Assembly: GCA_024276995.1 (NCBI GenBank)
Contig: JAJRWB010000078.1
Coordinates: 1-64,000, forward strand
Source: Candidatus Eiseniibacteriota bacterium
GTDB taxonomy: Bacteria; Orphanbacterota; Orphanbacteria; Orphanbacterales; Orphanbacteraceae
Length of the DNA stretch: 64,000 nt
Direction: 5' to 3'
Below the pieces are notes generated by a model, which made no database searches, was not told the origin of the DNA, and saw only the letters and a list, made by a program, of their open reading frames with translations. Shown here in pieces: positions 1-64,000 of this stretch (the first letter of the stretch is position 1; every line of letters starts with the position of its first letter). A program made the translations under genes and the position numbers.

Positions 1-2
1 TC

Positions 3-155
3 GAAAGGAGGTTCGAAGAAGTCAGGAGAAGGACGCGCCCCATGGGCGTCTTCGCCGACAGAACCAGCATGGAAAGAATCCTGTTCGCTGTCTTTTCCTA
101 CGAAAACACCAAACAGGGAACCGGTACCCCGTTTCTCGTGACACAATACTCTTGA
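3..155 (+). CDS. C-terminal end of a mutator/IS256-like transposase, cut by the window edge
   Basis: An open frame enters from the left edge and ends at TGA 153-155, giving about 50 residues. It contains the run EVRRRTRPMGVF followed by SMERILFAVF. An R-R-R-T-R-x-M-x-x-F run near the C-terminus is typical of mutator/IS256-type transposases. The other two plus-strand frames across this stretch read as low-complexity basic peptide, so this frame looks the most protein-like. No terminal inverted repeat was recognised downstream before the next gene. It could be an intact element continuing to the left or an old remnant. The family call rests on one short motif recalled from family knowledge. Confidence 0.4.
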   Translation, partial: ERRFEEVRRRTRPMGVFADRTSMERILFAVFSYENTKQGTGTPFLVTQYS

Positions 156-271
156 CGTCACCGTCCCCGCGGCGGAGCAAATGATTGGCATTACGGCATC
201 GGCCTGGACTATGCTCGGCGGGTGTCGCGTTCTCCCGCTCCGCCCGAAACCGGACGCACGGGTGTGCCGTA

Positions 272-300
272 TTGAAAATGTAGTGAATCCCGGGTATCGG
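272..300 (+). promoter_or_regulatory. Possible promoter of the ABC transporter operon
   Basis: TTGAAA (272-277), a 17-base spacer and TATCGG (295-300). The -35 is close to consensus and the -10 is moderate. It lies about 25 bases before the ATPase start, leaving room for the GGAGGGG ribosome site at 315-321. Confidence 0.35.
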
Positions 301-325
301 GTATCGATGACCGTGGAGGGGTGTG

Positions 326-1195
326 ATGTTGAAAATCGAGAACCTTTCGAAGACGTACCGGAACGGCGTGCGCGCCCTGCGCGGCGTGACCCTCGAGATC
401 CCGAAGGGGATGTTCGGACTGCTCGGGCCGAACGGGGCGGGAAAATCGACGCTCATGAGGACGATCGCGACGTTGCAGGACGCGGACGAGGGCTCGATCC
501 GGCTCGGCGACATCGACGTGCTCGCCGAGAAGGATCGCGTGCGGCGACTTCTCGGCTATTTGCCGCAGGAGTTCGGCGTCTATCCAAGAACCTCGGCGCT
601 CGCGATGCTCGATCATCTCGCGGTGTTGAAAGGGATCACCGGCAGGGGGGAGCGCCGCGACGTGCTGGAAGCGCTCCTCATCCGGACGAACCTCTACGAT
701 GTCAGGAAGCGGCGACTCGATACGTTTTCCGGGGGGATGAAGCAGCGCTTCGGCATCGCCCAGGCGCTTCTCGGCGATCCGGAACTGATCATCGTGGACG
801 AACCGACCGCCGGCCTCGACCCCGAAGAGAGAAACCGCTTCCATAACCTGCTGAGCGAAATCGGCGAGAACGTGGTGGTGCTCCTGTCCACCCATATCGT
901 CGAGGATGTGCGCGACCTTTGCACTTCGATGGCGATCCTTTCGAATGGCGAAGTCCTCCTCGCCGGGGACCCGTCCGGCGCCGTCGGGAAACTGCGCGGA
1001 AAGATCTGGGGGAAGAAGATCGAGCTGGCCGATCTGGAACGTTGCGAGAGCGAATACCGCGTCATTTCGAGACGCCTGTCGGCGGGACGCACTTTGATTC
1101 ACGTCTACAGCGACACTCCCCCCGCGCCCAACTTCGAGCCGGTGTCGCCCGACCTGAAGGATGTCTACTTCTGCGCTCTCAAGCGCGTCGCCTGA
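326..1195 (+). CDS. ABC transporter ATP-binding protein
   Basis: Cytoplasmic ATPase subunit of an ABC-2-type transporter, 289 residues. Walker A is GPNGAGKST (about residues 36-44), the signature is FSGGMKQRFG and Walker B is LIIVDEPTAGLD, followed by the switch His in LSTHIVEDV. The start is taken at ATG 326 because GGAGGGG (315-321) is well spaced for it; the GTG at 323 is too close. The next gene begins 16 bases after the stop and encodes a membrane protein with ABC-2 permease segments, so the two probably form one exporter. The pairing of such an ATPase with a permease/M1-peptidase fusion is known from Bacteroidetes-type genomes. The substrate is unknown. Confidence 0.9.
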   Translation: MLKIENLSKTYRNGVRALRGVTLEIPKGMFGLLGPNGAGKSTLMRTIATLQDADEGSIRLGDIDVLAEKDRVRRLLGYLPQEFGVYPRTSALAMLDHLAVLKGITGRGERRDVLEALLIRTNLYDVRKRRLDTFSGGMKQRFGIAQALLGDPELIIVDEPTAGLDPEERNRFHNLLSEIGENVVVLLSTHIVEDVRDLCTSMAILSNGEVLLAGDPSGAVGKLRGKIWGKKIELADLERCESEYRVISRRLSAGRTLIHVYSDTPPAPNFEPVSPDLKDVYFCALKRVA

Positions 1196-1211
1196 GCGGG
1201 GAGGGCAGCCT

Positions 1212-4200
1212 ATGCTCCGGGAGATTATCCTCTTCGAGGTCAGGTACCAGCTGAAGAGTCCCATCGTTCCCATGGCGGCGGTCCTCTTCTTTCTGATCAC
1301 GTTCGGCGCGGTCACCACCGATTCGGTCACCGTGGGCGGCGCGATCGGCAACGTGAACCGGAACGCCCCGTTCGTGATCATGCAGCTTCTCACCATGATG
1401 AGCGTCATCGGAATCTTCGCGATCACCGCGTTCGTCGCCGGGTCGGTGCAGCGGGACTTCGAGCGGAACACCCACGAAATCTTCTTCTCCACGCCGGCAA
1501 GAAAGATCGACTATCTCGCGGGACGGTTTCTAGGTTCCATGGTGACGTCGCTCCTGGTGCTCGCCGCCCCGGCGCTCGGCATTCTCGCCGGCAGCTTCAT
1601 GCCGTGGCTCGCTCCCGAGAGGCTCGGGCCGTTCTCCGCCGTCCCGTACATCTACACGTTTCTCCTCTTCGTCGTTCCCAACGCTCTCTTTCTCGGCTCG
1701 GTCTTCTTCACTCTCGCCGGAACGACGAAGAACATGCTGTTCACCTACCTCGGGGTGGTGGCGTTCTTCGTTCTCTACTCCCTCGCCGGCGTGCTGGGCG
1801 AACACATGGAGAACCGTACCCTTGCGGCGTTGATCGACCCGTTCGGCCTTGCCGCGCAGAACGTCGCCACGCGGTACTGGACGATCGTCGAACGGAACAC
1901 CCTCCTTCCCGGCGTGGGCGGCGTGATCGCGGCGAACCGGTTGATCTGGTTCGGTGTCGCCGTGGCGGTGTTCGCCGCGGGTTACGTCCTCTTCCGCCAC
2001 GAGCCGCGGAAGAAGCGCGCGGCGCGAAGCTCCCGGAGCGGCGGCGCCTCGATGAGGCGCATCGCCCCCGGCTCCCGCCGGGAAGCGGCCCTCCCCGCCG
2101 TGATCAACCGGCCGAAGCCTTCGTTCACCGCCGGCACGACGTTTCTCCAGTTTCTCCGGCAGGTATCGTTCGAGACGACGGCGATTCTGAAGAGCGTTCC
2201 CTTCATCGTCATCCTCGCTTTCGGCATTCTGAACGTGGCGGGAAACGCCAACTCGATCGGTGAGAGGTTCGGTACGTCGATCTATCCGGTGACCCATTTG
2301 ATGCTCCAGTCGATGTCTAACGCCTACTCGTTTCTTCTCGTGATCATCATCACTTTCTACGCGGGGGAACTGATCTGGCGGGAGCGATCGCTCAAGCTCC
2401 ACGAGGTGATCGACGCACTCCCCGTCCCCGACGGCGCGTTGCTGGCGGCGAAAACGATCGCCCTTTTCGCCGTAACCACCGTATTTCTTCTCTTCGGCGT
2501 TCTCGCCTCCATGGGGATTCAGCTCTTTCACGGCTACCATCGGTTCGAGCCGCTCCTCTACCTGAAGGGGATCGCCGTCCAGGGGGTACCGTTCCTCTTC
2601 GCCGCGGTGCTTGCACTCTTCGTCCAGGTGGTGTCGCGGAATCGTTTCTTCGGCTACCTCGTGATGATTCTCTTCCTGATCAGCCGTGCCGTCTTCGCTC
2701 TGCTCGATTTCAACCATGTTCTTTATAGCTACGGCGGCCTCGGAGCGATGCCGTATTCCGACATGAACGGTTACGGCGCTTTCGTCGAGCGTGCCCTCTC
2801 GCTCGGCGTCTACTGGACGTTCTGTTCGGCGATCCTGTTCGTGGCGGCGCTCCTCCTGTGGCGGCGCGGCACCGGCGATGCCGCCCCGGTCGGCCGGCGT
2901 CTCGCCGCGATCGGCCGTCGCAGGGGCGCGGCCACGGCGCTGGCGATTTCGGCGGCGGGTTTCGTCGTCGCGGGTGTGTGGATCTATTGGAACACCAACA
3001 TACGAAACGACTATGTCTCTCCGAAGGAGGCGAGGGCACGGTCGGCGGAATATGAGAAGAAGTACAGGCCGATGAAAGACGCAAAGCTCCCGCGGATCGC
3101 CGCGGTTCGCGCCGACGTCGACATCTATCCCCATGAAAGAAATGTCTCGATCAGGGGCACGTACACCACGGTGAACAGGTGGGCCGTGCCCGTCGATTCG
3201 ATTTATATATCAATAAACCCGAGCGTAGTGATCCGGAAGATCGATATTCCGGGGTCAAAGATGGTTTTCGACGACGCGAAGCTCGGCTATTACATCTATC
3301 GTCTCGACGCGCCTCTCGCCCCGGGGGATACGCTGCCGATCCACTTCGACGTCGCCGTCGTAAGCCGCGGTTTCGTGAACGACGGATGGAATACCCGTGT
3401 CGTGCACAACGGAACGTTCTTCAACAATACCGACTTTTTTCCCATGCTCGGCTATGACGAATCGAGGCAGCTCATCGACCGGAACCGGAGAAGGCAGAAC
3501 GGCCTTCCTCCGGTGGAGCGGATGGCGCCGGTGGGCGATCTCTTCGCCCGACGGAACAGTTACATCAGTCGCGAAGCGGACTGGATCGATTTCGAAACGG
3601 TGGTGAGCACCTCGTCGGACCAGATCGCCATCGCCCCCGGTTATCTTCAGAAGGAGTGGGAGAAGGATGATCGCCGTTATTTTCACTACACCATGGATGC
3701 GCCGATCATGGACTTCTATTCCTTTCTTTCGGCCCGCTGGGAAGTGCGAAGGGGCGAATGGCGCGGTATGCCGGTGGAGGTCTACTACCAGAAGGGACAC
3801 GAGTACAACATCGACCGGATGATCGACGCGGCGAAGAAATCGCTCGACTACTGCAGCGCGAACTTCAGCCCGTACCAGCACAGGCAGCTTCGTATCCTCG
3901 AGTTTCCCGGGTACGCCGCCTTCGCCCAATCCTTCTCGAATACCATACCCTTCTCGGAGAGCATCGGCTTCATCGCGAATATCGAGAAGGACGACGATAT
4001 CGATTACGTTTTCTACGTCACCGCCCACGAGGTGGCGCACCAGTGGTGGGGACACCAGTTGCTCGGCGCGAACGTCCAGGGGGCCACCCTCCTTTCGGAA
4101 TCGCTCGCCCAGTATTCCGCCCTCATGGTGATGGAGAAGGAGTTCGGCAGGGAAAAGATGAGGAAATTCCTCAAGTACGAACTCGACAACTATCTGAAGA

Positions 4201-4832
4201 ACCGCTCGGGCGAACTGGTGGAGGAGATGCCCCTTCTCCTCGTCGAGAACCAGCAGTACATCCATTACAACAAGGGGAGCGTCGTCCTCTACGCATTGAG
4301 GGATTACATCGGGGAAGAGAAGCTGAACCGCGCCCTTTCAGACTACCTCGCGGAGAAGGCGTTCCAGGGACCGCCGTGGACGGTTTCCCTCGACCTGCTC
4401 GATCACCTCGAGGCGGTCACCCCCGATTCCCTTCGCTACGTGCTCGAGGACATGTTCGAGACGATCACTCTCTTCGAGAATCGCATGGTGGAGGCGCACG
4501 GGTCGCCGGAGGGCGATGGTCGATACGTGGTGACCCTCGAGGCGGATGCGAAGAAGGTGCGCGCCGACGGTCACGGCGTCGAAACACCCGTTCCGATCGA
4601 CGACTGGATCGATATCGGTGTGTTCGCCGACACGGTGACGGCGGCGGGGAAGAAGGAAGAGCGCGTCCTCTACCTGAAGAAGCACCATATCACCGGCGAC
4701 CCGGTGAAGATCACCGTCACGGTGGACGCGAAACCGGCGAGGGCGGGCATCGATCCATACAACAAGCTGATCGACAGGAACTCCGACGACAATGTGATCA
4801 AGGTGATCCTCCGGCGCGACGGGGGAGTGTGA
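1212..4832 (+). CDS. ABC-2 permease fused to an M1-type aminopeptidase domain
   Basis: A 1206-residue protein. The first ~600 residues carry two blocks of ABC-2-like membrane helices separated by a basic linker (about residues 270-310). The C-terminal part is an M1-type zinc peptidase with HEVAHQWWGH (first zinc His about residue 939) and the downstream glutamate in LLSESLAQYSAL, about 19 residues later. The classic GxMEN exopeptidase loop is not seen; the equivalent area reads FSESIGF. The start is placed at ATG 1212 after GAGGGCAG rather than at an upstream in-frame ATG inside the ATPase gene. With the preceding ATPase it likely makes a membrane complex with a peptidase domain outside the cytoplasm. 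The fusion architecture exists in database families usually annotated as ABC permease/M1 aminopeptidase. The substrate is unknown. Confidence 0.88.
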   Translation: MLREIILFEVRYQLKSPIVPMAAVLFFLITFGAVTTDSVTVGGAIGNVNRNAPFVIMQLLTMMSVIGIFAITAFVAGSVQRDFERNTHEIFFSTPARKIDYLAGRFLGSMVTSLLVLAAPALGILAGSFMPWLAPERLGPFSAVPYIYTFLLFVVPNALFLGSVFFTLAGTTKNMLFTYLGVVAFFVLYSLAGVLGEHMENRTLAALIDPFGLAAQNVATRYWTIVERNTLLPGVGGVIAANRLIWFGVAVAVFAAGYVLFRHEPRKKRAARSSRSGGASMRRIAPGSRREAALPAVINRPKPSFTAGTTFLQFLRQVSFETTAILKSVPFIVILAFGILNVAGNANSIGERFGTSIYPVTHLMLQSMSNAYSFLLVIIITFYAGELIWRERSLKLHEVIDALPVPDGALLAAKTIALFAVTTVFLLFGVLASMGIQLFHGYHRFEPLLYLKGIAVQGVPFLFAAVLALFVQVVSRNRFFGYLVMILFLISRAVFALLDFNHVLYSYGGLGAMPYSDMNGYGAFVERALSLGVYWTFCSAILFVAALLLWRRGTGDAAPVGRRLAAIGRRRGAATALAISAAGFVVAGVWIYWNTNIRNDYVSPKEARARSAEYEKKYRPMKDAKLPRIAAVRADVDIYPHERNVSIRGTYTTVNRWAVPVDSIYISINPSVVIRKIDIPGSKMVFDDAKLGYYIYRLDAPLAPGDTLPIHFDVAVVSRGFVNDGWNTRVVHNGTFFNNTDFFPMLGYDESRQLIDRNRRRQNGLPPVERMAPVGDLFARRNSYISREADWIDFETVVSTSSDQIAIAPGYLQKEWEKDDRRYFHYTMDAPIMDFYSFLSARWEVRRGEWRGMPVEVYYQKGHEYNIDRMIDAAKKSLDYCSANFSPYQHRQLRILEFPGYAAFAQSFSNTIPFSESIGFIANIEKDDDIDYVFYVTAHEVAHQWWGHQLLGANVQGATLLSESLAQYSALMVMEKEFGREKMRKFLKYELDNYLKNRSGELVEEMPLLLVENQQYIHYNKGSVVLYALRDYIGEEKLNRALSDYLAEKAFQGPPWTVSLDLLDHLEAVTPDSLRYVLEDMFETITLFENRMVEAHGSPEGDGRYVVTLEADAKKVRADGHGVETPVPIDDWIDIGVFADTVTAAGKKEERVLYLKKHHITGDPVKITVTVDAKPARAGIDPYNKLIDRNSDDNVIKVILRRDGGV

Positions 4833-4853
4833 TCGCCCGGGGGGTGCTTCGAG

Positions 4854-6938
4854 TCACTTCGCGATCCGTTTCATCATCCAGGAGAGCACCTCGTCGTACC
4901 ACACCTCGCTGTTCGCCGGCCGGAGTACCCAGTGTCCCTCGTCGGGGAAGTAGAGGAAGCGCGACTCGACGCCCATCAACTGGAGGGCGGTGTACATGCC
5001 GATCCCTTCCGATACGGGGCAGCGGTAATCCTTCCCTCCATGCACCACGAGCATGGGCGTGCGAAAAGCGCCGACGAACCGGTGAGGGCTGAAACGATTG
5101 AACGCCTTCCGGTTCGTGTGGGGAAATCCTCCGTGTTCTCTCTCCTCGAACCAGAGTTCCTCCGTGGTATACGCCATCGTTTCCGAATGGAAGATTCCAT
5201 CGTGGCAGACGAGGGCGCGGAAGCGGTCGGTGTGTCCCGCGATCCAGTTGATCATGAAGCCGCCGAAGCTGGCGCCCGCCGCCGCCATCCGATCGCCGTC
5301 GATGAAGGGGAATTCCTTCAGCAGGAAGTCGACGCCGAGCATGATGTCCCGGTAGCATTTCCCTCCCCAGTCGCGGGAGATTTCGTCGGTGAACCGCTGC
5401 CCGTACCCGACCGAACCGCGTGGGTTGAGAAAGGCCACCGCCGCCCCTTCCTTCGCGAAATACTGCGCGTTCCAGCGGTAATGAAAATGGTCGAGGAACG
5501 CCGACTGCGGGCCGCCGTGGATCAACAGGATGAGCGGGTATTTTCGTCCCTTCCGGAAACGGGGGGGACGGATAAGGAACCCGTGCACCGGCGTGCCGCC
5601 GGCGCCGGGATACCAGAACTCCTCGGCGTCGTTCATCTTCACGTGGGCGATCGCGTCGCCGTAGCGGGTGAGCCGCTCCGAAATCCCCTTTTCGGCGCTC
5701 CGGCGGCCCCTTTTCCCGGGACCGGGCGAAAGGTCGGGCCGGAAACTTTCGCCCAGATCGACGAGATGGAAATCGGCCGGTTCGGTGGTGCTTTCCCGGG
5801 TGACGAGAATCCGGCGATCGCCTGGGATGAGCCGGAAGACGCCGTTGTAGATGCCGCCGGTGAGCTGGCGCACGTCGCGCGATGCCCGGTCGATCCGGTA
5901 AAGCGACTGTCTCCCCCTGTCGACGGCGGAGAAGACGATCCCGCCGTCGGGAGCGATCTGAAATGTCGACGGGCTCCTGTCGAACCGCTCGAGCAGGGTT
6001 TCGGTCTTGCCGGTGGCGCGGTGGTAGACCTTGATCCTGTTCCTGTCGGCTTCGTACCCGGGCATGTCCATGGCGAGATAGGCGATCCCCGAGCCGTCCG
6101 GAAAATAGACCGGGTGATGATCGCACGCCTCCGAGGTGGAGATCGAAACCGGGTCGCCCACGGCGCGCAGTCCACGCAGTTTCTGGAGGAAGATACAGTT
6201 GTTCGTCGACCGCGCCACCACCTCGTCGGGATTCATGACGAAAGCGATCTCGTTTCCTTCGGGGCTGAATCGGTAGTCGATATCGGAGCCGAGCGCCACG
6301 GGAGGGGCGTCGCACGGATGGGGGGTGATATCGTTCATCCTTCCCGTCAAGCGGTCGACGAGGAAGATGTGGTTTCTCCTGTGGTCGCGCCATTCGTCCC
6401 AGTGGCGGAAGAGGAGGTCGTCCGCGATCCGCGCGGACGACTCCGGGTTGGAAAGGCCGTGAACACGCCACGGCGGCGGGTCGATCGGAGCACCTTTCGC
6501 CGTCCTCTTCGTCGCGCAGTGGGGGGAAACGACGACGTGCCTCGAGAAGGCGATCCGCCGCGAGTCGGCGGCCCATACCGGCGTGCCCGCGCCGCCCGGC
6601 CCGGCGGTGATCCTGTGCGCCTCGCCTGCGGCCACGGGAAGGAGCCAGATCTGTTCCCCCTCGTCGTCACGGTCGCCGACAAAGGCGATCCATTTCCCAT
6701 CGGGCGACCACGCGGGACGGGTGCTGTTCCCGCTTCCCGGCGTAAGTTCGGTGATCTCCCTCGTGTCGAACTCGAAAAGCCGGAGCGTGTGCCGAACCGT
6801 GTTCGTCTTGCTGTCGTACCGCGTGGCGACAAAGACGAAGCGTCTCCCGTCGGGCGAAACGTCGGGGCGGCTCACCCTGTCGATGGACATCAGGTCTTCG
6901 AAGGAAAGCGCCGATTCGCGCCTCGTGCGCTTCGCCAT
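4854..6938 (-). CDS. S9 family peptidase (acylaminoacyl-peptidase/DPP-like)
   Basis: A 694-residue serine peptidase of the prolyl oligopeptidase family. The N-terminal half is a TolB/WD-like beta-propeller with DGR and SPDG repeats such as SPDGRRFVFVA and SPDGKWIAFVG. The C-terminal alpha/beta hydrolase has nucleophile Ser557 in GASFGGF, an acid in HGGKDYRCPVSEG and the histidine in DEGHW. The start is fixed by GGAGGT upstream of ATG 6938. No signal peptide is visible (MAKRTRRESAL), so it is probably cytoplasmic and acts on short peptides, as S9C enzymes do. It converges with the permease/peptidase gene, with only 21 bases between the stops. Confidence 0.93.
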   Translation of the reverse strand: MAKRTRRESALSFEDLMSIDRVSRPDVSPDGRRFVFVATRYDSKTNTVRHTLRLFEFDTREITELTPGSGNSTRPAWSPDGKWIAFVGDRDDEGEQIWLLPVAAGEAHRITAGPGGAGTPVWAADSRRIAFSRHVVVSPHCATKRTAKGAPIDPPPWRVHGLSNPESSARIADDLLFRHWDEWRDHRRNHIFLVDRLTGRMNDITPHPCDAPPVALGSDIDYRFSPEGNEIAFVMNPDEVVARSTNNCIFLQKLRGLRAVGDPVSISTSEACDHHPVYFPDGSGIAYLAMDMPGYEADRNRIKVYHRATGKTETLLERFDRSPSTFQIAPDGGIVFSAVDRGRQSLYRIDRASRDVRQLTGGIYNGVFRLIPGDRRILVTRESTTEPADFHLVDLGESFRPDLSPGPGKRGRRSAEKGISERLTRYGDAIAHVKMNDAEEFWYPGAGGTPVHGFLIRPPRFRKGRKYPLILLIHGGPQSAFLDHFHYRWNAQYFAKEGAAVAFLNPRGSVGYGQRFTDEISRDWGGKCYRDIMLGVDFLLKEFPFIDGDRMAAAGASFGGFMINWIAGHTDRFRALVCHDGIFHSETMAYTTEELWFEEREHGGFPHTNRKAFNRFSPHRFVGAFRTPMLVVHGGKDYRCPVSEGIGMYTALQLMGVESRFLYFPDEGHWVLRPANSEVWYDEVLSWMMKRIAK

Positions 6939-6992
6939 GATTACCTCCATGGGTCGATACGTGGGCGCCCTCGGTGGGCGATAACGCTTCGC

Positions 6993-6998
6993 ATTATA
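6993..6998 (-). promoter_or_regulatory. Perfect -10 box for the S9 peptidase gene
   Basis: Reads TATAAT on the minus strand, about 55 bases upstream of the peptidase start. No good -35 was found at 16-18 bases. The rest of the 200-base divergent spacer (6939-7139) shows only the two ribosome binding sites. Confidence 0.35.
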
Positions 6999-7139
6999 GC
7001 GAATGAGCGCCGAACGCGCGAGTATCGCTCCTCGCGCAGGCCGGCGGGACGGCCCTTCGGTCCTTGCGCGAACGGCGCGTCGCAGATATCCTTTCCCGGG
7101 ACGGCGAATACGAAAACCACCCGCAGAAGGAGCAGGGAG

Positions 7140-8597
7140 TTGAAACTGATCGACGGCGTGAACGAGAAGGTGCGGAAACGAACCGCGCAGCGGTGCCGGG
7201 AGCGGGGAATCCGGATTCCCACGTTCGCGCAGATGAAAGATCCGTCCTCCCTGCCGGACGATATTCTGGAGCGGTTGCCCGCGGTTTCCATGGAAGAGGT
7301 CGATCCGATCAATCTCTTCCGCATCACCTGGAAGAACGATCCCGACACGGGACTCTTTCACGACAAGAACTTCATCGAGTTCCCCCGCGAACTCACCGGT
7401 GTCGACGCACGGATCGTCGGTCTCGTTGGGAAGCGGTTCCCCACGGGGGCGCACAAGGTGGGCGCCGGTTTCGGCTGTCTCGTTCCGCGCCTCGTGAGCG
7501 GCGGATTCGATCCGACCACCCAAAGGGCGGTATGGCCGTCGACGGGCAACTTCTGCCGCGGCGGTGCCTTCGATTGCGCCCTTCTCTCCTGCACCGCCGT
7601 GGCGATTTTGCCGGAGGGGATGAGCCGCGAGCGGTTCGAGTGGCTCGAGGGGATCGGATCGGAAGTGATTCGGACGCCGGGCACCGAGTCGAATGTGAAA
7701 GAGATCTTCGACAAGTGCAGCGAGATCCGGAAGAGCCGTCCCGATGACGTGATCTTCAACCAATTCGAGGAGTTCGGCAATTCCCTCTGGCATTACCACG
7801 TCACCGGAACATTCGTCGAGGAGGTCTTCCGCTCGGTCGCCTCGAAGGGGGACCGCCTTTCCGGCTGGATCTCGGCCACCGGATCGGCGGGGACGATCGC
7901 CGCGGGGGACTACCTGAAGAAGATTTCCCCCGGTCTGAAGATCACCGCCGCCGAGGCGCTCCAGTGCCCCACGCTCCTGCGAACCGGATTCGGTGAGCAC
8001 GGGATCGAGGGGATCGGCGACAAGCACGTACCGTGGATTCACAACGTGCGCAACACCGATTTCATCGCGGCCGTGGATGATCGGCGGTGTCTTTCGCTCC
8101 TTCGTCTCTTCAACGAACCGGCGGGGGTGAAGTTCCTTAAGGGCGAGGCGAACCTACCGGCGGCGTGGGAGAAGAATCTTCCCCTCCTGGGTATTTCGGG
8201 TATCTGCAATCTCGTGGCGGCGATCAAGACGGCCCGCCACTTCGAAATGGACGAGCACGATGTTCTTCTCCTTCCGCTCACCGATTCGGTCGATCTCTAC
8301 CGCTCGCGTCTCGACGAGCTGAAAGGCGCGCGGGGCGAACTCACGTTGCTCGATGCGGCCCGTACCTATGGACGCCATGTCGAGGCGATCGCGACCGACA
8401 ATGTGAAGGAACTCACCTTTGCCGACAGGAAGCAGATCCACAACCTGAAGTACTTCACGTGGGTGGAACAGCAGGGGAGAAGCTCCGCCGACCTGAACCG
8501 TCTTTGGGATCCGCGGTTTTGGGATGATATCTATGCTCAGGTGGAGGAACTCGACGAGGCGATCACCGCGTTCAACGCCGATATCGACAGGGCATAG
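7140..8597 (+). CDS. PLP-dependent fold-type II enzyme (cysteine synthase/tryptophan-synthase-beta superfamily)
   Basis: A 485-residue protein starting at TTG 7140, seven bases after AAGGAG. The probable PLP lysine lies in PTGAHKVGAGFG, the phosphate/substrate loop is in STGNFCRGGAF, and a glycine-rich cofactor loop ISATGSAGTIAAG follows. It is longer than ordinary O-acetylserine sulfhydrylases (about 310 residues) because of N- and C-terminal extensions. It resembles the family annotated only as PLP-dependent protein, beta subunit, in anaerobes. The substrate cannot be told from the sequence. It stands alone between the S9 peptidase and a convergent exported protein, so context gives no pathway. 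Confidence 0.8.
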   Translation: MKLIDGVNEKVRKRTAQRCRERGIRIPTFAQMKDPSSLPDDILERLPAVSMEEVDPINLFRITWKNDPDTGLFHDKNFIEFPRELTGVDARIVGLVGKRFPTGAHKVGAGFGCLVPRLVSGGFDPTTQRAVWPSTGNFCRGGAFDCALLSCTAVAILPEGMSRERFEWLEGIGSEVIRTPGTESNVKEIFDKCSEIRKSRPDDVIFNQFEEFGNSLWHYHVTGTFVEEVFRSVASKGDRLSGWISATGSAGTIAAGDYLKKISPGLKITAAEALQCPTLLRTGFGEHGIEGIGDKHVPWIHNVRNTDFIAAVDDRRCLSLLRLFNEPAGVKFLKGEANLPAAWEKNLPLLGISGICNLVAAIKTARHFEMDEHDVLLLPLTDSVDLYRSRLDELKGARGELTLLDAARTYGRHVEAIATDNVKELTFADRKQIHNLKYFTWVEQQGRSSADLNRLWDPRFWDDIYAQVEELDEAITAFNADIDRA

Positions 8598-8636
8598 CCG
8601 CCCCGTGCGGTGCCGGTCGGTCGGCCGGTTCGCCGG

Positions 8637-9173
8637 CTACTCCATCGGGTCGCCGGGACGGCGTGGATCGACTTCATCGACATCCCATTCGAAACCCACG
8701 TTCCACGACGGATTGTCGGCGCCGACGGTCCCGCCGAAAAGCGCCCCCGCGGCGGCCGCCGCTCCGGCGAGATACCACGTCGTCTTCTCCCCCCACAGGT
8801 TCGCGTTGTTCGCGAGACAGCCGGCCACCCACCCGAGCTTCATGCCGGCCCCCGCCCCTTTGAGCGCGGAGTCGTAACGGGAAAGTTTCACTTTTTTCGG
8901 GCCGAAAAGACCGGGCAGTTCCCTCGCCCGGGACGACATCATGAGCGAGAGGGCCCCTTCCCTGCCGGGCATCGCCGGCGGCGGAGGCGGCGGCACGACG
9001 AGCATGGTGGCGGAGAGACCGCCCTTTCCGGGAGCCTCCCGGTAGAAGAGAAGGGGGACACGAAGACGGGGTCCCACCGTCACCGGTGCGTCCGGCCCGT
9101 CCGCCGTTCCCGTCGAGGGAATGCCGAAGAGGAGGAGAAATACGAGGCTTCCGCCGGCGAGAGCGCGATTCAT
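8637..9173 (-). CDS. Small exported protein, unknown function
   Basis: 178 residues with an N-terminal signal peptide (hydrophobic core about residues 6-18, likely cut after STGTA). A PPPPPP run occurs near residue 62 and a hydrophobic Ala/Gly segment (AGAAAAAGALFGG) near residues 138-150 could be a membrane anchor or a glycine-zipper. I do not recognise a family. The start is supported by AAGGGA before ATG 9173 and by a consensus promoter just upstream. It is convergent with the PLP enzyme gene. Coding is further supported by the exported-protein N-terminus. Confidence 0.65.
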   Translation of the reverse strand: MNRALAGGSLVFLLLFGIPSTGTADGPDAPVTVGPRLRVPLLFYREAPGKGGLSATMLVVPPPPPPAMPGREGALSLMMSSRARELPGLFGPKKVKLSRYDSALKGAGAGMKLGWVAGCLANNANLWGEKTTWYLAGAAAAAGALFGGTVGADNPSWNVGFEWDVDEVDPRRPGDPME

Positions 9174-9211
9174 GTCGTCCCTTCCGCGGAGAGATCGGGG
9201 AGATCACCCGG

Positions 9212-9240
9212 ATCATAGACGATTGTAGCCTCCCGGTCAA
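9212..9240 (-). promoter_or_regulatory. Promoter of the small exported protein gene
   Basis: On the minus strand TTGACC (9240-9235), a 17-base spacer and TATGAT (9217-9212). The -10 lies about 38 bases from the start codon. Confidence 0.65.
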
Positions 9241-9279
9241 GTCGACCGCGCGGTCGCGGGAAGAACTTCATTTTTCTCA

Positions 9280-9308
9280 TGGACTTATTTCGTTGAATCT
9301 GGTAAAGT
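9280..9308 (+). promoter_or_regulatory. Probable extended -10 promoter of the first metzincin gene
   Basis: An extended -10 of the form TGG-TAAAGT (TG at 9300) with a weak TGGACT -35 (9280-9285) 17 bases upstream. The same TGG-TAA element precedes three other genes in this window. It leaves a leader of about 110 bases. Confidence 0.45.
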
Positions 9309-9424
9309 TATGTAACGTTGAGCGGGAGCGTTGCTCCAGGCGCTCATTCAAAAATTAAATCCGGTCTCCCGTTTCCACCCCCGCCGGTTCGTGAAACCTG
9401 AAAAACTCAGCAGGAGAGGTACAG

Positions 9425-11134
9425 ATGCGCCCAGATCCGATTCGTCGTTTCGGCCCCGTTTTTCTCGTGTGTGCCGCGCTCGCGGCGCTTCTCGTTTTCA
9501 CGGCGGACGATCCCGTGAAGGAAGAGAACCCGGCTTCCACGCTCGCGGAGCGTCTTTCCGACGCCTTCCGCTCCGACGATCCCTTCGACCGGATCGCCAC
9601 CCAGGCGACCCTCGCCGCCCTCGATCACCGCTACTACGACAAGGGCGAGGACGTGCGCCTCGGCTGTGTGGAATACGGTGATATCTCGTTTCTGCTCCAT
9701 CCCGACACCGATCCCGCGGTGAGGGAGAGGCTGCTTCGTGAGATGCGGGAGTTCTACTCCTCTCAGAACAAGACGAACTACTACAAGGTCGGCCGGTGGA
9801 CCACCACCGCCACGGATGGAAGCGTTCCCAACGAGGGAACTCCGGTGACGCTCCTGTGGGCGTATCTCCCCGACGGTGTGACGATCCCCTCGTCCCACAG
9901 CGGCGAGGCGACATCGCCGAGTATTCTCAATGCCGTCTTCGATACCGCCTTCACCTCCCCGAGCACGTGGAAGAACAAGATCAACAACGCTTTCGTCCGG
10001 TGGGACAATATCCTGGGCAGTACCTACATTAACGTGGCCTACGATGACGGCGCCTCATTCCCGAGCAGTGCCGGGGTGGTCGGTACGCGTGCCGACATCC
10101 GCATCGGCGGGCATCCGATCGACGGCCCGAGCAACATCCTCGCGTACAACTTCTTCCCGAACACGGGGGACATGGTTCTCGATACCGACGACTACGGCTA
10201 CTACTCCAACCCGTCGAACAACTACAAGGCGCTCAAGAACACGGTGATGCACGAGCACGGTCACGGTATGGGGCTCGGCCATGTGACCCCCCTCGACCTG
10301 ACGAAGCTGATGGAGGCGATCGCGAGCTTGAGCCAGCCTCTCGGCCCGCAGGATGACGACACACGCGGCGGACAGCGCCTGTACGGTGATTGGCTCGAAC
10401 CGAATCCAGACGTGGCGAGCGCATCCAACCTGGGCGCGGTCGTTGATACTCTCGTGGTGGATAACCTGTCGATCCATAAGGGAACGACAGACGAGGATTT
10501 CTACCTCGTCACCATGTCGAGCGCCGGCATCGATATCGTGGTCACCCCCGTCGGCTCGACATACGATCTCGGCATCGACGGGGGCGCGGCACCGACTCCG
10601 ATCTCGACGGACAGCATCAACGATCTCGACGTGGAGCTGTATGACAACACGGGAAGCACGCTCCTCGCTTCGGCCACGGGAGGGAGCTTCGGCGCCACCG
10701 AGACGATTTCCGGGGCGGCTCTCCCGGGCGCCGGCGACTACATTATCCGTGTCTTCCGGAAGGCGGGAGCAGGGGGTGGGTTGCAGCGCTATTCGCTGAA
10801 GGTTCGTGCCGCCGTGCCGAGCGGTATCGATCTGGCGGACCGGGGTGTTCCCACCGCTCCCGTGCTCGGCGTGGTCGTGGCGCCGAACCCGTTCAACCCG
10901 AAGGCGACGATCCGGTTCAACGCCCCTTCCGCGGGAGCGTACTCGGTGGACATCTATGACATCTCCGGCCGGCTCGTGCAGAGTATCCCGGGCCGCGCCT
11001 CGAGCGCGGGTCCCGTCGAACTCACGTGGGACGGCACCGATCGGAACGGCGAGGCCGCCGCGAGCGGTATCTACCTGATGAACGTGAGCGCCGCGGGAGT
11101 GCGGGAGGTTCGCAGGGCAACGCTGGTTCGATAA
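9425..11134 (+). CDS. Secreted metzincin-type metallopeptidase with FlgD/Ig-like C-terminus
   Basis: 569 residues. A signal peptide (about residues 1-28) is followed by a propeptide-like stretch and a matrixin-like catalytic domain with the zinc motif HEHGHGMGLGH (first His about residue 276). A pre-peptidase-type beta-sandwich follows, then a FlgD/Ig-like module starting at NPFNPKATIRF. The last residues are RRATLVR, the tail shared by four other exported proteins here. It starts at ATG 9425 after GGAGAGG. The next gene is a clear paralogue, so this is a tandem duplication. It probably degrades external protein; the C-terminal module may serve sorting or surface anchoring, as T9SS-type C-terminal domains do, but that is inference. 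Confidence 0.88.
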   Translation: MRPDPIRRFGPVFLVCAALAALLVFTADDPVKEENPASTLAERLSDAFRSDDPFDRIATQATLAALDHRYYDKGEDVRLGCVEYGDISFLLHPDTDPAVRERLLREMREFYSSQNKTNYYKVGRWTTTATDGSVPNEGTPVTLLWAYLPDGVTIPSSHSGEATSPSILNAVFDTAFTSPSTWKNKINNAFVRWDNILGSTYINVAYDDGASFPSSAGVVGTRADIRIGGHPIDGPSNILAYNFFPNTGDMVLDTDDYGYYSNPSNNYKALKNTVMHEHGHGMGLGHVTPLDLTKLMEAIASLSQPLGPQDDDTRGGQRLYGDWLEPNPDVASASNLGAVVDTLVVDNLSIHKGTTDEDFYLVTMSSAGIDIVVTPVGSTYDLGIDGGAAPTPISTDSINDLDVELYDNTGSTLLASATGGSFGATETISGAALPGAGDYIIRVFRKAGAGGGLQRYSLKVRAAVPSGIDLADRGVPTAPVLGVVVAPNPFNPKATIRFNAPSAGAYSVDIYDISGRLVQSIPGRASSAGPVELTWDGTDRNGEAAASGIYLMNVSAAGVREVRRATLVR

Positions 11135-11170
11135 GAGTCCGTCGCGGATAAGGCTAGGACCGACATCGCG

Positions 11171-11208
11171 GAGGGTCCCGTGCGACGATCGCCGGGACCC
11201 TCCCTTTT
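11171..11208 (+). terminator. Rho-independent terminator between the metzincin genes
   Basis: A 10-bp perfect stem (11171-11180 with 11193-11202), a 12-base loop, then CCTTTT. It lies 36 bases past the first metzincin stop and just before the SD of the next gene, so it may attenuate rather than fully separate them. Confidence 0.7.
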
Positions 11209-11224
11209 GAAAGGAGACCATCCG

Positions 11225-12883
11225 ATGATCCGATTCCGTGGAGTCCGCTTTCTCATCCCCTTCGCCGCTCTTCTTCTCCTGTCGGGAGGAACGGGGCCCC
11301 GCCGGCCGGGCCGGCTGCCGGCGCTCGTCACCGTTCCGCCGATCCTCGGTCCGGCCGATGAAATCGCCGCTCTCATCACGGCGAAGGGCCTCGCCGCCCA
11401 TCGCACGGAGACGGGCGGGTTTCTCTGCCTCGAACTACCCGGCATGGCGTTCTGCCTCGATCCGAATACCGATCCGGCGCGCGCCGAGGAACTCCTCGGG
11501 AGGCTCCCCATCGATCCGAGAAACTGGGGGAAGGCGAATTTCGACGCGGCGGCCCGCTGGACGATCACGGCGCTCAATTCATCCACCGGAGTGAGGGGGG
11601 ATCCGGTGACCATCACCTGGGGCTTCCTCCCCGACGGTGTCAACATCCCCGGGGCGGCGGGTGAACCGTCCTCGCCGAACGACTTGCACGCCGTCTTCGA
11701 TGCGCACATTCCCACCGCCACGTGGCAGCAGAAGATTCGTTCCGCTCTCGCGCAGTGGGGGGCGGTGACGGGGCTCTCCTACGTGGAGGTGGCTTACGAC
11801 GACGGCGCGAGCTTTCCTAATTCGCCCGGCGTGGACGGAGTTCGCCCCGATGTCCGGATCGGCGGCCATCCGATCGATGGGTGGGGGGGGATCCTCGCCT
11901 ACAACGAGTTTCCCAACGGCGGAGACATGGTGATCGACACCGACGACTGGCGTTCGTACGACAACACGGGAGGCAACTACCGCTTTCTCAGGAACGTGGT
12001 GGCTCACGAGCACGGCCACGGGATCGGGCTCGGCCATGTGATCCCCACCGACCAGACGAAGCTGATGGAGCCGTACGTTTCGACGGCGTACGATGGTGTG
12101 CAGGACGATGATATCCGGGGCGGAATGAGAAATTACGGCGATTGGCTGGAGAACAACGACGACCCGGCGTCGGCGACCGACCTCGGGGATCTCGCCTCTC
12201 CCGCGACGTACACCGATCTGTCGATCGACAAGGGGGCGAGCGATACCGACTGGTTCCTCGTGACCGCCCCCGGGGGGGGGAACCTGACGGTCACCGTCAC
12301 TCCGGTCGGTTCCACCTATGACGTGGGGCCCCAGGGTGGGACGACATCGACGGTCAACACGCTGGCGATCAGCGACCCGGAAATCAATATCTATGACGCC
12401 ACGGGGACAACGCTGCTGACCACTCAGAACACCCAGCCGTCAGGATCGCCCGAAGTGCTCAGCGCCTACCCGGTCGCCCCCGGCGCGACGTACATCCAGA
12501 TTCGCCGGGCGGACGGCACGGGGGGGGGCGTTCAGCGCTACACCTTCTCCGCCAGCCTCGACGTGAGCACGTCGATCGCCGGCAACGTCGGCGCGGCGCC
12601 GGCGGCGGAACCAATCGAGATCTCCCTGAGGCCGAACCCGTTCAATCCGGTGACCCGCATCGTCCTCGGCGGCATGCCGGCCTTCGCCGGCCGAGTTTCG
12701 ATCTATGATATCGCGGGGCGTGAGGTGAGGCGTTTCGACCGCGCCGGCGTTTCGACCGATGCGGCGCAGTTCGATTGGGATGGAACCGACCAGTCGGGGC
12801 GCGCCCTGCCCAGCGGTGTCTACTTCGTGCGCGTCTCCACGGACGCCGGAGAGGCGGTGCGCCGCGCCTACTTGATCCGCTAG
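11225..12883 (+). CDS. Second secreted metzincin, paralogue of the preceding gene
   Basis: 552 residues starting at ATG 11225 after AAAGGAG; an in-frame upstream ATG at 11180 lies inside the terminator hairpin and lacks a ribosome site. Signal peptide at residues 1-24. The zinc motif is HEHGHGIGLGH (first His about residue 261). Blocks such as VAYDDGASFP, RIGGHPIDG and YGDWLE are shared with the upstream copy, showing paralogy. The C-terminal FlgD/Ig-like module begins at NPFNPVTRIV and ends RRAYLIR. It is probably exported with the same fate as its neighbour. The divergence between the two copies suggests an old duplication. Confidence 0.88.
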   Translation: MIRFRGVRFLIPFAALLLLSGGTGPRRPGRLPALVTVPPILGPADEIAALITAKGLAAHRTETGGFLCLELPGMAFCLDPNTDPARAEELLGRLPIDPRNWGKANFDAAARWTITALNSSTGVRGDPVTITWGFLPDGVNIPGAAGEPSSPNDLHAVFDAHIPTATWQQKIRSALAQWGAVTGLSYVEVAYDDGASFPNSPGVDGVRPDVRIGGHPIDGWGGILAYNEFPNGGDMVIDTDDWRSYDNTGGNYRFLRNVVAHEHGHGIGLGHVIPTDQTKLMEPYVSTAYDGVQDDDIRGGMRNYGDWLENNDDPASATDLGDLASPATYTDLSIDKGASDTDWFLVTAPGGGNLTVTVTPVGSTYDVGPQGGTTSTVNTLAISDPEINIYDATGTTLLTTQNTQPSGSPEVLSAYPVAPGATYIQIRRADGTGGGVQRYTFSASLDVSTSIAGNVGAAPAAEPIEISLRPNPFNPVTRIVLGGMPAFAGRVSIYDIAGREVRRFDRAGVSTDAAQFDWDGTDQSGRALPSGVYFVRVSTDAGEAVRRAYLIR

Positions 12884-12967
12884 CGGTCGAAAGTCCGATC
12901 CGGTATGATGTGCGGGCCGGTCGTCTCTCCCGCCGCGAGGGAGCGGCGGCCGGCCTGGAGAGAACCA

Positions 12968-15900
12968 ATGGACAGGCCGGACAGCGCCCAGACCGCGCTC
13001 GAAATCAATCTGAAACGGACCGCCGCGGAAATCGAGATTCCGGACGAACATCTCGTTCTCCTGGAAGCGACGCGCGGCTCGGTCGGCGTCTACCAGAAGA
13101 CGGCGGCGCTCCTCGACGAGGTGAATCACCCCTTCGCCAACTGGTTCGATGTCCTGCAGGATCTGCGCGCGTACGGGATCGACAACTTCTACTATCACAA
13201 TACCTATGAGAAGGGCGACAAGGCGATCGCCGTGATCGTGTCGATCTTCTTTCTCGTGGTGAAGTGCGCCCGCCGCGATGTCCTTCGTCACGACGCGGTG
13301 CGCACTCTTCTGCGCTATCTCGAAAAGGTGGCGGTCGAATCGGACAACCATTTCGCCAGGAACCGCCCCGTGGTGGAAGACGCCCTTCGAAAGGTGGAGG
13401 AGCTGTTCGCAACGAACCGCGAATTCGCGTCGCTCCTTTCCGGCCCGGTAAGGCGTCTTGTGCGTCGCATGCTCGATTCGGGCCGGGAGTGGGACGATGA
13501 GCTGCTTCGCCTCGTCCTTTCCCGTTCGCTGAAGAGCACGTGGCGGGCGTGGCTCGAACGCCCCGATCCGACCGATTGGATCATCCGGGACGGCGTCGCC
13601 GGAACACCTTCCCTCGATGGGATCGGCCACGAATCGTTCCGGGCTCACCTCGACGATCTCGAAAGCTCCCGGCCGGGCGTCGCGCTTCTCGCCAAGAGCG
13701 TCGAACGGTATCCCGACCAGGCGAGGATCGAGAAGCTCTATCTCGCCGCCGCCGATGAAGTGGGCGCCGCCGAGAAGGGCTGGGAGCTGCACACGAAGAA
13801 GGTGCTCTTCCTCCTCAAGATTCTCGATACTCCCGCGTTGAGGCGGATACACGACACGACGCTCCGGTCGATCAACCGATCCCTTTCCCGCGCCCTCTTG
13901 CTCGACGAACGACCCGATGCCGACCGGTTCATCAGCGAGGTGTTCGCAAGCTTCAGAAAAGGGTGGATGCAGCACGACACCACGGTGCTCGACTGTATTC
14001 ATACGATCGCGCTCGACGTGCTCCGCTCGGGAGACGACGGGATGATTCAGCAGGTGATCGATCACATCATCGCGCACGGTTTTGAGGAGCCGGAAATTCG
14101 CGGTGTGAATGAATTGTGGCAGTACGAGACGAACCCGGCGCACGCGAAGAACATCCGGCTGTGGATCGATCTGATCGTCGCCGATCCGGTGCGGATGAAA
14201 CGGCTCCTCGTCGCTCTGATCGCCCATCTGAGGATCGGCGGCGTTTTCCTGAGCGATACCGACCTTTTTCAAAAGGATATGGCGAACCTGCTGAACGCCC
14301 CGATCGGCCCGGTGTACAACCTCGTCAAGCAACTCGGCCGTCTTCTGCCGATCTATTTCACGGAGATCGGCGCCGAGGGGCGGATCCGCGACGTGTCGAC
14401 GAGGCTCGACGAGTTGGGAAAGCGCCAGGATAAGCTCATCCATTTCCTGCGCAAGCAGTGCCACGTGGAAAGCTCGAGCCGCCTCCTTCCGTTCGTCGAG
14501 GCGATACTGAAGTTCTGGGCCACCGGCGATAAGGGGCCTCTTCGCGCGTTTCTTCCCACGGAAGTGTTCAACGGGATCGACACGAATAACGACCACTTCA
14601 GGGAGATGCACGAACTCGTGGTAAACGTCGCGCGCGCCGGCGGGCGTTTCCCCGACGACCTGATCGGTGAGGATGCCGCCACCGCCGAGGCGATGATCGA
14701 CCGTGCGGGGTCGGGGTCGACACGGGCGATCGAAAAGGGAAAACTCCTTCTCCGTCTCTATTTCCTGCTCGACGCGAAGTACTCGATCGGCCCGAGGGGG
14801 GTGATGGAGGAGATCTTGGGATCCCGGCTTGTCGACCACTCCGAGGCCACCCTTCTCCACGCCGCCCTCGAGGAGGGGGACCACCTGAAGTGTCTCGACC
14901 ATCTCATACCGATTCTCGAGGGTCTCAAGGAGATCATCCTCGATCCGGAAGAGGCGGAATCGCGCGAGGACATCTACCACAAGCGCCACATCGCCGCCGG
15001 GATTCCCTCGATGTACGGGCGGTTCCTCAACAGGAAACTCGAAGCACTCGGCCTCAGTTTCCGGATCGAGAGCCTCGGATCGGTGCTCTTCGAGAAACTG
15101 CTCGAAGAGGAGAACCTCCATTACATGACCCGCCGGGGTATCGGCAGAATCCTCCATTGGCTCGTTCTCTTCCAGCGGGGATTGGTGGTGGACGGCATCA
15201 GCGCGAAGGAACTCGCCGGCCGCCACGCGATGCTGAAGAGCGGCATCACCCTCGGCGACCTGACGATCGACCAGTTCGTGAATATCTTCCAGTTCACGTC
15301 GAGAACGCTTCGGGAGATCATCCGCGACGAGATCGTCGGTGTTTTCGAGCGCGACATGACCGGGATCGTCAGGCAGTATGTCGACGACGGCGAAGCGACC
15401 GCCGCGGAGATCACCGAGAAGGGCCACATGGTATTCGAGGGATTCCTCCGTGACCAGATCAGCACCTGCTTCGCCCTTCAACCTCTCGACAACCTGGTGA
15501 CGGCGATTCTCCACACCCTCCAGTACGAGGCGGAGACGTTCAACAAGCCGATCCGCAACCTCCTGATGAGCTTCGATATCGACAAGTGCTTCGCCCCGAT
15601 CTTCGGGAAGAATGTTCCCCACGACGACCCGATCTTTTTCGGTCATAAAGGATTCGGACTTCGCCGGATGGCGGAGAAGGATTATCCTGTTCCGGCCGGG
15701 TTCATCATCACCACCGAGGTCTACCGCTGCTACCAGGCACTCCTCGAATTCGGCGAACTGCGCTACCACGGTATCGAGGTGATGCGGAAACTTCTCGACC
15801 AAGTGGAGCGGCAGACGGGCAAGAAGCTGGGCGACCCGGACAATCCCCTTCTCCTTTCCGTGCGGAGCGGATCGGCCATTTCGATGCCCGGGATTCTCGA

Positions 15901-17116
15901 CACTTTTCTCAATGTGGGCATCAACGAGGAGATCGCCGAAGGGCAGTCGAAGCTCGATCGTTTCGCCTGGGCGGCGTGGGACAACTACAGGCGGTTCCTC
16001 CAATGCTGGGGACTATCGTTCGGCGTCCCGCAGGATGTGTTCGACAGGATATTCGACGAGTACAAACAGAAGTACTCGATCCCGAAGAAGCGCTACTTTT
16101 CGGATGAACAGATTCGCGAAGTGGCCCTCGCGAGCCGGCAGGCGATCCTCGATCATGGCGTGGAGCTGATCGAAGATCCGTTTCGCCAGTTGAGGTACTG
16201 CATCGACAGGGTTCTCGATTCGTGGAACGGCGAAAGGGCGCTCGTCTACAGGAAGGAGATGAAGATCGCCCCCGACTGGGGCACCGCCGTGGTGGTGCAA
16301 TCGATGGTGTACGGCAACATGGACGAGCATTCGGGCACCGGCGTGATCTTCACGAGGAACCCGAGGGTGAAGGCGGCCGACGTCTCGCTTTACGGCGACT
16401 TCGTCCTCAGGAGCCAGGGAGAGGACGTGGTCCGCGGCTTGGTCGAGACGTTCCCGATTTCGGAGGAGCAGCGGATCACCGACGGGATCGAGGAGAAGGA
16501 GTCCCTCGAGACTCTCTATCCCGATGTGTACGGGGAACTTCTTCGGATCGCGAAAGAGCTGGTCGACGTGCACGGCCTGCCGCACCAGGAGGTGGAATTC
16601 ACCTTCGAAAACGAGCACGCGTCGTCCCTCTATCTTCTCCAGGCGCGGGAGATCTTGTCGGCCGACACGGTGGAAGTGGCGGCATTCGTGCCCACCGAGG
16701 AACTCGAGTCGAGCTATCTCGCCTCGGGCATCGGAGTGGGGGGGGGCGCCCTGTCGGGCGTCGTGGCCCACACGCAAGAAGACATCCATCTCTTCCGGAA
16801 GAAGTACCCCGACAAGAAGATCATCCTCATCCGGCCGAACACGGTGCCCGACGACATGCACCTGATCTTCCTCTCCGACGGCCTTCTCACGTCGCGCGGA
16901 GGATGCACGTCGCACGCGGCCGTGGCGGCGCAGCGGATCGGGAGGACTTGCGTAGTCGGGTGCCGCAATCTCCAGGTGGACGAGGAGGCGCGCACCACAA
17001 CGCTCGGAAAGTACGTGCTCCGGAGCGGTGATTTCATCGGCATCAACGGATTCGACGGTTCGGTTTACCTGAACGAGCATGAGATCAAGCTCACGAGGAG
17101 ACTGTCGGGCTTGTAA
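12968..17116 (+). CDS. Large PEP/pyruvate-binding dikinase-like protein lacking the PEP-utilising barrel
   Basis: 1382 residues. The first ~890 residues are mostly helical-looking and unrecognised. Then come a PPDK-type ATP-grasp domain (GHKGFGLRRMAEKDYPVPAGF, later LLSVRSGSAISMPGILDTFLN and SGTGVIFTRNP) and a C-terminal phosphohistidine domain with GGCTSHAAV (His about residue 1315). True pyruvate phosphate dikinase continues into a TIM-barrel that binds PEP; here the protein ends about 65 residues after the histidine. It may transfer phosphate from ATP via His to an unknown acceptor, perhaps bound by the N-terminal part. The start at ATG 12968 follows GGAGAG. A GAPDH gene follows by 57 bases, so a role in central carbon metabolism is possible. 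Confidence 0.8.
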   Translation: MDRPDSAQTALEINLKRTAAEIEIPDEHLVLLEATRGSVGVYQKTAALLDEVNHPFANWFDVLQDLRAYGIDNFYYHNTYEKGDKAIAVIVSIFFLVVKCARRDVLRHDAVRTLLRYLEKVAVESDNHFARNRPVVEDALRKVEELFATNREFASLLSGPVRRLVRRMLDSGREWDDELLRLVLSRSLKSTWRAWLERPDPTDWIIRDGVAGTPSLDGIGHESFRAHLDDLESSRPGVALLAKSVERYPDQARIEKLYLAAADEVGAAEKGWELHTKKVLFLLKILDTPALRRIHDTTLRSINRSLSRALLLDERPDADRFISEVFASFRKGWMQHDTTVLDCIHTIALDVLRSGDDGMIQQVIDHIIAHGFEEPEIRGVNELWQYETNPAHAKNIRLWIDLIVADPVRMKRLLVALIAHLRIGGVFLSDTDLFQKDMANLLNAPIGPVYNLVKQLGRLLPIYFTEIGAEGRIRDVSTRLDELGKRQDKLIHFLRKQCHVESSSRLLPFVEAILKFWATGDKGPLRAFLPTEVFNGIDTNNDHFREMHELVVNVARAGGRFPDDLIGEDAATAEAMIDRAGSGSTRAIEKGKLLLRLYFLLDAKYSIGPRGVMEEILGSRLVDHSEATLLHAALEEGDHLKCLDHLIPILEGLKEIILDPEEAESREDIYHKRHIAAGIPSMYGRFLNRKLEALGLSFRIESLGSVLFEKLLEEENLHYMTRRGIGRILHWLVLFQRGLVVDGISAKELAGRHAMLKSGITLGDLTIDQFVNIFQFTSRTLREIIRDEIVGVFERDMTGIVRQYVDDGEATAAEITEKGHMVFEGFLRDQISTCFALQPLDNLVTAILHTLQYEAETFNKPIRNLLMSFDIDKCFAPIFGKNVPHDDPIFFGHKGFGLRRMAEKDYPVPAGFIITTEVYRCYQALLEFGELRYHGIEVMRKLLDQVERQTGKKLGDPDNPLLLSVRSGSAISMPGILDTFLNVGINEEIAEGQSKLDRFAWAAWDNYRRFLQCWGLSFGVPQDVFDRIFDEYKQKYSIPKKRYFSDEQIREVALASRQAILDHGVELIEDPFRQLRYCIDRVLDSWNGERALVYRKEMKIAPDWGTAVVVQSMVYGNMDEHSGTGVIFTRNPRVKAADVSLYGDFVLRSQGEDVVRGLVETFPISEEQRITDGIEEKESLETLYPDVYGELLRIAKELVDVHGLPHQEVEFTFENEHASSLYLLQAREILSADTVEVAAFVPTEELESSYLASGIGVGGGALSGVVAHTQEDIHLFRKKYPDKKIILIRPNTVPDDMHLIFLSDGLLTSRGGCTSHAAVAAQRIGRTCVVGCRNLQVDEEARTTTLGKYVLRSGDFIGINGFDGSVYLNEHEIKLTRRLSGL

Positions 17117-17173
17117 GGGAAACGGTGGCCGCCCCCACCCGGCGGGGAGGTCCGAACTCGCGGGAGGTCCCAG

Positions 17174-18427
17174 GTGGACAGCGACATGGTATTGGGGATC
17201 AATTCACTCGGCCGGATCGGCAAGCTGACGCTCTGGCATCACGTGGGAAGGAAGTATTTCAGGGAGATCGTGGTCAACACGGGCCGCGAGGTGGGACGCG
17301 ACTTAAGCGCGCTGTGCGAGTCGATCGAGAAGGACAGCACGTACGGCAGGCTCCACCACTTCCTCCACGGGCGGAGCGCGGAGCGTTGCATCCGCATCGT
17401 CGACAACGAGAAGGGATTCCTCGAGATCGACGGCGTCCCCGTGCGCGTGCTGCGGAGCGATCGGAACCCGAAGGATATCCAATGGGCGGAGAATGACGTC
17501 CGGGTCGTGGTCGACTGCACGGGCAAGTTCAACGATCCGACGAGGCCGGTGAATCACCCGAACGGGTCGCTCAGGGGACACCTCGCCGCAGGGGCGCGGA
17601 AGGTGATGAACAGCGCCGATTTCAAGCCGAAGGAGAAAGGAACCACCATGCCGGACGATGCGGTGGTTCTCATCAGCGGCGTGAACCACGAGGCGTACGA
17701 CCCGGGAAGGCACCACCTCGTTTCGGCGGCGTCGTGCACGACCACCGCGCTCGCCCATATGATGAAAACGCTGATCGACGAATGCTCGGTGGAGTCGATC
17801 ATGACCGCGTCGATGTCGACGATCCATGCCACCACGAACACCCAGAGCGTGCTCGACAGCGTCCCGAAAACCGGGGCGAAGGATCTGCGAAAGAACAGGA
17901 GCATCCTGAACAACATCATTCTCACATCGACGAACGCGGCGGCGGCCCTCGAGAAGGTGATCCCTGCGATCGCCCAGATCGGGTTCATGGCGGATTCGGT
18001 CCGTGTGCCGGTCAACACCGGGTCGCTGATCATCCTGAACCTGACGTTTCGCACAATCATGGAGGAAGACGGCGAGCCCTCCATCAACCGCCGGAAGCTG
18101 ATCGATCTCTACGAAAAGGCGGCGGCGACCACGCAGAAGGGGCTTCTCGTCTGTTCGAACGAACAGAACGTCTCATCCGACATGATCGGCGAAGACGCGG
18201 CGGTCGTGATCGAGGAGACGGACACCCATACGCGGACCGGTTTCGTCACCCTCGACCTCTCGACGCTCCCTGGAATGAGCGACCAGGCGCTCGAACATAT
18301 GGACGAGAAGGTGGTCGGTATACCGGTGACGCACGCGAAGATTTTCGGTTGGTACGATAACGAGTACGGGAGCTACACGAACCGGCTCGCCGAGCTGACG
18401 TTGCACGTGGCGTCTCACATCGACTGA
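17174..18427 (+). CDS. gap: Glyceraldehyde-3-phosphate dehydrogenase, long form
   Basis: 417 residues, against about 335 for ordinary GAPDH. The NAD-binding start is INSLGRIGK, the catalytic Cys is in SAASCTTTAL (about residue 188 rather than ~150, because of extra N-terminal sequence), and the C-terminal signature is WYDNEYGSYTNRL. It starts at GTG 17174, five bases after GGAGGT. It oxidises glyceraldehyde-3-phosphate to 1,3-bisphosphoglycerate in glycolysis. It lies directly behind the dikinase-like gene and may be co-transcribed. It ends at a strong terminator. The insertions mark it as a divergent subfamily, but the catalytic core looks intact. Confidence 0.93.
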   Translation: MDSDMVLGINSLGRIGKLTLWHHVGRKYFREIVVNTGREVGRDLSALCESIEKDSTYGRLHHFLHGRSAERCIRIVDNEKGFLEIDGVPVRVLRSDRNPKDIQWAENDVRVVVDCTGKFNDPTRPVNHPNGSLRGHLAAGARKVMNSADFKPKEKGTTMPDDAVVLISGVNHEAYDPGRHHLVSAASCTTTALAHMMKTLIDECSVESIMTASMSTIHATTNTQSVLDSVPKTGAKDLRKNRSILNNIILTSTNAAAALEKVIPAIAQIGFMADSVRVPVNTGSLIILNLTFRTIMEEDGEPSINRRKLIDLYEKAAATTQKGLLVCSNEQNVSSDMIGEDAAVVIEETDTHTRTGFVTLDLSTLPGMSDQALEHMDEKVVGIPVTHAKIFGWYDNEYGSYTNRLAELTLHVASHID

Positions 18428-18440
18428 CCGGCGGATGGAC

Positions 18441-18477
18441 GGCGGGAGATCGGATCGATCTCCCGCCCTCTCTTTTT
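18441..18477 (+). terminator. Rho-independent terminator of the gap gene
   Basis: An 11-bp perfect stem (18441-18451 with 18457-18467), a 5-base loop and a CTCTCTTTTT tail. It also lies just beyond the stop of the convergent selenoprotein gene. Confidence 0.9.
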
Positions 18478-18704
18478 CATCCCTGCAGAGCCTTGATGTT
18501 TTCCACGACCTCCTCGTCGGCCGGGAATTCGCCCGTTTCCGATTTCAGGTAGACCGCCTTGCCGTCGGCATGGATGTCGAAGATCCCGCCGCTTCCCTCG
18601 ATCAGTTCCGGTTCGATGCCCGTTTCCTTCCTGATGAGTGCCGCCAGACCGGTGGCACGGGGAAGGTAGTTTCATACGCCGCAGTAGTGAATCGTCACTT
18701 TCAT
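18477..18704 (-). CDS. selW: Selenoprotein W-like (SelT/SelW/SelH family) with in-frame UGA = selenocysteine
   Basis: A 75-residue protein read through one TGA (18674-18672). It starts MKVTIHYCGV, then Sec11, then NYLPRATGLA, and continues through GSGGIFDIHADGK to VENIKALQG before a second TGA at 18479-18477. The redox motif is C-G-V-U, where relatives have YCxxC or YCxxU followed by YLPRA. ATG 18704 follows GGAGGT by eight bases, and TATACT lies further upstream. Immediately after the UGA lies a hairpin with a GGUCU apical loop (see next entry). Reading the TGA as a stop would leave a 10-residue peptide, while the frame after it encodes the rest of a family-like domain. The family is a small thioredoxin-fold (Rdx) redox protein; the partner is unknown. 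Decoding requires SelA/B/C/D elsewhere. Confidence 0.9.
18638..18658 (-). promoter_or_regulatory. Bacterial SECIS element of the selW-like gene
   Basis: On the minus strand the arms GTGCCACC and GGCGGCAC pair (one A-C mismatch) around the 5-base loop GGTCT. The loop starts 21 bases after the UGA codon. A GGUCU apical loop is the SelB-binding sequence of the E. coli fdhF SECIS, and bacterial SECIS loops sit roughly 16-37 bases after the UGA. The hairpin is inside the coding sequence, as is normal in bacteria. Confidence 0.85.
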
Positions 18705-18742
18705 CGTGTTCACCTCCGTTTCGGGTCCGTAAGCGGGAACAG

Positions 18743-18748
18743 AGTATA
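18743..18748 (-). promoter_or_regulatory. -10 box for the selW-like gene
   Basis: Reads TATACT on the minus strand, about 40 bases before the start codon. No convincing -35 box. Confidence 0.35.
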
Positions 18749-18787
18749 CCCCGACCTGGCTGGGCGTTTTCGCGAAATCGTCACGGC

Positions 18788-21001
18788 TCACCGCCGCCCG
18801 GAGAAGGAGAGGACCGTTGCGCTCAGCGCGTCAAGGCGCACGGTGAACCACCCCGGCCGCGTCCCGTCGCGCTCGAGCGACGCGCTTCCGAGCAGTTCCA
18901 CCGGATCGGTCGCCGGGAAGGGGAGCGAGGCGCCGTCGATTTCGATGAACGCCTCCTCTTCCCCGGCGTTCACCGCCACGACGATCGCGTCGCCGGCGGT
19001 GAAGCGCGCCTTCACCAGCATGCCGTCGCGATCGAGCAGCGTCTCCTCCTCGCCCCGCACGAGGGCGGCATGGTTCCGCCTCAGTGCGATCAGTCTCTTC
19101 AGGTGGTCCCGGAAGGCGAGGTGCGCCGGCTTGTCCACGCTCTTCCACGGGAAGGGAGGGTGGGGATCGTCCTCGTCCGCCGCGAGGCCGATCTCGTCGC
19201 CGAAATGGATCCTCGGGATACCACGGGAGGTCAGAAGGAGGGTGTGCGCCAAGAGTAGGCGTCGCGGGTCGGTGTCCGGTCGAAGGAAACGACCGTCTTC
19301 CGCGGAGGAGATCAGGTTGATCGAAGCCTCCTCGCGGGTACGCGGCGTGAGACCGCGTCGCCGGGCGCATTCCCTGTCGAAGCGAAGCGCGTCGCCTCCG
19401 CCGGGACGAAGGAACGTGGCGACCGGCTCGAGGAACTCCCGCCGGCGGATCATCGCGTACGGCGCGCCGCCGCCGTCCGGTGGAGCCGGCGGAGCGCGCC
19501 GGTCGAAAACGACGTACGCACCCGGACGGAGGCGTTCGCACTTCTCCCGGATCATCGGAAGGAGCCCCGGCGCGAGCAGCTCGGGGCGGTCGATGATCAG
19601 CCCATCGACATCCATGTCGACGAGGTAGAACGCGAGCGTGCTATCGAGTTCCGACAGGAGGGAGCGATTCCACTCTTCGACATGTTCCTTCCCGGCGTCG
19701 AGTTCCTCCCTTCGCGGAAGAGAAAGATCGTAGCTCACCCACGGCCGCCGGCCGTTGTCGTCGACGCACTCATAGTAGTTCGAAGGAGGATCGCCGGCGG
19801 AGAACTTCGCCGGCAGCGGCCACTTCTTCCACTCGAACCAGCCGGCGTATTCCGAGGCGCGTCCCTTTGCAAGGGCGTCGATCCAGGCCCGGTGTTCCAC
19901 GGAGATGGAGTGGAGCACTGCCGTGACGACCACCTTCATGCCCCGGTTGTGTGCTTCGTCCACCACGATCCGGAATGCGTCGTCTCCGCCGATCCCGCTC
20001 CCCACCCGCCTCCAGTTCCCCCCGTCGAACCGTTCGGCCGATGGGCTGTCCTGGACGGGGGAGAAGGAAAGAACGGTGACGCCGAGATCGGCGATGGAAG
20101 AGAGCTTCTCGAGAACACCCTCGAGGTCCCCCCCGTGTCGGCCGTCTCCGCCGAGACGGTTATTCTTCTTGTTACCGTCGCGGAAGCGGTCGGGCACGAT
20201 ATGGTACTCGATCCCCTCGATCGCCCAAGTCGGAAACTCGACGAGAGGCGCCGTCGCCGGACCGACCGGGAGCAGCTTCGTGAAGGGTGCCTCCTCAGCG
20301 ACGCCCTCTTTCGTGAGGAACATCGGCGTGCCGCGGTCGTCGAGGCGGATTCCGACCCGTCCGATCGTCGCGAGGGGCGCCGCGATCTCGGCGCGGTAGT
20401 AGGCGAATACGCCGTCGTCGCCGGTGAGGCGCATCGGGAAGAGATCGTCGCCCCCTCCATGGCGGAAGAGGAGGGATACTTCCTCCACGTCGCTTCGATG
20501 GACTCGCGTGGTCACCGAAACCGAATCGGCGCTGAACCGGCTCACCGACGTTCCGTCCGGTCGAAGCGAAAGGGCGGCGCCGTCGATTCGACCGTCCCCC
20601 GGGCGGTTCACCCCCCTCGGAAAGCGTTGATCCACCACGAGACGTTCTCCGCCGCCCACCGGCACATGGTCGGCGACAAAACCGTACCGGTATTCCCCGG
20701 GCGCGAGGCGAATCACCAGATGGAAGGCGCCGTCGTCGTCGGGGCCTTCCATCCGATCGGCCGACCGGCTCCAGCCGTTGAAATCACCGGTGAGGAAGAT
20801 GGTGGCCGCGCCTTGCACCGGCACGAAGCGGAAGGGAACGTCGTAGACATCGAGGGTGTCGGCCGGAGGAGGGGAAGCTTCAGACGTGATGATATAGCGC
20901 ACCTCTCGAGGATCTCCGGTCGTTTCGGGCGCAGGTGGCGGGGAGGACGCGAAGAGGGCGCTTCCTTGGAGAAAACACGCGATCATCAGGAGTGAACCCA
21001 T
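18788..21001 (-). CDS. Exported GH13-type (alpha-amylase family) protein with degenerate catalytic motifs
   Basis: 737 residues with a signal peptide (MGSLLMIACFLQGSALFASS). An E-set/CBM48-like domain (LTGDFNGWSR, GEYRYGFVAD) precedes a GH13 barrel and a C-terminal beta domain. Fold landmarks such as GIPRIHFGDEIGLA are kept. Region I reads VVVTAVLHS instead of a DxVxNH form. Region II keeps the nucleophile-position Asp but has Ile for the invariant Arg (DGLIIDRPE). Region III has VVFDRR in place of a G-E motif. Region IV reads ISSAEDGR in place of an NHD form. Activity is therefore doubtful; it may bind glycan or be a divergent enzyme. Two adjacent ATGs (21004 and 21001) follow GGAGGA; the second is better spaced. 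Confidence 0.8.
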   Translation of the reverse strand: MGSLLMIACFLQGSALFASSPPPAPETTGDPREVRYIITSEASPPPADTLDVYDVPFRFVPVQGAATIFLTGDFNGWSRSADRMEGPDDDGAFHLVIRLAPGEYRYGFVADHVPVGGGERLVVDQRFPRGVNRPGDGRIDGAALSLRPDGTSVSRFSADSVSVTTRVHRSDVEEVSLLFRHGGGDDLFPMRLTGDDGVFAYYRAEIAAPLATIGRVGIRLDDRGTPMFLTKEGVAEEAPFTKLLPVGPATAPLVEFPTWAIEGIEYHIVPDRFRDGNKKNNRLGGDGRHGGDLEGVLEKLSSIADLGVTVLSFSPVQDSPSAERFDGGNWRRVGSGIGGDDAFRIVVDEAHNRGMKVVVTAVLHSISVEHRAWIDALAKGRASEYAGWFEWKKWPLPAKFSAGDPPSNYYECVDDNGRRPWVSYDLSLPRREELDAGKEHVEEWNRSLLSELDSTLAFYLVDMDVDGLIIDRPELLAPGLLPMIREKCERLRPGAYVVFDRRAPPAPPDGGGAPYAMIRRREFLEPVATFLRPGGGDALRFDRECARRRGLTPRTREEASINLISSAEDGRFLRPDTDPRRLLLAHTLLLTSRGIPRIHFGDEIGLAADEDDPHPPFPWKSVDKPAHLAFRDHLKRLIALRRNHAALVRGEEETLLDRDGMLVKARFTAGDAIVVAVNAGEEEAFIEIDGASLPFPATDPVELLGSASLERDGTRPGWFTVRLDALSATVLSFSGRR

Positions 21002-21152
21002 CATTCCTCCGATGCCGGTTCCGGCGCCGGGAATATCGCCGGCGCGAAGCGGCGTCACCTTCGATTCTACCGTTCTTTCGTTCGCGAATCCCGGGCAAAA
21101 ACAACACTCGAGAGCGCCCCCTTCTCTTCGCCCGGAAGGGCATGCGAACGTC

Positions 21153-21215
21153 GATCTTCCGAAAAAACCCGATGCAATCACATCCGAGATTTTGGCCGGG
21201 ATTTTTCGGAAGATC
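21153..21215. repeat. 14-bp perfect inverted repeat in the divergent GH13/propeller promoter region
   Basis: Arms at 21153-21166 and 21202-21215 (GATCTTCCGAAAAA and its complement) are exact, with three more pairs after one mismatch, enclosing about 27 bases. The right arm ends 17 bases before the start of the plus-strand gene. The location between divergent genes suits an operator or an mRNA hairpin. The plus-strand gene has no clear SD. Confidence 0.6.
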
Positions 21216-21232
21216 AAAGTTACTTTCTCCAT

Positions 21233-22210
21233 ATGAAACCGTCGCTCTTCGCACCGTTCCTCCCGCCGCGTTCGATCGCCCTCTTCCTCCTCGCGGCATT
21301 CCCGCGGCTCGCCGCGCCTTCCGACGCATTCGGCCCCGTCGCCTTCTCCCTTTCGGGGGATACGGTCTTCACATGGCATGACGGAAAGCTGATGGGGTTG
21401 CGCGTGGAGGGGGGGATGACGCCGGTGACCGACTCGATCGCCGTTCCCCGCGCCTGTGCGGTAGACGACGCCTCCAAAATCGTCGCGGTATCGCCGCCCG
21501 CCGGCGAGGCGCGTGTGACGCTCTACCGGGGACGAAGCGCCGAGGGCTTCGTCTCGCTCCTTCCCGGAACGGGAAGAGTCATGGTGCTCGCGGCGGCGGA
21601 GGGCACACTCACCGTGGTGGGAGAGGAGGGCGCGGCGAAGTTCGCCCTCCCGTCGGGAGAACCGCTCGGCATGACGGTGCGCCCGTTCGAAGCGCCCCCG
21701 GTCGATTTCACCGTCGGTCCCGGCGGTGTGACCACGCTCTTCTCTCGGGCGATTGTCGGCCCCGACGGATCGACCTCCCCGATCACCTCCGGGATGACCG
21801 GCCGGTCGATCTTTCCCGCGCCGGGAGGGTTCGCCCTCCTCGGACAGCGTGCCGATTCGCTCTTTCTCGAACTCCCCGGCGGTTCGACCCGCCCGGCCGG
21901 CCTGCTGCGCGGCGACGAAACCCTTCTCGGTGCCGCGTGGTCCCGCACCGGGGAGAGGCTCCTCCTGGTGATCGAAATGCCCCATGCGAACAGGGGGAAC
22001 CGCACCTCACGCGTCGATGTGATCGACACCCTCACGGGGAAGCGGATCCGGTTTCTCCGCTCCACGTGGAACGACGGCGGCGTCGATCGCTTCGAGACGC
22101 CGATCGCAGCCGCGTTCCATCCGAACGGCAGATGGCTCCTCGTCAACTGGCGCCTCACGGGGATCCAGCTTTGGGAGATCGATTCGTGGGAGTTGGTGCA
22201 GCACTGGTGA
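21233..22210 (+). CDS. Exported beta-propeller-like protein, unknown function
   Basis: 325 residues with an N-terminal signal peptide (hydrophobic stretch about residues 15-25, cleavage near RLAAPSDA). The rest is beta-rich with WD40/YVTN-like phrases such as DTVFTWHDGKLMG, GAAWSRTGERLLLVIE and AAFHPNGRWLLVNWRLTGIQLW. No catalytic motif is visible. It is divergent from the GH13-like gene across a 230-base spacer holding an inverted repeat, so the two may be co-regulated. No ribosome binding site is apparent before ATG 21233. A fold of repeated blades is likely, but the ligand is unknown. Confidence 0.7.
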   Translation: MKPSLFAPFLPPRSIALFLLAAFPRLAAPSDAFGPVAFSLSGDTVFTWHDGKLMGLRVEGGMTPVTDSIAVPRACAVDDASKIVAVSPPAGEARVTLYRGRSAEGFVSLLPGTGRVMVLAAAEGTLTVVGEEGAAKFALPSGEPLGMTVRPFEAPPVDFTVGPGGVTTLFSRAIVGPDGSTSPITSGMTGRSIFPAPGGFALLGQRADSLFLELPGGSTRPAGLLRGDETLLGAAWSRTGERLLLVIEMPHANRGNRTSRVDVIDTLTGKRIRFLRSTWNDGGVDRFETPIAAAFHPNGRWLLVNWRLTGIQLWEIDSWELVQHW

Positions 22211-22253
22211 CCAAGGGGCGAACGACTATTTCCTTTTATTTCAACGCGATTTC

Positions 22254-22262
22254 TGGTAAAAT
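22254..22262 (+). promoter_or_regulatory. Extended -10 promoter upstream of the M36 peptidase
   Basis: TGG-TAAAAT (TG at 22254-22255, box 22257-22262) with no clear -35. It would give a leader of about 215 bases before ATG 22485. The rest of the 274-base spacer shows no gene. Confidence 0.45.
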
Positions 22263-22484
22263 ATAAACAGTTGCCTGCGCCGAGGGATGGTGCCTTGATG
22301 GACGGAAGGCGCCGTCGGTTGCCGTGGGCATCCCCGGTCCTCAAGCCCACAAGGGCGGCCCCCCGAGGCTCCGGTACTGTTGCCGTGGAAAACCAGGATG
22401 ACTTTTCCGTCGACCGCACCGGGTTCGTGGCGCTTTGCCGTTTTCGTTCCGCCCCGGAAGTCGGAAAAGTCGAAAGGAGGCTCA

Positions 22485-25400
22485 ATGGGCATGAGGAGAC
22501 AATTGTTCCCAAGTGCAATTGTTCTCGGGGCTCTGTCGATCGCAGCTCTGGGACATGCGTTCGTTCCCACACCCGATCTCGATCGCCTGGAGATTCGGTT
22601 ACCGGCGGAAAGCACCGCGCCTCAATGGATCTCGCAGGATCTGTCGGCGATGCGTGCCTTCGCGCCGGGCGCCGCCGAGTTCCTCGGTCGCTACGGCGGA
22701 AGCTGGCGGATCGAGAGAAACCCGGCGACAGGCGCGGCTCACCAGCTTCTCGGAAGCGGTGCGCAGGTGGCGGGCGCTCTGTTGTCGGAAGGGGACGCCG
22801 AGAGCGCGGGCAGGGCTTTCCTGGCCGCCAACACAGGCCTCTTCCTGACGAACGATCGCGACCTCGTCGTATCGAAGGTGACCGGTGCCCTCGGCAAATG
22901 GGCGGTGGTCTTCCAGCAGCGCTACAACGGCCTCGAAGTGCGGGGTGGTCGGGCGCACACCGTGTTCACCGAGGGGGGGCGCCTATTCGCGGCGGGTTCC
23001 GATTTCTACCCGAATATCTCCATTTCCACCACCCCGTCTCTGTCGGAGACCGAGGCGGCTTCCATCGCCGGTAACGATCTCGGCTTCGTCGGCGGTTCCG
23101 ACACTTTCGAGGGGGCGACCCTTCTCGTTCTTCCGATCGAGAACGGGAGCGCCGTGTCGTACCGGCTCGTCTACGACGTGCGCCAGCACCTCGCAGAGCC
23201 TTTCGGCCTCTGGTCGACCCTGGTCGACGCGGGTTCGGGCGAAATCGTCCGGCGCGAAAACCTGACCCGATTCCTCACGGTGGACGGGAACGTGGACGGC
23301 GATGTCTACGACCCGAACTACTGCGGCAATCCGCTCGTTTCGAGACCGCTGGCGGATCACTACGTCAACTTCACCGGCGTGGGAACGGCGACCACCGACG
23401 GTTCCGGCAACTTCTCGCTCGCCGGTTTTTCCGGCGCCACGCCGTGGAGCGCCGCGCTCGACGGACCGTGGGCGGCGATCACCGACTTCGTCGGTGCCGA
23501 TCCCTCACAGAGCGGCACCGCCACGCCGGGCACGTTTCTCCAGGTCAACTGGAACAGCGGCAACTCGGGCAACGACGAACGGACGTGCTTCTACCACACC
23601 AACGTCATACACGACTACATCCGGAGCGTCGACCCGGGCGCCGGGCTCTCGTCGCTCGACTACCAGTGGCCCGTCACCGTTTCAAGAAACGACGGCTACT
23701 GTCCCGGCAACGCCTGGTACGATTACAACGGCATCAACTTCTGTTCGGGCGACGCCACGTACGGCAATACCGGGGAGATCAGCGACGTGATCTACCATGA
23801 GTACGGGCACGGCATCACGCACAGGGTGTACAACTCCCAGAGTTCCCCCCCGGGCGACCTTCACGAAGGGAACTCCGATGTGATCGCCAACCTGCTCACC
23901 AATGAGTCGATCATCGGTCTCGGCTTTTTCCTCAACAACTGCACCAGCGGGATCCGCAATTCGAACAACACGTTGCAGTACCCTGCGGACTGGACCGGCG
24001 CGGATCATTTCAGCGGCCAGATCATCGCCGGCGTCGTGTGGGACGCTTGGAAGGAGTTGGAGCTGACGAACAGCGCGGCGACGGCCCTCCAGGTGATCAC
24101 CGATGTATGGCACTTCGGGCGGACCATGACGCTCCCGACGACGCAGCCCGACCAGGTTCTCTCCATGCTCATCGCCGACGATGACGACGGCAACCTGACG
24201 AACGGCACGCCCCATTGGGCGGAGATCTGCACCGGTGCCTCGAACCACGGTTTCGACTGCGCCTCCCTCGTCGGGCTTTCCCCCGAGATCTCGGTGACAC
24301 CCGCCTCGTACGATGTCACCGCCCCCGAGGGTGCCACGGCGGTGCGCGATCTTTTCATCACCAACATCGGAACCGGACCGCTTACCTACACCGTCGGCGG
24401 TGCGGCGGCGCCCTTCGCGAAGACCGTTGCGGCCGCCACCGACCATGCCGAACCGGGTATCCCGAATACCGGTCCGGGAGTGAGAGCGAACCGGGAACGC
24501 ACCTTCCGTTTCCTCCAGGAAGTGAACGCCGACCGGCGCGGCAAGATCGCGGCGGTGATCTTCTCCGACGATATGGAAGGAGGCGTCAACGGCTGGACCA
24601 CGACGGTCGAAAACGGCACGAGCGACGACCTGTGGCACCAGCAGACCGGCAACTCGAACTCGCCCTCCACCTCGTGGTGGTGCGGGATCGCCGGGGGTTC
24701 GGACTACAACACGGGGAACTACATCTCCAACGCCCTCGTGTCGCCGTCGATTTCCTTGTCGGGCGCGGCGCCGATCACCCTCGAGTTCTACGAAAGCTAT
24801 GACACCGAGTCGGGGTGGGATTTCTGCAACGTCGACATCTCCACGAACGGCGGGAGTAGTTGGACCGCCCTTCGAAGCGGCGTTTCGGGGTCGAGCGGCG
24901 GTTGGACGCTGACGAGTATCGACCTGTCGGCGTACAATGGGCAGACCGTGAAGATCCGATTCCTCTTCGACACCACCGACGGAATCAACAATGCCACGGC
25001 CGGTTGGTTCGTCGATGACGTCTCGATCGCCGCCACCGGCGTGACGTGGCTCAGCTTCGCCCCGTCGAGCGGCACGGTCAGTCCCGGCGCCACCGACACG
25101 GTGCAGGTGACTTTCGATGCCACCGCACTCACGGCGGGTGTGTATCTTGCGAACATCACCGTGAATTCGAACGACGCCACCGATCCGACGATCACCGTTC
25201 CCGCCACGTTCAACGTGACCGGCGCAAGTATTCCCGATCCGGACCAGTCACTCGTGACGGCCACCTCCTACGCCATGCTCTGTCCCGCAGGGGATGGGGA
25301 TTCGGTGCTCACCTTTACCGTGACCGCGCTCGACGCGGCCGGATCGCCGATCGCGGGGATCCCCGCCGGGGATGTGGTGGTCGACCTCACGGTGAACAGC

Positions 25401-25766
25401 ACGCCGTCGCAGGTACTCTTCTGCGGCCAGCCGGCGAACACCGGTTCGTTCGTCTCCGCCACGCCCACCGACGGAGCGGGGCAGACGACGATCACGGTGA
25501 CGAATGCCGGCGGTTGCGGTTCGATCACCGCACAGGCGACGATCTCCGGCACGGTGATCAACAACACCGCCGCCTTCGTGTTCCGCAGTCCCGATTTCAC
25601 AGGGGACGGCAAGATCGATTTCTTCGATACGTTCCAGTACCTTCCCGAATTGAACGCCGGGACGGGGAACTGCGGGAATCTCGACAACGATCCGAGCGGG
25701 TTCGTGATTTTCACCGACACGGTGAAATACCTCGCCCACCTCGCCGGCGCACACATGTGCCCATGA
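22485..25766 (+). CDS. Secreted M36 (fungalysin-type) metallopeptidase with Ig-like domains and a dockerin-like tail
   Basis: 1093 residues. After a signal peptide (to about residue 25) come an FTP-type propeptide and a thermolysin-like M36 domain. The zinc motif is HEYGHGITH (first His about residue 438) and the third ligand is in DLHEGNSDV. A MAM/jelly-roll-like region (SDDMEGGVNGW to GWFVDDVSI) and two Ig-like segments follow. The C-terminus has two calcium-loop repeats, DFTGDGKIDFFD and a looser DNDPSGFVIFTD, resembling type I dockerin. The start at ATG 22485 follows AAAGGAGG. It lacks the FlgD-like tail of the other exported peptidases. The next gene encodes a cohesin-like domain, suggesting that the peptidase docks onto it. 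Confidence 0.88.
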   Translation: MGMRRQLFPSAIVLGALSIAALGHAFVPTPDLDRLEIRLPAESTAPQWISQDLSAMRAFAPGAAEFLGRYGGSWRIERNPATGAAHQLLGSGAQVAGALLSEGDAESAGRAFLAANTGLFLTNDRDLVVSKVTGALGKWAVVFQQRYNGLEVRGGRAHTVFTEGGRLFAAGSDFYPNISISTTPSLSETEAASIAGNDLGFVGGSDTFEGATLLVLPIENGSAVSYRLVYDVRQHLAEPFGLWSTLVDAGSGEIVRRENLTRFLTVDGNVDGDVYDPNYCGNPLVSRPLADHYVNFTGVGTATTDGSGNFSLAGFSGATPWSAALDGPWAAITDFVGADPSQSGTATPGTFLQVNWNSGNSGNDERTCFYHTNVIHDYIRSVDPGAGLSSLDYQWPVTVSRNDGYCPGNAWYDYNGINFCSGDATYGNTGEISDVIYHEYGHGITHRVYNSQSSPPGDLHEGNSDVIANLLTNESIIGLGFFLNNCTSGIRNSNNTLQYPADWTGADHFSGQIIAGVVWDAWKELELTNSAATALQVITDVWHFGRTMTLPTTQPDQVLSMLIADDDDGNLTNGTPHWAEICTGASNHGFDCASLVGLSPEISVTPASYDVTAPEGATAVRDLFITNIGTGPLTYTVGGAAAPFAKTVAAATDHAEPGIPNTGPGVRANRERTFRFLQEVNADRRGKIAAVIFSDDMEGGVNGWTTTVENGTSDDLWHQQTGNSNSPSTSWWCGIAGGSDYNTGNYISNALVSPSISLSGAAPITLEFYESYDTESGWDFCNVDISTNGGSSWTALRSGVSGSSGGWTLTSIDLSAYNGQTVKIRFLFDTTDGINNATAGWFVDDVSIAATGVTWLSFAPSSGTVSPGATDTVQVTFDATALTAGVYLANITVNSNDATDPTITVPATFNVTGASIPDPDQSLVTATSYAMLCPAGDGDSVLTFTVTALDAAGSPIAGIPAGDVVVDLTVNSTPSQVLFCGQPANTGSFVSATPTDGAGQTTITVTNAGGCGSITAQATISGTVINNTAAFVFRSPDFTGDGKIDFFDTFQYLPELNAGTGNCGNLDNDPSGFVIFTDTVKYLAHLAGAHMCP

Positions 25767-25786
25767 AATAAGGGAGGAGAGAAACT

Positions 25787-26554
25787 TTGAAGAAGACGAT
25801 CGTAATTCTCGCCGCTCTCGCTCTCGCGGCGGCGGCCGCTTCCGCCGGCCGAAACAGCGGGGGACGGGCGGAACTGTCTTTCCCCGGGGCGACTGATGCC
25901 GGCCGGGGAGTGATGAAGGACGCCTATCTCGATGTTCGCGTCGAACTGGCGGCCATGCCCCAGGTGAACGCGGTTCATATCGATCTGAAATACGACCCGG
26001 CGGGTCTCGAGTTCGTCGGATGGACCGACGGCGACCTGTACGGCGATCCCCTCGTCCTGGGGCCTTTCGACAGGACGGAGAAGGGGGTGGTCGACGTCAC
26101 CGTGGCGAGCCTCGACGGTCCGCGGAACGGATCGGGCGCCGGCGTGGGAATCGCACGTTTCAAGGTGCGCGATCCCGCCCGCTCGGGCGTATCGATCTCG
26201 TCGCTCCAGACGGCCGACGGCTCTTGGGAAGTGGACACCCAGATCGATCTCGACAGAGGTGTCGGAACGGCGCCGAGGACCACCGGGTTGATCGGGAACA
26301 CGCCGAACCCGTTCAACCCGACCACGGTGATTCGCTACCGTCTCTCCGAGGCGGCGTCGGTCACACTCCAGGTGATCGACGTGAGCGGCCGCGTGGTTCG
26401 CACCCTCGTCGACGGCGCCCGCCCTGCGGGTGAGAGCGAAGTGGTCTGGAACGGCAGAAATGATGCGGGCCAGATCGTTTCGTCAGGCGTGTATTTCTCG
26501 CGCCTTCTCACGAACGGCGAGTCGTCGATAAGGAAAATGGCGCTTATCCGCTGA
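25787..26554 (+). CDS. Exported cohesin-like protein with FlgD/Ig-like C-terminus
   Basis: 255 residues, TTG start after GGGAGGAG. Signal peptide at residues 1-20 (KKTIVILAALALAAAAASA). Residues about 25-150 resemble a cohesin/CBM-type beta-sandwich: LDVRVEL near its start, then IDLKYDPAGLEFVGW. The C-terminus is the FlgD/Ig-like module starting NPFNPTTVIRY and ending RKMALIR. It is 20 bases behind the M36 peptidase, which has a dockerin-like tail, and both end before a strong terminator. It may be a surface scaffold for that peptidase; this is inference from domain resemblance and adjacency. Confidence 0.78.
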   Translation: MKKTIVILAALALAAAAASAGRNSGGRAELSFPGATDAGRGVMKDAYLDVRVELAAMPQVNAVHIDLKYDPAGLEFVGWTDGDLYGDPLVLGPFDRTEKGVVDVTVASLDGPRNGSGAGVGIARFKVRDPARSGVSISSLQTADGSWEVDTQIDLDRGVGTAPRTTGLIGNTPNPFNPTTVIRYRLSEAASVTLQVIDVSGRVVRTLVDGARPAGESEVVWNGRNDAGQIVSSGVYFSRLLTNGESSIRKMALIR

Positions 26555-26579
26555 TTCTTCCGTAACAGGACGCCTCACA

Positions 26580-26612
26580 GGCGGCGGAAACACCGGTTTC
26601 CGCCGCCTTTTT
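26580..26612 (+). terminator. Strong rho-independent terminator after the M36/cohesin-like pair
   Basis: A 12-bp perfect stem (26580-26591 with 26596-26607), a 4-base loop and TTTTT at 26608-26612. Confidence 0.95.
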
Positions 26613-26713
26613 CCGTGCCGCCCCCCAGGGTCGAAAAAACCCTAATCAGAACAAAACCAAGTTCCGATAATTCCTATGGGATTCGGTCGTTCTGTTCAGG
26701 AAAGGAACCTGGC

Positions 26714-27841
26714 GTGAATCTGACGAAAGGCACGACCCGCGGCGGTGTCGCCGTCGCCCTCCTCGGACGGTGCATCGTACCGTTCCTTTCCATGGCCGTC
26801 CTCCTCCTTCCGTCGCCGGTCGCCGCGGACGACAACGGTCTTCGCACGTATGGTTTCTTCGACATCGAAGCGGAAGTGGGGGATCGTGATGCGGCGGCGA
26901 AGCGATGGACCTTCGATCAACACCACCTGACGGTGATCTGGCTGTACGATCTCGACGACCACTCCCGCGTCCTTTTCGAAACGGCGTACGAACACGGCCC
27001 CACCATCGGGGAGTCGTCGTACGAAGGGAAGATATACCTGCCGAAGGCATACTGGGAGTTCATGGCGTCCGACGGGGCGAAGATCCGTGTGGGAAAGTTT
27101 CTCCCCCCGTTCGGCATCTATAATGAAAGGCACGACGCGACGCCGACACTGATCCCCACGGTTCTTCCGCGGTCGGTATACGGTAAGCACCTCAACCTTT
27201 CGGGTGCGCTCAGCGATTCCCTCGGCCGGAAGGTGCGCGCCTACCCCCGTTTCGCGGCGGGCGCGTGGCTTCTCGGGGACCTGTTCTTGGGCGACTGGGA
27301 CGTGGAGTACCACGCCTACTTGGTGAATGGGAGGGGTGCCGAGTCGATCGAGGAAGACGACAACACGAACAAGGGAATCGGCGGCCGGTTGGTGATCTCG
27401 CCCCCGGTCGGCACGCTCCGCATCGGTATTTCCGCCTACGGCGACAGGAACGGGGAGCTGAACAACGCGAAACAGCAGGCCTTCGAGGCGGATTTCGAAT
27501 GCACCCCGGGCGATCTCTTCCTGGAAGGTGCCGTCCTCCTCTCCCGGTTCGAGGAACTCGACTCTCTCGGCGGTCTCACCGGACGGTTCCACGAGCGCCG
27601 CGGCTCCTACCTGATGGCGGGCTATACCTTCTTCGACCGTCTCATGCCGTTCGTTTATTACGACTATACCGACCACGATCCCGACAGATCGGACGACGGC
27701 GAGACGGATATCACCGTCGGCGTGAACCACAATCTCCGCCAATCGGTTTACCTGAAAGGGGAAGTCCACTTCCGTAGCTTCCAGGACGATACGATCGACC
27801 CATACCGAACGTTCATCTCCTCGGTTTCCGTGGCGTTCTGA
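26714..27841 (+). CDS. Outer-membrane porin-like beta-barrel
   Basis: 375 residues, GTG start at 26714 with AGGAAAGGA upstream. Signal peptide ends near VAADD. The remainder alternates hydrophobic and polar residues with aromatic strand ends (VFYDYTDH-style motifs, AYGDRNGEL, AGYTFFDRLMPFVYYDYTD) and closes with SVSVAF, a C-terminal phenylalanine typical of outer-membrane barrels. It is the first gene of a three-gene overlapping unit with a periplasmic-binding-like protein and a hybrid kinase. It probably lets a small solute into the periplasm. The substrate is unknown. Confidence 0.78.
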   Translation: MNLTKGTTRGGVAVALLGRCIVPFLSMAVLLLPSPVAADDNGLRTYGFFDIEAEVGDRDAAAKRWTFDQHHLTVIWLYDLDDHSRVLFETAYEHGPTIGESSYEGKIYLPKAYWEFMASDGAKIRVGKFLPPFGIYNERHDATPTLIPTVLPRSVYGKHLNLSGALSDSLGRKVRAYPRFAAGAWLLGDLFLGDWDVEYHAYLVNGRGAESIEEDDNTNKGIGGRLVISPPVGTLRIGISAYGDRNGELNNAKQQAFEADFECTPGDLFLEGAVLLSRFEELDSLGGLTGRFHERRGSYLMAGYTFFDRLMPFVYYDYTDHDPDRSDDGETDITVGVNHNLRQSVYLKGEVHFRSFQDDTIDPYRTFISSVSVAF

Positions 27842-28344
27842 TGGACATCACACGAGTCAACTCGATCCTCCGGTTGGTGCTTCGCGCATCCCTCTTTATC
27901 GTGCTCTTCTCTCTTTCCGCCGGGGCGGATGCCCCCGCCCCGACCATCGTCGTAGTGGTGAACCGCGACAACCCGATCACGGGACTTTCGATGGAACAGC
28001 TGAAGAGGATCTATCTCGGTAAGCAGACGTCGTTCGAGGACGAAATCCCCATTCGCCTCGGATCGCTTGCCGCCGTGAGCGAGCGGTTCTGCCGTTCCGT
28101 GCTCGACATGCCCCCCCACGGCGTGAGGCGGTACTGGATCCGCATGGTGTTCGCCGGATCACGCGCCAGGCCGCCCGAGACGTTCGAGAGCGCGGAGAAG
28201 CTGAAGTTCTTCGTGGCGGCGAACCGGGGAGGAATCGCTTTTCTTCCCCTCTCCGATCTCGACGAGCATGTTCGGGCGATCCCCATAGAGGGGAAGAACT
28301 TCGATGATGCCGACTACCCACTCAAGGCGGAGAAGAGCCGGTGA
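27841..28344 (+). CDS. PstS-like periplasmic-binding-domain protein
   Basis: 167 residues, ATG overlapping the porin stop by one base. The N-terminal hydrophobic segment (about residues 10-28) looks like a signal peptide. The body begins [26 protein letters not shown], the form seen in short PstS-family phosphate-binding-like proteins, and ends near [11 protein letters not shown]. It is about half the length of a full PstS. Between a porin and a membrane kinase it likely acts as the periplasmic ligand-sensing partner. The ligand (phosphate or another anion) is a guess from the family. Confidence 0.72.
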
Positions 28345-30686
28345 AGACGATCTGGAAGACACGCCGCCTCTTCGCGTTCACCGGCCGGATGCCGATCCAC
28401 CTGAAGGTGGTGGTGAGCAACGTGTTCATCCTCGCCGGAATCGCCGCCTTCACACTCACCTATTATCCCCGGGAGCAGCGCAGGCAGACGCTCGAACTGG
28501 TGCAAAAAGGCGATCATATCCTGGTGCGCATGCTCGTCATCGGAATCGGCACCGCCATGTACACGGAAGACTATTCCGCCGTCACGACGACCTTCGACTG
28601 GATGAGGAACGACGGCAACACGCTCTACGCTGTGCTTCTCGACGAAGAGAACGAGCCGATCGCCACATACAATCCGGAAGGTCTCGATCTCCCCGTCGAA
28701 AAACTTCTCCATTTCAACGAGATCGCCGACATAAGCGGCCGCCGGGTGCACGCCATCGCCGAGGAGATCCGATACCAGGGGAAGTCGTACGGTACGCTCC
28801 TCGTCGGCTCCTCACTCGAGGCGACCGATAGGGCGATCCGGCGGAACGCGACGATGACCCTGGAGATCAGCCTGACGATCTTCTGTCTCGGTCTGTTCCT
28901 ATCGCTCCTCGTCAGCCGGATGATCACGAAGCCGCTCCACCTTCTCAGGGACGCGGCGAAACGGATCGCCGCCGGCGACAGGGACGCGACGATCGACATA
29001 ACCGCTTCCGATGAAGTCGGCGAACTCGCGCGGGCCTTCAAGGTGATGGTGGAGAGCCTGAACCGGTCGATCACGAGAGCGGAGGAACTCGCCGTGGCGG
29101 CGGACGACGCGAACCGGGCGAAAAGCGAGTTTCTTGCCAACATGAGCCATGAAATCCGCACGCCGATGAACGGCGTTATCGGCATGACGGGGCTGTTGAT
29201 CGACACCGATCTCGACGAGGAGCAGAGGGAATACGCCGAAACGGTGAAGAACTGTGGCGAATCGCTCCTCGCGATTATCAATGAAATCCTCGATTACTCG
29301 AAGATCGAAGCGGGGAAAATGGACCTTGAGACGACCGACTTCGACCTCGTCGAGGTGCTCGATCATGCGGCGGCGCCGGTGGCGCTCCGCGTCCAGGAGC
29401 AGGGGATCGAACTGGTTAGCATCGTGGGAAGCGATGTACCGACCCTCCTTCGAGGCGATCCCGGGCGGCTTCGCCAGATCATCGTCAACCTCCTGGGAAA
29501 CGCGGCGAAATTCACCTCCGAGGGGGAGATCACCGTCACCGCGGCGATCGAACAGGACCACGGCGACGAGGTGACACTCCGTTTCGCCGTTTCCGATACC
29601 GGCATCGGCATCCCGGAGAACCGGCGCGCAATGCTTTTCGAGGCGTTCACCCAGGCCGATTCCTCTACTACGAGGAACTACGGCGGCACCGGGCTGGGGT
29701 TGACGATCTGCAAACGCCTCGCCGAGATGATGGGTGGGGAAATCGGCGTGGAGAGTGTGGAAGGTGAGGGGGCCACCTTCTGGTTCACCGCACGCTTCGA
29801 AAAGCAAACGGTTTCGAAGGTGAAAGTGAAGCCGCTCGAAGACCTGCGAGGCCGGAAGGTGCTGGTGGTGGACGACAACGAAATGAACCGGCGCCTCTTC
29901 GGCATCCTTCTCGACGGATGGGGGTGCCGGCACGACGAGGCGGTCGACGGTGTCGAGGCGCTCGCGATGCTCCGCGCCGCCCGCGAGGAGGACGATCCGT
30001 TCTCCCTCGCCATCGTTGACATGCAGATGCCCGGGATGGACGGCGAAATGCTCGGCAGGGCGATCAAGAAGGACCCGATCATCGGCGACACGGTACTGAT
30101 CATGATGACCTCCATGGGCGGTCGCGGTGATGTTGCTCGCTTCGAGGCGGCGGGGTTCTCGGCGTACCTCACCAAGCCGGTGCGTCGTGAAATCCTCCGC
30201 AAGGCGATCGCCACCGCTCTCGGCGAGAAGAAGGATGCGCCGGCGCGGGCCGAAAAGCAGTCACCGAAACTCTCTTCCGGCGGGGCGAAACGTTCCGCCG
30301 TGAGGATTCTTGTGGCGGAGGACAATCCGACGAACCGGAAGGTGGCCGAGAAGATCCTGCAGAAGCTCGGCCACGAGGCGGTCCTCGTGGAGAACGGAAA
30401 AGAGGCGGTGGAGGCGCTCCGAAAAGAGGCGTATCCCCTCGTGCTCATGGACTGCCAGATGCCGGTGATGGATGGTTACGATGCGTCCCGGGCGATCCGC
30501 GCCGCCGATTCGGGCGTGATGGATCGTGAGGTCATTATCGTGGCGCTGACGGCGAATGCCCTCGAAGGGGACAAAGAGAAGTGCCTCGCCGCCGGCATGA
30601 ACGACTATCTTTCGAAGCCGATCGATCCGAAGTCACTCACCGCCGTAGTGGAGAAGTGGCTCGGCGCCGCGGCGGCGCACCGGTAG
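28341..30686 (+). CDS. Hybrid sensor histidine kinase with two receiver domains
   Basis: 781 residues, GTG start overlapping the previous stop by four bases. Membrane helices lie at about residues 28-45 and 170-190, bounding a periplasmic sensor region of about 120 residues. A HAMP domain follows ([15 protein letters not shown] to VESLNRSI). Then come HisKA with [10 protein letters not shown] (His270), HATPase with the N and G boxes ([28 protein letters not shown]), REC1 with Asp560 ([11 protein letters not shown]) and REC2 with Asp704 ([11 protein letters not shown]). There is no Hpt domain or output domain, so a separate phosphotransfer protein and regulator must exist. The operon with the porin and binding protein suggests it senses the same solute. 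Confidence 0.92.
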
Positions 30687-30689
30687 CGG

Positions 30690-30983
30690 TCATTTCCGAT
30701 TCGCTTTTTGCTCCGCGCATTCGAGATGCCGCCGCCACGCCGCCCTCTTCTCCTCGAGGGTCAACGCCTTGACCCAGCCGTAACGTTCCCGCATCGGGCG
30801 CTTTCGCAGATCATTGAGACAGCAATCTTCCGGGTTCCCTCCGTCGACGGGACAGGTCACCAGGAGGCCGATCAGAAGGGTGGTGAGTTCCTCCTCTGGA
30901 ATCGCGTCGGCGGACATGAAAACGAACATACGAGAGAATGCAGATCTGTCAATGGTTATTTTCTGAAACGTGGTCGACTTCAT
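30690..30983 (-). CDS. Small Cys-rich cytoplasmic protein, unknown function
   Basis: 97 residues from ATG 30983 (MKSTTFQKITIDRSAFSRM). The C-terminal half carries four cysteines in VTCPVDGGNPEDCCLNDLR and RRHLECAEQK, with RKRPMRERYGWVKAL between them. Small proteins with this CPxxGGNPEDC...EHHxxC pattern occur in deltaproteobacteria-like genomes without known function; that is recollection, not a search. It may bind metal. The SD is weak, and an alternative start at ATG 30929 (MFVFMSADAIP) is possible. It converges with the hybrid kinase, with three bases between the stops. Confidence 0.65.
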   Translation of the reverse strand: MKSTTFQKITIDRSAFSRMFVFMSADAIPEEELTTLLIGLLVTCPVDGGNPEDCCLNDLRKRPMRERYGWVKALTLEEKRAAWRRHLECAEQKANRK

Positions 30984-31284
30984 ATGCTGCGCGCCCTTTG
31001 CCGGGCGACTCCGTAACTCCGTATCATATGATGGCGGCATGTGGCGATGACAACCGCGGACACCCGCTTTCGGGCGGACCCAAGGTGCCGGCCTCGACCG
31101 TGGCGTCGCGGCATGAAGATCCCCAGCCTCCGGGCGAGGCGCTCCTGAAGAAGACGGCGATTGCAGGGATCGGGCGCTTCCGGCGGCGTCTTGTCGATTC
31201 ATCGGGTGAGAACGTCGTGATAAGGGAACGGCCCGGGTACGGTGTACCCGGGCCGCCGAGTCAGGCTATCTGTAAGCGTCAGGC
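30984..31284. other. Intergenic region between two minus-strand genes, no gene seen
   Basis: About 300 bases. An open frame extends the Cys-rich gene to 31202 but reads as Arg/Pro/Ser-rich shadow sequence. A TATGAT -10 on the minus strand (31028-31023) with TTGTCA 19 bases away may drive the Cys-rich gene. The RRM gene's hairpin lies at 31229-31255. Confidence 0.5.
31229..31255 (-). terminator. Perfect 12-bp hairpin downstream of the RRM gene
   Basis: Arms 31229-31240 and 31244-31255 pair perfectly around a 3-base loop. On the minus strand it is followed only by TTCCCTTATC, so the U-tract is poor, but its place 30 bases past the RRM stop fits a terminator or an mRNA 3' stabiliser. Confidence 0.6.
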
Positions 31285-31548
31285 TTACCAGCGGGACCGG
31301 CCGCGGTCCTCGCGCTGCTTCGCCTCGTTCACCTTCAGGTTGCGTCCACCCATCTCGGTACCGTCCAGGGCGCTCATGGCGGCGCGGGCGCCGTCGTCGT
31401 CCATCTGGACGAAGCCGAAGCCGCGGGGCCGACCCGTGTCGCGATCCGTGATCAGAGCGACTTCATTCACCGTTCCGTGGGCCTCGAACAGTTCACGAAC
31501 TTCGGCTTCCGTCGCACTGAAGGGCAGATTTCCGACATACAATTTCAT
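31285..31548 (-). CDS. RNA-recognition-motif (RRM) RNA-binding protein
   Basis: 87 residues, essentially one RRM domain. RNP2 is KLYVGNLPF (residues 2-10) and RNP1 is RGFGFVQM (about residues 42-49). A short basic tail EAKQREDRGRSRW follows. It resembles cyanobacterial Rbp-type and other bacterial single-RRM proteins, often cold- or stress-induced, binding single-stranded RNA. SD GGAG precedes ATG 31548. A consensus promoter about 215 bases upstream gives an unusually long leader, which suggests post-transcriptional control. Confidence 0.93.
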   Translation of the reverse strand: MKLYVGNLPFSATEAEVRELFEAHGTVNEVALITDRDTGRPRGFGFVQMDDDGARAAMSALDGTEMGGRNLKVNEAKQREDRGRSRW

Positions 31549-31745
31549 TTCCTACTCCAAATCCCTTTCGCTCCAGTTAAATTAGAGGTCACCGGCCGAA
31601 TATCGACCGGTTCCTCCGCGAACCGGCACCGGACCGCGCCGCTCTGCGGAACAATCCATTTCCGGACTAGCCTTGGAATCGGATGTCCTTTACCGGGCTT
31701 CGATTCAACGGGAGCGAACTCGGCGAGATCGATGCGGCAGGCCAT
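31545..31745 (-). other. Possible upstream ORF in the RRM leader
   Basis: A 66-residue frame (MACRIDLAEF to GIWSRK) begins about 12 bases after the predicted transcription start. Its TGA overlaps the RRM ATG as ATGA. There is no SD, and the frame may be open by chance in GC-rich DNA. If real it would couple RRM translation to its own. Confidence 0.2.
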
Positions 31746-31763
31746 TCCAATGCTATTGTCTTC

Positions 31764-31791
31764 AGTATAGGGCCTCCGGGCGCCGTGTCAA
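31764..31791 (-). promoter_or_regulatory. Consensus promoter of the RRM gene
   Basis: On the minus strand TTGACA (31791-31786), a 16-base spacer and TATACT (31769-31764). It is among the strongest sigma70-type promoters in the window and sits about 215 bases before the RRM start. Confidence 0.8.
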
Positions 31792-31835
31792 GCGTAAATA
31801 GCCTCGCACGGCGGGTAGCAGGTATTGAGGCGCCG

Positions 31836-32768
31836 TCAATCGGCTTCGAGAATCTTTGCGTGGGGCGGCGCGCCCCCTCGGACGACGAGAAACACGCCGG
31901 CGAAGACGAGAAGGGCGCTCACGTAGTAGCGCGCCCCCGGCAGAGCGCCGCCGCTCATCGCCGACAGGAGGGTGGCGATAAACGGTTGGAGGTAGATGAA
32001 AAGCGCCACGGTGGACGATTCCGCACGGCCGAGGGCGTAGAAGTTGAGGAGATAGGCGAGCACCGTGGGGAAAAGGACGATCCAGACGCCGGTCCATGCC
32101 ACTGCCGGAGGAATCGAAGCCGGGTCGAGACCGAGCACGTCCCCCATGCCGTAGGCACCGATGCCGACGGCGCCCCACGCCATCGTCCACGCCGTCACGG
32201 TCAGCGGATGATATTGCCGGGCGAGGCGGCGCGAGATCACGAGGAAGAAGCCGAAGGAGCACGCGTTCAACAGGGTGAGAAGGTCTCCGAGAATGAGACG
32301 GTCCTCAAAGGTGAACACCTCGACCTTCAGGAGGACGAGCACACCGGCGAAGGCGGTCACGAGGCCCGCCGTCTTCCACCGGGTTACCCGCTCGCGTCGA
32401 AGAATCGCGGCGAAGAGGAACGTCGACACGGGGATCATCGTCACCATGAGCGCCGAGTGGGCGGGCGTAGTGCGGGCGATCCCCTCGGTGAAGAGAACCT
32501 GGTTGATCACCACGCCGAAGAGCGCGAAGAGCGCGAAGCGCGCGTGGTCGGCGAGAGGGATCACGGTTTTTCCGGGACGGAGGTGTTCGAGAGAAAGGAG
32601 GAGGGCGGCCGCGAGAGTCGCGCGGATCGTCGCCCACGCCGGCGGAGGAATCACCGCCACCACGCTCTTCGCGGCGACGTAGTGGACGCCGAAAAGGAGC
32701 TGCACGGCGAGCAGCGCCGAAAGCGCACGGGGAGGAATCGAACGCCGCGGCCCTCCGCCGGAGATCAC
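31836..32768 (-). CDS. EamA/DMT-family transporter
   Basis: 310 residues with ten predicted membrane helices in two EamA halves. It begins near LLAVQLLFGVHYVAAK, with a repeat motif around ISRRLARQYHPLTVTAWTM and helices to FAGVFLVVRG. GTG start at 32768, four bases after the stop of the UPF0158 gene, so the two are co-transcribed. Family members export amino acids or other small metabolites across the inner membrane. Nothing in the sequence picks the substrate. Confidence 0.88.
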   Translation of the reverse strand: MISGGGPRRSIPPRALSALLAVQLLFGVHYVAAKSVVAVIPPPAWATIRATLAAALLLSLEHLRPGKTVIPLADHARFALFALFGVVINQVLFTEGIARTTPAHSALMVTMIPVSTFLFAAILRRERVTRWKTAGLVTAFAGVLVLLKVEVFTFEDRLILGDLLTLLNACSFGFFLVISRRLARQYHPLTVTAWTMAWGAVGIGAYGMGDVLGLDPASIPPAVAWTGVWIVLFPTVLAYLLNFYALGRAESSTVALFIYLQPFIATLLSAMSGGALPGARYYVSALLVFAGVFLVVRGGAPPHAKILEAD

Positions 32769-32772
32769 GCGG

Positions 32773-33216
32773 TCAACCGTTCCCCTCGAGAACGATCTCT
32801 TTCTCGTCGAGCCATTTTTCGATCTCCCGGGTGATTCCCTCGTTCTTCAATCGGAACCACCGGTCCTCCTCCTCCGGGTAGATGGCGAGGATTTCTCGGA
32901 ACCGGCGGAATGCCCCTTTCCCCTCGATGGCCCGGACGAGCTGCTCGGCGGCGGTCTTGTCCGACACCGTCTCGATAAAGTTCTCCATCTCGGCATAGCC
33001 GTCGGAGCTTCGTTTGTGAGGAAGAAGGAAATAGCGGGTGTTCACCCCCGCGGCGATCCGCTGCGCGTCTTCCGTGTTGGCGCCCCTTTCGAGCATATCG
33101 ACGAAGATCGGGACGATCTCGCCGGTTTGGACGTCGAGAAAATATCGCTTGTCCGCCGTGCCCTGTTCGTAGGCATAGGCGAGGTCGTCGAAGTGAATGC
33201 GGACGTGATACGCCAT
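32773..33216 (-). CDS. UPF0158-family conserved protein
   Basis: 147 residues. It shows the family's typical features: FLDVQTGEIVPI near the start, a central RYFLLPHKRSSDGYAEMENFIETV, and RLVRAIEGKGAFRRF-like sequence (here LVRAIEGKGAFRRFREIL) followed by W-F/W-L helices. The function of the family is not established. SD GGAGGG lies before ATG 33216. It is soluble, without a signal peptide. It is co-transcribed with the EamA transporter downstream. Confidence 0.85.
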   Translation of the reverse strand: MAYHVRIHFDDLAYAYEQGTADKRYFLDVQTGEIVPIFVDMLERGANTEDAQRIAAGVNTRYFLLPHKRSSDGYAEMENFIETVSDKTAAEQLVRAIEGKGAFRRFREILAIYPEEEDRWFRLKNEGITREIEKWLDEKEIVLEGNG

Positions 33217-33298
33217 CGTGATCCCTCCTGCACGGTTGCAGGGCGATCGTACCAGATCTCCCCGCGCCCGCGATAGGCCTTTCCCGGACATTGCGCGG

Positions 33299-33326
33299 TT
33301 GCGCGCGGCCCGGTCTCTGCTATGAT
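33299..33326 (+). promoter_or_regulatory. Promoter of the membrane glycosyltransferase gene
   Basis: TTGCGC (33299-33304), a 16-base spacer and TATGAT (33321-33326). The predicted start of transcription, near 33333, rules out the in-frame ATG at 33322 as start codon. Confidence 0.6.
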
Positions 33327-33357
33327 CGGCCCGTTCCATCGATCGGGCCGGAAGGAG

Positions 33358-34671
33358 ATGGTCTTTCTGCTTCGCACGCTGATAGGGAACGACACGTCCG
33401 GTGCGCTCAGGCGGATCGTCGCGCTCGCCCTGGTGCTCCGTCTCGCCTGGTCGTTCCTTCTCTTTCCCGCGGTGGGCGAGAGCCTCCACTGGAAAGGGGT
33501 GGACGACGGCTATGATGAAATCGCGAGGAATCTTCTCGACGGCAACGGTTTTGTCGGCCGTCCCGGGCAAACGCCGAACCTCCTCACGCCCCCGGGATAC
33601 GTCTTCTTCCTCTACCTCCTTTACGGCGCCACCGGGAGGGAAGTGAACGAGGGGGTGCGGATCCGCCTCGTCCAGCCTCTTCTCGACGCGGTGTGCTGCG
33701 TTCTCATCTTCCTCCTCGGCCGCCGCCTCTTCCGCCGGCGCCGCGTGGCGCTGGCGGGCGCCCTCGCGTGGGCGCTCTACCCGCAGATCATCGTCTACAA
33801 CGCCCGCGTCGCGCCCGAGGTGCTCTTCACCCTTCTTCTCACGGCGATGGTCCTCTTCTGGATCGCCGTTCTCGAAGAAGGGAGGATGAGGGACGCTCTT
33901 CTTATGGGGGCGTTTTTCGCCCTCGCCGCACTGGTGAAGGAAAAAATCGTCTTCCTTCCTCCGCTCCTTCTCGCGCCGGTCCTCTTCCGCGCGAAGGGGA
34001 ACGTCCGCCGCCGAGTCACCCTCGCCGCCGCGGCGACCGCCGCCATGGTTCTCCTCCTCGCACCGTGGCTCATTCGAGGGTATCGGCTGACCGGCCTGGT
34101 CTACCCGATCACCCTCCGTTCGGGGCGGGCGCTCGACCAGGGACTCGACGAGAGCTTTTCCGGCGCCGACACGATGGCGGTTCACTTCTTCCGGGAAAAA
34201 GAAAAGGCGCGTCGCGACTCGGTTCCGCCCCACGGCGTCGGAGGCGCCCCGCATGATCGGGCGGAGGAAGCGGAGCGGGCCTTTCGGGGCGCCGAGCGGG
34301 AGCGCGACCTGATCGGCGCTTCGCTCGAGCGTATCGCCGCCGATCCACTCGCTTTCGTCCGTGCGTTCTTTGTGAAGGCGGCCGCGTTCTGGTACTTCGG
34401 ACAACCGAAAGTGATCGCCGGGAATATCGCCGTGCAGATCCCCATCCTCCTTCTCGCCGTCGCCGGCTACTGGAAGAGGTGGCGGCGGTACGATCTTCTC
34501 CCCTTCCTTCTGCTCAGCGGGTATTTCATATTCATTCATGCCCTTACCATCGTGCGCATGCGCTATTCCATCCCGATCATGCCCGAGACGATTCTCGTCG
34601 CCGCCGCGTTTCTCTTCGGCCGGATGGAAGAGGAAGAGAGCGACCTTCCAGGAGAGACGACCCGGCGCTGA
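33358..34671 (+). CDS. Membrane glycosyltransferase of the GT39/PMT (ArnT-like) type
   Basis: 437 residues with about ten membrane helices. The acidic motif in the first periplasmic loop is present as KGVDDGYDEIARNLLDG, then GFVGRPGQTPNLLTPPGYVFFLYLLYG, the usual layout of lipid-linked sugar transferases. It would move a sugar from a polyprenyl carrier to a lipid or protein on the periplasmic side. ATG 33358 is chosen because the promoter excludes 33322, though AAGGAG directly abuts it, which is unusually tight. A TPR/peptidase gene follows about 105 bases on. Confidence 0.8.
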   Translation: MVFLLRTLIGNDTSGALRRIVALALVLRLAWSFLLFPAVGESLHWKGVDDGYDEIARNLLDGNGFVGRPGQTPNLLTPPGYVFFLYLLYGATGREVNEGVRIRLVQPLLDAVCCVLIFLLGRRLFRRRRVALAGALAWALYPQIIVYNARVAPEVLFTLLLTAMVLFWIAVLEEGRMRDALLMGAFFALAALVKEKIVFLPPLLLAPVLFRAKGNVRRRVTLAAAATAAMVLLLAPWLIRGYRLTGLVYPITLRSGRALDQGLDESFSGADTMAVHFFREKEKARRDSVPPHGVGGAPHDRAEEAERAFRGAERERDLIGASLERIAADPLAFVRAFFVKAAAFWYFGQPKVIAGNIAVQIPILLLAVAGYWKRWRRYDLLPFLLLSGYFIFIHALTIVRMRYSIPIMPETILVAAAFLFGRMEEEESDLPGETTRR

Positions 34672-34776
34672 TCCCGATTATTCGAGAAACCCGTTCAAGT
34701 CGGCCATCCCGCGGCCGATCCTTGGAACAGCTCTTCTCAAGGTGGATGACCCTTCATCCACTTCGGGGAGAGGTTC

Positions 34777-36042
34777 GTGCGTTTTCGCCTCTATTTCCTC
34801 ACCTTTGCCGTTCTGGCCGCTTCGGTGCGTGCGCCGTGTACCGATCCTTCCCTTTGGAACGACCGGGGAATCCGCTATTTCCGCTCGGGCGAGTACGACC
34901 TGGCGATCCACTGCTTCGGTAGGGCCCTCGATGAACGTCCCGGCGAGGCGACGATCCGCTTCAACCTCGCTTCGAGCCACGCCCGCAAGGCGGTCGATCT
35001 CGTAGGCGGCGACGATGTGGACGAGACGGCCGTTTTGGAAGCCCTCGGTGAAGCGAAGGCGGCGATCGCTCTCGAGGAGGATCACGCCTACTTCCGCAGG
35101 GTGCTCGGTTTCGTCCGCCAGGAAGAGGGAATGTACCGGCAGGCGTTCGAGGCGTTTCTCGCAGCCGATCGTCTCGAGCCGGACGACCCGCCCACGCTGG
35201 CGCTGCTCGGTGACGCCGCATACCGCCTCGACGACGTGGAAAGGGCCGTGGAATACTGGAGCCGCTCGCTGCAGCTCGACCCCTCTCAGAAGAACCTCGC
35301 CGAACGGCTCGATAGAGGCCGGCGGGAGATCCGTGTGGAAGGGGGATTTCGTTCCCTCGGGAAAGGGTCCTTTTCAGTGCGTTACGATCCGTCGATCCCT
35401 GGGGCGAGAAGGGAGGCGGAAAGGGTGGAGGAACTCCTCGAGCAGGCGCGAAGAGACGTGCGGTCCGCCACGGGGTATGAAACGGAGCGCACCGTGCCGG
35501 TGGTGCTCTACAGCCCGGAGCGGTTTCGTTCCTACATGGGGCCGCTCGAATGGACCCGCGGCATCTATGACGGCAAGATCCGGATCCCCCTTTCCGAGGC
35601 GGCCGCGGACGATGCCGTCCTCAAGGCGCTTGCCGTTCACGAGTACGTGCACGCCGTGGTCTATGAACTCTCCCGGGATCGCGCTCCCGCGTGGCTGAAC
35701 GAGGGGCTCGCCCAGGCGCTCGCCGGCGAATGGACCGCATCCGCCGAACGGACCGCCCGGCGGATGATCGCCCTCGGCGAGTTTCTTCCTCTCGGCGCGC
35801 TCGACGACTCCTTCCTCGGTCTGAAGCCGGATAGAGTGGAGCAGGCGTATGTCGAGTCGTACATCGTGGTTTCCCACCTTCTCGACCGCTATACCCGGCG
35901 GCATCTGAGGCGGCTTCTCGAAGGGTATGCCGGCGGCGGAAAGACGGAGATCCTCCTTGGCGAGGTCTGTCACGTAACCCCCGATGAACTGCTGGAAGAG
36001 GCGATGGCGAGCTATGCCCGTCCCCGGGCCGCCTCCCGCTGA
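34777..36042 (+). CDS. Exported TPR protein with peptidase-MA-like (gluzincin) domain
   Basis: 421 residues, GTG start after GGGGAGAGG. The N-terminal hydrophobic segment ends at VRAPC and could be a lipoprotein or an ordinary signal. TPR-like repeats occupy about residues 25-180 (NDRGIRYFRSGEYDLAIHCF, then LLGDAAYRLDDVERAVEYW). The peptidase-MA-like domain has HEYVHAVVYEL (His288) followed by the glutamate of WLNEGLAQALAGEW, a gluzincin arrangement. The substrate is unknown. Architecture with TPR repeats preceding an HExxH domain is common among uncharacterised exported proteins of these lineages. Confidence 0.82.
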   Translation: MRFRLYFLTFAVLAASVRAPCTDPSLWNDRGIRYFRSGEYDLAIHCFGRALDERPGEATIRFNLASSHARKAVDLVGGDDVDETAVLEALGEAKAAIALEEDHAYFRRVLGFVRQEEGMYRQAFEAFLAADRLEPDDPPTLALLGDAAYRLDDVERAVEYWSRSLQLDPSQKNLAERLDRGRREIRVEGGFRSLGKGSFSVRYDPSIPGARREAERVEELLEQARRDVRSATGYETERTVPVVLYSPERFRSYMGPLEWTRGIYDGKIRIPLSEAAADDAVLKALAVHEYVHAVVYELSRDRAPAWLNEGLAQALAGEWTASAERTARRMIALGEFLPLGALDDSFLGLKPDRVEQAYVESYIVVSHLLDRYTRRHLRRLLEGYAGGGKTEILLGEVCHVTPDELLEEAMASYARPRAASR

Positions 36043-36379
36043 GTCGTTTCCCGATCCCGCTTCGCAAAGTCTCGATCTGCTGCCCACGTCATGGTCGCCT
36101 GCAGTGCTGAAGTGACCACGACGTGGTCGATCCTTTTTCCATCACCTCCGCGCCGCCGGCGGCGTACCGCTGTTTCCGTAATGTGTTTCGCCGTTTTCCC
36201 CCAATCGCTTCCATCCGGTACGACATTTGCATTGAAGAATGGTCGTGCCCGGGGATCCGGGGAATCCCCGGTGGATGGGACAGGAACAGTGACGAGAGGA
36301 GGTGGTTCGCGAGGCAAGAAGCCCGGAAAGTAATGCGGAAAGTGACCGTGGTGCGCGCGGGGGGCGGAATCGATCCAGT
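36043..36379. other. Convergent intergenic region, no gene seen
   Basis: 337 bases between two convergent stops. Several short frames are open, but their peptides are low-complexity Arg/Pro/Gly. Hairpins are present: a 6-bp repeat with a 3-base spacer near 36111-36127 (GACCAC/GTGGTC) and an 8-bp stem near 36249-36271 (CCGGGGAT/ATCCCCGG). Neither has a T-run, so both are weak terminator candidates. Confidence 0.5.
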
Positions 36380-37474
36380 TCACCCTGAAGGAAGAGTTTT
36401 CCTGTCCCCCGTGCGCCGCTGATCGCCCTGCTTCGCACCGTGTCGGACCGCGATTATCTGCGCGGCGATGCTCACGGCGATTTCAGCGGGCGTTTCGGCT
36501 TCGATATCGATACCGATCGGCGCGCAGAGAGAGTCGAACCGCGCGGCATCGATCCCCTCCTTCGTGAGAACCCTCTTCACTGTCTTCACGCGCCTGCGTG
36601 ATCCGATCATGCCGACATACGTTCTCTTTCTCGTAAGAATCACCCGGAGTGCTTCTACGTCGACGGCGTAACCCCTTGAGACGAGGGCGTAATAATCGGA
36701 ACGACTCTCGCCCAGATCGGCGAGGAGTGCGGCGTACGCGCCGGCACGGCACGTGACCGCATCGGGGAACCGTTCGGGCGAGGCGTACTCGGGGCGGTCG
36801 TCGAGAACCACTACGCGGAAGCCGAGACGACTCGCCAGTTCGCAGAGGGAAACGGCGATATGACCGCCGCCGACAATGATCAGTCTTTCGGCGGGGGTGA
36901 ATCTTTGGACGAGAAGGTCAGCGCCCCCATCGTCCGACCGGATTCTCTCCACCGGGGAGTCACCGTTCGTTACGTTCTCCGGCGCTCGAATCGCCTTCCC
37001 GGGGGAGTCCGCACGCCACACGGCGTCCCCTTTCTCATCGAAGACCGCTTCCACCGGCCGGAGCGTGCCGTCCTCATCGACGAACCGTCGAACAAGGGCC
37101 GCGGCGCGGTCATTTTCGATTTCGTCGAGGAGCGCGTGAAGCCATCCCCGGTCCCGGCCGGCGAAGAGCGGGTCGAGGAGAATCTCCATCCGACCGCCGC
37201 AGACCATTCCGCCGGGCGAGTTTTCGTCGGCCCACATCTCCAGGGCCATCCGCGAAGGGCGATCCTCCCCGCCGCTCATGGCGTCGGCCGCCCGGGCGAT
37301 GACGTCCGCCTCGCCCGACCCGCCGCCGATGGTGCCCGCCGTCGACCGGTCGGCGAAAAGCGCCATCGCTCTCCCCGGTGTGCCGGGTGCCGATCCCCGT
37401 GTTTCGATCACCGTCGCGAGCACCGCGCGCTCACCGCGATCGAGGCGTTCCAGCGCTTTCCTGTAGACTTCGAT
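36380..37474 (-). CDS. XdhC/CoxI-family protein (molybdoenzyme accessory) with apparent AUC start
   Basis: 364 residues if started at ATC 37474. XdhC proteins bind or insert molybdenum cofactor for xanthine-dehydrogenase-type enzymes. The N-terminal domain has LATVIETRGSAPGTPGR, GTIGGGSGE and the Cys of GGMVCGGRMEIL. The C-terminal Rossmann domain has LIIVGGGHIAVSLCELA and YVGMIGSRRRV. The GTG at 37423 would remove IEVYRKALERLDRGERAV, which matches the family's usual N-terminus. Upstream in that frame, GGAGG is followed by five bases and then ATC with no ATG, GTG or TTG. No molybdoenzyme subunit is adjacent. Confidence 0.85.
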   Translation of the reverse strand: MEVYRKALERLDRGERAVLATVIETRGSAPGTPGRAMALFADRSTAGTIGGGSGEADVIARAADAMSGGEDRPSRMALEMWADENSPGGMVCGGRMEILLDPLFAGRDRGWLHALLDEIENDRAAALVRRFVDEDGTLRPVEAVFDEKGDAVWRADSPGKAIRAPENVTNGDSPVERIRSDDGGADLLVQRFTPAERLIIVGGGHIAVSLCELASRLGFRVVVLDDRPEYASPERFPDAVTCRAGAYAALLADLGESRSDYYALVSRGYAVDVEALRVILTRKRTYVGMIGSRRRVKTVKRVLTKEGIDAARFDSLCAPIGIDIEAETPAEIAVSIAAQIIAVRHGAKQGDQRRTGDRKTLPSG

Positions 37475-37669
37475 GGGAACCTCCCTGGAATGCCGGTCCG
37501 ACCGCGCCCGACGCCGGCGCGCATCCTCCGCACGCCGGGCGCGGTCATCTTCCGCCGGCGCCTCTCTCTATCCATGTTATGCTAGGCGCCGATGTGTGTC
37601 CAATGACGTCCCCGCTCCGGCGCGGCTTTCCATGCGCGTATCGGGGGACGGCCGGGAGCCGATACCGGA

Positions 37670-38764
37670 ATGCGAGTCCTTTTCCTTTCCCACAATCGTT
37701 CCGATTCGAATGACGCGTACAACTATCGTCTTCGTACGCTCCGGCGCCTCCTGTCCGCGGACCCGGAGATCGATGCGCGGATCGCCTACCTCGGCGACGG
37801 ACGGCTCGGCGCTCCGACGCTCCTCCACCCGCTGAAAATCAGGTCGGTCGAGGGGATCGGCGAAGCGGACGTGATCCACGCGGGGAGCGCCGCGGTCGCT
37901 TTCAGTTGTTCTTTCCTCCCGCGCCGAACCTCGCGTCGGCTGATCTTCGACATGCACGGCGACACGGTGGCCGAACAAGATCTGGCGGCCGTCGGCGGGG
38001 GGCTCGCGGGGGGGATGCGCGTCCCGGTCGAGCGATGGAAGGAGAGGAGGGGACTCCGGTTCGCCGATCGGCTGATCGTCGTTTCCGCGCCGCTGAGGAA
38101 CCATGCCGTCGCTCTCGGCTATCCGCCCGAAAGGATCGAAATCGTTCGCAACGGTGTCGATCTCGATCTCTTTTCCCCCGGAAGGGAAGATCCCGTCGCC
38201 GGTCCGCCGCTCGTGGTGTACGCGGGCCGGTTCGACCGCTGGCAGGGCGTCGATCTGCTGATCGGTCTCGCGTCGCTGGCAGGGGAACGGTTTCACCTGC
38301 GGGTGATCGGCTTGACGACGGAGGACCGCGAAGTCCGAAGCCGGTTGAGTCCTTTCGAGAAGAGTGGGGTGGAACTGGTGGACCGGCTCCCTCAGGAGAG
38401 ACTTCTCCCTCTCCTGCGTGAGGCGGATGCCTTTCTCATACCGAGGGAGAGCCACGCCGCCACGGAGGTGGCGATGCCGACGAAGTTCGCCGAGTACCTC
38501 GCCTTGGGGAAACCGGTGATCATCACCCGCGTCGGGGAGCCGGCGTCGCTTGTGGAAAAGGAGCGGTGCGGCATCGTCACCGATGCGGACGCCGGCTCGG
38601 TGGCGGAGGGGATCGCCGCGCTCGGGCGGGCGTCTCCGGATGAGCGAAGAGCGATGGGTGAGCGGGCGAGGCGCCTCGCCGAGGAACAGTTCGACTGGGA
38701 GAAGATCGGCCAGAAGTACGCCCGGTTCCTGAAGGAGCCGTCAGGCGGGAGGAGCGAACCGTGA
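37670..38764 (+). CDS. GT4-family glycosyltransferase
   Basis: 364 residues, cytoplasmic. The N-terminal Rossmann half begins RVLFLSHNRSDSNDAYNYRLR. The C-terminal half carries the GT4 landmarks VYAGRFDRWQGVDLLI and, near the end, EVAMPTKFAEYLALGKPVI with the acidic residue region preceding it. It transfers a sugar from a nucleotide donor, probably to a glycan or glycolipid. The stop overlaps the start of a site-2 protease gene by four bases, so both are on one transcript. The acceptor is unknown. Confidence 0.87.
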   Translation: MRVLFLSHNRSDSNDAYNYRLRTLRRLLSADPEIDARIAYLGDGRLGAPTLLHPLKIRSVEGIGEADVIHAGSAAVAFSCSFLPRRTSRRLIFDMHGDTVAEQDLAAVGGGLAGGMRVPVERWKERRGLRFADRLIVVSAPLRNHAVALGYPPERIEIVRNGVDLDLFSPGREDPVAGPPLVVYAGRFDRWQGVDLLIGLASLAGERFHLRVIGLTTEDREVRSRLSPFEKSGVELVDRLPQERLLPLLREADAFLIPRESHAATEVAMPTKFAEYLALGKPVIITRVGEPASLVEKERCGIVTDADAGSVAEGIAALGRASPDERRAMGERARRLAEEQFDWEKIGQKYARFLKEPSGGRSEP

Positions 38765-39648
38765 GCGACTCGCCGTTCGAACGCCGGCAAGCGTCGGAGC
38801 CGGAAGTGATGGTCTACGACCCGCGCAGCGGCACGTACCGCGTGGCCCCCCGGCGGCGCGGCATCGGGCGGATCCACCTGATCCTCTTTCTTCTCACCAT
38901 CGGCTCGACCATGCTCGTCGGGGGCGTCGCCTACTCCCTGTCGATCGTCGCGATCCTCCTGACCCATGAAATGGGTCACTACCTGATGGCGCGGCGCTAC
39001 GGCATCCCGGCGACACTTCCCTACTTCATTCCTTTTCCCCTCAATTTCTTCGGAACCATGGGCGCCGTGATCCGAATGGACGGGCGGCGCGCCACGAGGA
39101 AACAGTTTTTCGATATCGGTGTGGCGGGACCGCTCGCGGGCGCGGCGGTGGCGATCCCCGTCGCTCTCGTGGGGATTCACATGTCCGACGTGGTCGCCGA
39201 GAGATTGGTGGAGCCGGGAGCGATCACCCTGGGTGATTCGATACTCTTCCGGTTTCTCACGTTTCTCGCCAAGGGAAGGCTTGCGCCGGAAACGACCGTG
39301 ATGCTCCACCCGGTGGGACTCGCCGGCTGGGTGGGACTCTTCGTGACGGCTCTCAACCTGCTCCCCGTCGGGCAACTCGACGGAGGCCATATTCTCTACG
39401 GACTCTTCGGAAAGGGGGCGGCGCGGATTTCGCTCTTCGTATTCGGCGGTTTCGCCCTCTTCGCCCTTCTCCAATCGCCCGTGTGGCTCCTTCTCGTTCT
39501 ACTCCTTCTCTATTTCGGATACCGGCACCCGCCGGCGCTCGAGGAGGACGTCGGTCTCGACCGCGTGAGAACATGGGTCGGAGCGCTGACGCTCCTCCTT
39601 TTCGTGCTCGCCTTCTCACCCGTCCCGATCAGCACGTCGATGCCGTGA
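38761..39648 (+). CDS. Site-2 protease family (M50) membrane metallopeptidase
   Basis: 295 residues, GTG start overlapping the previous stop. Helices begin at about residue 42. The zinc motif HEMGH (first His residue 69) lies in ILLTHEMGHYLMARRYG, and the second site is LPVGQLDGGH (Asp207). This is the minimal M50 core without PDZ domains, resembling plant EGY-type and bacterial membrane peptidases that cut within the bilayer. The N-terminal ~40 residues are soluble. The substrate is not evident; the co-transcribed GT4 gene gives no clue. Confidence 0.88.
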   Translation: MSDSPFERRQASEPEVMVYDPRSGTYRVAPRRRGIGRIHLILFLLTIGSTMLVGGVAYSLSIVAILLTHEMGHYLMARRYGIPATLPYFIPFPLNFFGTMGAVIRMDGRRATRKQFFDIGVAGPLAGAAVAIPVALVGIHMSDVVAERLVEPGAITLGDSILFRFLTFLAKGRLAPETTVMLHPVGLAGWVGLFVTALNLLPVGQLDGGHILYGLFGKGAARISLFVFGGFALFALLQSPVWLLLVLLLLYFGYRHPPALEEDVGLDRVRTWVGALTLLLFVLAFSPVPISTSMP

Positions 39649-39682
39649 CCGTCTCCACGCCGGGCGCTTCGGCACGCAGACA

Positions 39683-40564
39683 CTAAGGCGTCCAGCCGAT
39701 AAGGCCGCACCCTTCGGCATCCGCGCACGGAGATCCGGCGGCGAGACCGAATGTCTCCTTGTCGGCGAAGAGAGGATCGACGATTTTCATCGAACCGTCG
39801 TGCACCGGCTTCATGTTCTCTCCCACGCCATACGCGTCGCCCCCGTTGTTCCAGAAGACGTTGCAGCCGAACTCGGGCTCGCCCTTGGGTGTCTTCACGA
39901 GCACGGCGGACATCTCGGCATGGTCGGCGAAGATGTTCCCGGTCAATTTCGGAGATGAGGAGTGGAGGCCCACGGCGGCACCCCCGAGCTTCGCGCTATT
40001 ATTGATGAACGTGTTGTTCCGGATGATCGGCTCGCCCAGCTGGGAGTAGATCGCCCCCCCCCACGTATCGGTTCGGTTCCCGATAAAGAGATTGTTCTCT
40101 ACAAGCGAGTTGCATCTCGGCGGAAGATAGAGCGCGCCGCCCACGGCGGAGAAGTTGTTCCGGAAGATATTGTGTCTCAGCACGGGACTCGAGTCGTTGT
40201 CGAGCTTGATCGCCCCTCCGTAGAGCTTGTTCTTCCCGTTCTCCAACGTGAAGCCCTCCACCACCGATTCTCCCCCGAGGGAGGGGAAATAGAAGATGAA
40301 TGTCAGTCCGTCGCCGTCGAGGATCGTCTTTTCGGGACCTTCGGCGCTCAGGATAACGAGCTTCTTGGTGACCTTGATCCCGAGGTCTCGGTACGTACCG
40401 GGGTAGACGAGAATCGTATCGCCCGACTCCGCCTGCGAGACGGCCCAGCGGATCTTGTCCCCCTTGGTAACGCCGTTCTCCCCCACTTTCCATGGGGCGG
40501 CGGCGGCGTTCCCCGCGAACAGGACGGCAACGGCAATGGCCACGATGGCCTCAATTCGCTTCAT
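39683..40564 (-). CDS. Exported right-handed parallel beta-helix protein
   Basis: 293 residues. Signal peptide at residues 1-23 (MKRIEAIVAIAVAVLFAGNAAA). After a DUF1565-like start (GDTILVYPGTYRDLGIKVTKKLVILS) come repeated beta-helix coils such as GGAIKLDNDSSPVLRHNIFRNN, GGALYLPPRCNSLVENNLF and GGAIYSQLGEPIIRNNTF. No catalytic residues are recognised; polysaccharide binding or cleavage is possible for the fold. SD GAGGAG before ATG 40564. It is divergent from the broken peptidase gene; a TATAAT on the minus strand (40727-40722) may be its -10. It lacks a FlgD-like tail. Confidence 0.8.
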   Translation of the reverse strand: MKRIEAIVAIAVAVLFAGNAAAAPWKVGENGVTKGDKIRWAVSQAESGDTILVYPGTYRDLGIKVTKKLVILSAEGPEKTILDGDGLTFIFYFPSLGGESVVEGFTLENGKNKLYGGAIKLDNDSSPVLRHNIFRNNFSAVGGALYLPPRCNSLVENNLFIGNRTDTWGGAIYSQLGEPIIRNNTFINNSAKLGGAAVGLHSSSPKLTGNIFADHAEMSAVLVKTPKGEPEFGCNVFWNNGGDAYGVGENMKPVHDGSMKIVDPLFADKETFGLAAGSPCADAEGCGLIGWTP

Positions 40565-40809
40565 TCGCAATTCTCCTCGTTCAGTCGTCGGCCGGGCCGG
40601 ACGGGTCATCCTCTCGCCAAACGCGACAGGAAATGTGCAGTGCGCACCACTTTCCCCGCGCCGGAGGGCCGGGGTGGAAGCAGCGAATCCATCAAGCTCA
40701 TAACTTACACCATATCATCGCATTATAACAAGCGCAAAGATTGAACGATCCCCTCTCTATGGCACCCCGGTTGCACCGCACAGGGTCCGACGGAAGGAGA
40801 GGAACCGGT

Positions 40810-42696
40810 TTGACATCAGGGTCACGACAACTCTTCCTGGGCGGGGCGGTCGCACTGTCGATCTGGATCTCTCCAACGAGCCCGCTGGGCTCGCCTCTCC
40901 TTCTATCGCGGCTGACGGTCGCGGCCGCCCCCACCCAGGCGGAGGAAGTCGTCGGAGAACTGGGAGGCAGAGTTCTCCACAGGTTCCCTCCCGATGCGTT
41001 GATCGTCGATCCGGGACCGGGCGGCGAAGGGGCCTTGGCGGAACGGCTCGGTTCCGCTTGGTCGATCGATTCCCGGGAGATCGAATCTCCCCGCGGGCCG
41101 TCCGGCTTCGCCTTCAACCGCCTCCTCCGGCCGGACACGCTTCCCCCGGTCGGAGACGATCGGCGCTCGGCGCGTGAGAAGCACACCGGCAGGCCGCTCA
41201 CGGGGGACAGCTTTATGCCCCCGAAGAGCGCCGCCGGGGCGCCCCGGGGGAAGAGCGCCTCGTACGGCCCATACGGCGCCGGCTTCTGGGACGGCAGCGA
41301 GTATTTCATCGGCACCGTCGGCGTGGCGGTGGTGCTCGTCGAGTCGAACGGCGCCATCGATTCGTCCACGGAGGACTGGACGCCGACGGAGGAGGCGCAC
41401 GTCGCCTCCGAGGTGGTCAAGGCGATGGACTGGTGGATCTCCCAAAGCTCGCTTCCCCCTCTTTCGTTTACCTATGAATACCACTACGGCGTTCCCGTGT
41501 CATACGAACCGATCACGCGGCCCCAATCGCAGGAGTCGCTCTGGATCGGCGAGGCGCTCTCCGCGCTCGGCTACGGCGGCGGCGATCGCTTCACGGAAAG
41601 TCAGAATTTCGTGAACGACGTCAAGGCTCGTCTCGGCACCGACTGGGCGTTCATCATCTATGTCGTCGATTAGTCGAACGATCCCGACGGGATGTTCTCG
41701 TCGGGTCACTTCGCGTACGCCTATCTCGGCGGTCCCTTCGAGGTGCTCACCTTGGACAACGACGGATGGGGGCAGCAGAATTTCGCCGCCGTCTGCGCCC
41801 ACGAAACGGGGCACATCTTCTACGCCATGGACGAGTACTACAGCGCCGGATCGCCGTGCACGAGCGCGAGCGGCTACCTTCGATACGAAAACCAGAACAG
41901 CCAGTACGGCACCTGTCTCGAAGACGTTCCGTTCTGCATCATGCGCAGCGTTCCTCTCGAATACGCGGTACTGTGCACCTCCACGAAGGGGCAGATCGCC
42001 TGGGTGGACGCGGACGGTGATTCGGTGGCCGACGTGCTCGACACGAGTCCGGCGGTGCAGATCATCTCGGTGGGGAAGAACGGGAGTTCCACCGTCCAGG
42101 GGATCGCCACGGTGACGCCGATCACGAATCTCAACCCGATGGGGTACGGCAACGAGATCTCCGTCAACACGATCGGCGCGGTGCAATATCAGCTCGACGC
42201 CGCCGGCTGGGCCGCCGCCCAACCGGCGGACGGCGCGTTCGACGGTGGGAGCGAGAACTTCATCTTCCAGCCGGCGGTGGCCGATTCCGGCACGTACCAC
42301 CTGCAGGTGCGCGCCGTGAACTCGTGGGGGACCTACTCCGCCGCTCTCTTCGAAGCGGATATCGAGGTCGTCGGCGCCACAGGGATCATCGTGAGCGGCG
42401 AACAGAACGTTCCCGGCGCCGTGCGCCTCCTCGGAAACCGTCCGAACCCGTTCAATCCGAGTACCGAGATCGCCCTTTATCTCACAGAGGGCGCCGGCGT
42501 GCGCGCCGTGATCTACGACGCCCGAGGCGCGCTGGTGCGCCGCCTTTTCGACGATCTCCTCCCGATGGGCGACGCCACGATCCCCTGGGACGGCGCCGAT
42601 GACGCCGGCCGGCCTGTGGCGAGCGGCCGGTATTTCTACAGGGTGGAGGCGAACGGATCGCCCGCCGTCACGGGCGCCATGCTCCTCCTTCGTTGA
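40810..42696 (+). pseudogene. Secreted zinc peptidase with FlgD/Ig-like tail, interrupted by an in-frame amber codon
   Basis: A 628-residue reading frame starting at TTG 40810 after AAGGAGAGGAA, interrupted by TAG at codon 288 (41671-41673). The frame continues unchanged beyond it. The catalytic motif HETGHIFYAMDEYY (His about codon 331), a gluzincin-like HExxH with later acidic residues, lies after the stop. An Ig-like region and the FlgD-like module beginning NPFNPSTEIAL follow, ending MLLLR. The N-terminal part has a hydrophobic export signal. Without readthrough the product would lack its active site. A single-base change from a serine codon (TCG) or a sequencing error explains it. It could also be restored by a suppressor tRNA. 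Confidence 0.8.
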
Positions 42697-42719
42697 ACGA
42701 TCCGGCCGGGACAATTCGA

Positions 42720-42747
42720 TTGACACTCCCCGCGCGCCGATGATAGC
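42720..42747 (+). promoter_or_regulatory. Promoter of the lipoprotein gene
   Basis: TTGACA (42720-42725), a 16-base spacer and GATAGC (42742-42747), about 45 bases before the start codon. The -35 is perfect and the -10 moderate. Confidence 0.55.
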
Positions 42748-42791
42748 CTCGCACACCGGAATCGATCCTCTTTCCCGCGTCTGGTGGAGCT

Positions 42792-43598
42792 ATGCAAAGG
42801 ACTTTTTTCGCAATCGTTTTCGGCCTTCTTCTCCTCGTTTCCTGCAATCCGTTCGAGCAGGAAGACAAATACGTGGACGCCACCGTGAGCGAGGCGATTT
42901 CCGGTTCGGTGAAGAGCGATACCCACACCTACCGCCTCACCGACCCCGAAATCGTTGCGGTGGAAAAAGACTACGCACTGCTCAGGGAAGGGAACCAGTT
43001 CCAGATCGTCACATGCGACGGATTCGAGGATTCCCTTGCGGCCATCGGCGATGGGCCGCCTGTTCTCCTCGTGAAGAACTGGGCGAATCCCTACCCTCAT
43101 TTCCGTCTTCGTGCTTTCGAAGTAAACGGTAATCCCCGCCCGGTGAGTTTCGTCCTCGCCGAATCGGAGCTTCCGCTTCTGATGAACCGGAGCGTCTATG
43201 ACCTCTCCTTCTACAAGCCGGTGGACCTGCGCTCCTGGAAGGAGGATCCCCCCGCCGCGGATATGGTCGACCAGCAGATCCTGATCCGGGGTCACGTGGA
43301 ACATCGACCGGCACAGGCCGATTCCGCCGCCGCGGAGAGTCCCGCGGACACGTTGGAGGAAGCGGGTGCGGACACCTATTTAATCTTCGCCGACAGTGTA
43401 AGGGTCGAACTCGCGCCGATCGCCGAGAACGGCGTGAAACTCCTTCTCGACGGAATCGCCGAAGCCGGCGCGACGGCGAAGTTCGGCGGGTTCATGACGG
43501 AAGTGAACCGTTCGGCCGTTCGCGTCTCCACCGGTTCGTACGGCACCTTCCAGCTTTCCAACTTCGATTTCGGCGGGAAGATCTGCATCCTGCGCTGA
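42792..43598 (+). CDS. Lipoprotein of unknown function
   Basis: 268 residues with a lipoprotein signal: a hydrophobic core FFAIVFGLLLL and lipobox LVSC (Cys18). The mature part is acidic. It holds two beta-rich regions, one around VVAVEKDYALLREGNQFQI-like sequence and the other OB-like near the C-terminus (YLIFADSVRVELAP, GVKLLLDGIAEAGATAKFGGF), separated by an Ala/Glu/Asp-rich linker. I recognise no family. Likely anchored in the outer or inner membrane facing the periplasm. It is convergent with the PorV-like gene, with six bases between the stops. Confidence 0.75.
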   Translation: MQRTFFAIVFGLLLLVSCNPFEQEDKYVDATVSEAISGSVKSDTHTYRLTDPEIVAVEKDYALLREGNQFQIVTCDGFEDSLAAIGDGPPVLLVKNWANPYPHFRLRAFEVNGNPRPVSFVLAESELPLLMNRSVYDLSFYKPVDLRSWKEDPPAADMVDQQILIRGHVEHRPAQADSAAAESPADTLEEAGADTYLIFADSVRVELAPIAENGVKLLLDGIAEAGATAKFGGFMTEVNRSAVRVSTGSYGTFQLSNFDFGGKICILR

Positions 43599-43604
43599 CG
43601 CGGC

Positions 43605-44639
43605 TTAGAAGTATTCCGGGTCGAGGTAGATTCGGATGCCGACGTGATCGGCCGTGTCGAAGGAAGCGGGCGAGCGCGAGTACTCGAACACTCCGCCCAC
43701 GGCGCGATAGATCCGGTGACCCACGTCGAAGCCGAAGGTGCCCCCCGAGCGCGGCTCGCCGGTGATATCCTCGTCGTAGAGGTAGCCCCCCCGGACTGCG
43801 ACGACGCCGCTGATCCGGATCTCGCCGCCCACGCCGGCGCCGAGACGCTGAAGCCAGTTCCGAACCTCCACCTGGTCATCCTCTACCCACACCTCCCGGT
43901 TGCGCAGAAGGGAGTAGACATCGGCGGCGAGAGTGAAACCGGTCAGGCGGTCGCTGTCGTGGTTCAGTGAAACACCGAGTCTGGCGTAGAGGGGAAGGCG
44001 CGCCACGGTGCTTCCCATGTCGAACGTCGCGCCGGCGTTCGCCAGCGACGCACCCGTGCGCAGCTCGATCGGGTAGTCGTCGTCGAGAATGAAAGGAAAG
44101 CGCGCGAGCACCCCGGCGGTGAACGCCACCGTGCGGTCGCTCTGGAAAACCTCCTCGCCGGAAGTCTGTTCGAATCCGATCAGCGTCGCTCCCGCGCCGA
44201 ACCGTTCGCCGAACCGGCGGGCATACGAAAGGAGGAGCGATTTCTCGAGAATGTCCGCCACGCCGATCGAACCTTCGCTCGTGCGGAATCCGATGTTGTT
44301 CTTGTCCCTGGCGATGAGCGCCGCGCCGATGCCGTTCCTTCGGCCGAGACTCTTCGACACGGTGAACACGCGGTCGCGCAGGTCGTCTTGGCCGTCGCGC
44401 ACTTCGTCGGCGGGAGAGAGGTAGACGGTCCACCCCTTCTGGAAGGCGAGCCCCCCCGGGTTGATCCAGAGGTTCGTCGGGTCGGCGGGAAGCGAGACGA
44501 CGGCATTCCCCATCCCCTCGCCGGCGGCGCTGTACGAAAGGAAAGGGTGGAGTCCGAGATCGTCGAACGTCGCTCCGGCGGCGAAGGGCGCGATGAGAAG
44601 CGCGCCGATCAGTGGAGCGAGGAAGAAACGTGGTTTCAT
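43605..44639 (-). CDS. PorV/UPF0164-like outer-membrane beta-barrel
   Basis: 344 residues with a signal peptide (to about residue 22). The mature start reads LHPFLSYSAAGEGMGNAVVSLPADPTNLWINPGGLAF when pieces are joined, which matches the PorV/UPF0164 pattern of a small-residue MGxAxxxxxxD segment then N-P-G/A-G/K-L. Barrel strands follow, ending in EYF. PorV is an outer-membrane component that shuttles cargo in type IX secretion; the five FlgD-tailed exported proteins nearby make a cargo link attractive, but not shown. A promoter sits only six bases before the ATG and there is no SD, so the mRNA may be leaderless. Confidence 0.8.
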   Translation of the reverse strand: MKPRFFLAPLIGALLIAPFAAGATFDDLGLHPFLSYSAAGEGMGNAVVSLPADPTNLWINPGGLAFQKGWTVYLSPADEVRDGQDDLRDRVFTVSKSLGRRNGIGAALIARDKNNIGFRTSEGSIGVADILEKSLLLSYARRFGERFGAGATLIGFEQTSGEEVFQSDRTVAFTAGVLARFPFILDDDYPIELRTGASLANAGATFDMGSTVARLPLYARLGVSLNHDSDRLTGFTLAADVYSLLRNREVWVEDDQVEVRNWLQRLGAGVGGEIRISGVVAVRGGYLYDEDITGEPRSGGTFGFDVGHRIYRAVGGVFEYSRSPASFDTADHVGIRIYLDPEYF

Positions 44640-44645
44640 GGGGCG

Positions 44646-44674
44646 ACCATAACCATGGCGAAGGGGGGTGTCAA
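44646..44674 (-). promoter_or_regulatory. Promoter for a leaderless PorV-like transcript
   Basis: On the minus strand TTGACA (44674-44669), a 17-base spacer and TATGGT (44651-44646), then six bases (CGCCCC) before ATG. Transcription would start at or next to the A of the start codon. Confidence 0.7.
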
Positions 44675-44691
44675 CCGGATGGGCGTTCTTA

Positions 44692-44700
44692 TGGTAAAGT
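44692..44700 (+). promoter_or_regulatory. Extended -10 promoter of the DapF-like/RecG operon
   Basis: TGG-TAAAGT with the box at 44695-44700, about 30 bases before the GTG start. No good -35 is present. It lies divergent to the PorV-like promoter. Confidence 0.45.
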
Positions 44701-44728
44701 GGTTTCGTTCCGTCCCGAAAGGAATCGC

Positions 44729-45595
44729 GTGGTTACGGTGAGCACGGTTCGATTCAGAAAATGGCACGCCCTTCGCAACGACTTCATCCTTTTCCTTCCC
44801 GGGGAAGTGAGCGATGAAGCCGGCGCGGCGGATATCGCGCGGCGCGTGTGCGATCGCCGCGAGGGGGTGGGCGCCGACGGATCGATCATCCTCTCCCATG
44901 CCGGCGCCGGCCGCGTCCGCGCCCGGATCTTCAACGCCGACGGGAGCGAGGCGGAAGTTTCGGGGAACGGCTTTCGCTGCGCCGCCGCCGCGCTCGCCCG
45001 GGAGGCGGGCGGCGCAAACGTGCCCGTGGTTCTCATCGGCGCGGCGGGAAGGTCGGTTCACGAGATCCTCGGTGAGGAAGGGGGGGGATTCAAGATCACG
45101 TCCCGCTTTCCCGGTCCGAAGTTCGACCCGGCCGACCTTCCGGCGGACGTGGGGCGACACGATTCGATGCGTTTCCCGGTGTCGGTCACGGGGAAGACGA
45201 TTCATGTATCGTGTGTGTCGGTGGGGAACCCGCACGCCGTCGTGCTCGACGGGTGGGACCGGTCGTCGTGGGAGGCGATCGGCCGCGACGTGGAATGTTG
45301 CGAGGCTTTCCCGAAGAGGGTGAATGTGGAGTTCGTGAAGATCCTCTCCCACGAGCGGATCGAAGTGTACGTCTGGGAAAGGGGGGTGGGCCGCACCGAG
45401 TCGTCGGGCACCGGCGCCGTCGCATCGTTCTGCGTGGCACGAAGGAAAGAGCTGGTGGGAGATCGCGTCCGCGTGATTCTCGAGGGGGGGGAACTGTTCG
45501 TGGAGGAAAGCGGCGACGGTATCGCCGTCACGGGGACGTGCGCCGAAGTGTGTCGCGGAACGATCGATATTTCCGGGCCGGAGAGATCTCCATGA
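44729..45595 (+). CDS. Diaminopimelate-epimerase-fold protein with both catalytic Cys replaced by Ser
   Basis: 288 residues, GTG start six bases after AAGGA. Two DapF domains are recognisable: KWHALRNDFILF at the start (DapF: K-x-x-G-x-x-N-D-F), EVSGNGFRCAAAAL around residue 78, VGNPHAVVL, and ESSGTGAVASF around residue 226. In DapF, MCGNGxRC and ACGTGA supply the two thiols that move the alpha-proton. Here both positions are Ser (78 and 226). The true DapF reaction, LL- to meso-diaminopimelate, is therefore uncertain. The protein may be a different isomerase or racemase, or act with Ser. It heads a unit with an FG-GAP protein and RecG. Confidence 0.82.
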   Translation: MVTVSTVRFRKWHALRNDFILFLPGEVSDEAGAADIARRVCDRREGVGADGSIILSHAGAGRVRARIFNADGSEAEVSGNGFRCAAAALAREAGGANVPVVLIGAAGRSVHEILGEEGGGFKITSRFPGPKFDPADLPADVGRHDSMRFPVSVTGKTIHVSCVSVGNPHAVVLDGWDRSSWEAIGRDVECCEAFPKRVNVEFVKILSHERIEVYVWERGVGRTESSGTGAVASFCVARRKELVGDRVRVILEGGELFVEESGDGIAVTGTCAEVCRGTIDISGPERSP

Positions 45596-47154
45596 TCGGA
45601 AATCGCGCGACTGCCCCTATCGTCGCGGCACTTGCCGCGGTTCTCTCCACGTTGCCGGCGGCGGCGGAAGAGCCGCTGTCGGTCGACTGCCGTGCACGGG
45701 CCGACTGGCGGCTCATCGGTGCGGAGGGAGGGGACGAACTGGGTGTCCAGGCGCTCTTCGCCGACCTCGACGGGGACGGCTTCGACGACATCGTTCTCGG
45801 CGCGTGGCTCGCCGACGGCGAAAGGAACGAACGGCCGAGGGCGGGGGAAGTGTATGTCTTCTTCGGCCACGCGATGGAACACGTCTCCGGTATCGAGCGG
45901 GCGCCTTCGGTGATCTACGGCGGCCGGCCGGGCGACCGGATCGGGTCGGATGTCGATACGGGCGATTTCGACGGAGACGGTGTGAGCGATCTGCTCATCG
46001 GTGCCCGCTACGCGAACGGACCCGCCGATTCTCTCCGGCACCGTTGCGGCGAGGCATTTCTCTTTCTCGGCGGTTCCGACGGCGCCTCCGGAAAGAAATA
46101 CGATCTTCGAGACGGGGCGGACGTGACGTTTATCGGCGCCTTCACGGGCGACCGGCTCGGAAGGAGGATCACGGCGGACGATCTCGATGGAGACGGCCGG
46201 GACGATCTTCTGATCTCCGCGATCGGCGCGGACTCCCACGGGGGGGACACGCCCGACGCCGGCGCGGTGCACATCATCTACGGCGCCCCACGAGAAGATC
46301 TGGAAGGGTATTCCGATCTGTTCGAAATCGAACCGCCTGTCCTGAGAGGGGCGGACGAATCGGACGGTCTCGGGGGAGCGGTCGCGACGGGAGACTGCAA
46401 CGGCGACGGTGCCCCCGACATCGTCCTCGGCTGCGGTTTCGCCGACGGTCCGGCGAACGGACGGACGAACTCGGGAGAGACCTATATTCTTCTCGGGCGG
46501 AAAGGGAAGCGCCTCGAGGGGACGACGCGCATCGCCGAGGGAAGCGAGGTAACGATCTACGGCGCGGAAGCGTACGACGGCGCCGGCGTCTCCGTCGCCG
46601 CCGGGGACATGGACGGCGACGGAATCGACGACATCGCCATCGGCGCCTATCTCGCGGACGGTCCGGCGAACGGGCGCGACAAATGTGGGGAGGCGTACAT
46701 TCTTTTCGGCAACCGGTCGATGCACGAGACGGAGACTTTCGATCTCGCGGTGGCGCGCGATGTGATCATTTTCGGTGCGGAGAAAGGCGATCAACTCGGC
46801 TCGGTCCTCGACCTTGCCGATATCAACGGCGACGCCTACGCCGACCTCGTGATCTCGGCGCTGCTGAATGACGGTCCCGGCGGGCGGCGCGAGGACGCGG
46901 GCATGGTCTTCATCATCTTCGGAGGGCCGCAGCGCTCTTTGCGCTCCCGGGTCGACCTGTCCACCGGAGGCGGCGATCTTTTCCTCCTGGGGCCTTCGGC
47001 ATCGGACAAGATCTCCACCCTCATCACCACGGGACATTTCGGCGGAAAGAGCCTCCTGTTCGCCGGTACCATGGTGGGCGACGGCGCCGGCGACAGAAGG
47101 ATCGATTCAGGTGAAATCTATCTCCTCCAGCGCGAAGACCTCGACCGGCGATAA
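45592..47154 (+). CDS. Exported FG-GAP/integrin-alpha-like beta-propeller protein
   Basis: 520 residues, ATG overlapping the preceding stop (ATGA). Signal peptide at residues 1-25. About seven FG-GAP blades, each with a calcium loop of the form D-x-D-G-D-G-x-x-D-L/I (ADLDGDGFDDI, GDFDGDGVSDL, DDLDGDGRDDL, GDCNGDGAPDI, GDMDGDGIDDI, ADINGDAYADL). The full integrin-alpha N-terminal propeller normally has seven blades. It probably has a surface adhesion or binding role, with no catalytic motif. Its 3' end overlaps the recG start by 44 bases, so it is translated from a shared transcript. Confidence 0.88.
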   Translation: MIGNRATAPIVAALAAVLSTLPAAAEEPLSVDCRARADWRLIGAEGGDELGVQALFADLDGDGFDDIVLGAWLADGERNERPRAGEVYVFFGHAMEHVSGIERAPSVIYGGRPGDRIGSDVDTGDFDGDGVSDLLIGARYANGPADSLRHRCGEAFLFLGGSDGASGKKYDLRDGADVTFIGAFTGDRLGRRITADDLDGDGRDDLLISAIGADSHGGDTPDAGAVHIIYGAPREDLEGYSDLFEIEPPVLRGADESDGLGGAVATGDCNGDGAPDIVLGCGFADGPANGRTNSGETYILLGRKGKRLEGTTRIAEGSEVTIYGAEAYDGAGVSVAAGDMDGDGIDDIAIGAYLADGPANGRDKCGEAYILFGNRSMHETETFDLAVARDVIIFGAEKGDQLGSVLDLADINGDAYADLVISALLNDGPGGRREDAGMVFIIFGGPQRSLRSRVDLSTGGGDLFLLGPSASDKISTLITTGHFGGKSLLFAGTMVGDGAGDRRIDSGEIYLLQREDLDRR

Positions 47155-49162
47155 CCCGCCGCGGCCCGGCGACCCGGTCGATACGCTCCGGGGAATCGGC
47201 CCGGCGCGCGCCGCCGATCTCGGCCGTATCGGTGCCGGAACGGTGGGCGGACTCCTGCGTCTCTTTCCGAAAGAGTACATTCTCCCTTCCCGGAAGAAGT
47301 CGATCGCCGACGCGGTGGAAGGGGAGAGCACCGTTTTCGAGGGAGAGCTGAAGGGGGTGCGCCTCGTCCGGCGCGGGTGGCGTCCGTCGGTGGTGGAGGG
47401 GACCATCGCCGACGGAACGGGCGAAATCCGCGCGCTCTGGTTCCGCGTGCCTTACCTGGCGAAGACGCTCAAGCCGGGCGCGTCGCTCATGCTGAGAGGC
47501 ACGCCGACCGGATCGCCCCTCAGGCTCCTCCACCCGGGATTCGAAGTGATCCGTCCGGGGGAGGAATCGGAGTTCTCCGGCATCGTGCCTCGCTATACCG
47601 GTATCCCGGGGCTCCCCCAGAAAGTGCTCCGCCGGGCGATCCGTTCCGCCCTCGCCGCCTCGGGCGATCTCGTCGATCCGATCCCGCCCGACGTGCGCCG
47701 CCGCCACGGCCTGCTCCCTCTTCGCAAGGCGCTCGAGGCGATCCACGCCCCTTCGAACGAAGAGGCGATCGCGCCGGCGAGACGCCGTTTCCTCTTCGAG
47801 GAACTCTTCCTTCAGCAGGTGATCTTCGCGAAGCGGCGCGGGGAGCGTCTCTCCGGTGCGACCGTCCACGTAAGCCGAAAGGGGAGCGCCGGCCGCGCTC
47901 TCGATCGCTTCCTGGGCTCTCTTCCATTCCGTCTCACCGGAGACCAGCGCCGCGTGATCGGCGAGATCCGGGCCGATCTCGAATCGGGGCGCGTAATGGA
48001 AAGACTCCTCCTCGGCGATGTCGGTTCGGGGAAGACGGTCGTCGCCGCCGCCGCTGCGGTGCATGCCGTCGAGCCGGGAGGACAGGCGGCGATCCTCGTG
48101 CCCACCGAGGTGCTTGCCAGGCAGCACGCCGCGTCGCTCCGGAAACTACTCGCGCCGGTCGGCATGAACGTCGGACTTCTGGTGAGCGATCTGCCCGCCG
48201 CCGCGGGGAGACCGATCCGGTCGGCCCTCGAGAGAGGAGAGCTTACGGTTGTCGTCGGAACTCACGCGCTTCTCCAGGAATCGGTGCGCTTCCGGAATCT
48301 CGCCCTCGCCGTGGTGGACGAACAACACCGGTTCGGGGTCCGCCAGCGGGAGCTTCTCCCCGGAAAGGGGGTGGGAGCCCATCGCCTGCATCTATCGGCC
48401 ACCCCGATTCCCCGTTCCCTGGCGCTCACACTTTATGGAGATCTCGATCTTTCCGTGCTGAAGGAATCGCCCCCCGGCCGGCTGCCGGTGACTACCCAGC
48501 GTTTTCACGGCGCCGAGCGGAAGAAGGCGTACGCCCACCTGAAGGAACGCCTCGCCGGTGGAGAACAAGGTTTCATCCTCTTTCCCCTTGTGGAGGAATC
48601 GGAGAAGATCGACCTGAAGGCGGCCGCCCGAGCGTACCGCAAGCTCGCCGCCGGCTATCTCGGTGATTTCCGCGTTCGTCTTCTCCACGGGAGACTCCCG
48701 TCGGCCGAGAGGATCGAAACTCTCGATGCGTTCCGCGCGGGGGACGTCGACCTGCTCGTGTGCACCACCGTGGTGGAGGTGGGGGTCGACCTGCCGAAGG
48801 CGACGGTGATGATCGTGGAGGAAGCGGACCGCTTCGGTCTCTCCCAGCTGCACCAGATCCGGGGGCGTGTGGGGAGGAGCGACCTCCCGTCGCATTGCTT
48901 TCTCATCACCCGCGGCACCGTAACCCCCCAGGCGCAAAAGCGGCTCGCCGTGCTCGAGCTCCTAGACGACGGCTTTCGCATCGCCGAGGAGGATCTCGCC
49001 ATCCGCGGTCCCGGCGAGCTGTTCGGCGTCCGCCAGCACGGCCATGCCGGCATCGATGTCGCCGCCGTTCTCCGCGATCCGGAGCTTTTCGAGGCGGCGA
49101 GGCACGAGGCGCTCGTCGTCGCACAGAAGTCCGCGGAAACCGTCACCTCCCGTTCCGGCTGA
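47111..49162 (+). CDS. recG: ATP-dependent DNA helicase RecG
   Basis: 683 residues (E. coli RecG has 693). The wedge/OB domain is at about residues 60-160, then a superfamily 2 helicase core. Walker A is GDVGSGKT (about residue 301), Walker B is DEQHRFG, motif III is LHLSATPIPRSLALT, and later motifs include TTVVEVGVDLP and QIRGRVGRSD. RecG remodels stalled replication forks and branched DNA. The chosen start is GTG 47111 with AAGGA upstream, inside the 3' end of the FG-GAP gene; the frame is open further upstream, but that peptide is unlike RecG. Confidence 0.95.
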   Translation: MKSISSSAKTSTGDNPPRPGDPVDTLRGIGPARAADLGRIGAGTVGGLLRLFPKEYILPSRKKSIADAVEGESTVFEGELKGVRLVRRGWRPSVVEGTIADGTGEIRALWFRVPYLAKTLKPGASLMLRGTPTGSPLRLLHPGFEVIRPGEESEFSGIVPRYTGIPGLPQKVLRRAIRSALAASGDLVDPIPPDVRRRHGLLPLRKALEAIHAPSNEEAIAPARRRFLFEELFLQQVIFAKRRGERLSGATVHVSRKGSAGRALDRFLGSLPFRLTGDQRRVIGEIRADLESGRVMERLLLGDVGSGKTVVAAAAAVHAVEPGGQAAILVPTEVLARQHAASLRKLLAPVGMNVGLLVSDLPAAAGRPIRSALERGELTVVVGTHALLQESVRFRNLALAVVDEQHRFGVRQRELLPGKGVGAHRLHLSATPIPRSLALTLYGDLDLSVLKESPPGRLPVTTQRFHGAERKKAYAHLKERLAGGEQGFILFPLVEESEKIDLKAAARAYRKLAAGYLGDFRVRLLHGRLPSAERIETLDAFRAGDVDLLVCTTVVEVGVDLPKATVMIVEEADRFGLSQLHQIRGRVGRSDLPSHCFLITRGTVTPQAQKRLAVLELLDDGFRIAEEDLAIRGPGELFGVRQHGHAGIDVAAVLRDPELFEAARHEALVVAQKSAETVTSRSG

Positions 49163-49212
49163 CCCTCTCCGGCGCATACGGGTTTTCCCGAAACCCCCCG
49201 GCATCTTTACGG

Positions 49213-49241
49213 TTGACACGCGGGCCATCTTAAGATATGAA
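49213..49241 (+). promoter_or_regulatory. Consensus promoter of the 138-residue protein gene
   Basis: TTGACA (49213-49218), a 17-base spacer and TATGAA (49236-49241). It overlaps an in-frame ATG at 49237, which therefore cannot be the start codon. Confidence 0.75.
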
Positions 49242-49266
49242 TGATGTTTACAGACCGGGAGGGGTT

Positions 49267-49683
49267 ATGGCTTCCGAGAAGCTCGTGAGATGCCGCGTCT
49301 CGAAGAGGAATGGCTCCGCCGCCGGTCATCCTACCTCCCGGTACATTCCTCTCGACATTTTCCAGCTCTGGGAATTCCTGATGCGCGAGCGACACTCGTT
49401 CGATGTCTCCTCGCCGGTCACCTCCCTCTGGTTCGAAAGAGGAGAAACGTCGGAATCGACCTATTCCGGCCTCGATATCGAGCCGGTCACCCGGGTGGAA
49501 CTCTTCTTCTTCGCCGAGGAGGACGGCATGCTCCACCAAAAAGTCCGCTTCTTCCCCTCGAGGGAGAAAGAAGAGTACTTCTCCATCCGGGATACCTTCC
49601 TTTCTCACTACCGCGAGATCCACCCCGACGCCCGCAAGAGCCTCAACTTCCGTGAAAATCCGGGAGTCTGGATCTGCCGATGA
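49267..49683 (+). CDS. Conserved-looking soluble protein, unknown function
   Basis: 138 residues from ATG 49267 after GGGAGGGG. An ATG 30 bases upstream lies within the promoter's -10 and is rejected. The protein is rich in charged and aromatic residues: IPLDIFQLWEFLMRERH, VELFFFAEEDGM and EEYFSIRDTFLSHYREIHPDA. No signal peptide, membrane segment or recognised motif. Presence of a strong dedicated promoter and ribosome site argues for a real gene. I do not recognise the family. Confidence 0.65.
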   Translation: MASEKLVRCRVSKRNGSAAGHPTSRYIPLDIFQLWEFLMRERHSFDVSSPVTSLWFERGETSESTYSGLDIEPVTRVELFFFAEEDGMLHQKVRFFPSREKEEYFSIRDTFLSHYREIHPDARKSLNFRENPGVWICR

Positions 49684-49860
49684 GAGCGATCCCCTCGACG
49701 ATTCGCCCCGGTGCTTGTTTGTAACGTATTTTGCATCAACGCATTATAAGCTCAGAAACAGGCCGTTTCCGGGCTAACCTCTCACCTTCCTTCTGCCGAT
49801 GATAAAGACAGGGTGCCGAGGGCGGCGTCCGCCGGCTCATGACCAGGGGGTGGTGAAGGA

Positions 49861-51225
49861 ATGGTCGTATTCAACTACAGCGGCAGAGAGATCAACGCGA
49901 AAATCGTCTACTACGGTCCGGGTCTTTCGGGGAAGACGACGAATCTCGAACGGATCTATGGTCAGGTTCCCGAATCGCGGCGCGGCAAGATGGTTTCCAT
50001 GAAAACGCGGAGCGACCGCACGCTCTTCTTCGATTTCCTGCCCGTCCAGGGAGGGGAGATCAAGGGCTTCCGGACGAGGTACCTTCTCTACACCGTTCCG
50101 GGACAGGTTCATTACAATGCTACGCGGAAGCTCGTTCTCAAGGGGACGGATGCCATTATCTTTGTCGCCGATTCCGATCCCGCTCTCCGGGAAGCGAACA
50201 AGGAGAGCATGAAGAACCTCGAGGAAAACCTCGCCGAATATAATCTGTCGCTCGATAAGATTCCGGTGATCATCCAGTACAACAAGCGGGACGTACCGAA
50301 TCCGCTCTCCATCGAGGAACTCAACGCCGATCTCAACCCGCGCGGCTGGCCTTGGTTCGAGGGGGTCGCGGTGGAGGACAAGGGAGTGTGGGAGACGTTT
50401 CGCGCGGCGGTGGATGCGCTGTTCAAGACGCTCGAGGCGAACCTCGGCGGTGACGGCGGTGGGGAGAAGACGAAAGAGAGCGACTCGGCGTCGGAGAAGG
50501 AGAACCCGGCGGCCGGGAAGCAGGCGGACATCGATCTCGTGCCGCCCGTGACGGGAGCGGCGGCGGTCCCTTCCGGCGGCGTTGCCGTGGTGGGGAGCCT
50601 CGATGACGGGACCGCGGGGGGACAGACCCCTTCGGCGGCGCAACCGGCGTACGACGTGGACGCGTCGATCCGCGGCAACGACGGTGTGGTGCAGCTTTCG
50701 AATAGCGACGAGATTCTCGGTGGCGTACGGGCACGTCACCACCGTCCGGCGGTTCCAAACGACCCTTCACGCCACAATCAAGTTGATCTTCCGGTGGTCG
50801 GATCTTCCCAGGCTGCGCCCGGCGTTCCTTCGAGCGGCTCACGAAAGATGGGCACGGGGATCGACTGGCAGCACGACTACGTTCCTCCTGGAAGTCGGCG
50901 AAAGGATGACGGCCCGTCGATCGGGGAGGCCGTCCCACCGGCGGGGGCAGCCGGTGGGGAGCCGTCCCGTCCGGCGAGTCCCCCGGCCGTCACACCGACG
51001 CCGGCATCCGTGCCACCCGCGTCGGCGCCGCCACCCGCGCCCGGGCCGACCGCCGCGCCGGTGGTGGTGAACGCCACCGCCCTTGACGGCGGCGTGATCC
51101 GCGTTCCGGTCGAGTTGCGCGGCGGCGAGGGAACGGTGCGCATCGAAATCGCTCTCACGCTCCAGGTCAGCGAAAAGACCGCCCCGGCGACGGCGCCGGT
51201 TGACACCGCCCCGCCCTGGAAGTAA
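49861..51225 (+). CDS. MglA-like small GTPase with a long Pro/Ala-rich C-terminal extension
   Basis: 454 residues. Residues 1-195 are a Ras-like MglA domain: INAKIVYYGPGLSGKTTNLERI (P-loop G-P-G-x-S-G-K-T-T), TVPGQVHY and QYNKRDVP (a N-K-x-D G4 motif). MglA GTPases set cell polarity and motility in Myxococcus and relatives. The remaining ~250 residues are low-complexity Ala/Pro/Gly/Ser with a TPTPASVPPASAPPPAP stretch, and the C-terminal ~50 residues form a short folded-looking beta segment (VRVEIALTLQV-like). MglA homologues usually end near residue 195. The start is ATG 49861 with GAAGGA upstream. The long tail could tether partners. Confidence 0.85.
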   Translation: MVVFNYSGREINAKIVYYGPGLSGKTTNLERIYGQVPESRRGKMVSMKTRSDRTLFFDFLPVQGGEIKGFRTRYLLYTVPGQVHYNATRKLVLKGTDAIIFVADSDPALREANKESMKNLEENLAEYNLSLDKIPVIIQYNKRDVPNPLSIEELNADLNPRGWPWFEGVAVEDKGVWETFRAAVDALFKTLEANLGGDGGGEKTKESDSASEKENPAAGKQADIDLVPPVTGAAAVPSGGVAVVGSLDDGTAGGQTPSAAQPAYDVDASIRGNDGVVQLSNSDEILGGVRARHHRPAVPNDPSRHNQVDLPVVGSSQAAPGVPSSGSRKMGTGIDWQHDYVPPGSRRKDDGPSIGEAVPPAGAAGGEPSRPASPPAVTPTPASVPPASAPPPAPGPTAAPVVVNATALDGGVIRVPVELRGGEGTVRIEIALTLQVSEKTAPATAPVDTAPPWK

Positions 51226-51258
51226 GTTCATTCGTAGGGCCCCTTCCGGGAGATCGTG

Positions 51259-51771
51259 GTGAATCGAATGCAGAGTCGCTGCGTGTGCGGCGCCGTTCTC
51301 CTCTTTTCCGCCGTGGTTCTGTCCGCCGGCACCGCCGGTGCCGCCGCCGATCTCGACGAATCGTCCACGACGCCGTCGTTCTCCGTTTTCAATCAGCCGA
51401 CGAGTGGTATTTCGGGCATTCTCGACCCGTCGAAGCTGGACGTATCGCATTCCCTCTCGATGAGCTTCTCGTCCTCGTCCTCCTCCCGCGCGCTGCCGGG
51501 CGAGGGTTTTCTCGGCTATTACGAGAACCGGATGAGCTACCAACTCGCCGATGCTCTCAATGTGACGCTCTATCTCGGCTATCAGTTCCGTCCCACCGCC
51601 GCGGGTATGCAGGGGACCGACGGTGCCGCCGCGAACAAGGTCCTTCCCGGGTTCGCACTCACATACAAGCCGGGCGACAACTTCCTCATGCAGTTCAGCT
51701 ACCGGAAAGTCGGATCGACGTCGCTCTACGGCGCATCGCCTTTTTCCGACAGGTACCTTCTCCATCCCTGA
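51259..51771 (+). CDS. Exported beta-barrel-like protein, unknown function
   Basis: 170 residues; GTG 51259 is chosen over the adjacent GTG 51256 because GGGAG is six bases away, and an ATG at 51268 is also possible. A signal peptide ends near AGAAADLD. The mature part is Ser-rich (SMSFSSSSSSRALPGEG) followed by alternating strands YENRMSYQLADALNVTLYLGYQFRP and FALTYKPGDNFLMQFSYRKV when read together, an outer-membrane-like pattern. It may assemble on the outer membrane. It lies just downstream of the MglA-like gene, which may indicate linked function. Confidence 0.6.
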   Translation: MNRMQSRCVCGAVLLFSAVVLSAGTAGAAADLDESSTTPSFSVFNQPTSGISGILDPSKLDVSHSLSMSFSSSSSSRALPGEGFLGYYENRMSYQLADALNVTLYLGYQFRPTAAGMQGTDGAAANKVLPGFALTYKPGDNFLMQFSYRKVGSTSLYGASPFSDRYLLHP

Positions 51772-51927
51772 ACGGGAAGATCCTTCTCTTGCGCGAAGAA
51801 GCGTTTTCTCTGGACGGCCGACCGGCGGTCGGCTATATCTACTTACCGTAAGCAGGCCACGACGTTCCCGGTTCCTCTTCGGAATCCCCTGGAAGCGGCG
51901 GACCGTCGAACCGGTGCGGGGAAAACG

Positions 51928-53034
51928 ATGTTCCATCGATGGGCACGACGCGACAACGATCGCGAATTGACTTTACTCCTGAAGCGTCACCAGCATGATC
52001 CCCGCGACAAGAGCGTCCTCGTCGAGCTGGCCGATCGCTTCGAGAAGGAGCGGAACTACGCCCGGTCGGTGATGTACCTCGAGTCGCTCGCCACGGCCGA
52101 CCGGTCGAACCCCTCGGTGCTCTGTCGTCTCGCCAAGCTGCTCCGGAAAATGGGTCGTCTCGAGGAATCGCTGAAGAAGGTGGAGGAGGCGAAACGCCTC
52201 GCACCCGACGATCTCGAGGTGAAACTCGCCCTCGCCAAGACATACATCGACATGGAGAGATTCAAGGAAGCGGAGAAGCAGGTGCTCGGCATGCTCGGCG
52301 ATTTCCCGGGTGAACCGATCTGCTACTACGCACTCGGTCTGCTCCGGGTAAGACAGGGAAAGGACGATGAAGGGGCGGAAGCGTTCCGAAGGGCGATCGG
52401 AATCGACTCGCGTTTCGCGCGCGCCCACTCCCATCTCGGACTCCTCGCCGAAAGAAAAGGAGACACCGACAAGGCGCTCGGCCACTTCCGCCGCGCCATC
52501 CGCTGCGAGCCGGACAAGGCGGAATGGCACCTCAACCTCGGTGCCGTGTACGGGGAGAGGAAGATGACGCGCGAGGCGATCCTCGAATTCCAGGAGGCGC
52601 TCCGTCTCGATCCGAAGAACGTGGAGGCCCATTTCAATCTCGGGATGATCCACCATGACCAAGGGGCATACGAGGAGGCGATCCGGGAGTTCAACATCGC
52701 CCTCGAATCAGAGCCGGACAATATCAAGGCCCATTACCTCCTCGGCAGATCGTACATCCGGAGGGGGCTCTACGACCGCGCCCGCAAAGAGATGAACAAG
52801 ATACTCTCTCTCGATCCGGAGAATTCGCGCGCCTATTACTACCTCGGCGTGGCGGAGAACAAGCGGGAGAAAGTGGACGAGGCGATCGCCGCGCTCGAGA
52901 AGGCGATCGCCCTCGACCCGGGGAACGGGAAGCCGTACTACTTCCTCGGCATCGCGTACGACAAGAAGGGAAGCGGCGAAAAGGCGCGTGAAGCATACCG
53001 CACCGCCGACCGTCTCCTCCAGGCGGGGCGGTAA
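51928..53034 (+). CDS. TPR-repeat protein
   Basis: 368 residues with about ten tetratricopeptide repeats of 34 residues (for example LGLLAERKGDTDKALGHFRRA, then LGMIHHDQGAYEEAIREFNIA and LGVAENKREKVDEAIAALEKA). No signal peptide is seen at the start MFHRWARRDNDREL. TPR proteins act as protein-binding scaffolds; the partner is unknown. The stop overlaps the trpA start by one base (TAATG), so the two are co-transcribed, although a functional link to tryptophan synthesis is not obvious. Confidence 0.88.
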   Translation: MFHRWARRDNDRELTLLLKRHQHDPRDKSVLVELADRFEKERNYARSVMYLESLATADRSNPSVLCRLAKLLRKMGRLEESLKKVEEAKRLAPDDLEVKLALAKTYIDMERFKEAEKQVLGMLGDFPGEPICYYALGLLRVRQGKDDEGAEAFRRAIGIDSRFARAHSHLGLLAERKGDTDKALGHFRRAIRCEPDKAEWHLNLGAVYGERKMTREAILEFQEALRLDPKNVEAHFNLGMIHHDQGAYEEAIREFNIALESEPDNIKAHYLLGRSYIRRGLYDRARKEMNKILSLDPENSRAYYYLGVAENKREKVDEAIAALEKAIALDPGNGKPYYFLGIAYDKKGSGEKAREAYRTADRLLQAGR

Positions 53035-53849
53035 TGGCCGGAAGGGCGGTCTTGAGAGAACGGCTCGCGTCGCTTCGCCGCGACGGCGCCACCGGGCTGA
53101 TCCCGTTTCTCACCGCCGGCGACCCGTCGATGGCGTTCACCGAAAGAGCGATCCGCGCGCTCGACCGTCCCGGGGTGGTGGCGATCGAACTGGGAGTCCC
53201 TTTTTCCGATCCTCTCGCCGACGGTCCGACGATCCAGCGCTCTTCCGAACGGGCGCTCGCCGCCGGTGTGACTCTCCCCGCGACGCTCGACCTCGTGAGG
53301 CGCCTGTCGGGAACGATTTCCACGCCGATCGTACTGATGTCCTACTACAATCCGATGCTCCGCCATGGGCTCGACCGCTTCGCGAAGCGGGCCCGCCGCT
53401 CCGGTGTGGCCGCGGTGATCGCCACCGACCTCCCCGTGGAAGAGGGGGCGCCGTACCGGAAGGCGATGGATCGCGTCGGCGTGGGAACGGTCTTCCTCGC
53501 CGCACCGACCAGTTCGCGCGAAAGGGTAAGCCGGATCGCGGAGGCGTCCGACCCGTTTCTTTACTATGTCAGCATGACCGGTACCACCGGATCGGGAAGC
53601 GATCTACCGAAGGATGTGGTCGATCGACTCGAGATGATCCGCCGTCTCATCGCGACGCCTCTTGCCGTCGGCTTCGGCGTGACCCGTCCCGAGCACGTGA
53701 AACGTCTGGCGCCCCATTGCGACGCCGTGGTGGTGGGAAGCGCCCTCGTCGCCGCGGTGGAGCGCGAGAAGCGAACCGTCGACCGGCTCGGCGCCCTCGA
53801 TCGTCTCGTCGGCCGGCTGTGCGGACCGCTTGCCGGACGAGGTGCTTGA
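53034..53849 (+). CDS. trpA: Tryptophan synthase alpha subunit
   Basis: 271 residues. Key motifs: PFLTAGDPS near residue 25, IELGVPFSDPLADGP with the catalytic Glu (IEL) and Asp (FSD), and GTTGSG with GFGVTRPEHVK near the C-terminus (phosphate binding). It cleaves indole-3-glycerol phosphate to indole and glyceraldehyde-3-phosphate in partnership with TrpB. No trpB or other trp gene is adjacent; it sits between a TPR gene and a UbiA-type gene, so the trp pathway is dispersed here. The start overlaps the TPR gene's stop. Confidence 0.95.
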   Translation: MAGRAVLRERLASLRRDGATGLIPFLTAGDPSMAFTERAIRALDRPGVVAIELGVPFSDPLADGPTIQRSSERALAAGVTLPATLDLVRRLSGTISTPIVLMSYYNPMLRHGLDRFAKRARRSGVAAVIATDLPVEEGAPYRKAMDRVGVGTVFLAAPTSSRERVSRIAEASDPFLYYVSMTGTTGSGSDLPKDVVDRLEMIRRLIATPLAVGFGVTRPEHVKRLAPHCDAVVVGSALVAAVEREKRTVDRLGALDRLVGRLCGPLAGRGA

Positions 53850-53850
53850 C

Positions 53851-54687
53851 GTGCCCCGGTCCCTTACGATTCTTCGAATCCCGAACTTGGCGATCACCGC
53901 CGCGGCGCTCCTGTTCGCGCACCAGATCGCGGGAGGGGGCGCTCCCGGCTCGGGAACGATTCTCTCCTTCGCCGCCGCGATCCTCCTGGTGGCGGGATTT
54001 TACGTGGTGAACGATATCGATGACCGCGAAACGGACCGCGTGAACCGCCCCGAAAGGCCGATACCCTCGGGAGCGATCACGGTGGGCGTCGCGCGCGGGC
54101 TCGCAGCGTTCCTATTCGCCCTCGCCGCCGGAGCGGAAATCGCCGCCGGGGGGGAAGCGCTTGCGTGGATCGCTACCTGGGCGGCGCTGCTCACCCTCTA
54201 TGAATTGCGGGTGAAACGATATGGACTCGCGGCGAATCTCCTCGTGAGCGGTGTCGCGTCGTCGGCCCTCCTGTTCGGTGCCGCGGCCGGCGGCGACGCG
54301 GCGGCCGGGGCGGTGCCGGCTCTCTTCGCCTTTCTTCTCCATCTCGGCAGGGAAGTGCTCAAGGACTTGGCCGACATGCCGGGCGACCGGGCGGCGGGCC
54401 GCTCTACGTTTCCAATCCGGTGCGGGGCGCGCCGCGCGCTCCTGGTGGCCGGCGCGGCGGTGGCCGTTCTGGTGCTCCTGTCGCCCGTCCCCTTTTTCGC
54501 GGGACTCTATGACAAGGTCTACCTCGCCGTGACGATCCTGTTCGTCGACGCCGTTCTCGTGGCCGGAGCGGTCCACCTCTTCCGGCGGCGCGACGCTGCG
54601 GCCGCCGGACGTTTCTCACGCCTTCTCAAGAGCGAGATGTGCATCGCCATGGCGGCGATCTACCTCGGCACGCTGGGGATCGGCTGA
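53851..54687 (+). CDS. UbiA-family prenyltransferase (DGGGP-synthase-like)
   Basis: 278 residues with about eight membrane helices. The first Asp-rich motif is NDIDDRETDRVNRPERP, and the second is KDLADMPGDRAAG. The region around RPERPIPSGAI fits (S)-2,3-di-O-geranylgeranylglyceryl phosphate synthase-like members. UbiA enzymes add polyprenyl groups to aromatic or glycerol-lipid acceptors; which acceptor is unclear. GTG 53851 is preferred: GAGGT is seven bases upstream and it follows the trpA stop by one base; a TTG at 53830 also opens the frame. UppP follows with a one-base overlap. Confidence 0.8.
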   Translation: MPRSLTILRIPNLAITAAALLFAHQIAGGGAPGSGTILSFAAAILLVAGFYVVNDIDDRETDRVNRPERPIPSGAITVGVARGLAAFLFALAAGAEIAAGGEALAWIATWAALLTLYELRVKRYGLAANLLVSGVASSALLFGAAAGGDAAAGAVPALFAFLLHLGREVLKDLADMPGDRAAGRSTFPIRCGARRALLVAGAAVAVLVLLSPVPFFAGLYDKVYLAVTILFVDAVLVAGAVHLFRRRDAAAAGRFSRLLKSEMCIAMAAIYLGTLGIG

Positions 54688-55466
54688 TGGGGATCCCGGT
54701 GACGCACATCGTTCTCGGGTTGGTGCAGGGATTCACGGAGTTCTTCCCCGTCTCCAGTTCGGGGCACCTCGTGCTCGCGCAGGAACTGCTCGGCGTGGCG
54801 CAAGAGGGGATTCTTCTCGAAGTGCTTCTCCACCTCGCCACGGTGCTCGTGGTGGTGTGGTTCTACAGGAAGAAGGTGGCCCATCTTCTTCAGCCCCGGT
54901 TCGACGAGGAGAGAAACCGTTACCGTCTCGCCGTCGTCGCCGGACTCGTCCCCGCCGGGATCGTCGGCGTCTTCTTCAAGGAGTGGTTCGAAAAGGCGTA
55001 CGAAAGTCCCGTCGCGGTGCTCGTCGCTCTGGGCGTGACCGGCGTGGTGCTCCTTCTCACCCGCTTCGCCCGGCCCGGTCGCCGGCCGCTCACCCTCCCG
55101 GTGGCGCTGCTCATCGGCATCGCCCAGTCGATCGCCATCCTGCCGGGCGTTTCCCGGTCGGGAGCGACCATCGCGGCGGCACTTTTTCTGGGCGTGGAAC
55201 GGGAAGAGGCGGCCCGTTTCTCCTTCCTCATATCGGTTCCCGCCATCCTCGGCGCCGCGCTCCTCACGCTGAAGGACCTCCCCGGCGCCGGCGCCGGGGA
55301 GGAACCGTTCGCCCCGGCCGCAGCGGGCATGATCGCCGCGGCCGTGGCGGGTATCATCGCCCTCCGGCTTTTGGTGAAGACGGTGATCCGGGGCCGGTTC
55401 GACCGGTGGGGGTGGTATTGCGTCGCCCTCTCCACGGTGGGGATCGTCGCCCTGCTCCTCCCATAG
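54687..55466 (+). CDS. uppP: Undecaprenyl-diphosphatase UppP (BacA)
   Basis: 259 residues, ATG overlapping the previous stop by one base (TGATG). Family motifs are GFTEFFPVSSSGHL near the start (catalytic Glu and Ser region) and PGVSRSGATIAAALFLG in the middle. Seven or eight hydrophobic segments mark it as an integral inner-membrane enzyme. It recycles undecaprenyl pyrophosphate for cell-wall synthesis, and overproduction confers bacitracin resistance in other species. The neighbouring UbiA-type gene also uses a polyprenyl substrate, so both act on isoprenoid lipids. Confidence 0.95.
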   Translation: MGIPVTHIVLGLVQGFTEFFPVSSSGHLVLAQELLGVAQEGILLEVLLHLATVLVVVWFYRKKVAHLLQPRFDEERNRYRLAVVAGLVPAGIVGVFFKEWFEKAYESPVAVLVALGVTGVVLLLTRFARPGRRPLTLPVALLIGIAQSIAILPGVSRSGATIAAALFLGVEREEAARFSFLISVPAILGAALLTLKDLPGAGAGEEPFAPAAAGMIAAAVAGIIALRLLVKTVIRGRFDRWGWYCVALSTVGIVALLLP

Positions 55467-55493
55467 GGCGCCCGGACCCGCCGGGAGGCGGAA

Positions 55494-55522
55494 TTGACAG
55501 GAAGGCCGCTCCGCGCTAAGCT
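55494..55522 (+). promoter_or_regulatory. Promoter of the first downstream TPR gene
   Basis: TTGACA (55494-55499), a 17-base spacer and TAAGCT (55517-55522), about 75 bases before the start codon. The -35 is perfect. Confidence 0.6.
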
Positions 55523-55596
55523 GATAAGCTGTTCTATCAACCGATCGGAGCCTGAGAGGGGCCTGTCATCTTATTCGGAAAGGAGCCGGCCGACCG

Positions 55597-56256
55597 ATGC
55601 GCCGTGTGACAACAACTGCAACGAATCTCGTGCTGAAACCGATCCTCCTCGGAGCGATTCTCCTGGTGTCCCACCTTCCCCCGGTCGTCCACGCCGACGA
55701 GATCGAACAGATCGAACAGCTCGGCCCGGACGATCGCGCCGTGCGCTACAAGGAACTCCTGAAAAAGAAACCCGGCTCGCCCGAGATTCTCTTCAAGCTC
55801 GGAAACGCCTACTTCGACCTCGAAAGCTACGAGCAGGCGGCGGAGACGTATCGGGCCGCCTGGGAGGCGGGCGCCGGCGATAAGGCTGTGCTCAACTTGG
55901 CGTTCGTGCTCGACAAGGAGGGCCTGCGCGACGAGGAAGGCAAGGTGTACGAGGAGGCACTGGCGAAGGAGCCGGACAACGCGCAACTACGCGCCCACTA
56001 CGGCGACTATCTTTCCGAAGGGGAGGATGAGGGCGAGGCGATCCGTCTAGCGATGGAACAGTACAGGCGCGCGCTCAATGCCGATCCGAACTCTCTCGAT
56101 GCGCATTTCGGACTCGGCGTTCTCTTCGCCCGCTCGGGTATTCTCGGGGAGGCGATCGTGGAGTGGAATCGGGTGGTTGAGATCGACGTCAACAGCGACC
56201 TGGCGAGAACCGCCCGCACCAATATTCTCCGCGCCGAGGCGAAACTCGGCCGTTGA
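55597..56256 (+). CDS. Exported TPR-repeat protein
   Basis: 219 residues. The N-terminal hydrophobic segment (residues about 12-30, ending VVHADE) is a probable signal peptide. About five TPR-like helices follow (LFKLGNAYFDLESYEQAAETY, LGVLFARSGILGEAIVEWNRV). It is preceded by its own promoter and followed 69 bases on by a TPR lipoprotein; they probably form a two-gene unit of periplasmic scaffolds. The partner proteins are not identified. Confidence 0.82.
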   Translation: MRRVTTTATNLVLKPILLGAILLVSHLPPVVHADEIEQIEQLGPDDRAVRYKELLKKKPGSPEILFKLGNAYFDLESYEQAAETYRAAWEAGAGDKAVLNLAFVLDKEGLRDEEGKVYEEALAKEPDNAQLRAHYGDYLSEGEDEGEAIRLAMEQYRRALNADPNSLDAHFGLGVLFARSGILGEAIVEWNRVVEIDVNSDLARTARTNILRAEAKLGR

Positions 56257-56325
56257 CGGTGTCCCACGGCCTTCGTAGAGTGGGCCCGGCCCCTGAAGAA
56301 ACGGTATCCAGGAGGTAATGGACCG

Positions 56326-57501
56326 ATGAAATATGGATGGAAAAGCACCAAGCGGTGCGCCTGGCTGTTCGCCGCCGCCCTTCTGGTCGGCGCCGGATGC
56401 CAGGCGGTGCACGAAGACGTACTCGAATACGACCGGCCCGAAGTGGATTTGGACGAAACAGAGCAGGTCCGCCGGCTGCTCGACAGCGCGAATTCGTACC
56501 TGAAGAGCGAGATCTATCCCGAGGCGGAGAAGAACTACCGCAAGGTGCTCCGCATCGATCCGGCGAACCGCACGGCGAACATCAACCTCTCATACGCCCT
56601 GCGCAAGCAGCAGCGCGCCGACGAGGCTTTCGATCTCGACTACAAATTCACCCAGCGCTTTCCCGATGACGCCGAAGGGCATGCCCGTCTCGCGGCGGCT
56701 TACGCGGGGGACCGGGATGACATAGCGTCCGCCGCGAAGTCGATGGAAAGGGCGATCGCCATCGACGGGAAAGAGGTGTCGTACTACACCGACCTCGGTT
56801 ACTACTACGCCGAACTGGAACAGTACGACGAGGCGATCGGCGCCTACGAGAAAGCCGCCGAACTCGATCCGGAGAATGAAACCACCCAAAAAGCGCTCGT
56901 TCAGCTCTACGAGAAATCGGGCGACGTCGAAGCGCTCATCCGTTCGAAGGAGAAGCAACTCGCCGATGATCCGGAAAACGCGAGACTGCTGAACGACCTG
57001 GCGAAACTGAAGAGGGACCAGGAGGATTACACCGCCGCCGCCGAATACTACGAGCGGCTCTCGAAGGTGGACGAGGGGAATGCGGCGGTGCTGCGCAACC
57101 TGGCCGTGTGCTATCTCCAGGTGCCCGACAGCACGGCGGCGCTCGAAACGTACAAGCGCGTGGTGGAGGCGGACCCGAACGATACGGAAAGCTACGTCCG
57201 TCTCGCGGAGCTCGAGGGATCGCCCACGTTTCAGCGCTACAGCGACGCCATCAAGACGGTCCGCATCGCCCTCGACCGGGACGAAGGCAACGCCCGCGGA
57301 TGGTGCGTCTGGGGAAAGGCACTGGAGAACCTGAAGCAATACGACCAGGCGAAGACGAAGTTCAACAAGGCGGTGGAGCTGAACGATCCCGTGTGGTCCG
57401 CTTACGCGAGCCAGGAGTTGGTGAGGCAGGACCAGTTGATCGAGCGGGCGAAGAAACTCGCCGATAAGGCGAAGTACGAGGCGACGGAATACGGCGACTG
57501 A
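56326..57501 (+). CDS. TPR-repeat lipoprotein
   Basis: 391 residues, ATG 56326 after AGGAGG. Lipoprotein signal: hydrophobic core CAWLFAAALL then lipobox VGAGC (Cys25). The mature part holds about ten TPRs (AEKNYRKVLRIDPANRTANIN, LGYYYAELEQYDEAIGAYEKAA, AAEYYERLSKVDEGNAAVL). Membrane-anchored TPR proteins of this form often serve outer-membrane biogenesis or secretion complexes; the specific role is unknown. A strong terminator follows the stop. Confidence 0.85.
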   Translation: MKYGWKSTKRCAWLFAAALLVGAGCQAVHEDVLEYDRPEVDLDETEQVRRLLDSANSYLKSEIYPEAEKNYRKVLRIDPANRTANINLSYALRKQQRADEAFDLDYKFTQRFPDDAEGHARLAAAYAGDRDDIASAAKSMERAIAIDGKEVSYYTDLGYYYAELEQYDEAIGAYEKAAELDPENETTQKALVQLYEKSGDVEALIRSKEKQLADDPENARLLNDLAKLKRDQEDYTAAAEYYERLSKVDEGNAAVLRNLAVCYLQVPDSTAALETYKRVVEADPNDTESYVRLAELEGSPTFQRYSDAIKTVRIALDRDEGNARGWCVWGKALENLKQYDQAKTKFNKAVELNDPVWSAYASQELVRQDQLIERAKKLADKAKYEATEYGD

Positions 57502-57541
57502 TCCGCCGCGCCCGTCCGGGAATCGAATCGAACCTGTTCGT

Positions 57542-57574
57542 GCCCGCGTCTCGATCCGAGGCGCGGGCGCTTTT
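57542..57574 (+). terminator. Rho-independent terminator after the TPR lipoprotein gene
   Basis: A 12-bp stem with one G-T pair (57542-57553 with 57557-57568), a 3-base loop, then GCTTTT. Confidence 0.85.
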
Positions 57575-57595
57575 CCGAAGGGAGGGAGTATCCCT

Positions 57596-58744
57596 GTGGG
57601 ATCGGCCGAGAGGATCTACATCGACCACAACGCCACCACGCCGGTCAGACCGGAGGTGATCGACGTCGTTATTTCCGTTCTTCGCGAGTGCGGTGGAAAC
57701 CCGTCGAGCGCCCACGCGAGCGGGAGAAGATCGCGCGAACATCTCGAGGATGCCCGCAGTCGTGTCGCGGCGGCGATCGGCGCGAAGGCGGAAGAGATCG
57801 TGTTCACCGCGAGCGGGACGGAGGCGAACAATCTCGCCCTTCGCGGGTTCGCCCGGACGGCGGGCGCCGGGACGGTGGTCACGTCGAATGTGGAGCATCC
57901 CGCCGTCGAGCTGCCGTGCATCGAGCTGGAAGAGGCCGGCTTCGCGGTGGTGCGCTGCGGTGTCGAGCCGTCGGGGCGCGTCGACTCCGCGACGTTCACC
58001 GGGCGTTTCGACGACACCGTTTTCCTGGCGTCGCTCATTCACGGACAGAACGAGACCGGTGTCATTCAGCCCGTCCGGGCCGTGGGCGACGCATGCCGCG
58101 CTAGGGGGATTCCTTTCCACATCGATGCCGCGCAGACCATCGGAAAGCTGCCGGTGAACGTTACGCGCGATCCGATCGACATGATGACCATCGTGGGGCA
58201 CAAATTCTACGCTCCCAAGGGATCGGCGGCGCTTTATATTCGAAAGGGATTCGACGTGGCGCCGGTTCTTCTCGGTGGTGGCCAGGAGCGGGGGATGCGG
58301 CCGGGTACGGAGAACATCGCCCTCGCCGCGGCCCTCGCGACGGCGATCGAACTCGCCGTGAGGGAGCAGCCCGGGGAGAAGGTGCGCCTCCGTTCGATGC
58401 GCGATCGTTTCGAGCGGGAGCTAACCCGTTCGGTGGACGGAGTCACCGTGGTGGGCGAGGGCGCCGACCGGCTTCCGGGAACGAGTTGCCTTCTCTTCGA
58501 CGGCCTCTTCGGCCACGACATCGCGCGAAACCTCGATGAAAGGGGAATCGAGATCTCCACCGGCTCGGCATGCCATTCCGGATCGGTGGAGCCGTCGGCG
58601 GTGCTCCTTGCCATGGGCGTCGAGCCGGGACTTGCCACCGGGGCGATCCGCGTCGGCTTCGGCCACGGCAATGATGAAAGCGACGTGGACCGTCTTCTCG
58701 AGGAACTGGTCGATGTTTGCCGGAAGCTTCGCGACCATGGCTGA
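57596..58744 (+). CDS. Cysteine desulfurase (NifS/IscS family)
   Basis: 382 residues, GTG start after GGAGGGAG. PLP aminotransferase class V fold: IYIDHNATTPVRPEV at the start, ASGTEANNLAL, the PLP lysine 203 in VGHKFYAPKG, RPGTENIA, and the active-site Cys326 in STGSACHSG. It removes sulfur from cysteine as an enzyme-bound persulfide. Length and the SGSACxSG loop fit group I (NifS/IscS). The stop overlaps the mnmA start by eight bases, indicating that it feeds sulfur to tRNA thiolation, though iron-sulfur cluster supply is also possible. Confidence 0.95.
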   Translation: MGSAERIYIDHNATTPVRPEVIDVVISVLRECGGNPSSAHASGRRSREHLEDARSRVAAAIGAKAEEIVFTASGTEANNLALRGFARTAGAGTVVTSNVEHPAVELPCIELEEAGFAVVRCGVEPSGRVDSATFTGRFDDTVFLASLIHGQNETGVIQPVRAVGDACRARGIPFHIDAAQTIGKLPVNVTRDPIDMMTIVGHKFYAPKGSAALYIRKGFDVAPVLLGGGQERGMRPGTENIALAAALATAIELAVREQPGEKVRLRSMRDRFERELTRSVDGVTVVGEGADRLPGTSCLLFDGLFGHDIARNLDERGIEISTGSACHSGSVEPSAVLLAMGVEPGLATGAIRVGFGHGNDESDVDRLLEELVDVCRKLRDHG

Positions 58745-59849
58745 GAGGAAGGGCGCTAACGTCCTGCCCGCCCATGGGGATCGTGTGGCGGTCGCCATGA
58801 GCGGCGGCGTCGACAGTTCCCTTGCCGCGGCACTCCTTGTCGAGCGCGGTTGTCGCGTCACCGGCATCACCCTCAAGCTTTGGTGCAGTGATGATTTCCC
58901 GCACCTGGAGAGCGAGAAGTCGTGCTGCTCCGCCGAGGCGATCGAAGATGCCGCAGCCGTTGCCGCGCGGCTCGGTATCGCCCACCACGTGTGGGATTTC
59001 AGCGATTCCTTCAGGAGAGAAGTGATCGAGCCTTTCCGGCGCGAGTACGCCCGAGGGAGGACACCGAATCCCTGTGTCGACTGCAACAGGCGCATCCGAT
59101 TCCGCGATCTCCACGAGAAACTTGTCCGCGCCGGTTTCGATGCGGTCGCCACCGGTCACTACGCCCGCATCGAAGAGGATCGGCGGGGAAGGAGGCGGCT
59201 CCTGCGCGGACGGGATCGCGCAAAGGATCAATCATACGTCCTGTGGGGGATCGATCCGGAGGCGCTTCGCTCGGCGGCGTTTCCGGTGGGCGATTTCACG
59301 AAGAGCGATGTGCGGCGTCTTTGCGCGGAGAGAGGGCTCGCCGTGGCGGATAAGGAGGAGAGCCAGGATATCTGTTTCGTGCCCGATCACGACGTGGCGG
59401 CATTCCTCGGTGCACTTAAGCCTGGGATCATCGTCGATCGGTCGGGCGCGAAGGTGGGGGACCACGGCGGTGCGGCGCGGTTCACCGTGGGGCAGCGGCG
59501 CGGTCTCGGCGTGTCGGCGAAGCGTCCGCTTTATGTCACTGCCGTGGACACGGCGAACAACGTGGTCCAGGTCGGGCACGAGGAGGAACTCTTCTCCACC
59601 GGCGCCGTCGCCGCCGATGTGAACCTCCTCGTCTCCGCCGAGGAGCTTACGGATTCTTCCGGCCTGTCGGCGAAGATCCGTTACCGCCATGAACCGGCCC
59701 GCGCAGAGATGCGCATCGACGAAGGCCGGCGGCTGCGCGTCCGCTTCGACGAGCCGCAGCGCGCGATTACTCCGGGACAGTCGGTGGTGATCTACCGGGG
59801 CGACGAGGTTCTCGGCGGCGGCGTGATCGACGGCGCCATCCGAGCGTGA
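58737..59849 (+). CDS. mnmA: tRNA-specific 2-thiouridylase MnmA
   Basis: 370 residues. ATP-binding P-loop SGGVDSS near residue 22, GHYARI, the catalytic cysteine pair with Cys116 in PCVDCNRRIRF and a second Cys in SQDICFV, then the C-terminal beta domain ending GGGVIDG. MnmA activates the C2 of uridine-34 with ATP and accepts sulfur relayed from a cysteine desulfurase, forming s2U in tRNA-Lys, -Glu and -Gln. The overlap with the upstream desulfurase gene supports this. Length agrees with the usual ~360-370. Confidence 0.95.
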   Translation: MAERKGANVLPAHGDRVAVAMSGGVDSSLAAALLVERGCRVTGITLKLWCSDDFPHLESEKSCCSAEAIEDAAAVAARLGIAHHVWDFSDSFRREVIEPFRREYARGRTPNPCVDCNRRIRFRDLHEKLVRAGFDAVATGHYARIEEDRRGRRRLLRGRDRAKDQSYVLWGIDPEALRSAAFPVGDFTKSDVRRLCAERGLAVADKEESQDICFVPDHDVAAFLGALKPGIIVDRSGAKVGDHGGAARFTVGQRRGLGVSAKRPLYVTAVDTANNVVQVGHEEELFSTGAVAADVNLLVSAEELTDSSGLSAKIRYRHEPARAEMRIDEGRRLRVRFDEPQRAITPGQSVVIYRGDEVLGGGVIDGAIRA

Positions 59850-59868
59850 AGATCCGCCGAATGGCTTC

Positions 59869-59897
59869 TTGAAAATAACCGCGCAACATGTTATTAT
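59869..59897 (+). promoter_or_regulatory. Consensus promoter of the LVIVD-repeat gene
   Basis: TTGAAA (59869-59874), exactly 17 bases, TATTAT (59892-59897). The -35 and the first spacer bases (TTGAAAATAACCG) match those of the promoter at 63505 nearly base for base. Confidence 0.85.
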
Positions 59898-59974
59898 TCA
59901 ACGGCCTTTAAGAGCCGTGCTTGAATTTCCGGCTTCCTGAAACGTGCCGGTTCCCCCGCCGGAGTGGTGATCCG

Positions 59975-62900
59975 TTGGCGTTCATCGACCGTTCATTCCG
60001 CCTATCCGCACTCCGGCGGGTGCTTCCGGCACTCCTCGCGGTATCGGTTGTCCTCTTTCCCCGGGAGGGGACGGCGTTCTCGTTCACCGAGGATTTCACG
60101 TCCACCCAGTTCGAAGATACGCTACAGACGACGGCATTCTGGGACACACTGTCGGGATCGTTGAAGCTTCATCCTTTTCGGGTCGCCGACGTGGGCGCGT
60201 TCGATACGCCGAACTACGCCCACATCGTGGCGGCCTCCGGACAGTACCTCTACGTAGCGGACGGGTCGGCGGGGGTGCAGATCCTCGACATTTCCGACCC
60301 GACGAACCCTCTCGCCGCGGGGAGCTACGCCGCGCTCGACTACACCTACGATGTGGTGGTGCGGGGGGATCTCGCCTTCGCAGCGAGTCGTGATGCCGGG
60401 CTTCTCGTTCTCGATATCAGCAATCCGGTGGCGCCGGCGCTTCTGGGAATCTACAACACGCCGAGCTACGCCGCGAATATCGACGTGTCGGGCGACATCG
60501 TCTTCGTGGCGAACGCCGCGGGGGGGCTCTACCTGGTCGACGTAAGCATCCCCTCTGCGCCCGTTCTCGCCGGCTCTCTCGACGTGGGGGTATCGGTGCT
60601 CGATGTGATGGTCCGAGGGAATTATGCCTACCTCGCTTGCGGTGGTTCCGGTCTATTCGTGGCGAACGTGAGCGATCCGACGGCGCCGACGGTGATCGGA
60701 TCGTTCGATACGCCCGGTTCGGCGTTCTCCCTCGATGTTTCGGGGAACCGCGTGTTCGTCGCCGACTGGGCATCGGGGCTCCAGGTGATCGACGTCACCG
60801 ATCCCGCCTTTCCAACACTCCTCGGTAGCTACCCCAGTTCGGGGGCGACCTATTTCGTCGCCGTGGACGGCGATCGGGCGTACATGGCGGACGGCCCCGC
60901 CGGGGTGTTCGTGCTCGACGTCGGCGGAACGGGGTCTCCCGTCCTTCTTCGATCGATCGATACACCGGGAAACGCGAAAGGGCTCGATCTGGAAGGGGAT
61001 GTCCTCTGGGTGGCGGACGGTTCTTCCGGTGTGCGCGCCCTCGGCATCGCCACGCCCGTTCTCCCGGCGGAGGCGGGAAGCATCGACACGCCCGGCTCGG
61101 CGTACGGCATCGCCGTATCGGGACTTTTTGCGTGGGTGGCGGACGGCATCGGAGGGGTGAGGACGCTCGATATGTCCGAGCCGTCCGCCCCGGTCGACGC
61201 CGGTGCCCTCGCTTTCGGGGGGATCACGTACGACGTGGCGGTGGAGGGAGATCTTCTCGTCGCGGCGTCGGGGCCGGCGGGCCTGGAGATGATCGACATC
61301 ACCACCCCTTCCACACCGTCACTCACCGCCACGGTAAACACCGCCGGTTCGGCGACAGGCGTCGCCCTCTCGGGGAAATATGCCTGGGTGGCCGATGATG
61401 TGGATGGGCTGAAGGTGTACGACATCTCGAATCGGGCGGCGCCGGCGCCGGTGGGGAGTCTCGCCACGGCGGGAAGCGCCAACGCGGTCGCCCTTTCCGG
61501 CGATTATGCCTATGTGGCGGGCGGTCCGGCGGGGCTCCAAGTGATCGACATCACCGACCCGGCCGCTCCCGCGTCGGTTGCATCTTCGGCCACCGCCGAT
61601 TTCGCTTCCGACGTGGCGGTCGGCGGCGACTGGGCGTTCGTCGCCGACGGTTCCGCCGGGCTGCGGATTCTCGATATCACGAATCCCGCTTCGCCCGTTC
61701 TCGCCGGGATCTACGACACACCCGGTTTCGCCCGGGGCGTCTCCCTCGCGGGGCGCTATGCTTTCGTGGCGGACAACGGCGCCGGTGTCATGGTGATCGA
61801 CGTGAGCAACCGGAACGCACCGGTACTCTTCGGGAGCTACGACACCGCCGGTCCCGCCTACGGCGTAGCCCCGTACGGCGGCCATCTTCTCGTGGCGGAC
61901 GGCGTATCGGGGGTTGTATCGCTGGAGGTGTTCCATTCCGACTTCGATCTCTCTCGAAACGCGGGACGATCGAAGGTGATTCACAGCGGTCTTTATGAAA
62001 TCGCTGCCGCCAAACTGATGTTCACCGGAACAGGCGGCATCGCATGGGAGGTGAGCGCCGACAGCGGAATGTCGTGGGAGACGCTCGTCTCCGGCGGGCC
62101 GTGGGCGGCGCTCTCCGGCCCGGGGACCGATCTCCTATGGCGATCGACCCACGGTTACGACACGCCGGGGGTGAACCCGTCGTGCGATGCCCTCACGGTG
62201 GAATGGCTCCATTCGCCGGCGCTCATCGACTCGGTGGTCGATCTCCCCGCCGACCAAGGCGGAACGGTGCGGATCTACTTCTCGGCGTCGGGTCTCGATA
62301 TCCCGGCGCAGACCGCCTTTCCGATCGCCTCGTACGGCGTATGGCGAAGGATTCCCCCCGGGCCGCTCCGGGCGGCGGCGCTCTCCGGCGCGGTGGAAGA
62401 GGAGGAGTCGCTCATCCCCGGCGCGACGATGGTCACGTCGAAGGGGAGGCGTTTCCTCGTGAATGATGCGGGGAAAGTGGCGGGCACGTTCCCGCCCGGC
62501 GTTTGGGAAGCACTCGGCTCCTTCGCCGCCACGCAACAGGAATCGTACATCACCCCGGCGGCCACCCTAGGCGATTCCACTTCATCGGGCGTGTTCTACA
62601 CCGCCTACTGCATCACCGCCCATACGACGACGCCGTCGGTGTGGTACGCCGGCGCACCGGACAGCGGCTACTCGATCGACAACATCGCCCCCGCACCGCC
62701 GGTCGGCCCAGTTCTCGTCGCACCCCACCAGGTGACCTGGGAGCGGGGCGTCGAGCCCGATCTGAACTACTACGCGGTCTATCTCGCCGCGGACAGCAGC
62801 GCGACGCCTCTCACCGCCGATCGGATCGGCTTCACCGTCGATACGACTTTCGCCCTTCCCGATACGAGCGGCGGCTACTTCATCTTGGTCACAGCCTTCG

Positions 62901-63259
62901 ACAACGCCGGAAACGAAAGCGATCCGTCGACGGCCGTTCTCGACATCACCGGTGTGAACGCCGCCGGATCGAATCCGATCGTGCCGTTCCATCTCTACGG
63001 GAACAGCCCGAACCCGTTCAATCCCGAGACGGTGTTTCGTTATACCCTCCCCGGGGCGGAGCGGGTTCGCCTGGTTATCATCGACGTGGTGGGGAGGGAG
63101 ATCGCCACGATCGACGAGGGATACCGCGAAGCCGGCCTGCACAAGGCCCGCTGGGACGGACGAAACCGCGCCGGGGTGGAGGCGGCGTCGGGAATCTACT
63201 TCGCCAGGCTCGAGGGGGAGGAGAATCGGGCGACAAGGCGAATCGTCCTCCTACGTTGA
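59975..63259 (+). CDS. Large exported LVIVD-repeat beta-propeller protein with FlgD/Ig-like tail
   Basis: 1094 residues. TTG 59975 is chosen with GGAG upstream and within the predicted transcript; an earlier in-frame TTG (59921) has no SD. The N-terminus has a hydrophobic export segment (residues about 17-29). Residues about 76-655 hold 14 LVIVD-type repeats of ~42 residues, each following the plan DTPGxAxxVxVSGxYAYVAD then G-L-x-V-I-D-I. The next ~230 residues are a mixed beta region and an Fn3-like domain (QVTWERGVEPDLNYYAVYL). The FlgD-like module begins NPFNPETVFRY and ends RRIVLLR. It has no catalytic motif; a large surface binding or adhesion role is likely. Confidence 0.87.
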   Translation: MAFIDRSFRLSALRRVLPALLAVSVVLFPREGTAFSFTEDFTSTQFEDTLQTTAFWDTLSGSLKLHPFRVADVGAFDTPNYAHIVAASGQYLYVADGSAGVQILDISDPTNPLAAGSYAALDYTYDVVVRGDLAFAASRDAGLLVLDISNPVAPALLGIYNTPSYAANIDVSGDIVFVANAAGGLYLVDVSIPSAPVLAGSLDVGVSVLDVMVRGNYAYLACGGSGLFVANVSDPTAPTVIGSFDTPGSAFSLDVSGNRVFVADWASGLQVIDVTDPAFPTLLGSYPSSGATYFVAVDGDRAYMADGPAGVFVLDVGGTGSPVLLRSIDTPGNAKGLDLEGDVLWVADGSSGVRALGIATPVLPAEAGSIDTPGSAYGIAVSGLFAWVADGIGGVRTLDMSEPSAPVDAGALAFGGITYDVAVEGDLLVAASGPAGLEMIDITTPSTPSLTATVNTAGSATGVALSGKYAWVADDVDGLKVYDISNRAAPAPVGSLATAGSANAVALSGDYAYVAGGPAGLQVIDITDPAAPASVASSATADFASDVAVGGDWAFVADGSAGLRILDITNPASPVLAGIYDTPGFARGVSLAGRYAFVADNGAGVMVIDVSNRNAPVLFGSYDTAGPAYGVAPYGGHLLVADGVSGVVSLEVFHSDFDLSRNAGRSKVIHSGLYEIAAAKLMFTGTGGIAWEVSADSGMSWETLVSGGPWAALSGPGTDLLWRSTHGYDTPGVNPSCDALTVEWLHSPALIDSVVDLPADQGGTVRIYFSASGLDIPAQTAFPIASYGVWRRIPPGPLRAAALSGAVEEEESLIPGATMVTSKGRRFLVNDAGKVAGTFPPGVWEALGSFAATQQESYITPAATLGDSTSSGVFYTAYCITAHTTTPSVWYAGAPDSGYSIDNIAPAPPVGPVLVAPHQVTWERGVEPDLNYYAVYLAADSSATPLTADRIGFTVDTTFALPDTSGGYFILVTAFDNAGNESDPSTAVLDITGVNAAGSNPIVPFHLYGNSPNPFNPETVFRYTLPGAERVRLVIIDVVGREIATIDEGYREAGLHKARWDGRNRAGVEAASGIYFARLEGEENRATRRIVLLR
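60200..61935 (+). repeat. Fourteen coding repeats of about 126 bp (LVIVD-type)
   Basis: Tandem diverged repeats, each encoding about 42 residues and mostly ending in a D/N-T-P/A-G box before the next. The first 13 are complete; the 14th lacks its final strand and runs into a different sequence. The number fits two seven-bladed propellers. Confidence 0.8.
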
Positions 63260-63639
63260 GATGGAACGGTTGTATTCGCCAAGCTGGATCGTCCCGTCGA
63301 ACTTCCCTCCGGCGATGTGGAACGCTTATCGCCCGGTTCGCGTCCTGTGCGAGGCCCCTTCCGCTCACGCCCCGTACAATGCGGGTTTTCCCTTCCTTTC
63401 CCGATTCGTTCCAGCCCCGATTGAATACTCCAGCGACAAAGGAACGAATCCGTGCAAATCGGTGACAATTAACGATCTATAAGGGTGTTTCCCTCCGTTT
63501 GAGCTTGAAAGTAACCGTCAAGTGTGGTAATATCCTGCCGAGTCGTCGGAATATTCTGCGTCACTCCCCCGACGCATCCCCCCTTTTTCGGTGCTCACAA
63601 TATGTGATCGAACCGGGAACCTGGGCAGGAGGCTATTGT
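63260..63639. other. 380-base intergenic region, no gene seen
   Basis: One 73-codon frame (63261-63482) is open but has no ribosome site and an uninformative peptide. No hairpin terminator for the LVIVD gene was found. The main feature is the promoter at 63505-63533, followed by a leader of about 100 bases ending in GGAGG. Confidence 0.6.
63505..63533 (+). promoter_or_regulatory. Consensus extended -10 promoter of the last gene
   Basis: TTGAAA (63505-63510), exactly 17 bases, TAATAT (63528-63533) preceded by TGG (63525-63527), an extended -10. The -35 and first spacer bases match those upstream of the LVIVD gene. Confidence 0.85.
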
Positions 63640-64000
63640 ATGAAACGTTGTTATCGTATCTTATCGATTCTGATCGCTCTTTCGTTTCTCGGTGCGGCCG
63701 CGGTGTATGCGGATCCTGTCTACGAGGCGACGATCACCCTCGGTCGTGATCCGGAGCCGCCGATCTGCACGACGCCGAACAATGCGGTCACCCTATTCTG
63801 GGACATCACTCATCTAAGCACGCCCAACTACGTCCATTACCAACTGGAAGACCCCACCCGGACGATCATCCTCGAGCAGCAGGACTATCCCGGCGGTACG
63901 GGAACGAACGTCGTGCGGAACTGGGTGGTTCCGCTCGGGAGCGTTGAGGGCAAGTATTGGGTTCGCGTCGAGTACTGGTCGTTCCAGGCTGGGAACGAGG
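63640..64000 (+). CDS. Exported protein, N-terminal part, continuing past the window
   Basis: 120 codons are present before the window ends. ATG 63640 follows AGGAGG. A clear signal peptide (MKRCYRILSILIALSFLGAA, cleavage near VYADP) leads into beta-rich sequence with YEATITLGRDPEPPICTT, NAVTLFWDITHL and KYWVRVEYWSF, resembling an Ig-like or Fn3-like domain. With the strong dedicated promoter it is probably highly expressed. Function and full domain content cannot be told from this fragment; a FlgD-like tail may lie beyond the window, as in its upstream neighbour. Confidence 0.8.
   Translation, partial: MKRCYRILSILIALSFLGAAAVYADPVYEATITLGRDPEPPICTTPNNAVTLFWDITHLSTPNYVHYQLEDPTRTIILEQQDYPGGTGTNVVRNWVVPLGSVEGKYWVRVEYWSFQAGNE

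Follow-up and report, generated by a model that had tools for sequence, protein, structure and literature searches.

The DNA stretch analysed here, a window of 64,000 nucleotides from a genome assembled as a draft in 81 contigs, almost certainly carries a functional UGA-decoded gene for a SelW-type selenoprotein, together with its selenocysteine insertion (SECIS) hairpin, at positions 18477-18704. The sequence-only reading had placed a 75-codon frame with a good Shine-Dalgarno sequence at these coordinates, and direct reading proved it correct; the strand, which it left unstated, is the minus strand. The frame runs from an ATG at 18704 to a stop at 18477, and the plus strand at 18477-18704 does not contain it. 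The features concerned are as follows.

17174-18427, plus strand: GAPDH-family gene, convergent neighbour of selW, which also adjoins selW in three relatives (ORF list, neighbour comparison)
18441-18467, no strand assigned: 12-bp inverted repeat between the convergent GAPDH and selW genes, terminator-like, with a plus-strand T-run (sequence)
18477-18704, minus strand: coding sequence of the SelW-type selenoprotein, 75 residues with selenocysteine (Sec) at 11, stop TGA at 18479-18477 (frame, Rdx and TIGR02174 matches, conserved TGA, dN/dS)
18638-18658, minus strand: SECIS hairpin GUGCC A CC (GGUCU) GG C GGCAC, beginning 13 nt past the UGA (folding, covariation, covariance model)
18646-18650, minus strand: apical loop GGUCU, 5 nt, located 21 nt past the UGA (folding, 40-gene comparison)
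18672-18674, minus strand: in-frame TGA at codon 11, which would encode the Sec of the CxxU motif (TGA conserved in 7/7 and 32/32 matches)
18711-18717, minus strand: Shine-Dalgarno sequence GGAGGTG ahead of the ATG (read directly)

Translation with TGA read as Sec gave the product MKVTIHYCGVUNYLPRATGLAALIRKETGIEPELIEGSGGIFDIHADGKAVYLKSETGEFPADEEVVENIKALQG, after which comes the TGA stop. It contains a single in-frame TGA, at codon 11, within C-G-V-U and followed by NYLPRA, exactly as had been described. The assignment to the SelW/Rdx family also held: the product matched Pfam Rdx (PF10262) with E = 2.4e-15 and 56.9 bits (cut-off 22.6), and NCBIfam TIGR02174 (CXXU_selWTH) with 48.3 bits (cut-off 34.2). 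The score against NF041051, the Campylobacter-type SelTWH family, was 75.1 bits, below the equivalog cut-off of 88. The AlphaFold2 model (pLDDT 96.5) showed a thioredoxin-like SelW fold, with the C8-G-V-U11 motif lying between strand 3-8 and helix 14-28; the family has its CxxU or CxxC between strand 1 and helix 1. The nearest structures were the SelW-related bacterial proteins 2fa8, 2ojl and 3dex (query-normalised TM-score 0.85-0.90), and mouse SelW (2npb) ranked lower at 0.69; all share the fold predicted for the product. Under genetic code table 11, the longest plain open reading frame across the gene lies in a different frame and starts elsewhere, and gene callers that use this table would be expected to lose the Sec form.

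We next compared the TGA with the corresponding position in relatives. Exactly one in-frame TGA was found in the selW gene of all seven genomes examined from the window's phylum, a sample that comprises five genera of one family. Similarly, in a second phylum, that of a MAG deposited as Candidatus Eisenbacteria, selW was present in 31 of 47 genomes, and each of the 32 matches contained one in-frame TGA. TGA-form selW genes were additionally found in MAGs filed as Myxococcota, Nitrospinota and Deltaproteobacteria. The codons after the UGA gave dN/dS values of 0.13-0.47 between genomes of the window's phylum, and this part of the frame is under purifying selection. These comparisons bear on the proposal that faulty sequencing or assembly turned a Cys codon (TGC/TGT) of an ordinary CxxC Rdx protein into TGA, which the sequence-only reading had named as one way in which it could be wrong. 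The genome is a draft with one frameshift in selA, and Kushneria homologues do have TGC or TGT at this position; however, the nearest homologues, in separate MAGs, have TGA, the Sec forms have in common a hairpin that covaries and whose loop G never changes, and the loop sequence is absent from the Cys forms that were examined, including those of Kushneria. The TGA in independent genomes refutes the error, which we consider to have a negligible chance of being correct.

The hairpin beginning 13 bases past the TGA, with its GGUCU loop, was reproduced by folding. Its stem comprises 7 bp with one 1x1 mismatch (A.C), and the minimum free energy is -10.5 kcal/mol. Published limits for bacterial SECIS elements are a stem of 4-16 bp, a distance of 16-37 nt from the UGA and a minimum free energy of at most -7.5 kcal/mol (PMC13188914), and the selW hairpin, with its GGUCU loop, 7 bp, 21 nt and -10.5 kcal/mol, falls within all of them (PMC13188914). 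The proposed folding check gave the expected structure; its energy was not significantly different from that of shuffled sequence (z = -0.89, with 40 of 200 shuffles equally good). Single-sequence folding was dropped as proof of a SECIS on this ground; since the hairpin could be a chance product when one sequence is considered, the case rests on comparison and covariation. A scan of the window with Rfam gave no match, as was expected because a family for such a hairpin need not exist.

For the comparison, 40 TGA-form selW genes were aligned and each base was read. They were gathered by a script that sought TGA, so the unbiased counts of TGA are the 7/7 and 32/32 given above. The second base of the loop was G in 40/40 genes, and UGG followed directly 3' of the loop in 40/40; the hexamers in the loop region were GUCUGG, GUUUGG and GGUUGG. 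Codon 19 alternates among Ser, Gly and Arg, yet its bases hardly change across the 40 genes, and its third base was T in 38 of them. The codons AGT and GGT are minor ones, accounting for 4% of Ser codons and 15% of Gly codons, respectively, in four genes of the window. A search of all possible base pairs inside the 54 bases after the UGA identified positions 14 and 32, which are the wobble positions (third bases) of codons 16 and 22, as the best covarying pair (GC, CG, AU and UA), at a level reached in none of 10,000 shuffles. The named structure of six pairs had 94.9% of its cells paired, compared with 88.1% in shuffles, which are uncorrected for relatedness, and 20-56% in versions with the partner slid, which keep relatedness. 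Its covariation score was 0.190 compared with 0.077, and 0/500 shuffles reached 0.190. The stem thus carries compensatory changes by both measures (0/500 for the structure; 0/10,000 for the best pair), and the pattern indicates that the hairpin is selected as RNA. A covariance model built from the alignment scored 60 bits at the selW site and at most 19 bits anywhere else in the genome; seven sites of the phylum helped to build the model, and only its margin over the second-best match is informative. No convincing second SECIS of the same type was found elsewhere in the genome, the strongest candidate reaching 19 bits (E = 0.08).

In Escherichia coli, the fdhF SECIS presents a GGUCU apical loop shortly after the UGA and has a bulged U in its 5' arm. 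The selW hairpin has the same loop soon after the UGA but differs in the stem, where a 1x1 site stands in place of the bulged U; across the SECIS set this site was A.C, U.C or paired. The hairpin therefore shows a resemblance to the fdhF element and not an identity with it. We tentatively suggest a broader reading, which we regard as doubtful: that no other selenoprotein is as constant in this lineage and in the Eisenbacteria-type phylum as SelW, which keeps the Sec form even where SelD has changed to Cys (G003), and that the SelW SECIS is a distinct subclass read by SelB through an RGUYU-type loop and UGG without the E. coli bulged U.

A selenocysteine pathway had been predicted for the lineage, with a search for selA, selB, selC and selD as the check and the absence of selB and selC as a refutation. 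All four genes were found. The genome contains selB (359 bits), tRNA-Sec (selC; 71 bits) and selD (380 bits), three genes of the Sec-decoding trait, and selD is itself interrupted by UGA (in-frame TGA in GUAAK). selA is also present, with its frame broken by one base (L001, G000:C12, about 38652-39739, minus strand); it is in one frame in four relatives and gave no match in two fragmented relatives. Among the relatives, selB was found in 6/6 and tRNA-Sec in 5/6, and the decoding genes as a set, selA and selD included, occur in most of them. In three of four more distant MAGs having TGA-form selW, no selB was found at E<=1e-60, perhaps due to genome incompleteness. Additionally, none of the formate dehydrogenase alpha-subunit matches in the genome (five larger and several smaller) showed an in-frame stop, and the commonest bacterial selenoprotein, formate dehydrogenase, does not appear to be in the Sec form here.

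The selA frameshift is most simply read as a draft error, with a real lesion as the alternative; if it is real, charging of tRNA-Sec may be lost in this strain. The gene might then be a recent pseudogene, with a former Sec codon and with translation now ending at codon 11. The one-base frameshift favours such decay, whereas selB, selC and selD are intact, as are the SECIS and the reading frame, one-base indels are frequent draft errors, and selA is in one frame in relatives; we consider a pseudogene very improbable, although a little less so than an erroneous TGA. The machinery also bears on the idea that a reassigned or suppressor tRNA inserts another amino acid, Cys or Trp, at UGA. The Sec position does align with Cys in homologues, for example in 2fa8, but other genes form long open frames when TGA is taken as a stop, as in table 11; the genome has tRNA-Sec and SelB; and simple suppression would leave a conserved hairpin close to the UGA without a function. 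Such a reassignment has almost no likelihood.

Sec decoding of selW would proceed as follows. A ribosome would arrive at the UGA of codon 11, and SelB would bind the hairpin just downstream within the coding sequence and bring Sec-tRNA-Sec and GTP. The UGA would then be read as selenocysteine. The product, 75 residues long with a thioredoxin fold and a CxxU redox motif, would probably act as a small selenol-thiol oxidoreductase.

In 2005, no selenoprotein family of the Sargasso Sea set was more abundant than the SelW-like proteins (PMC1088965), and several bacteria are listed with SelW-like selenoproteins (PMC1794560). In Campylobacter jejuni, full-length translation of SelW past the UGA was shown by Ribo-seq and proteomics (PMC11955535). 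Descriptions of bacterial SelW-like selenoproteins date from 2005 or earlier, and C. jejuni provides a demonstrated case of read-through; the gene is therefore of a known kind, and here a well-supported further example. It shares with the bacterial SelW-like proteins (SELENOW-like, PF10262; PMC1088965, PMC1794560, PMC13188914) the family, the CxxU motif, a SECIS within the coding sequence and a G in a small apical loop, and differs from them in its lineage and in the RGUYU-type loop followed by UGG that is common to the relatives found here. Like Campylobacter SelW, it is a small Rdx protein with Sec, and the epsilonproteobacterial selW genes were wholly missed by annotation (PMC4607533); because its NF041051 score is below the cut-off, it belongs to a separate subfamily. 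The SECIS of selW lies within the coding sequence, in contrast to eukaryotic SECIS elements, which sit in the 3'-UTR (PMC13188914). A search of the open-licence literature for selenoproteins in Eisenbacteria returned no paper, and we found no earlier report of Sec-form SelW in this little-described lineage. Sec-form SelW is carried by a little-described phylum and by most of the genomes examined of an Eisenbacteria-type phylum. Aligning the SECIS of 40 genes yields a clean covariance model, which could be used to find and annotate selW in environmental genomes, and with the selW SECIS one could test directly what loop bases are required by SelB when there is no bulged U.

The selD gene of the genome (L020, G000:C49:5158-6081, minus strand) has its TGA in the context AKAG-U-AAKHPR. 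The relative G003 has Cys at the SelD Sec position (L083), and the relative G002 has a second SelD with a different start and the sequence CAGCGSK (L089).

Upstream of selW, and on its strand, is a gene of the alpha-amylase family. The GAPDH-family gene stands beside selW in the relatives L024, L025 and L040, and the inverted repeat at 18441-18467 is possibly a shared terminator of the GAPDH and selW genes. The genomes of L024, L025 and L026, which belong to the window's small phylum, carry conflicting deposit names (Gemmatimonadetes bacterium and Candidatus Eisenbacteria bacterium).
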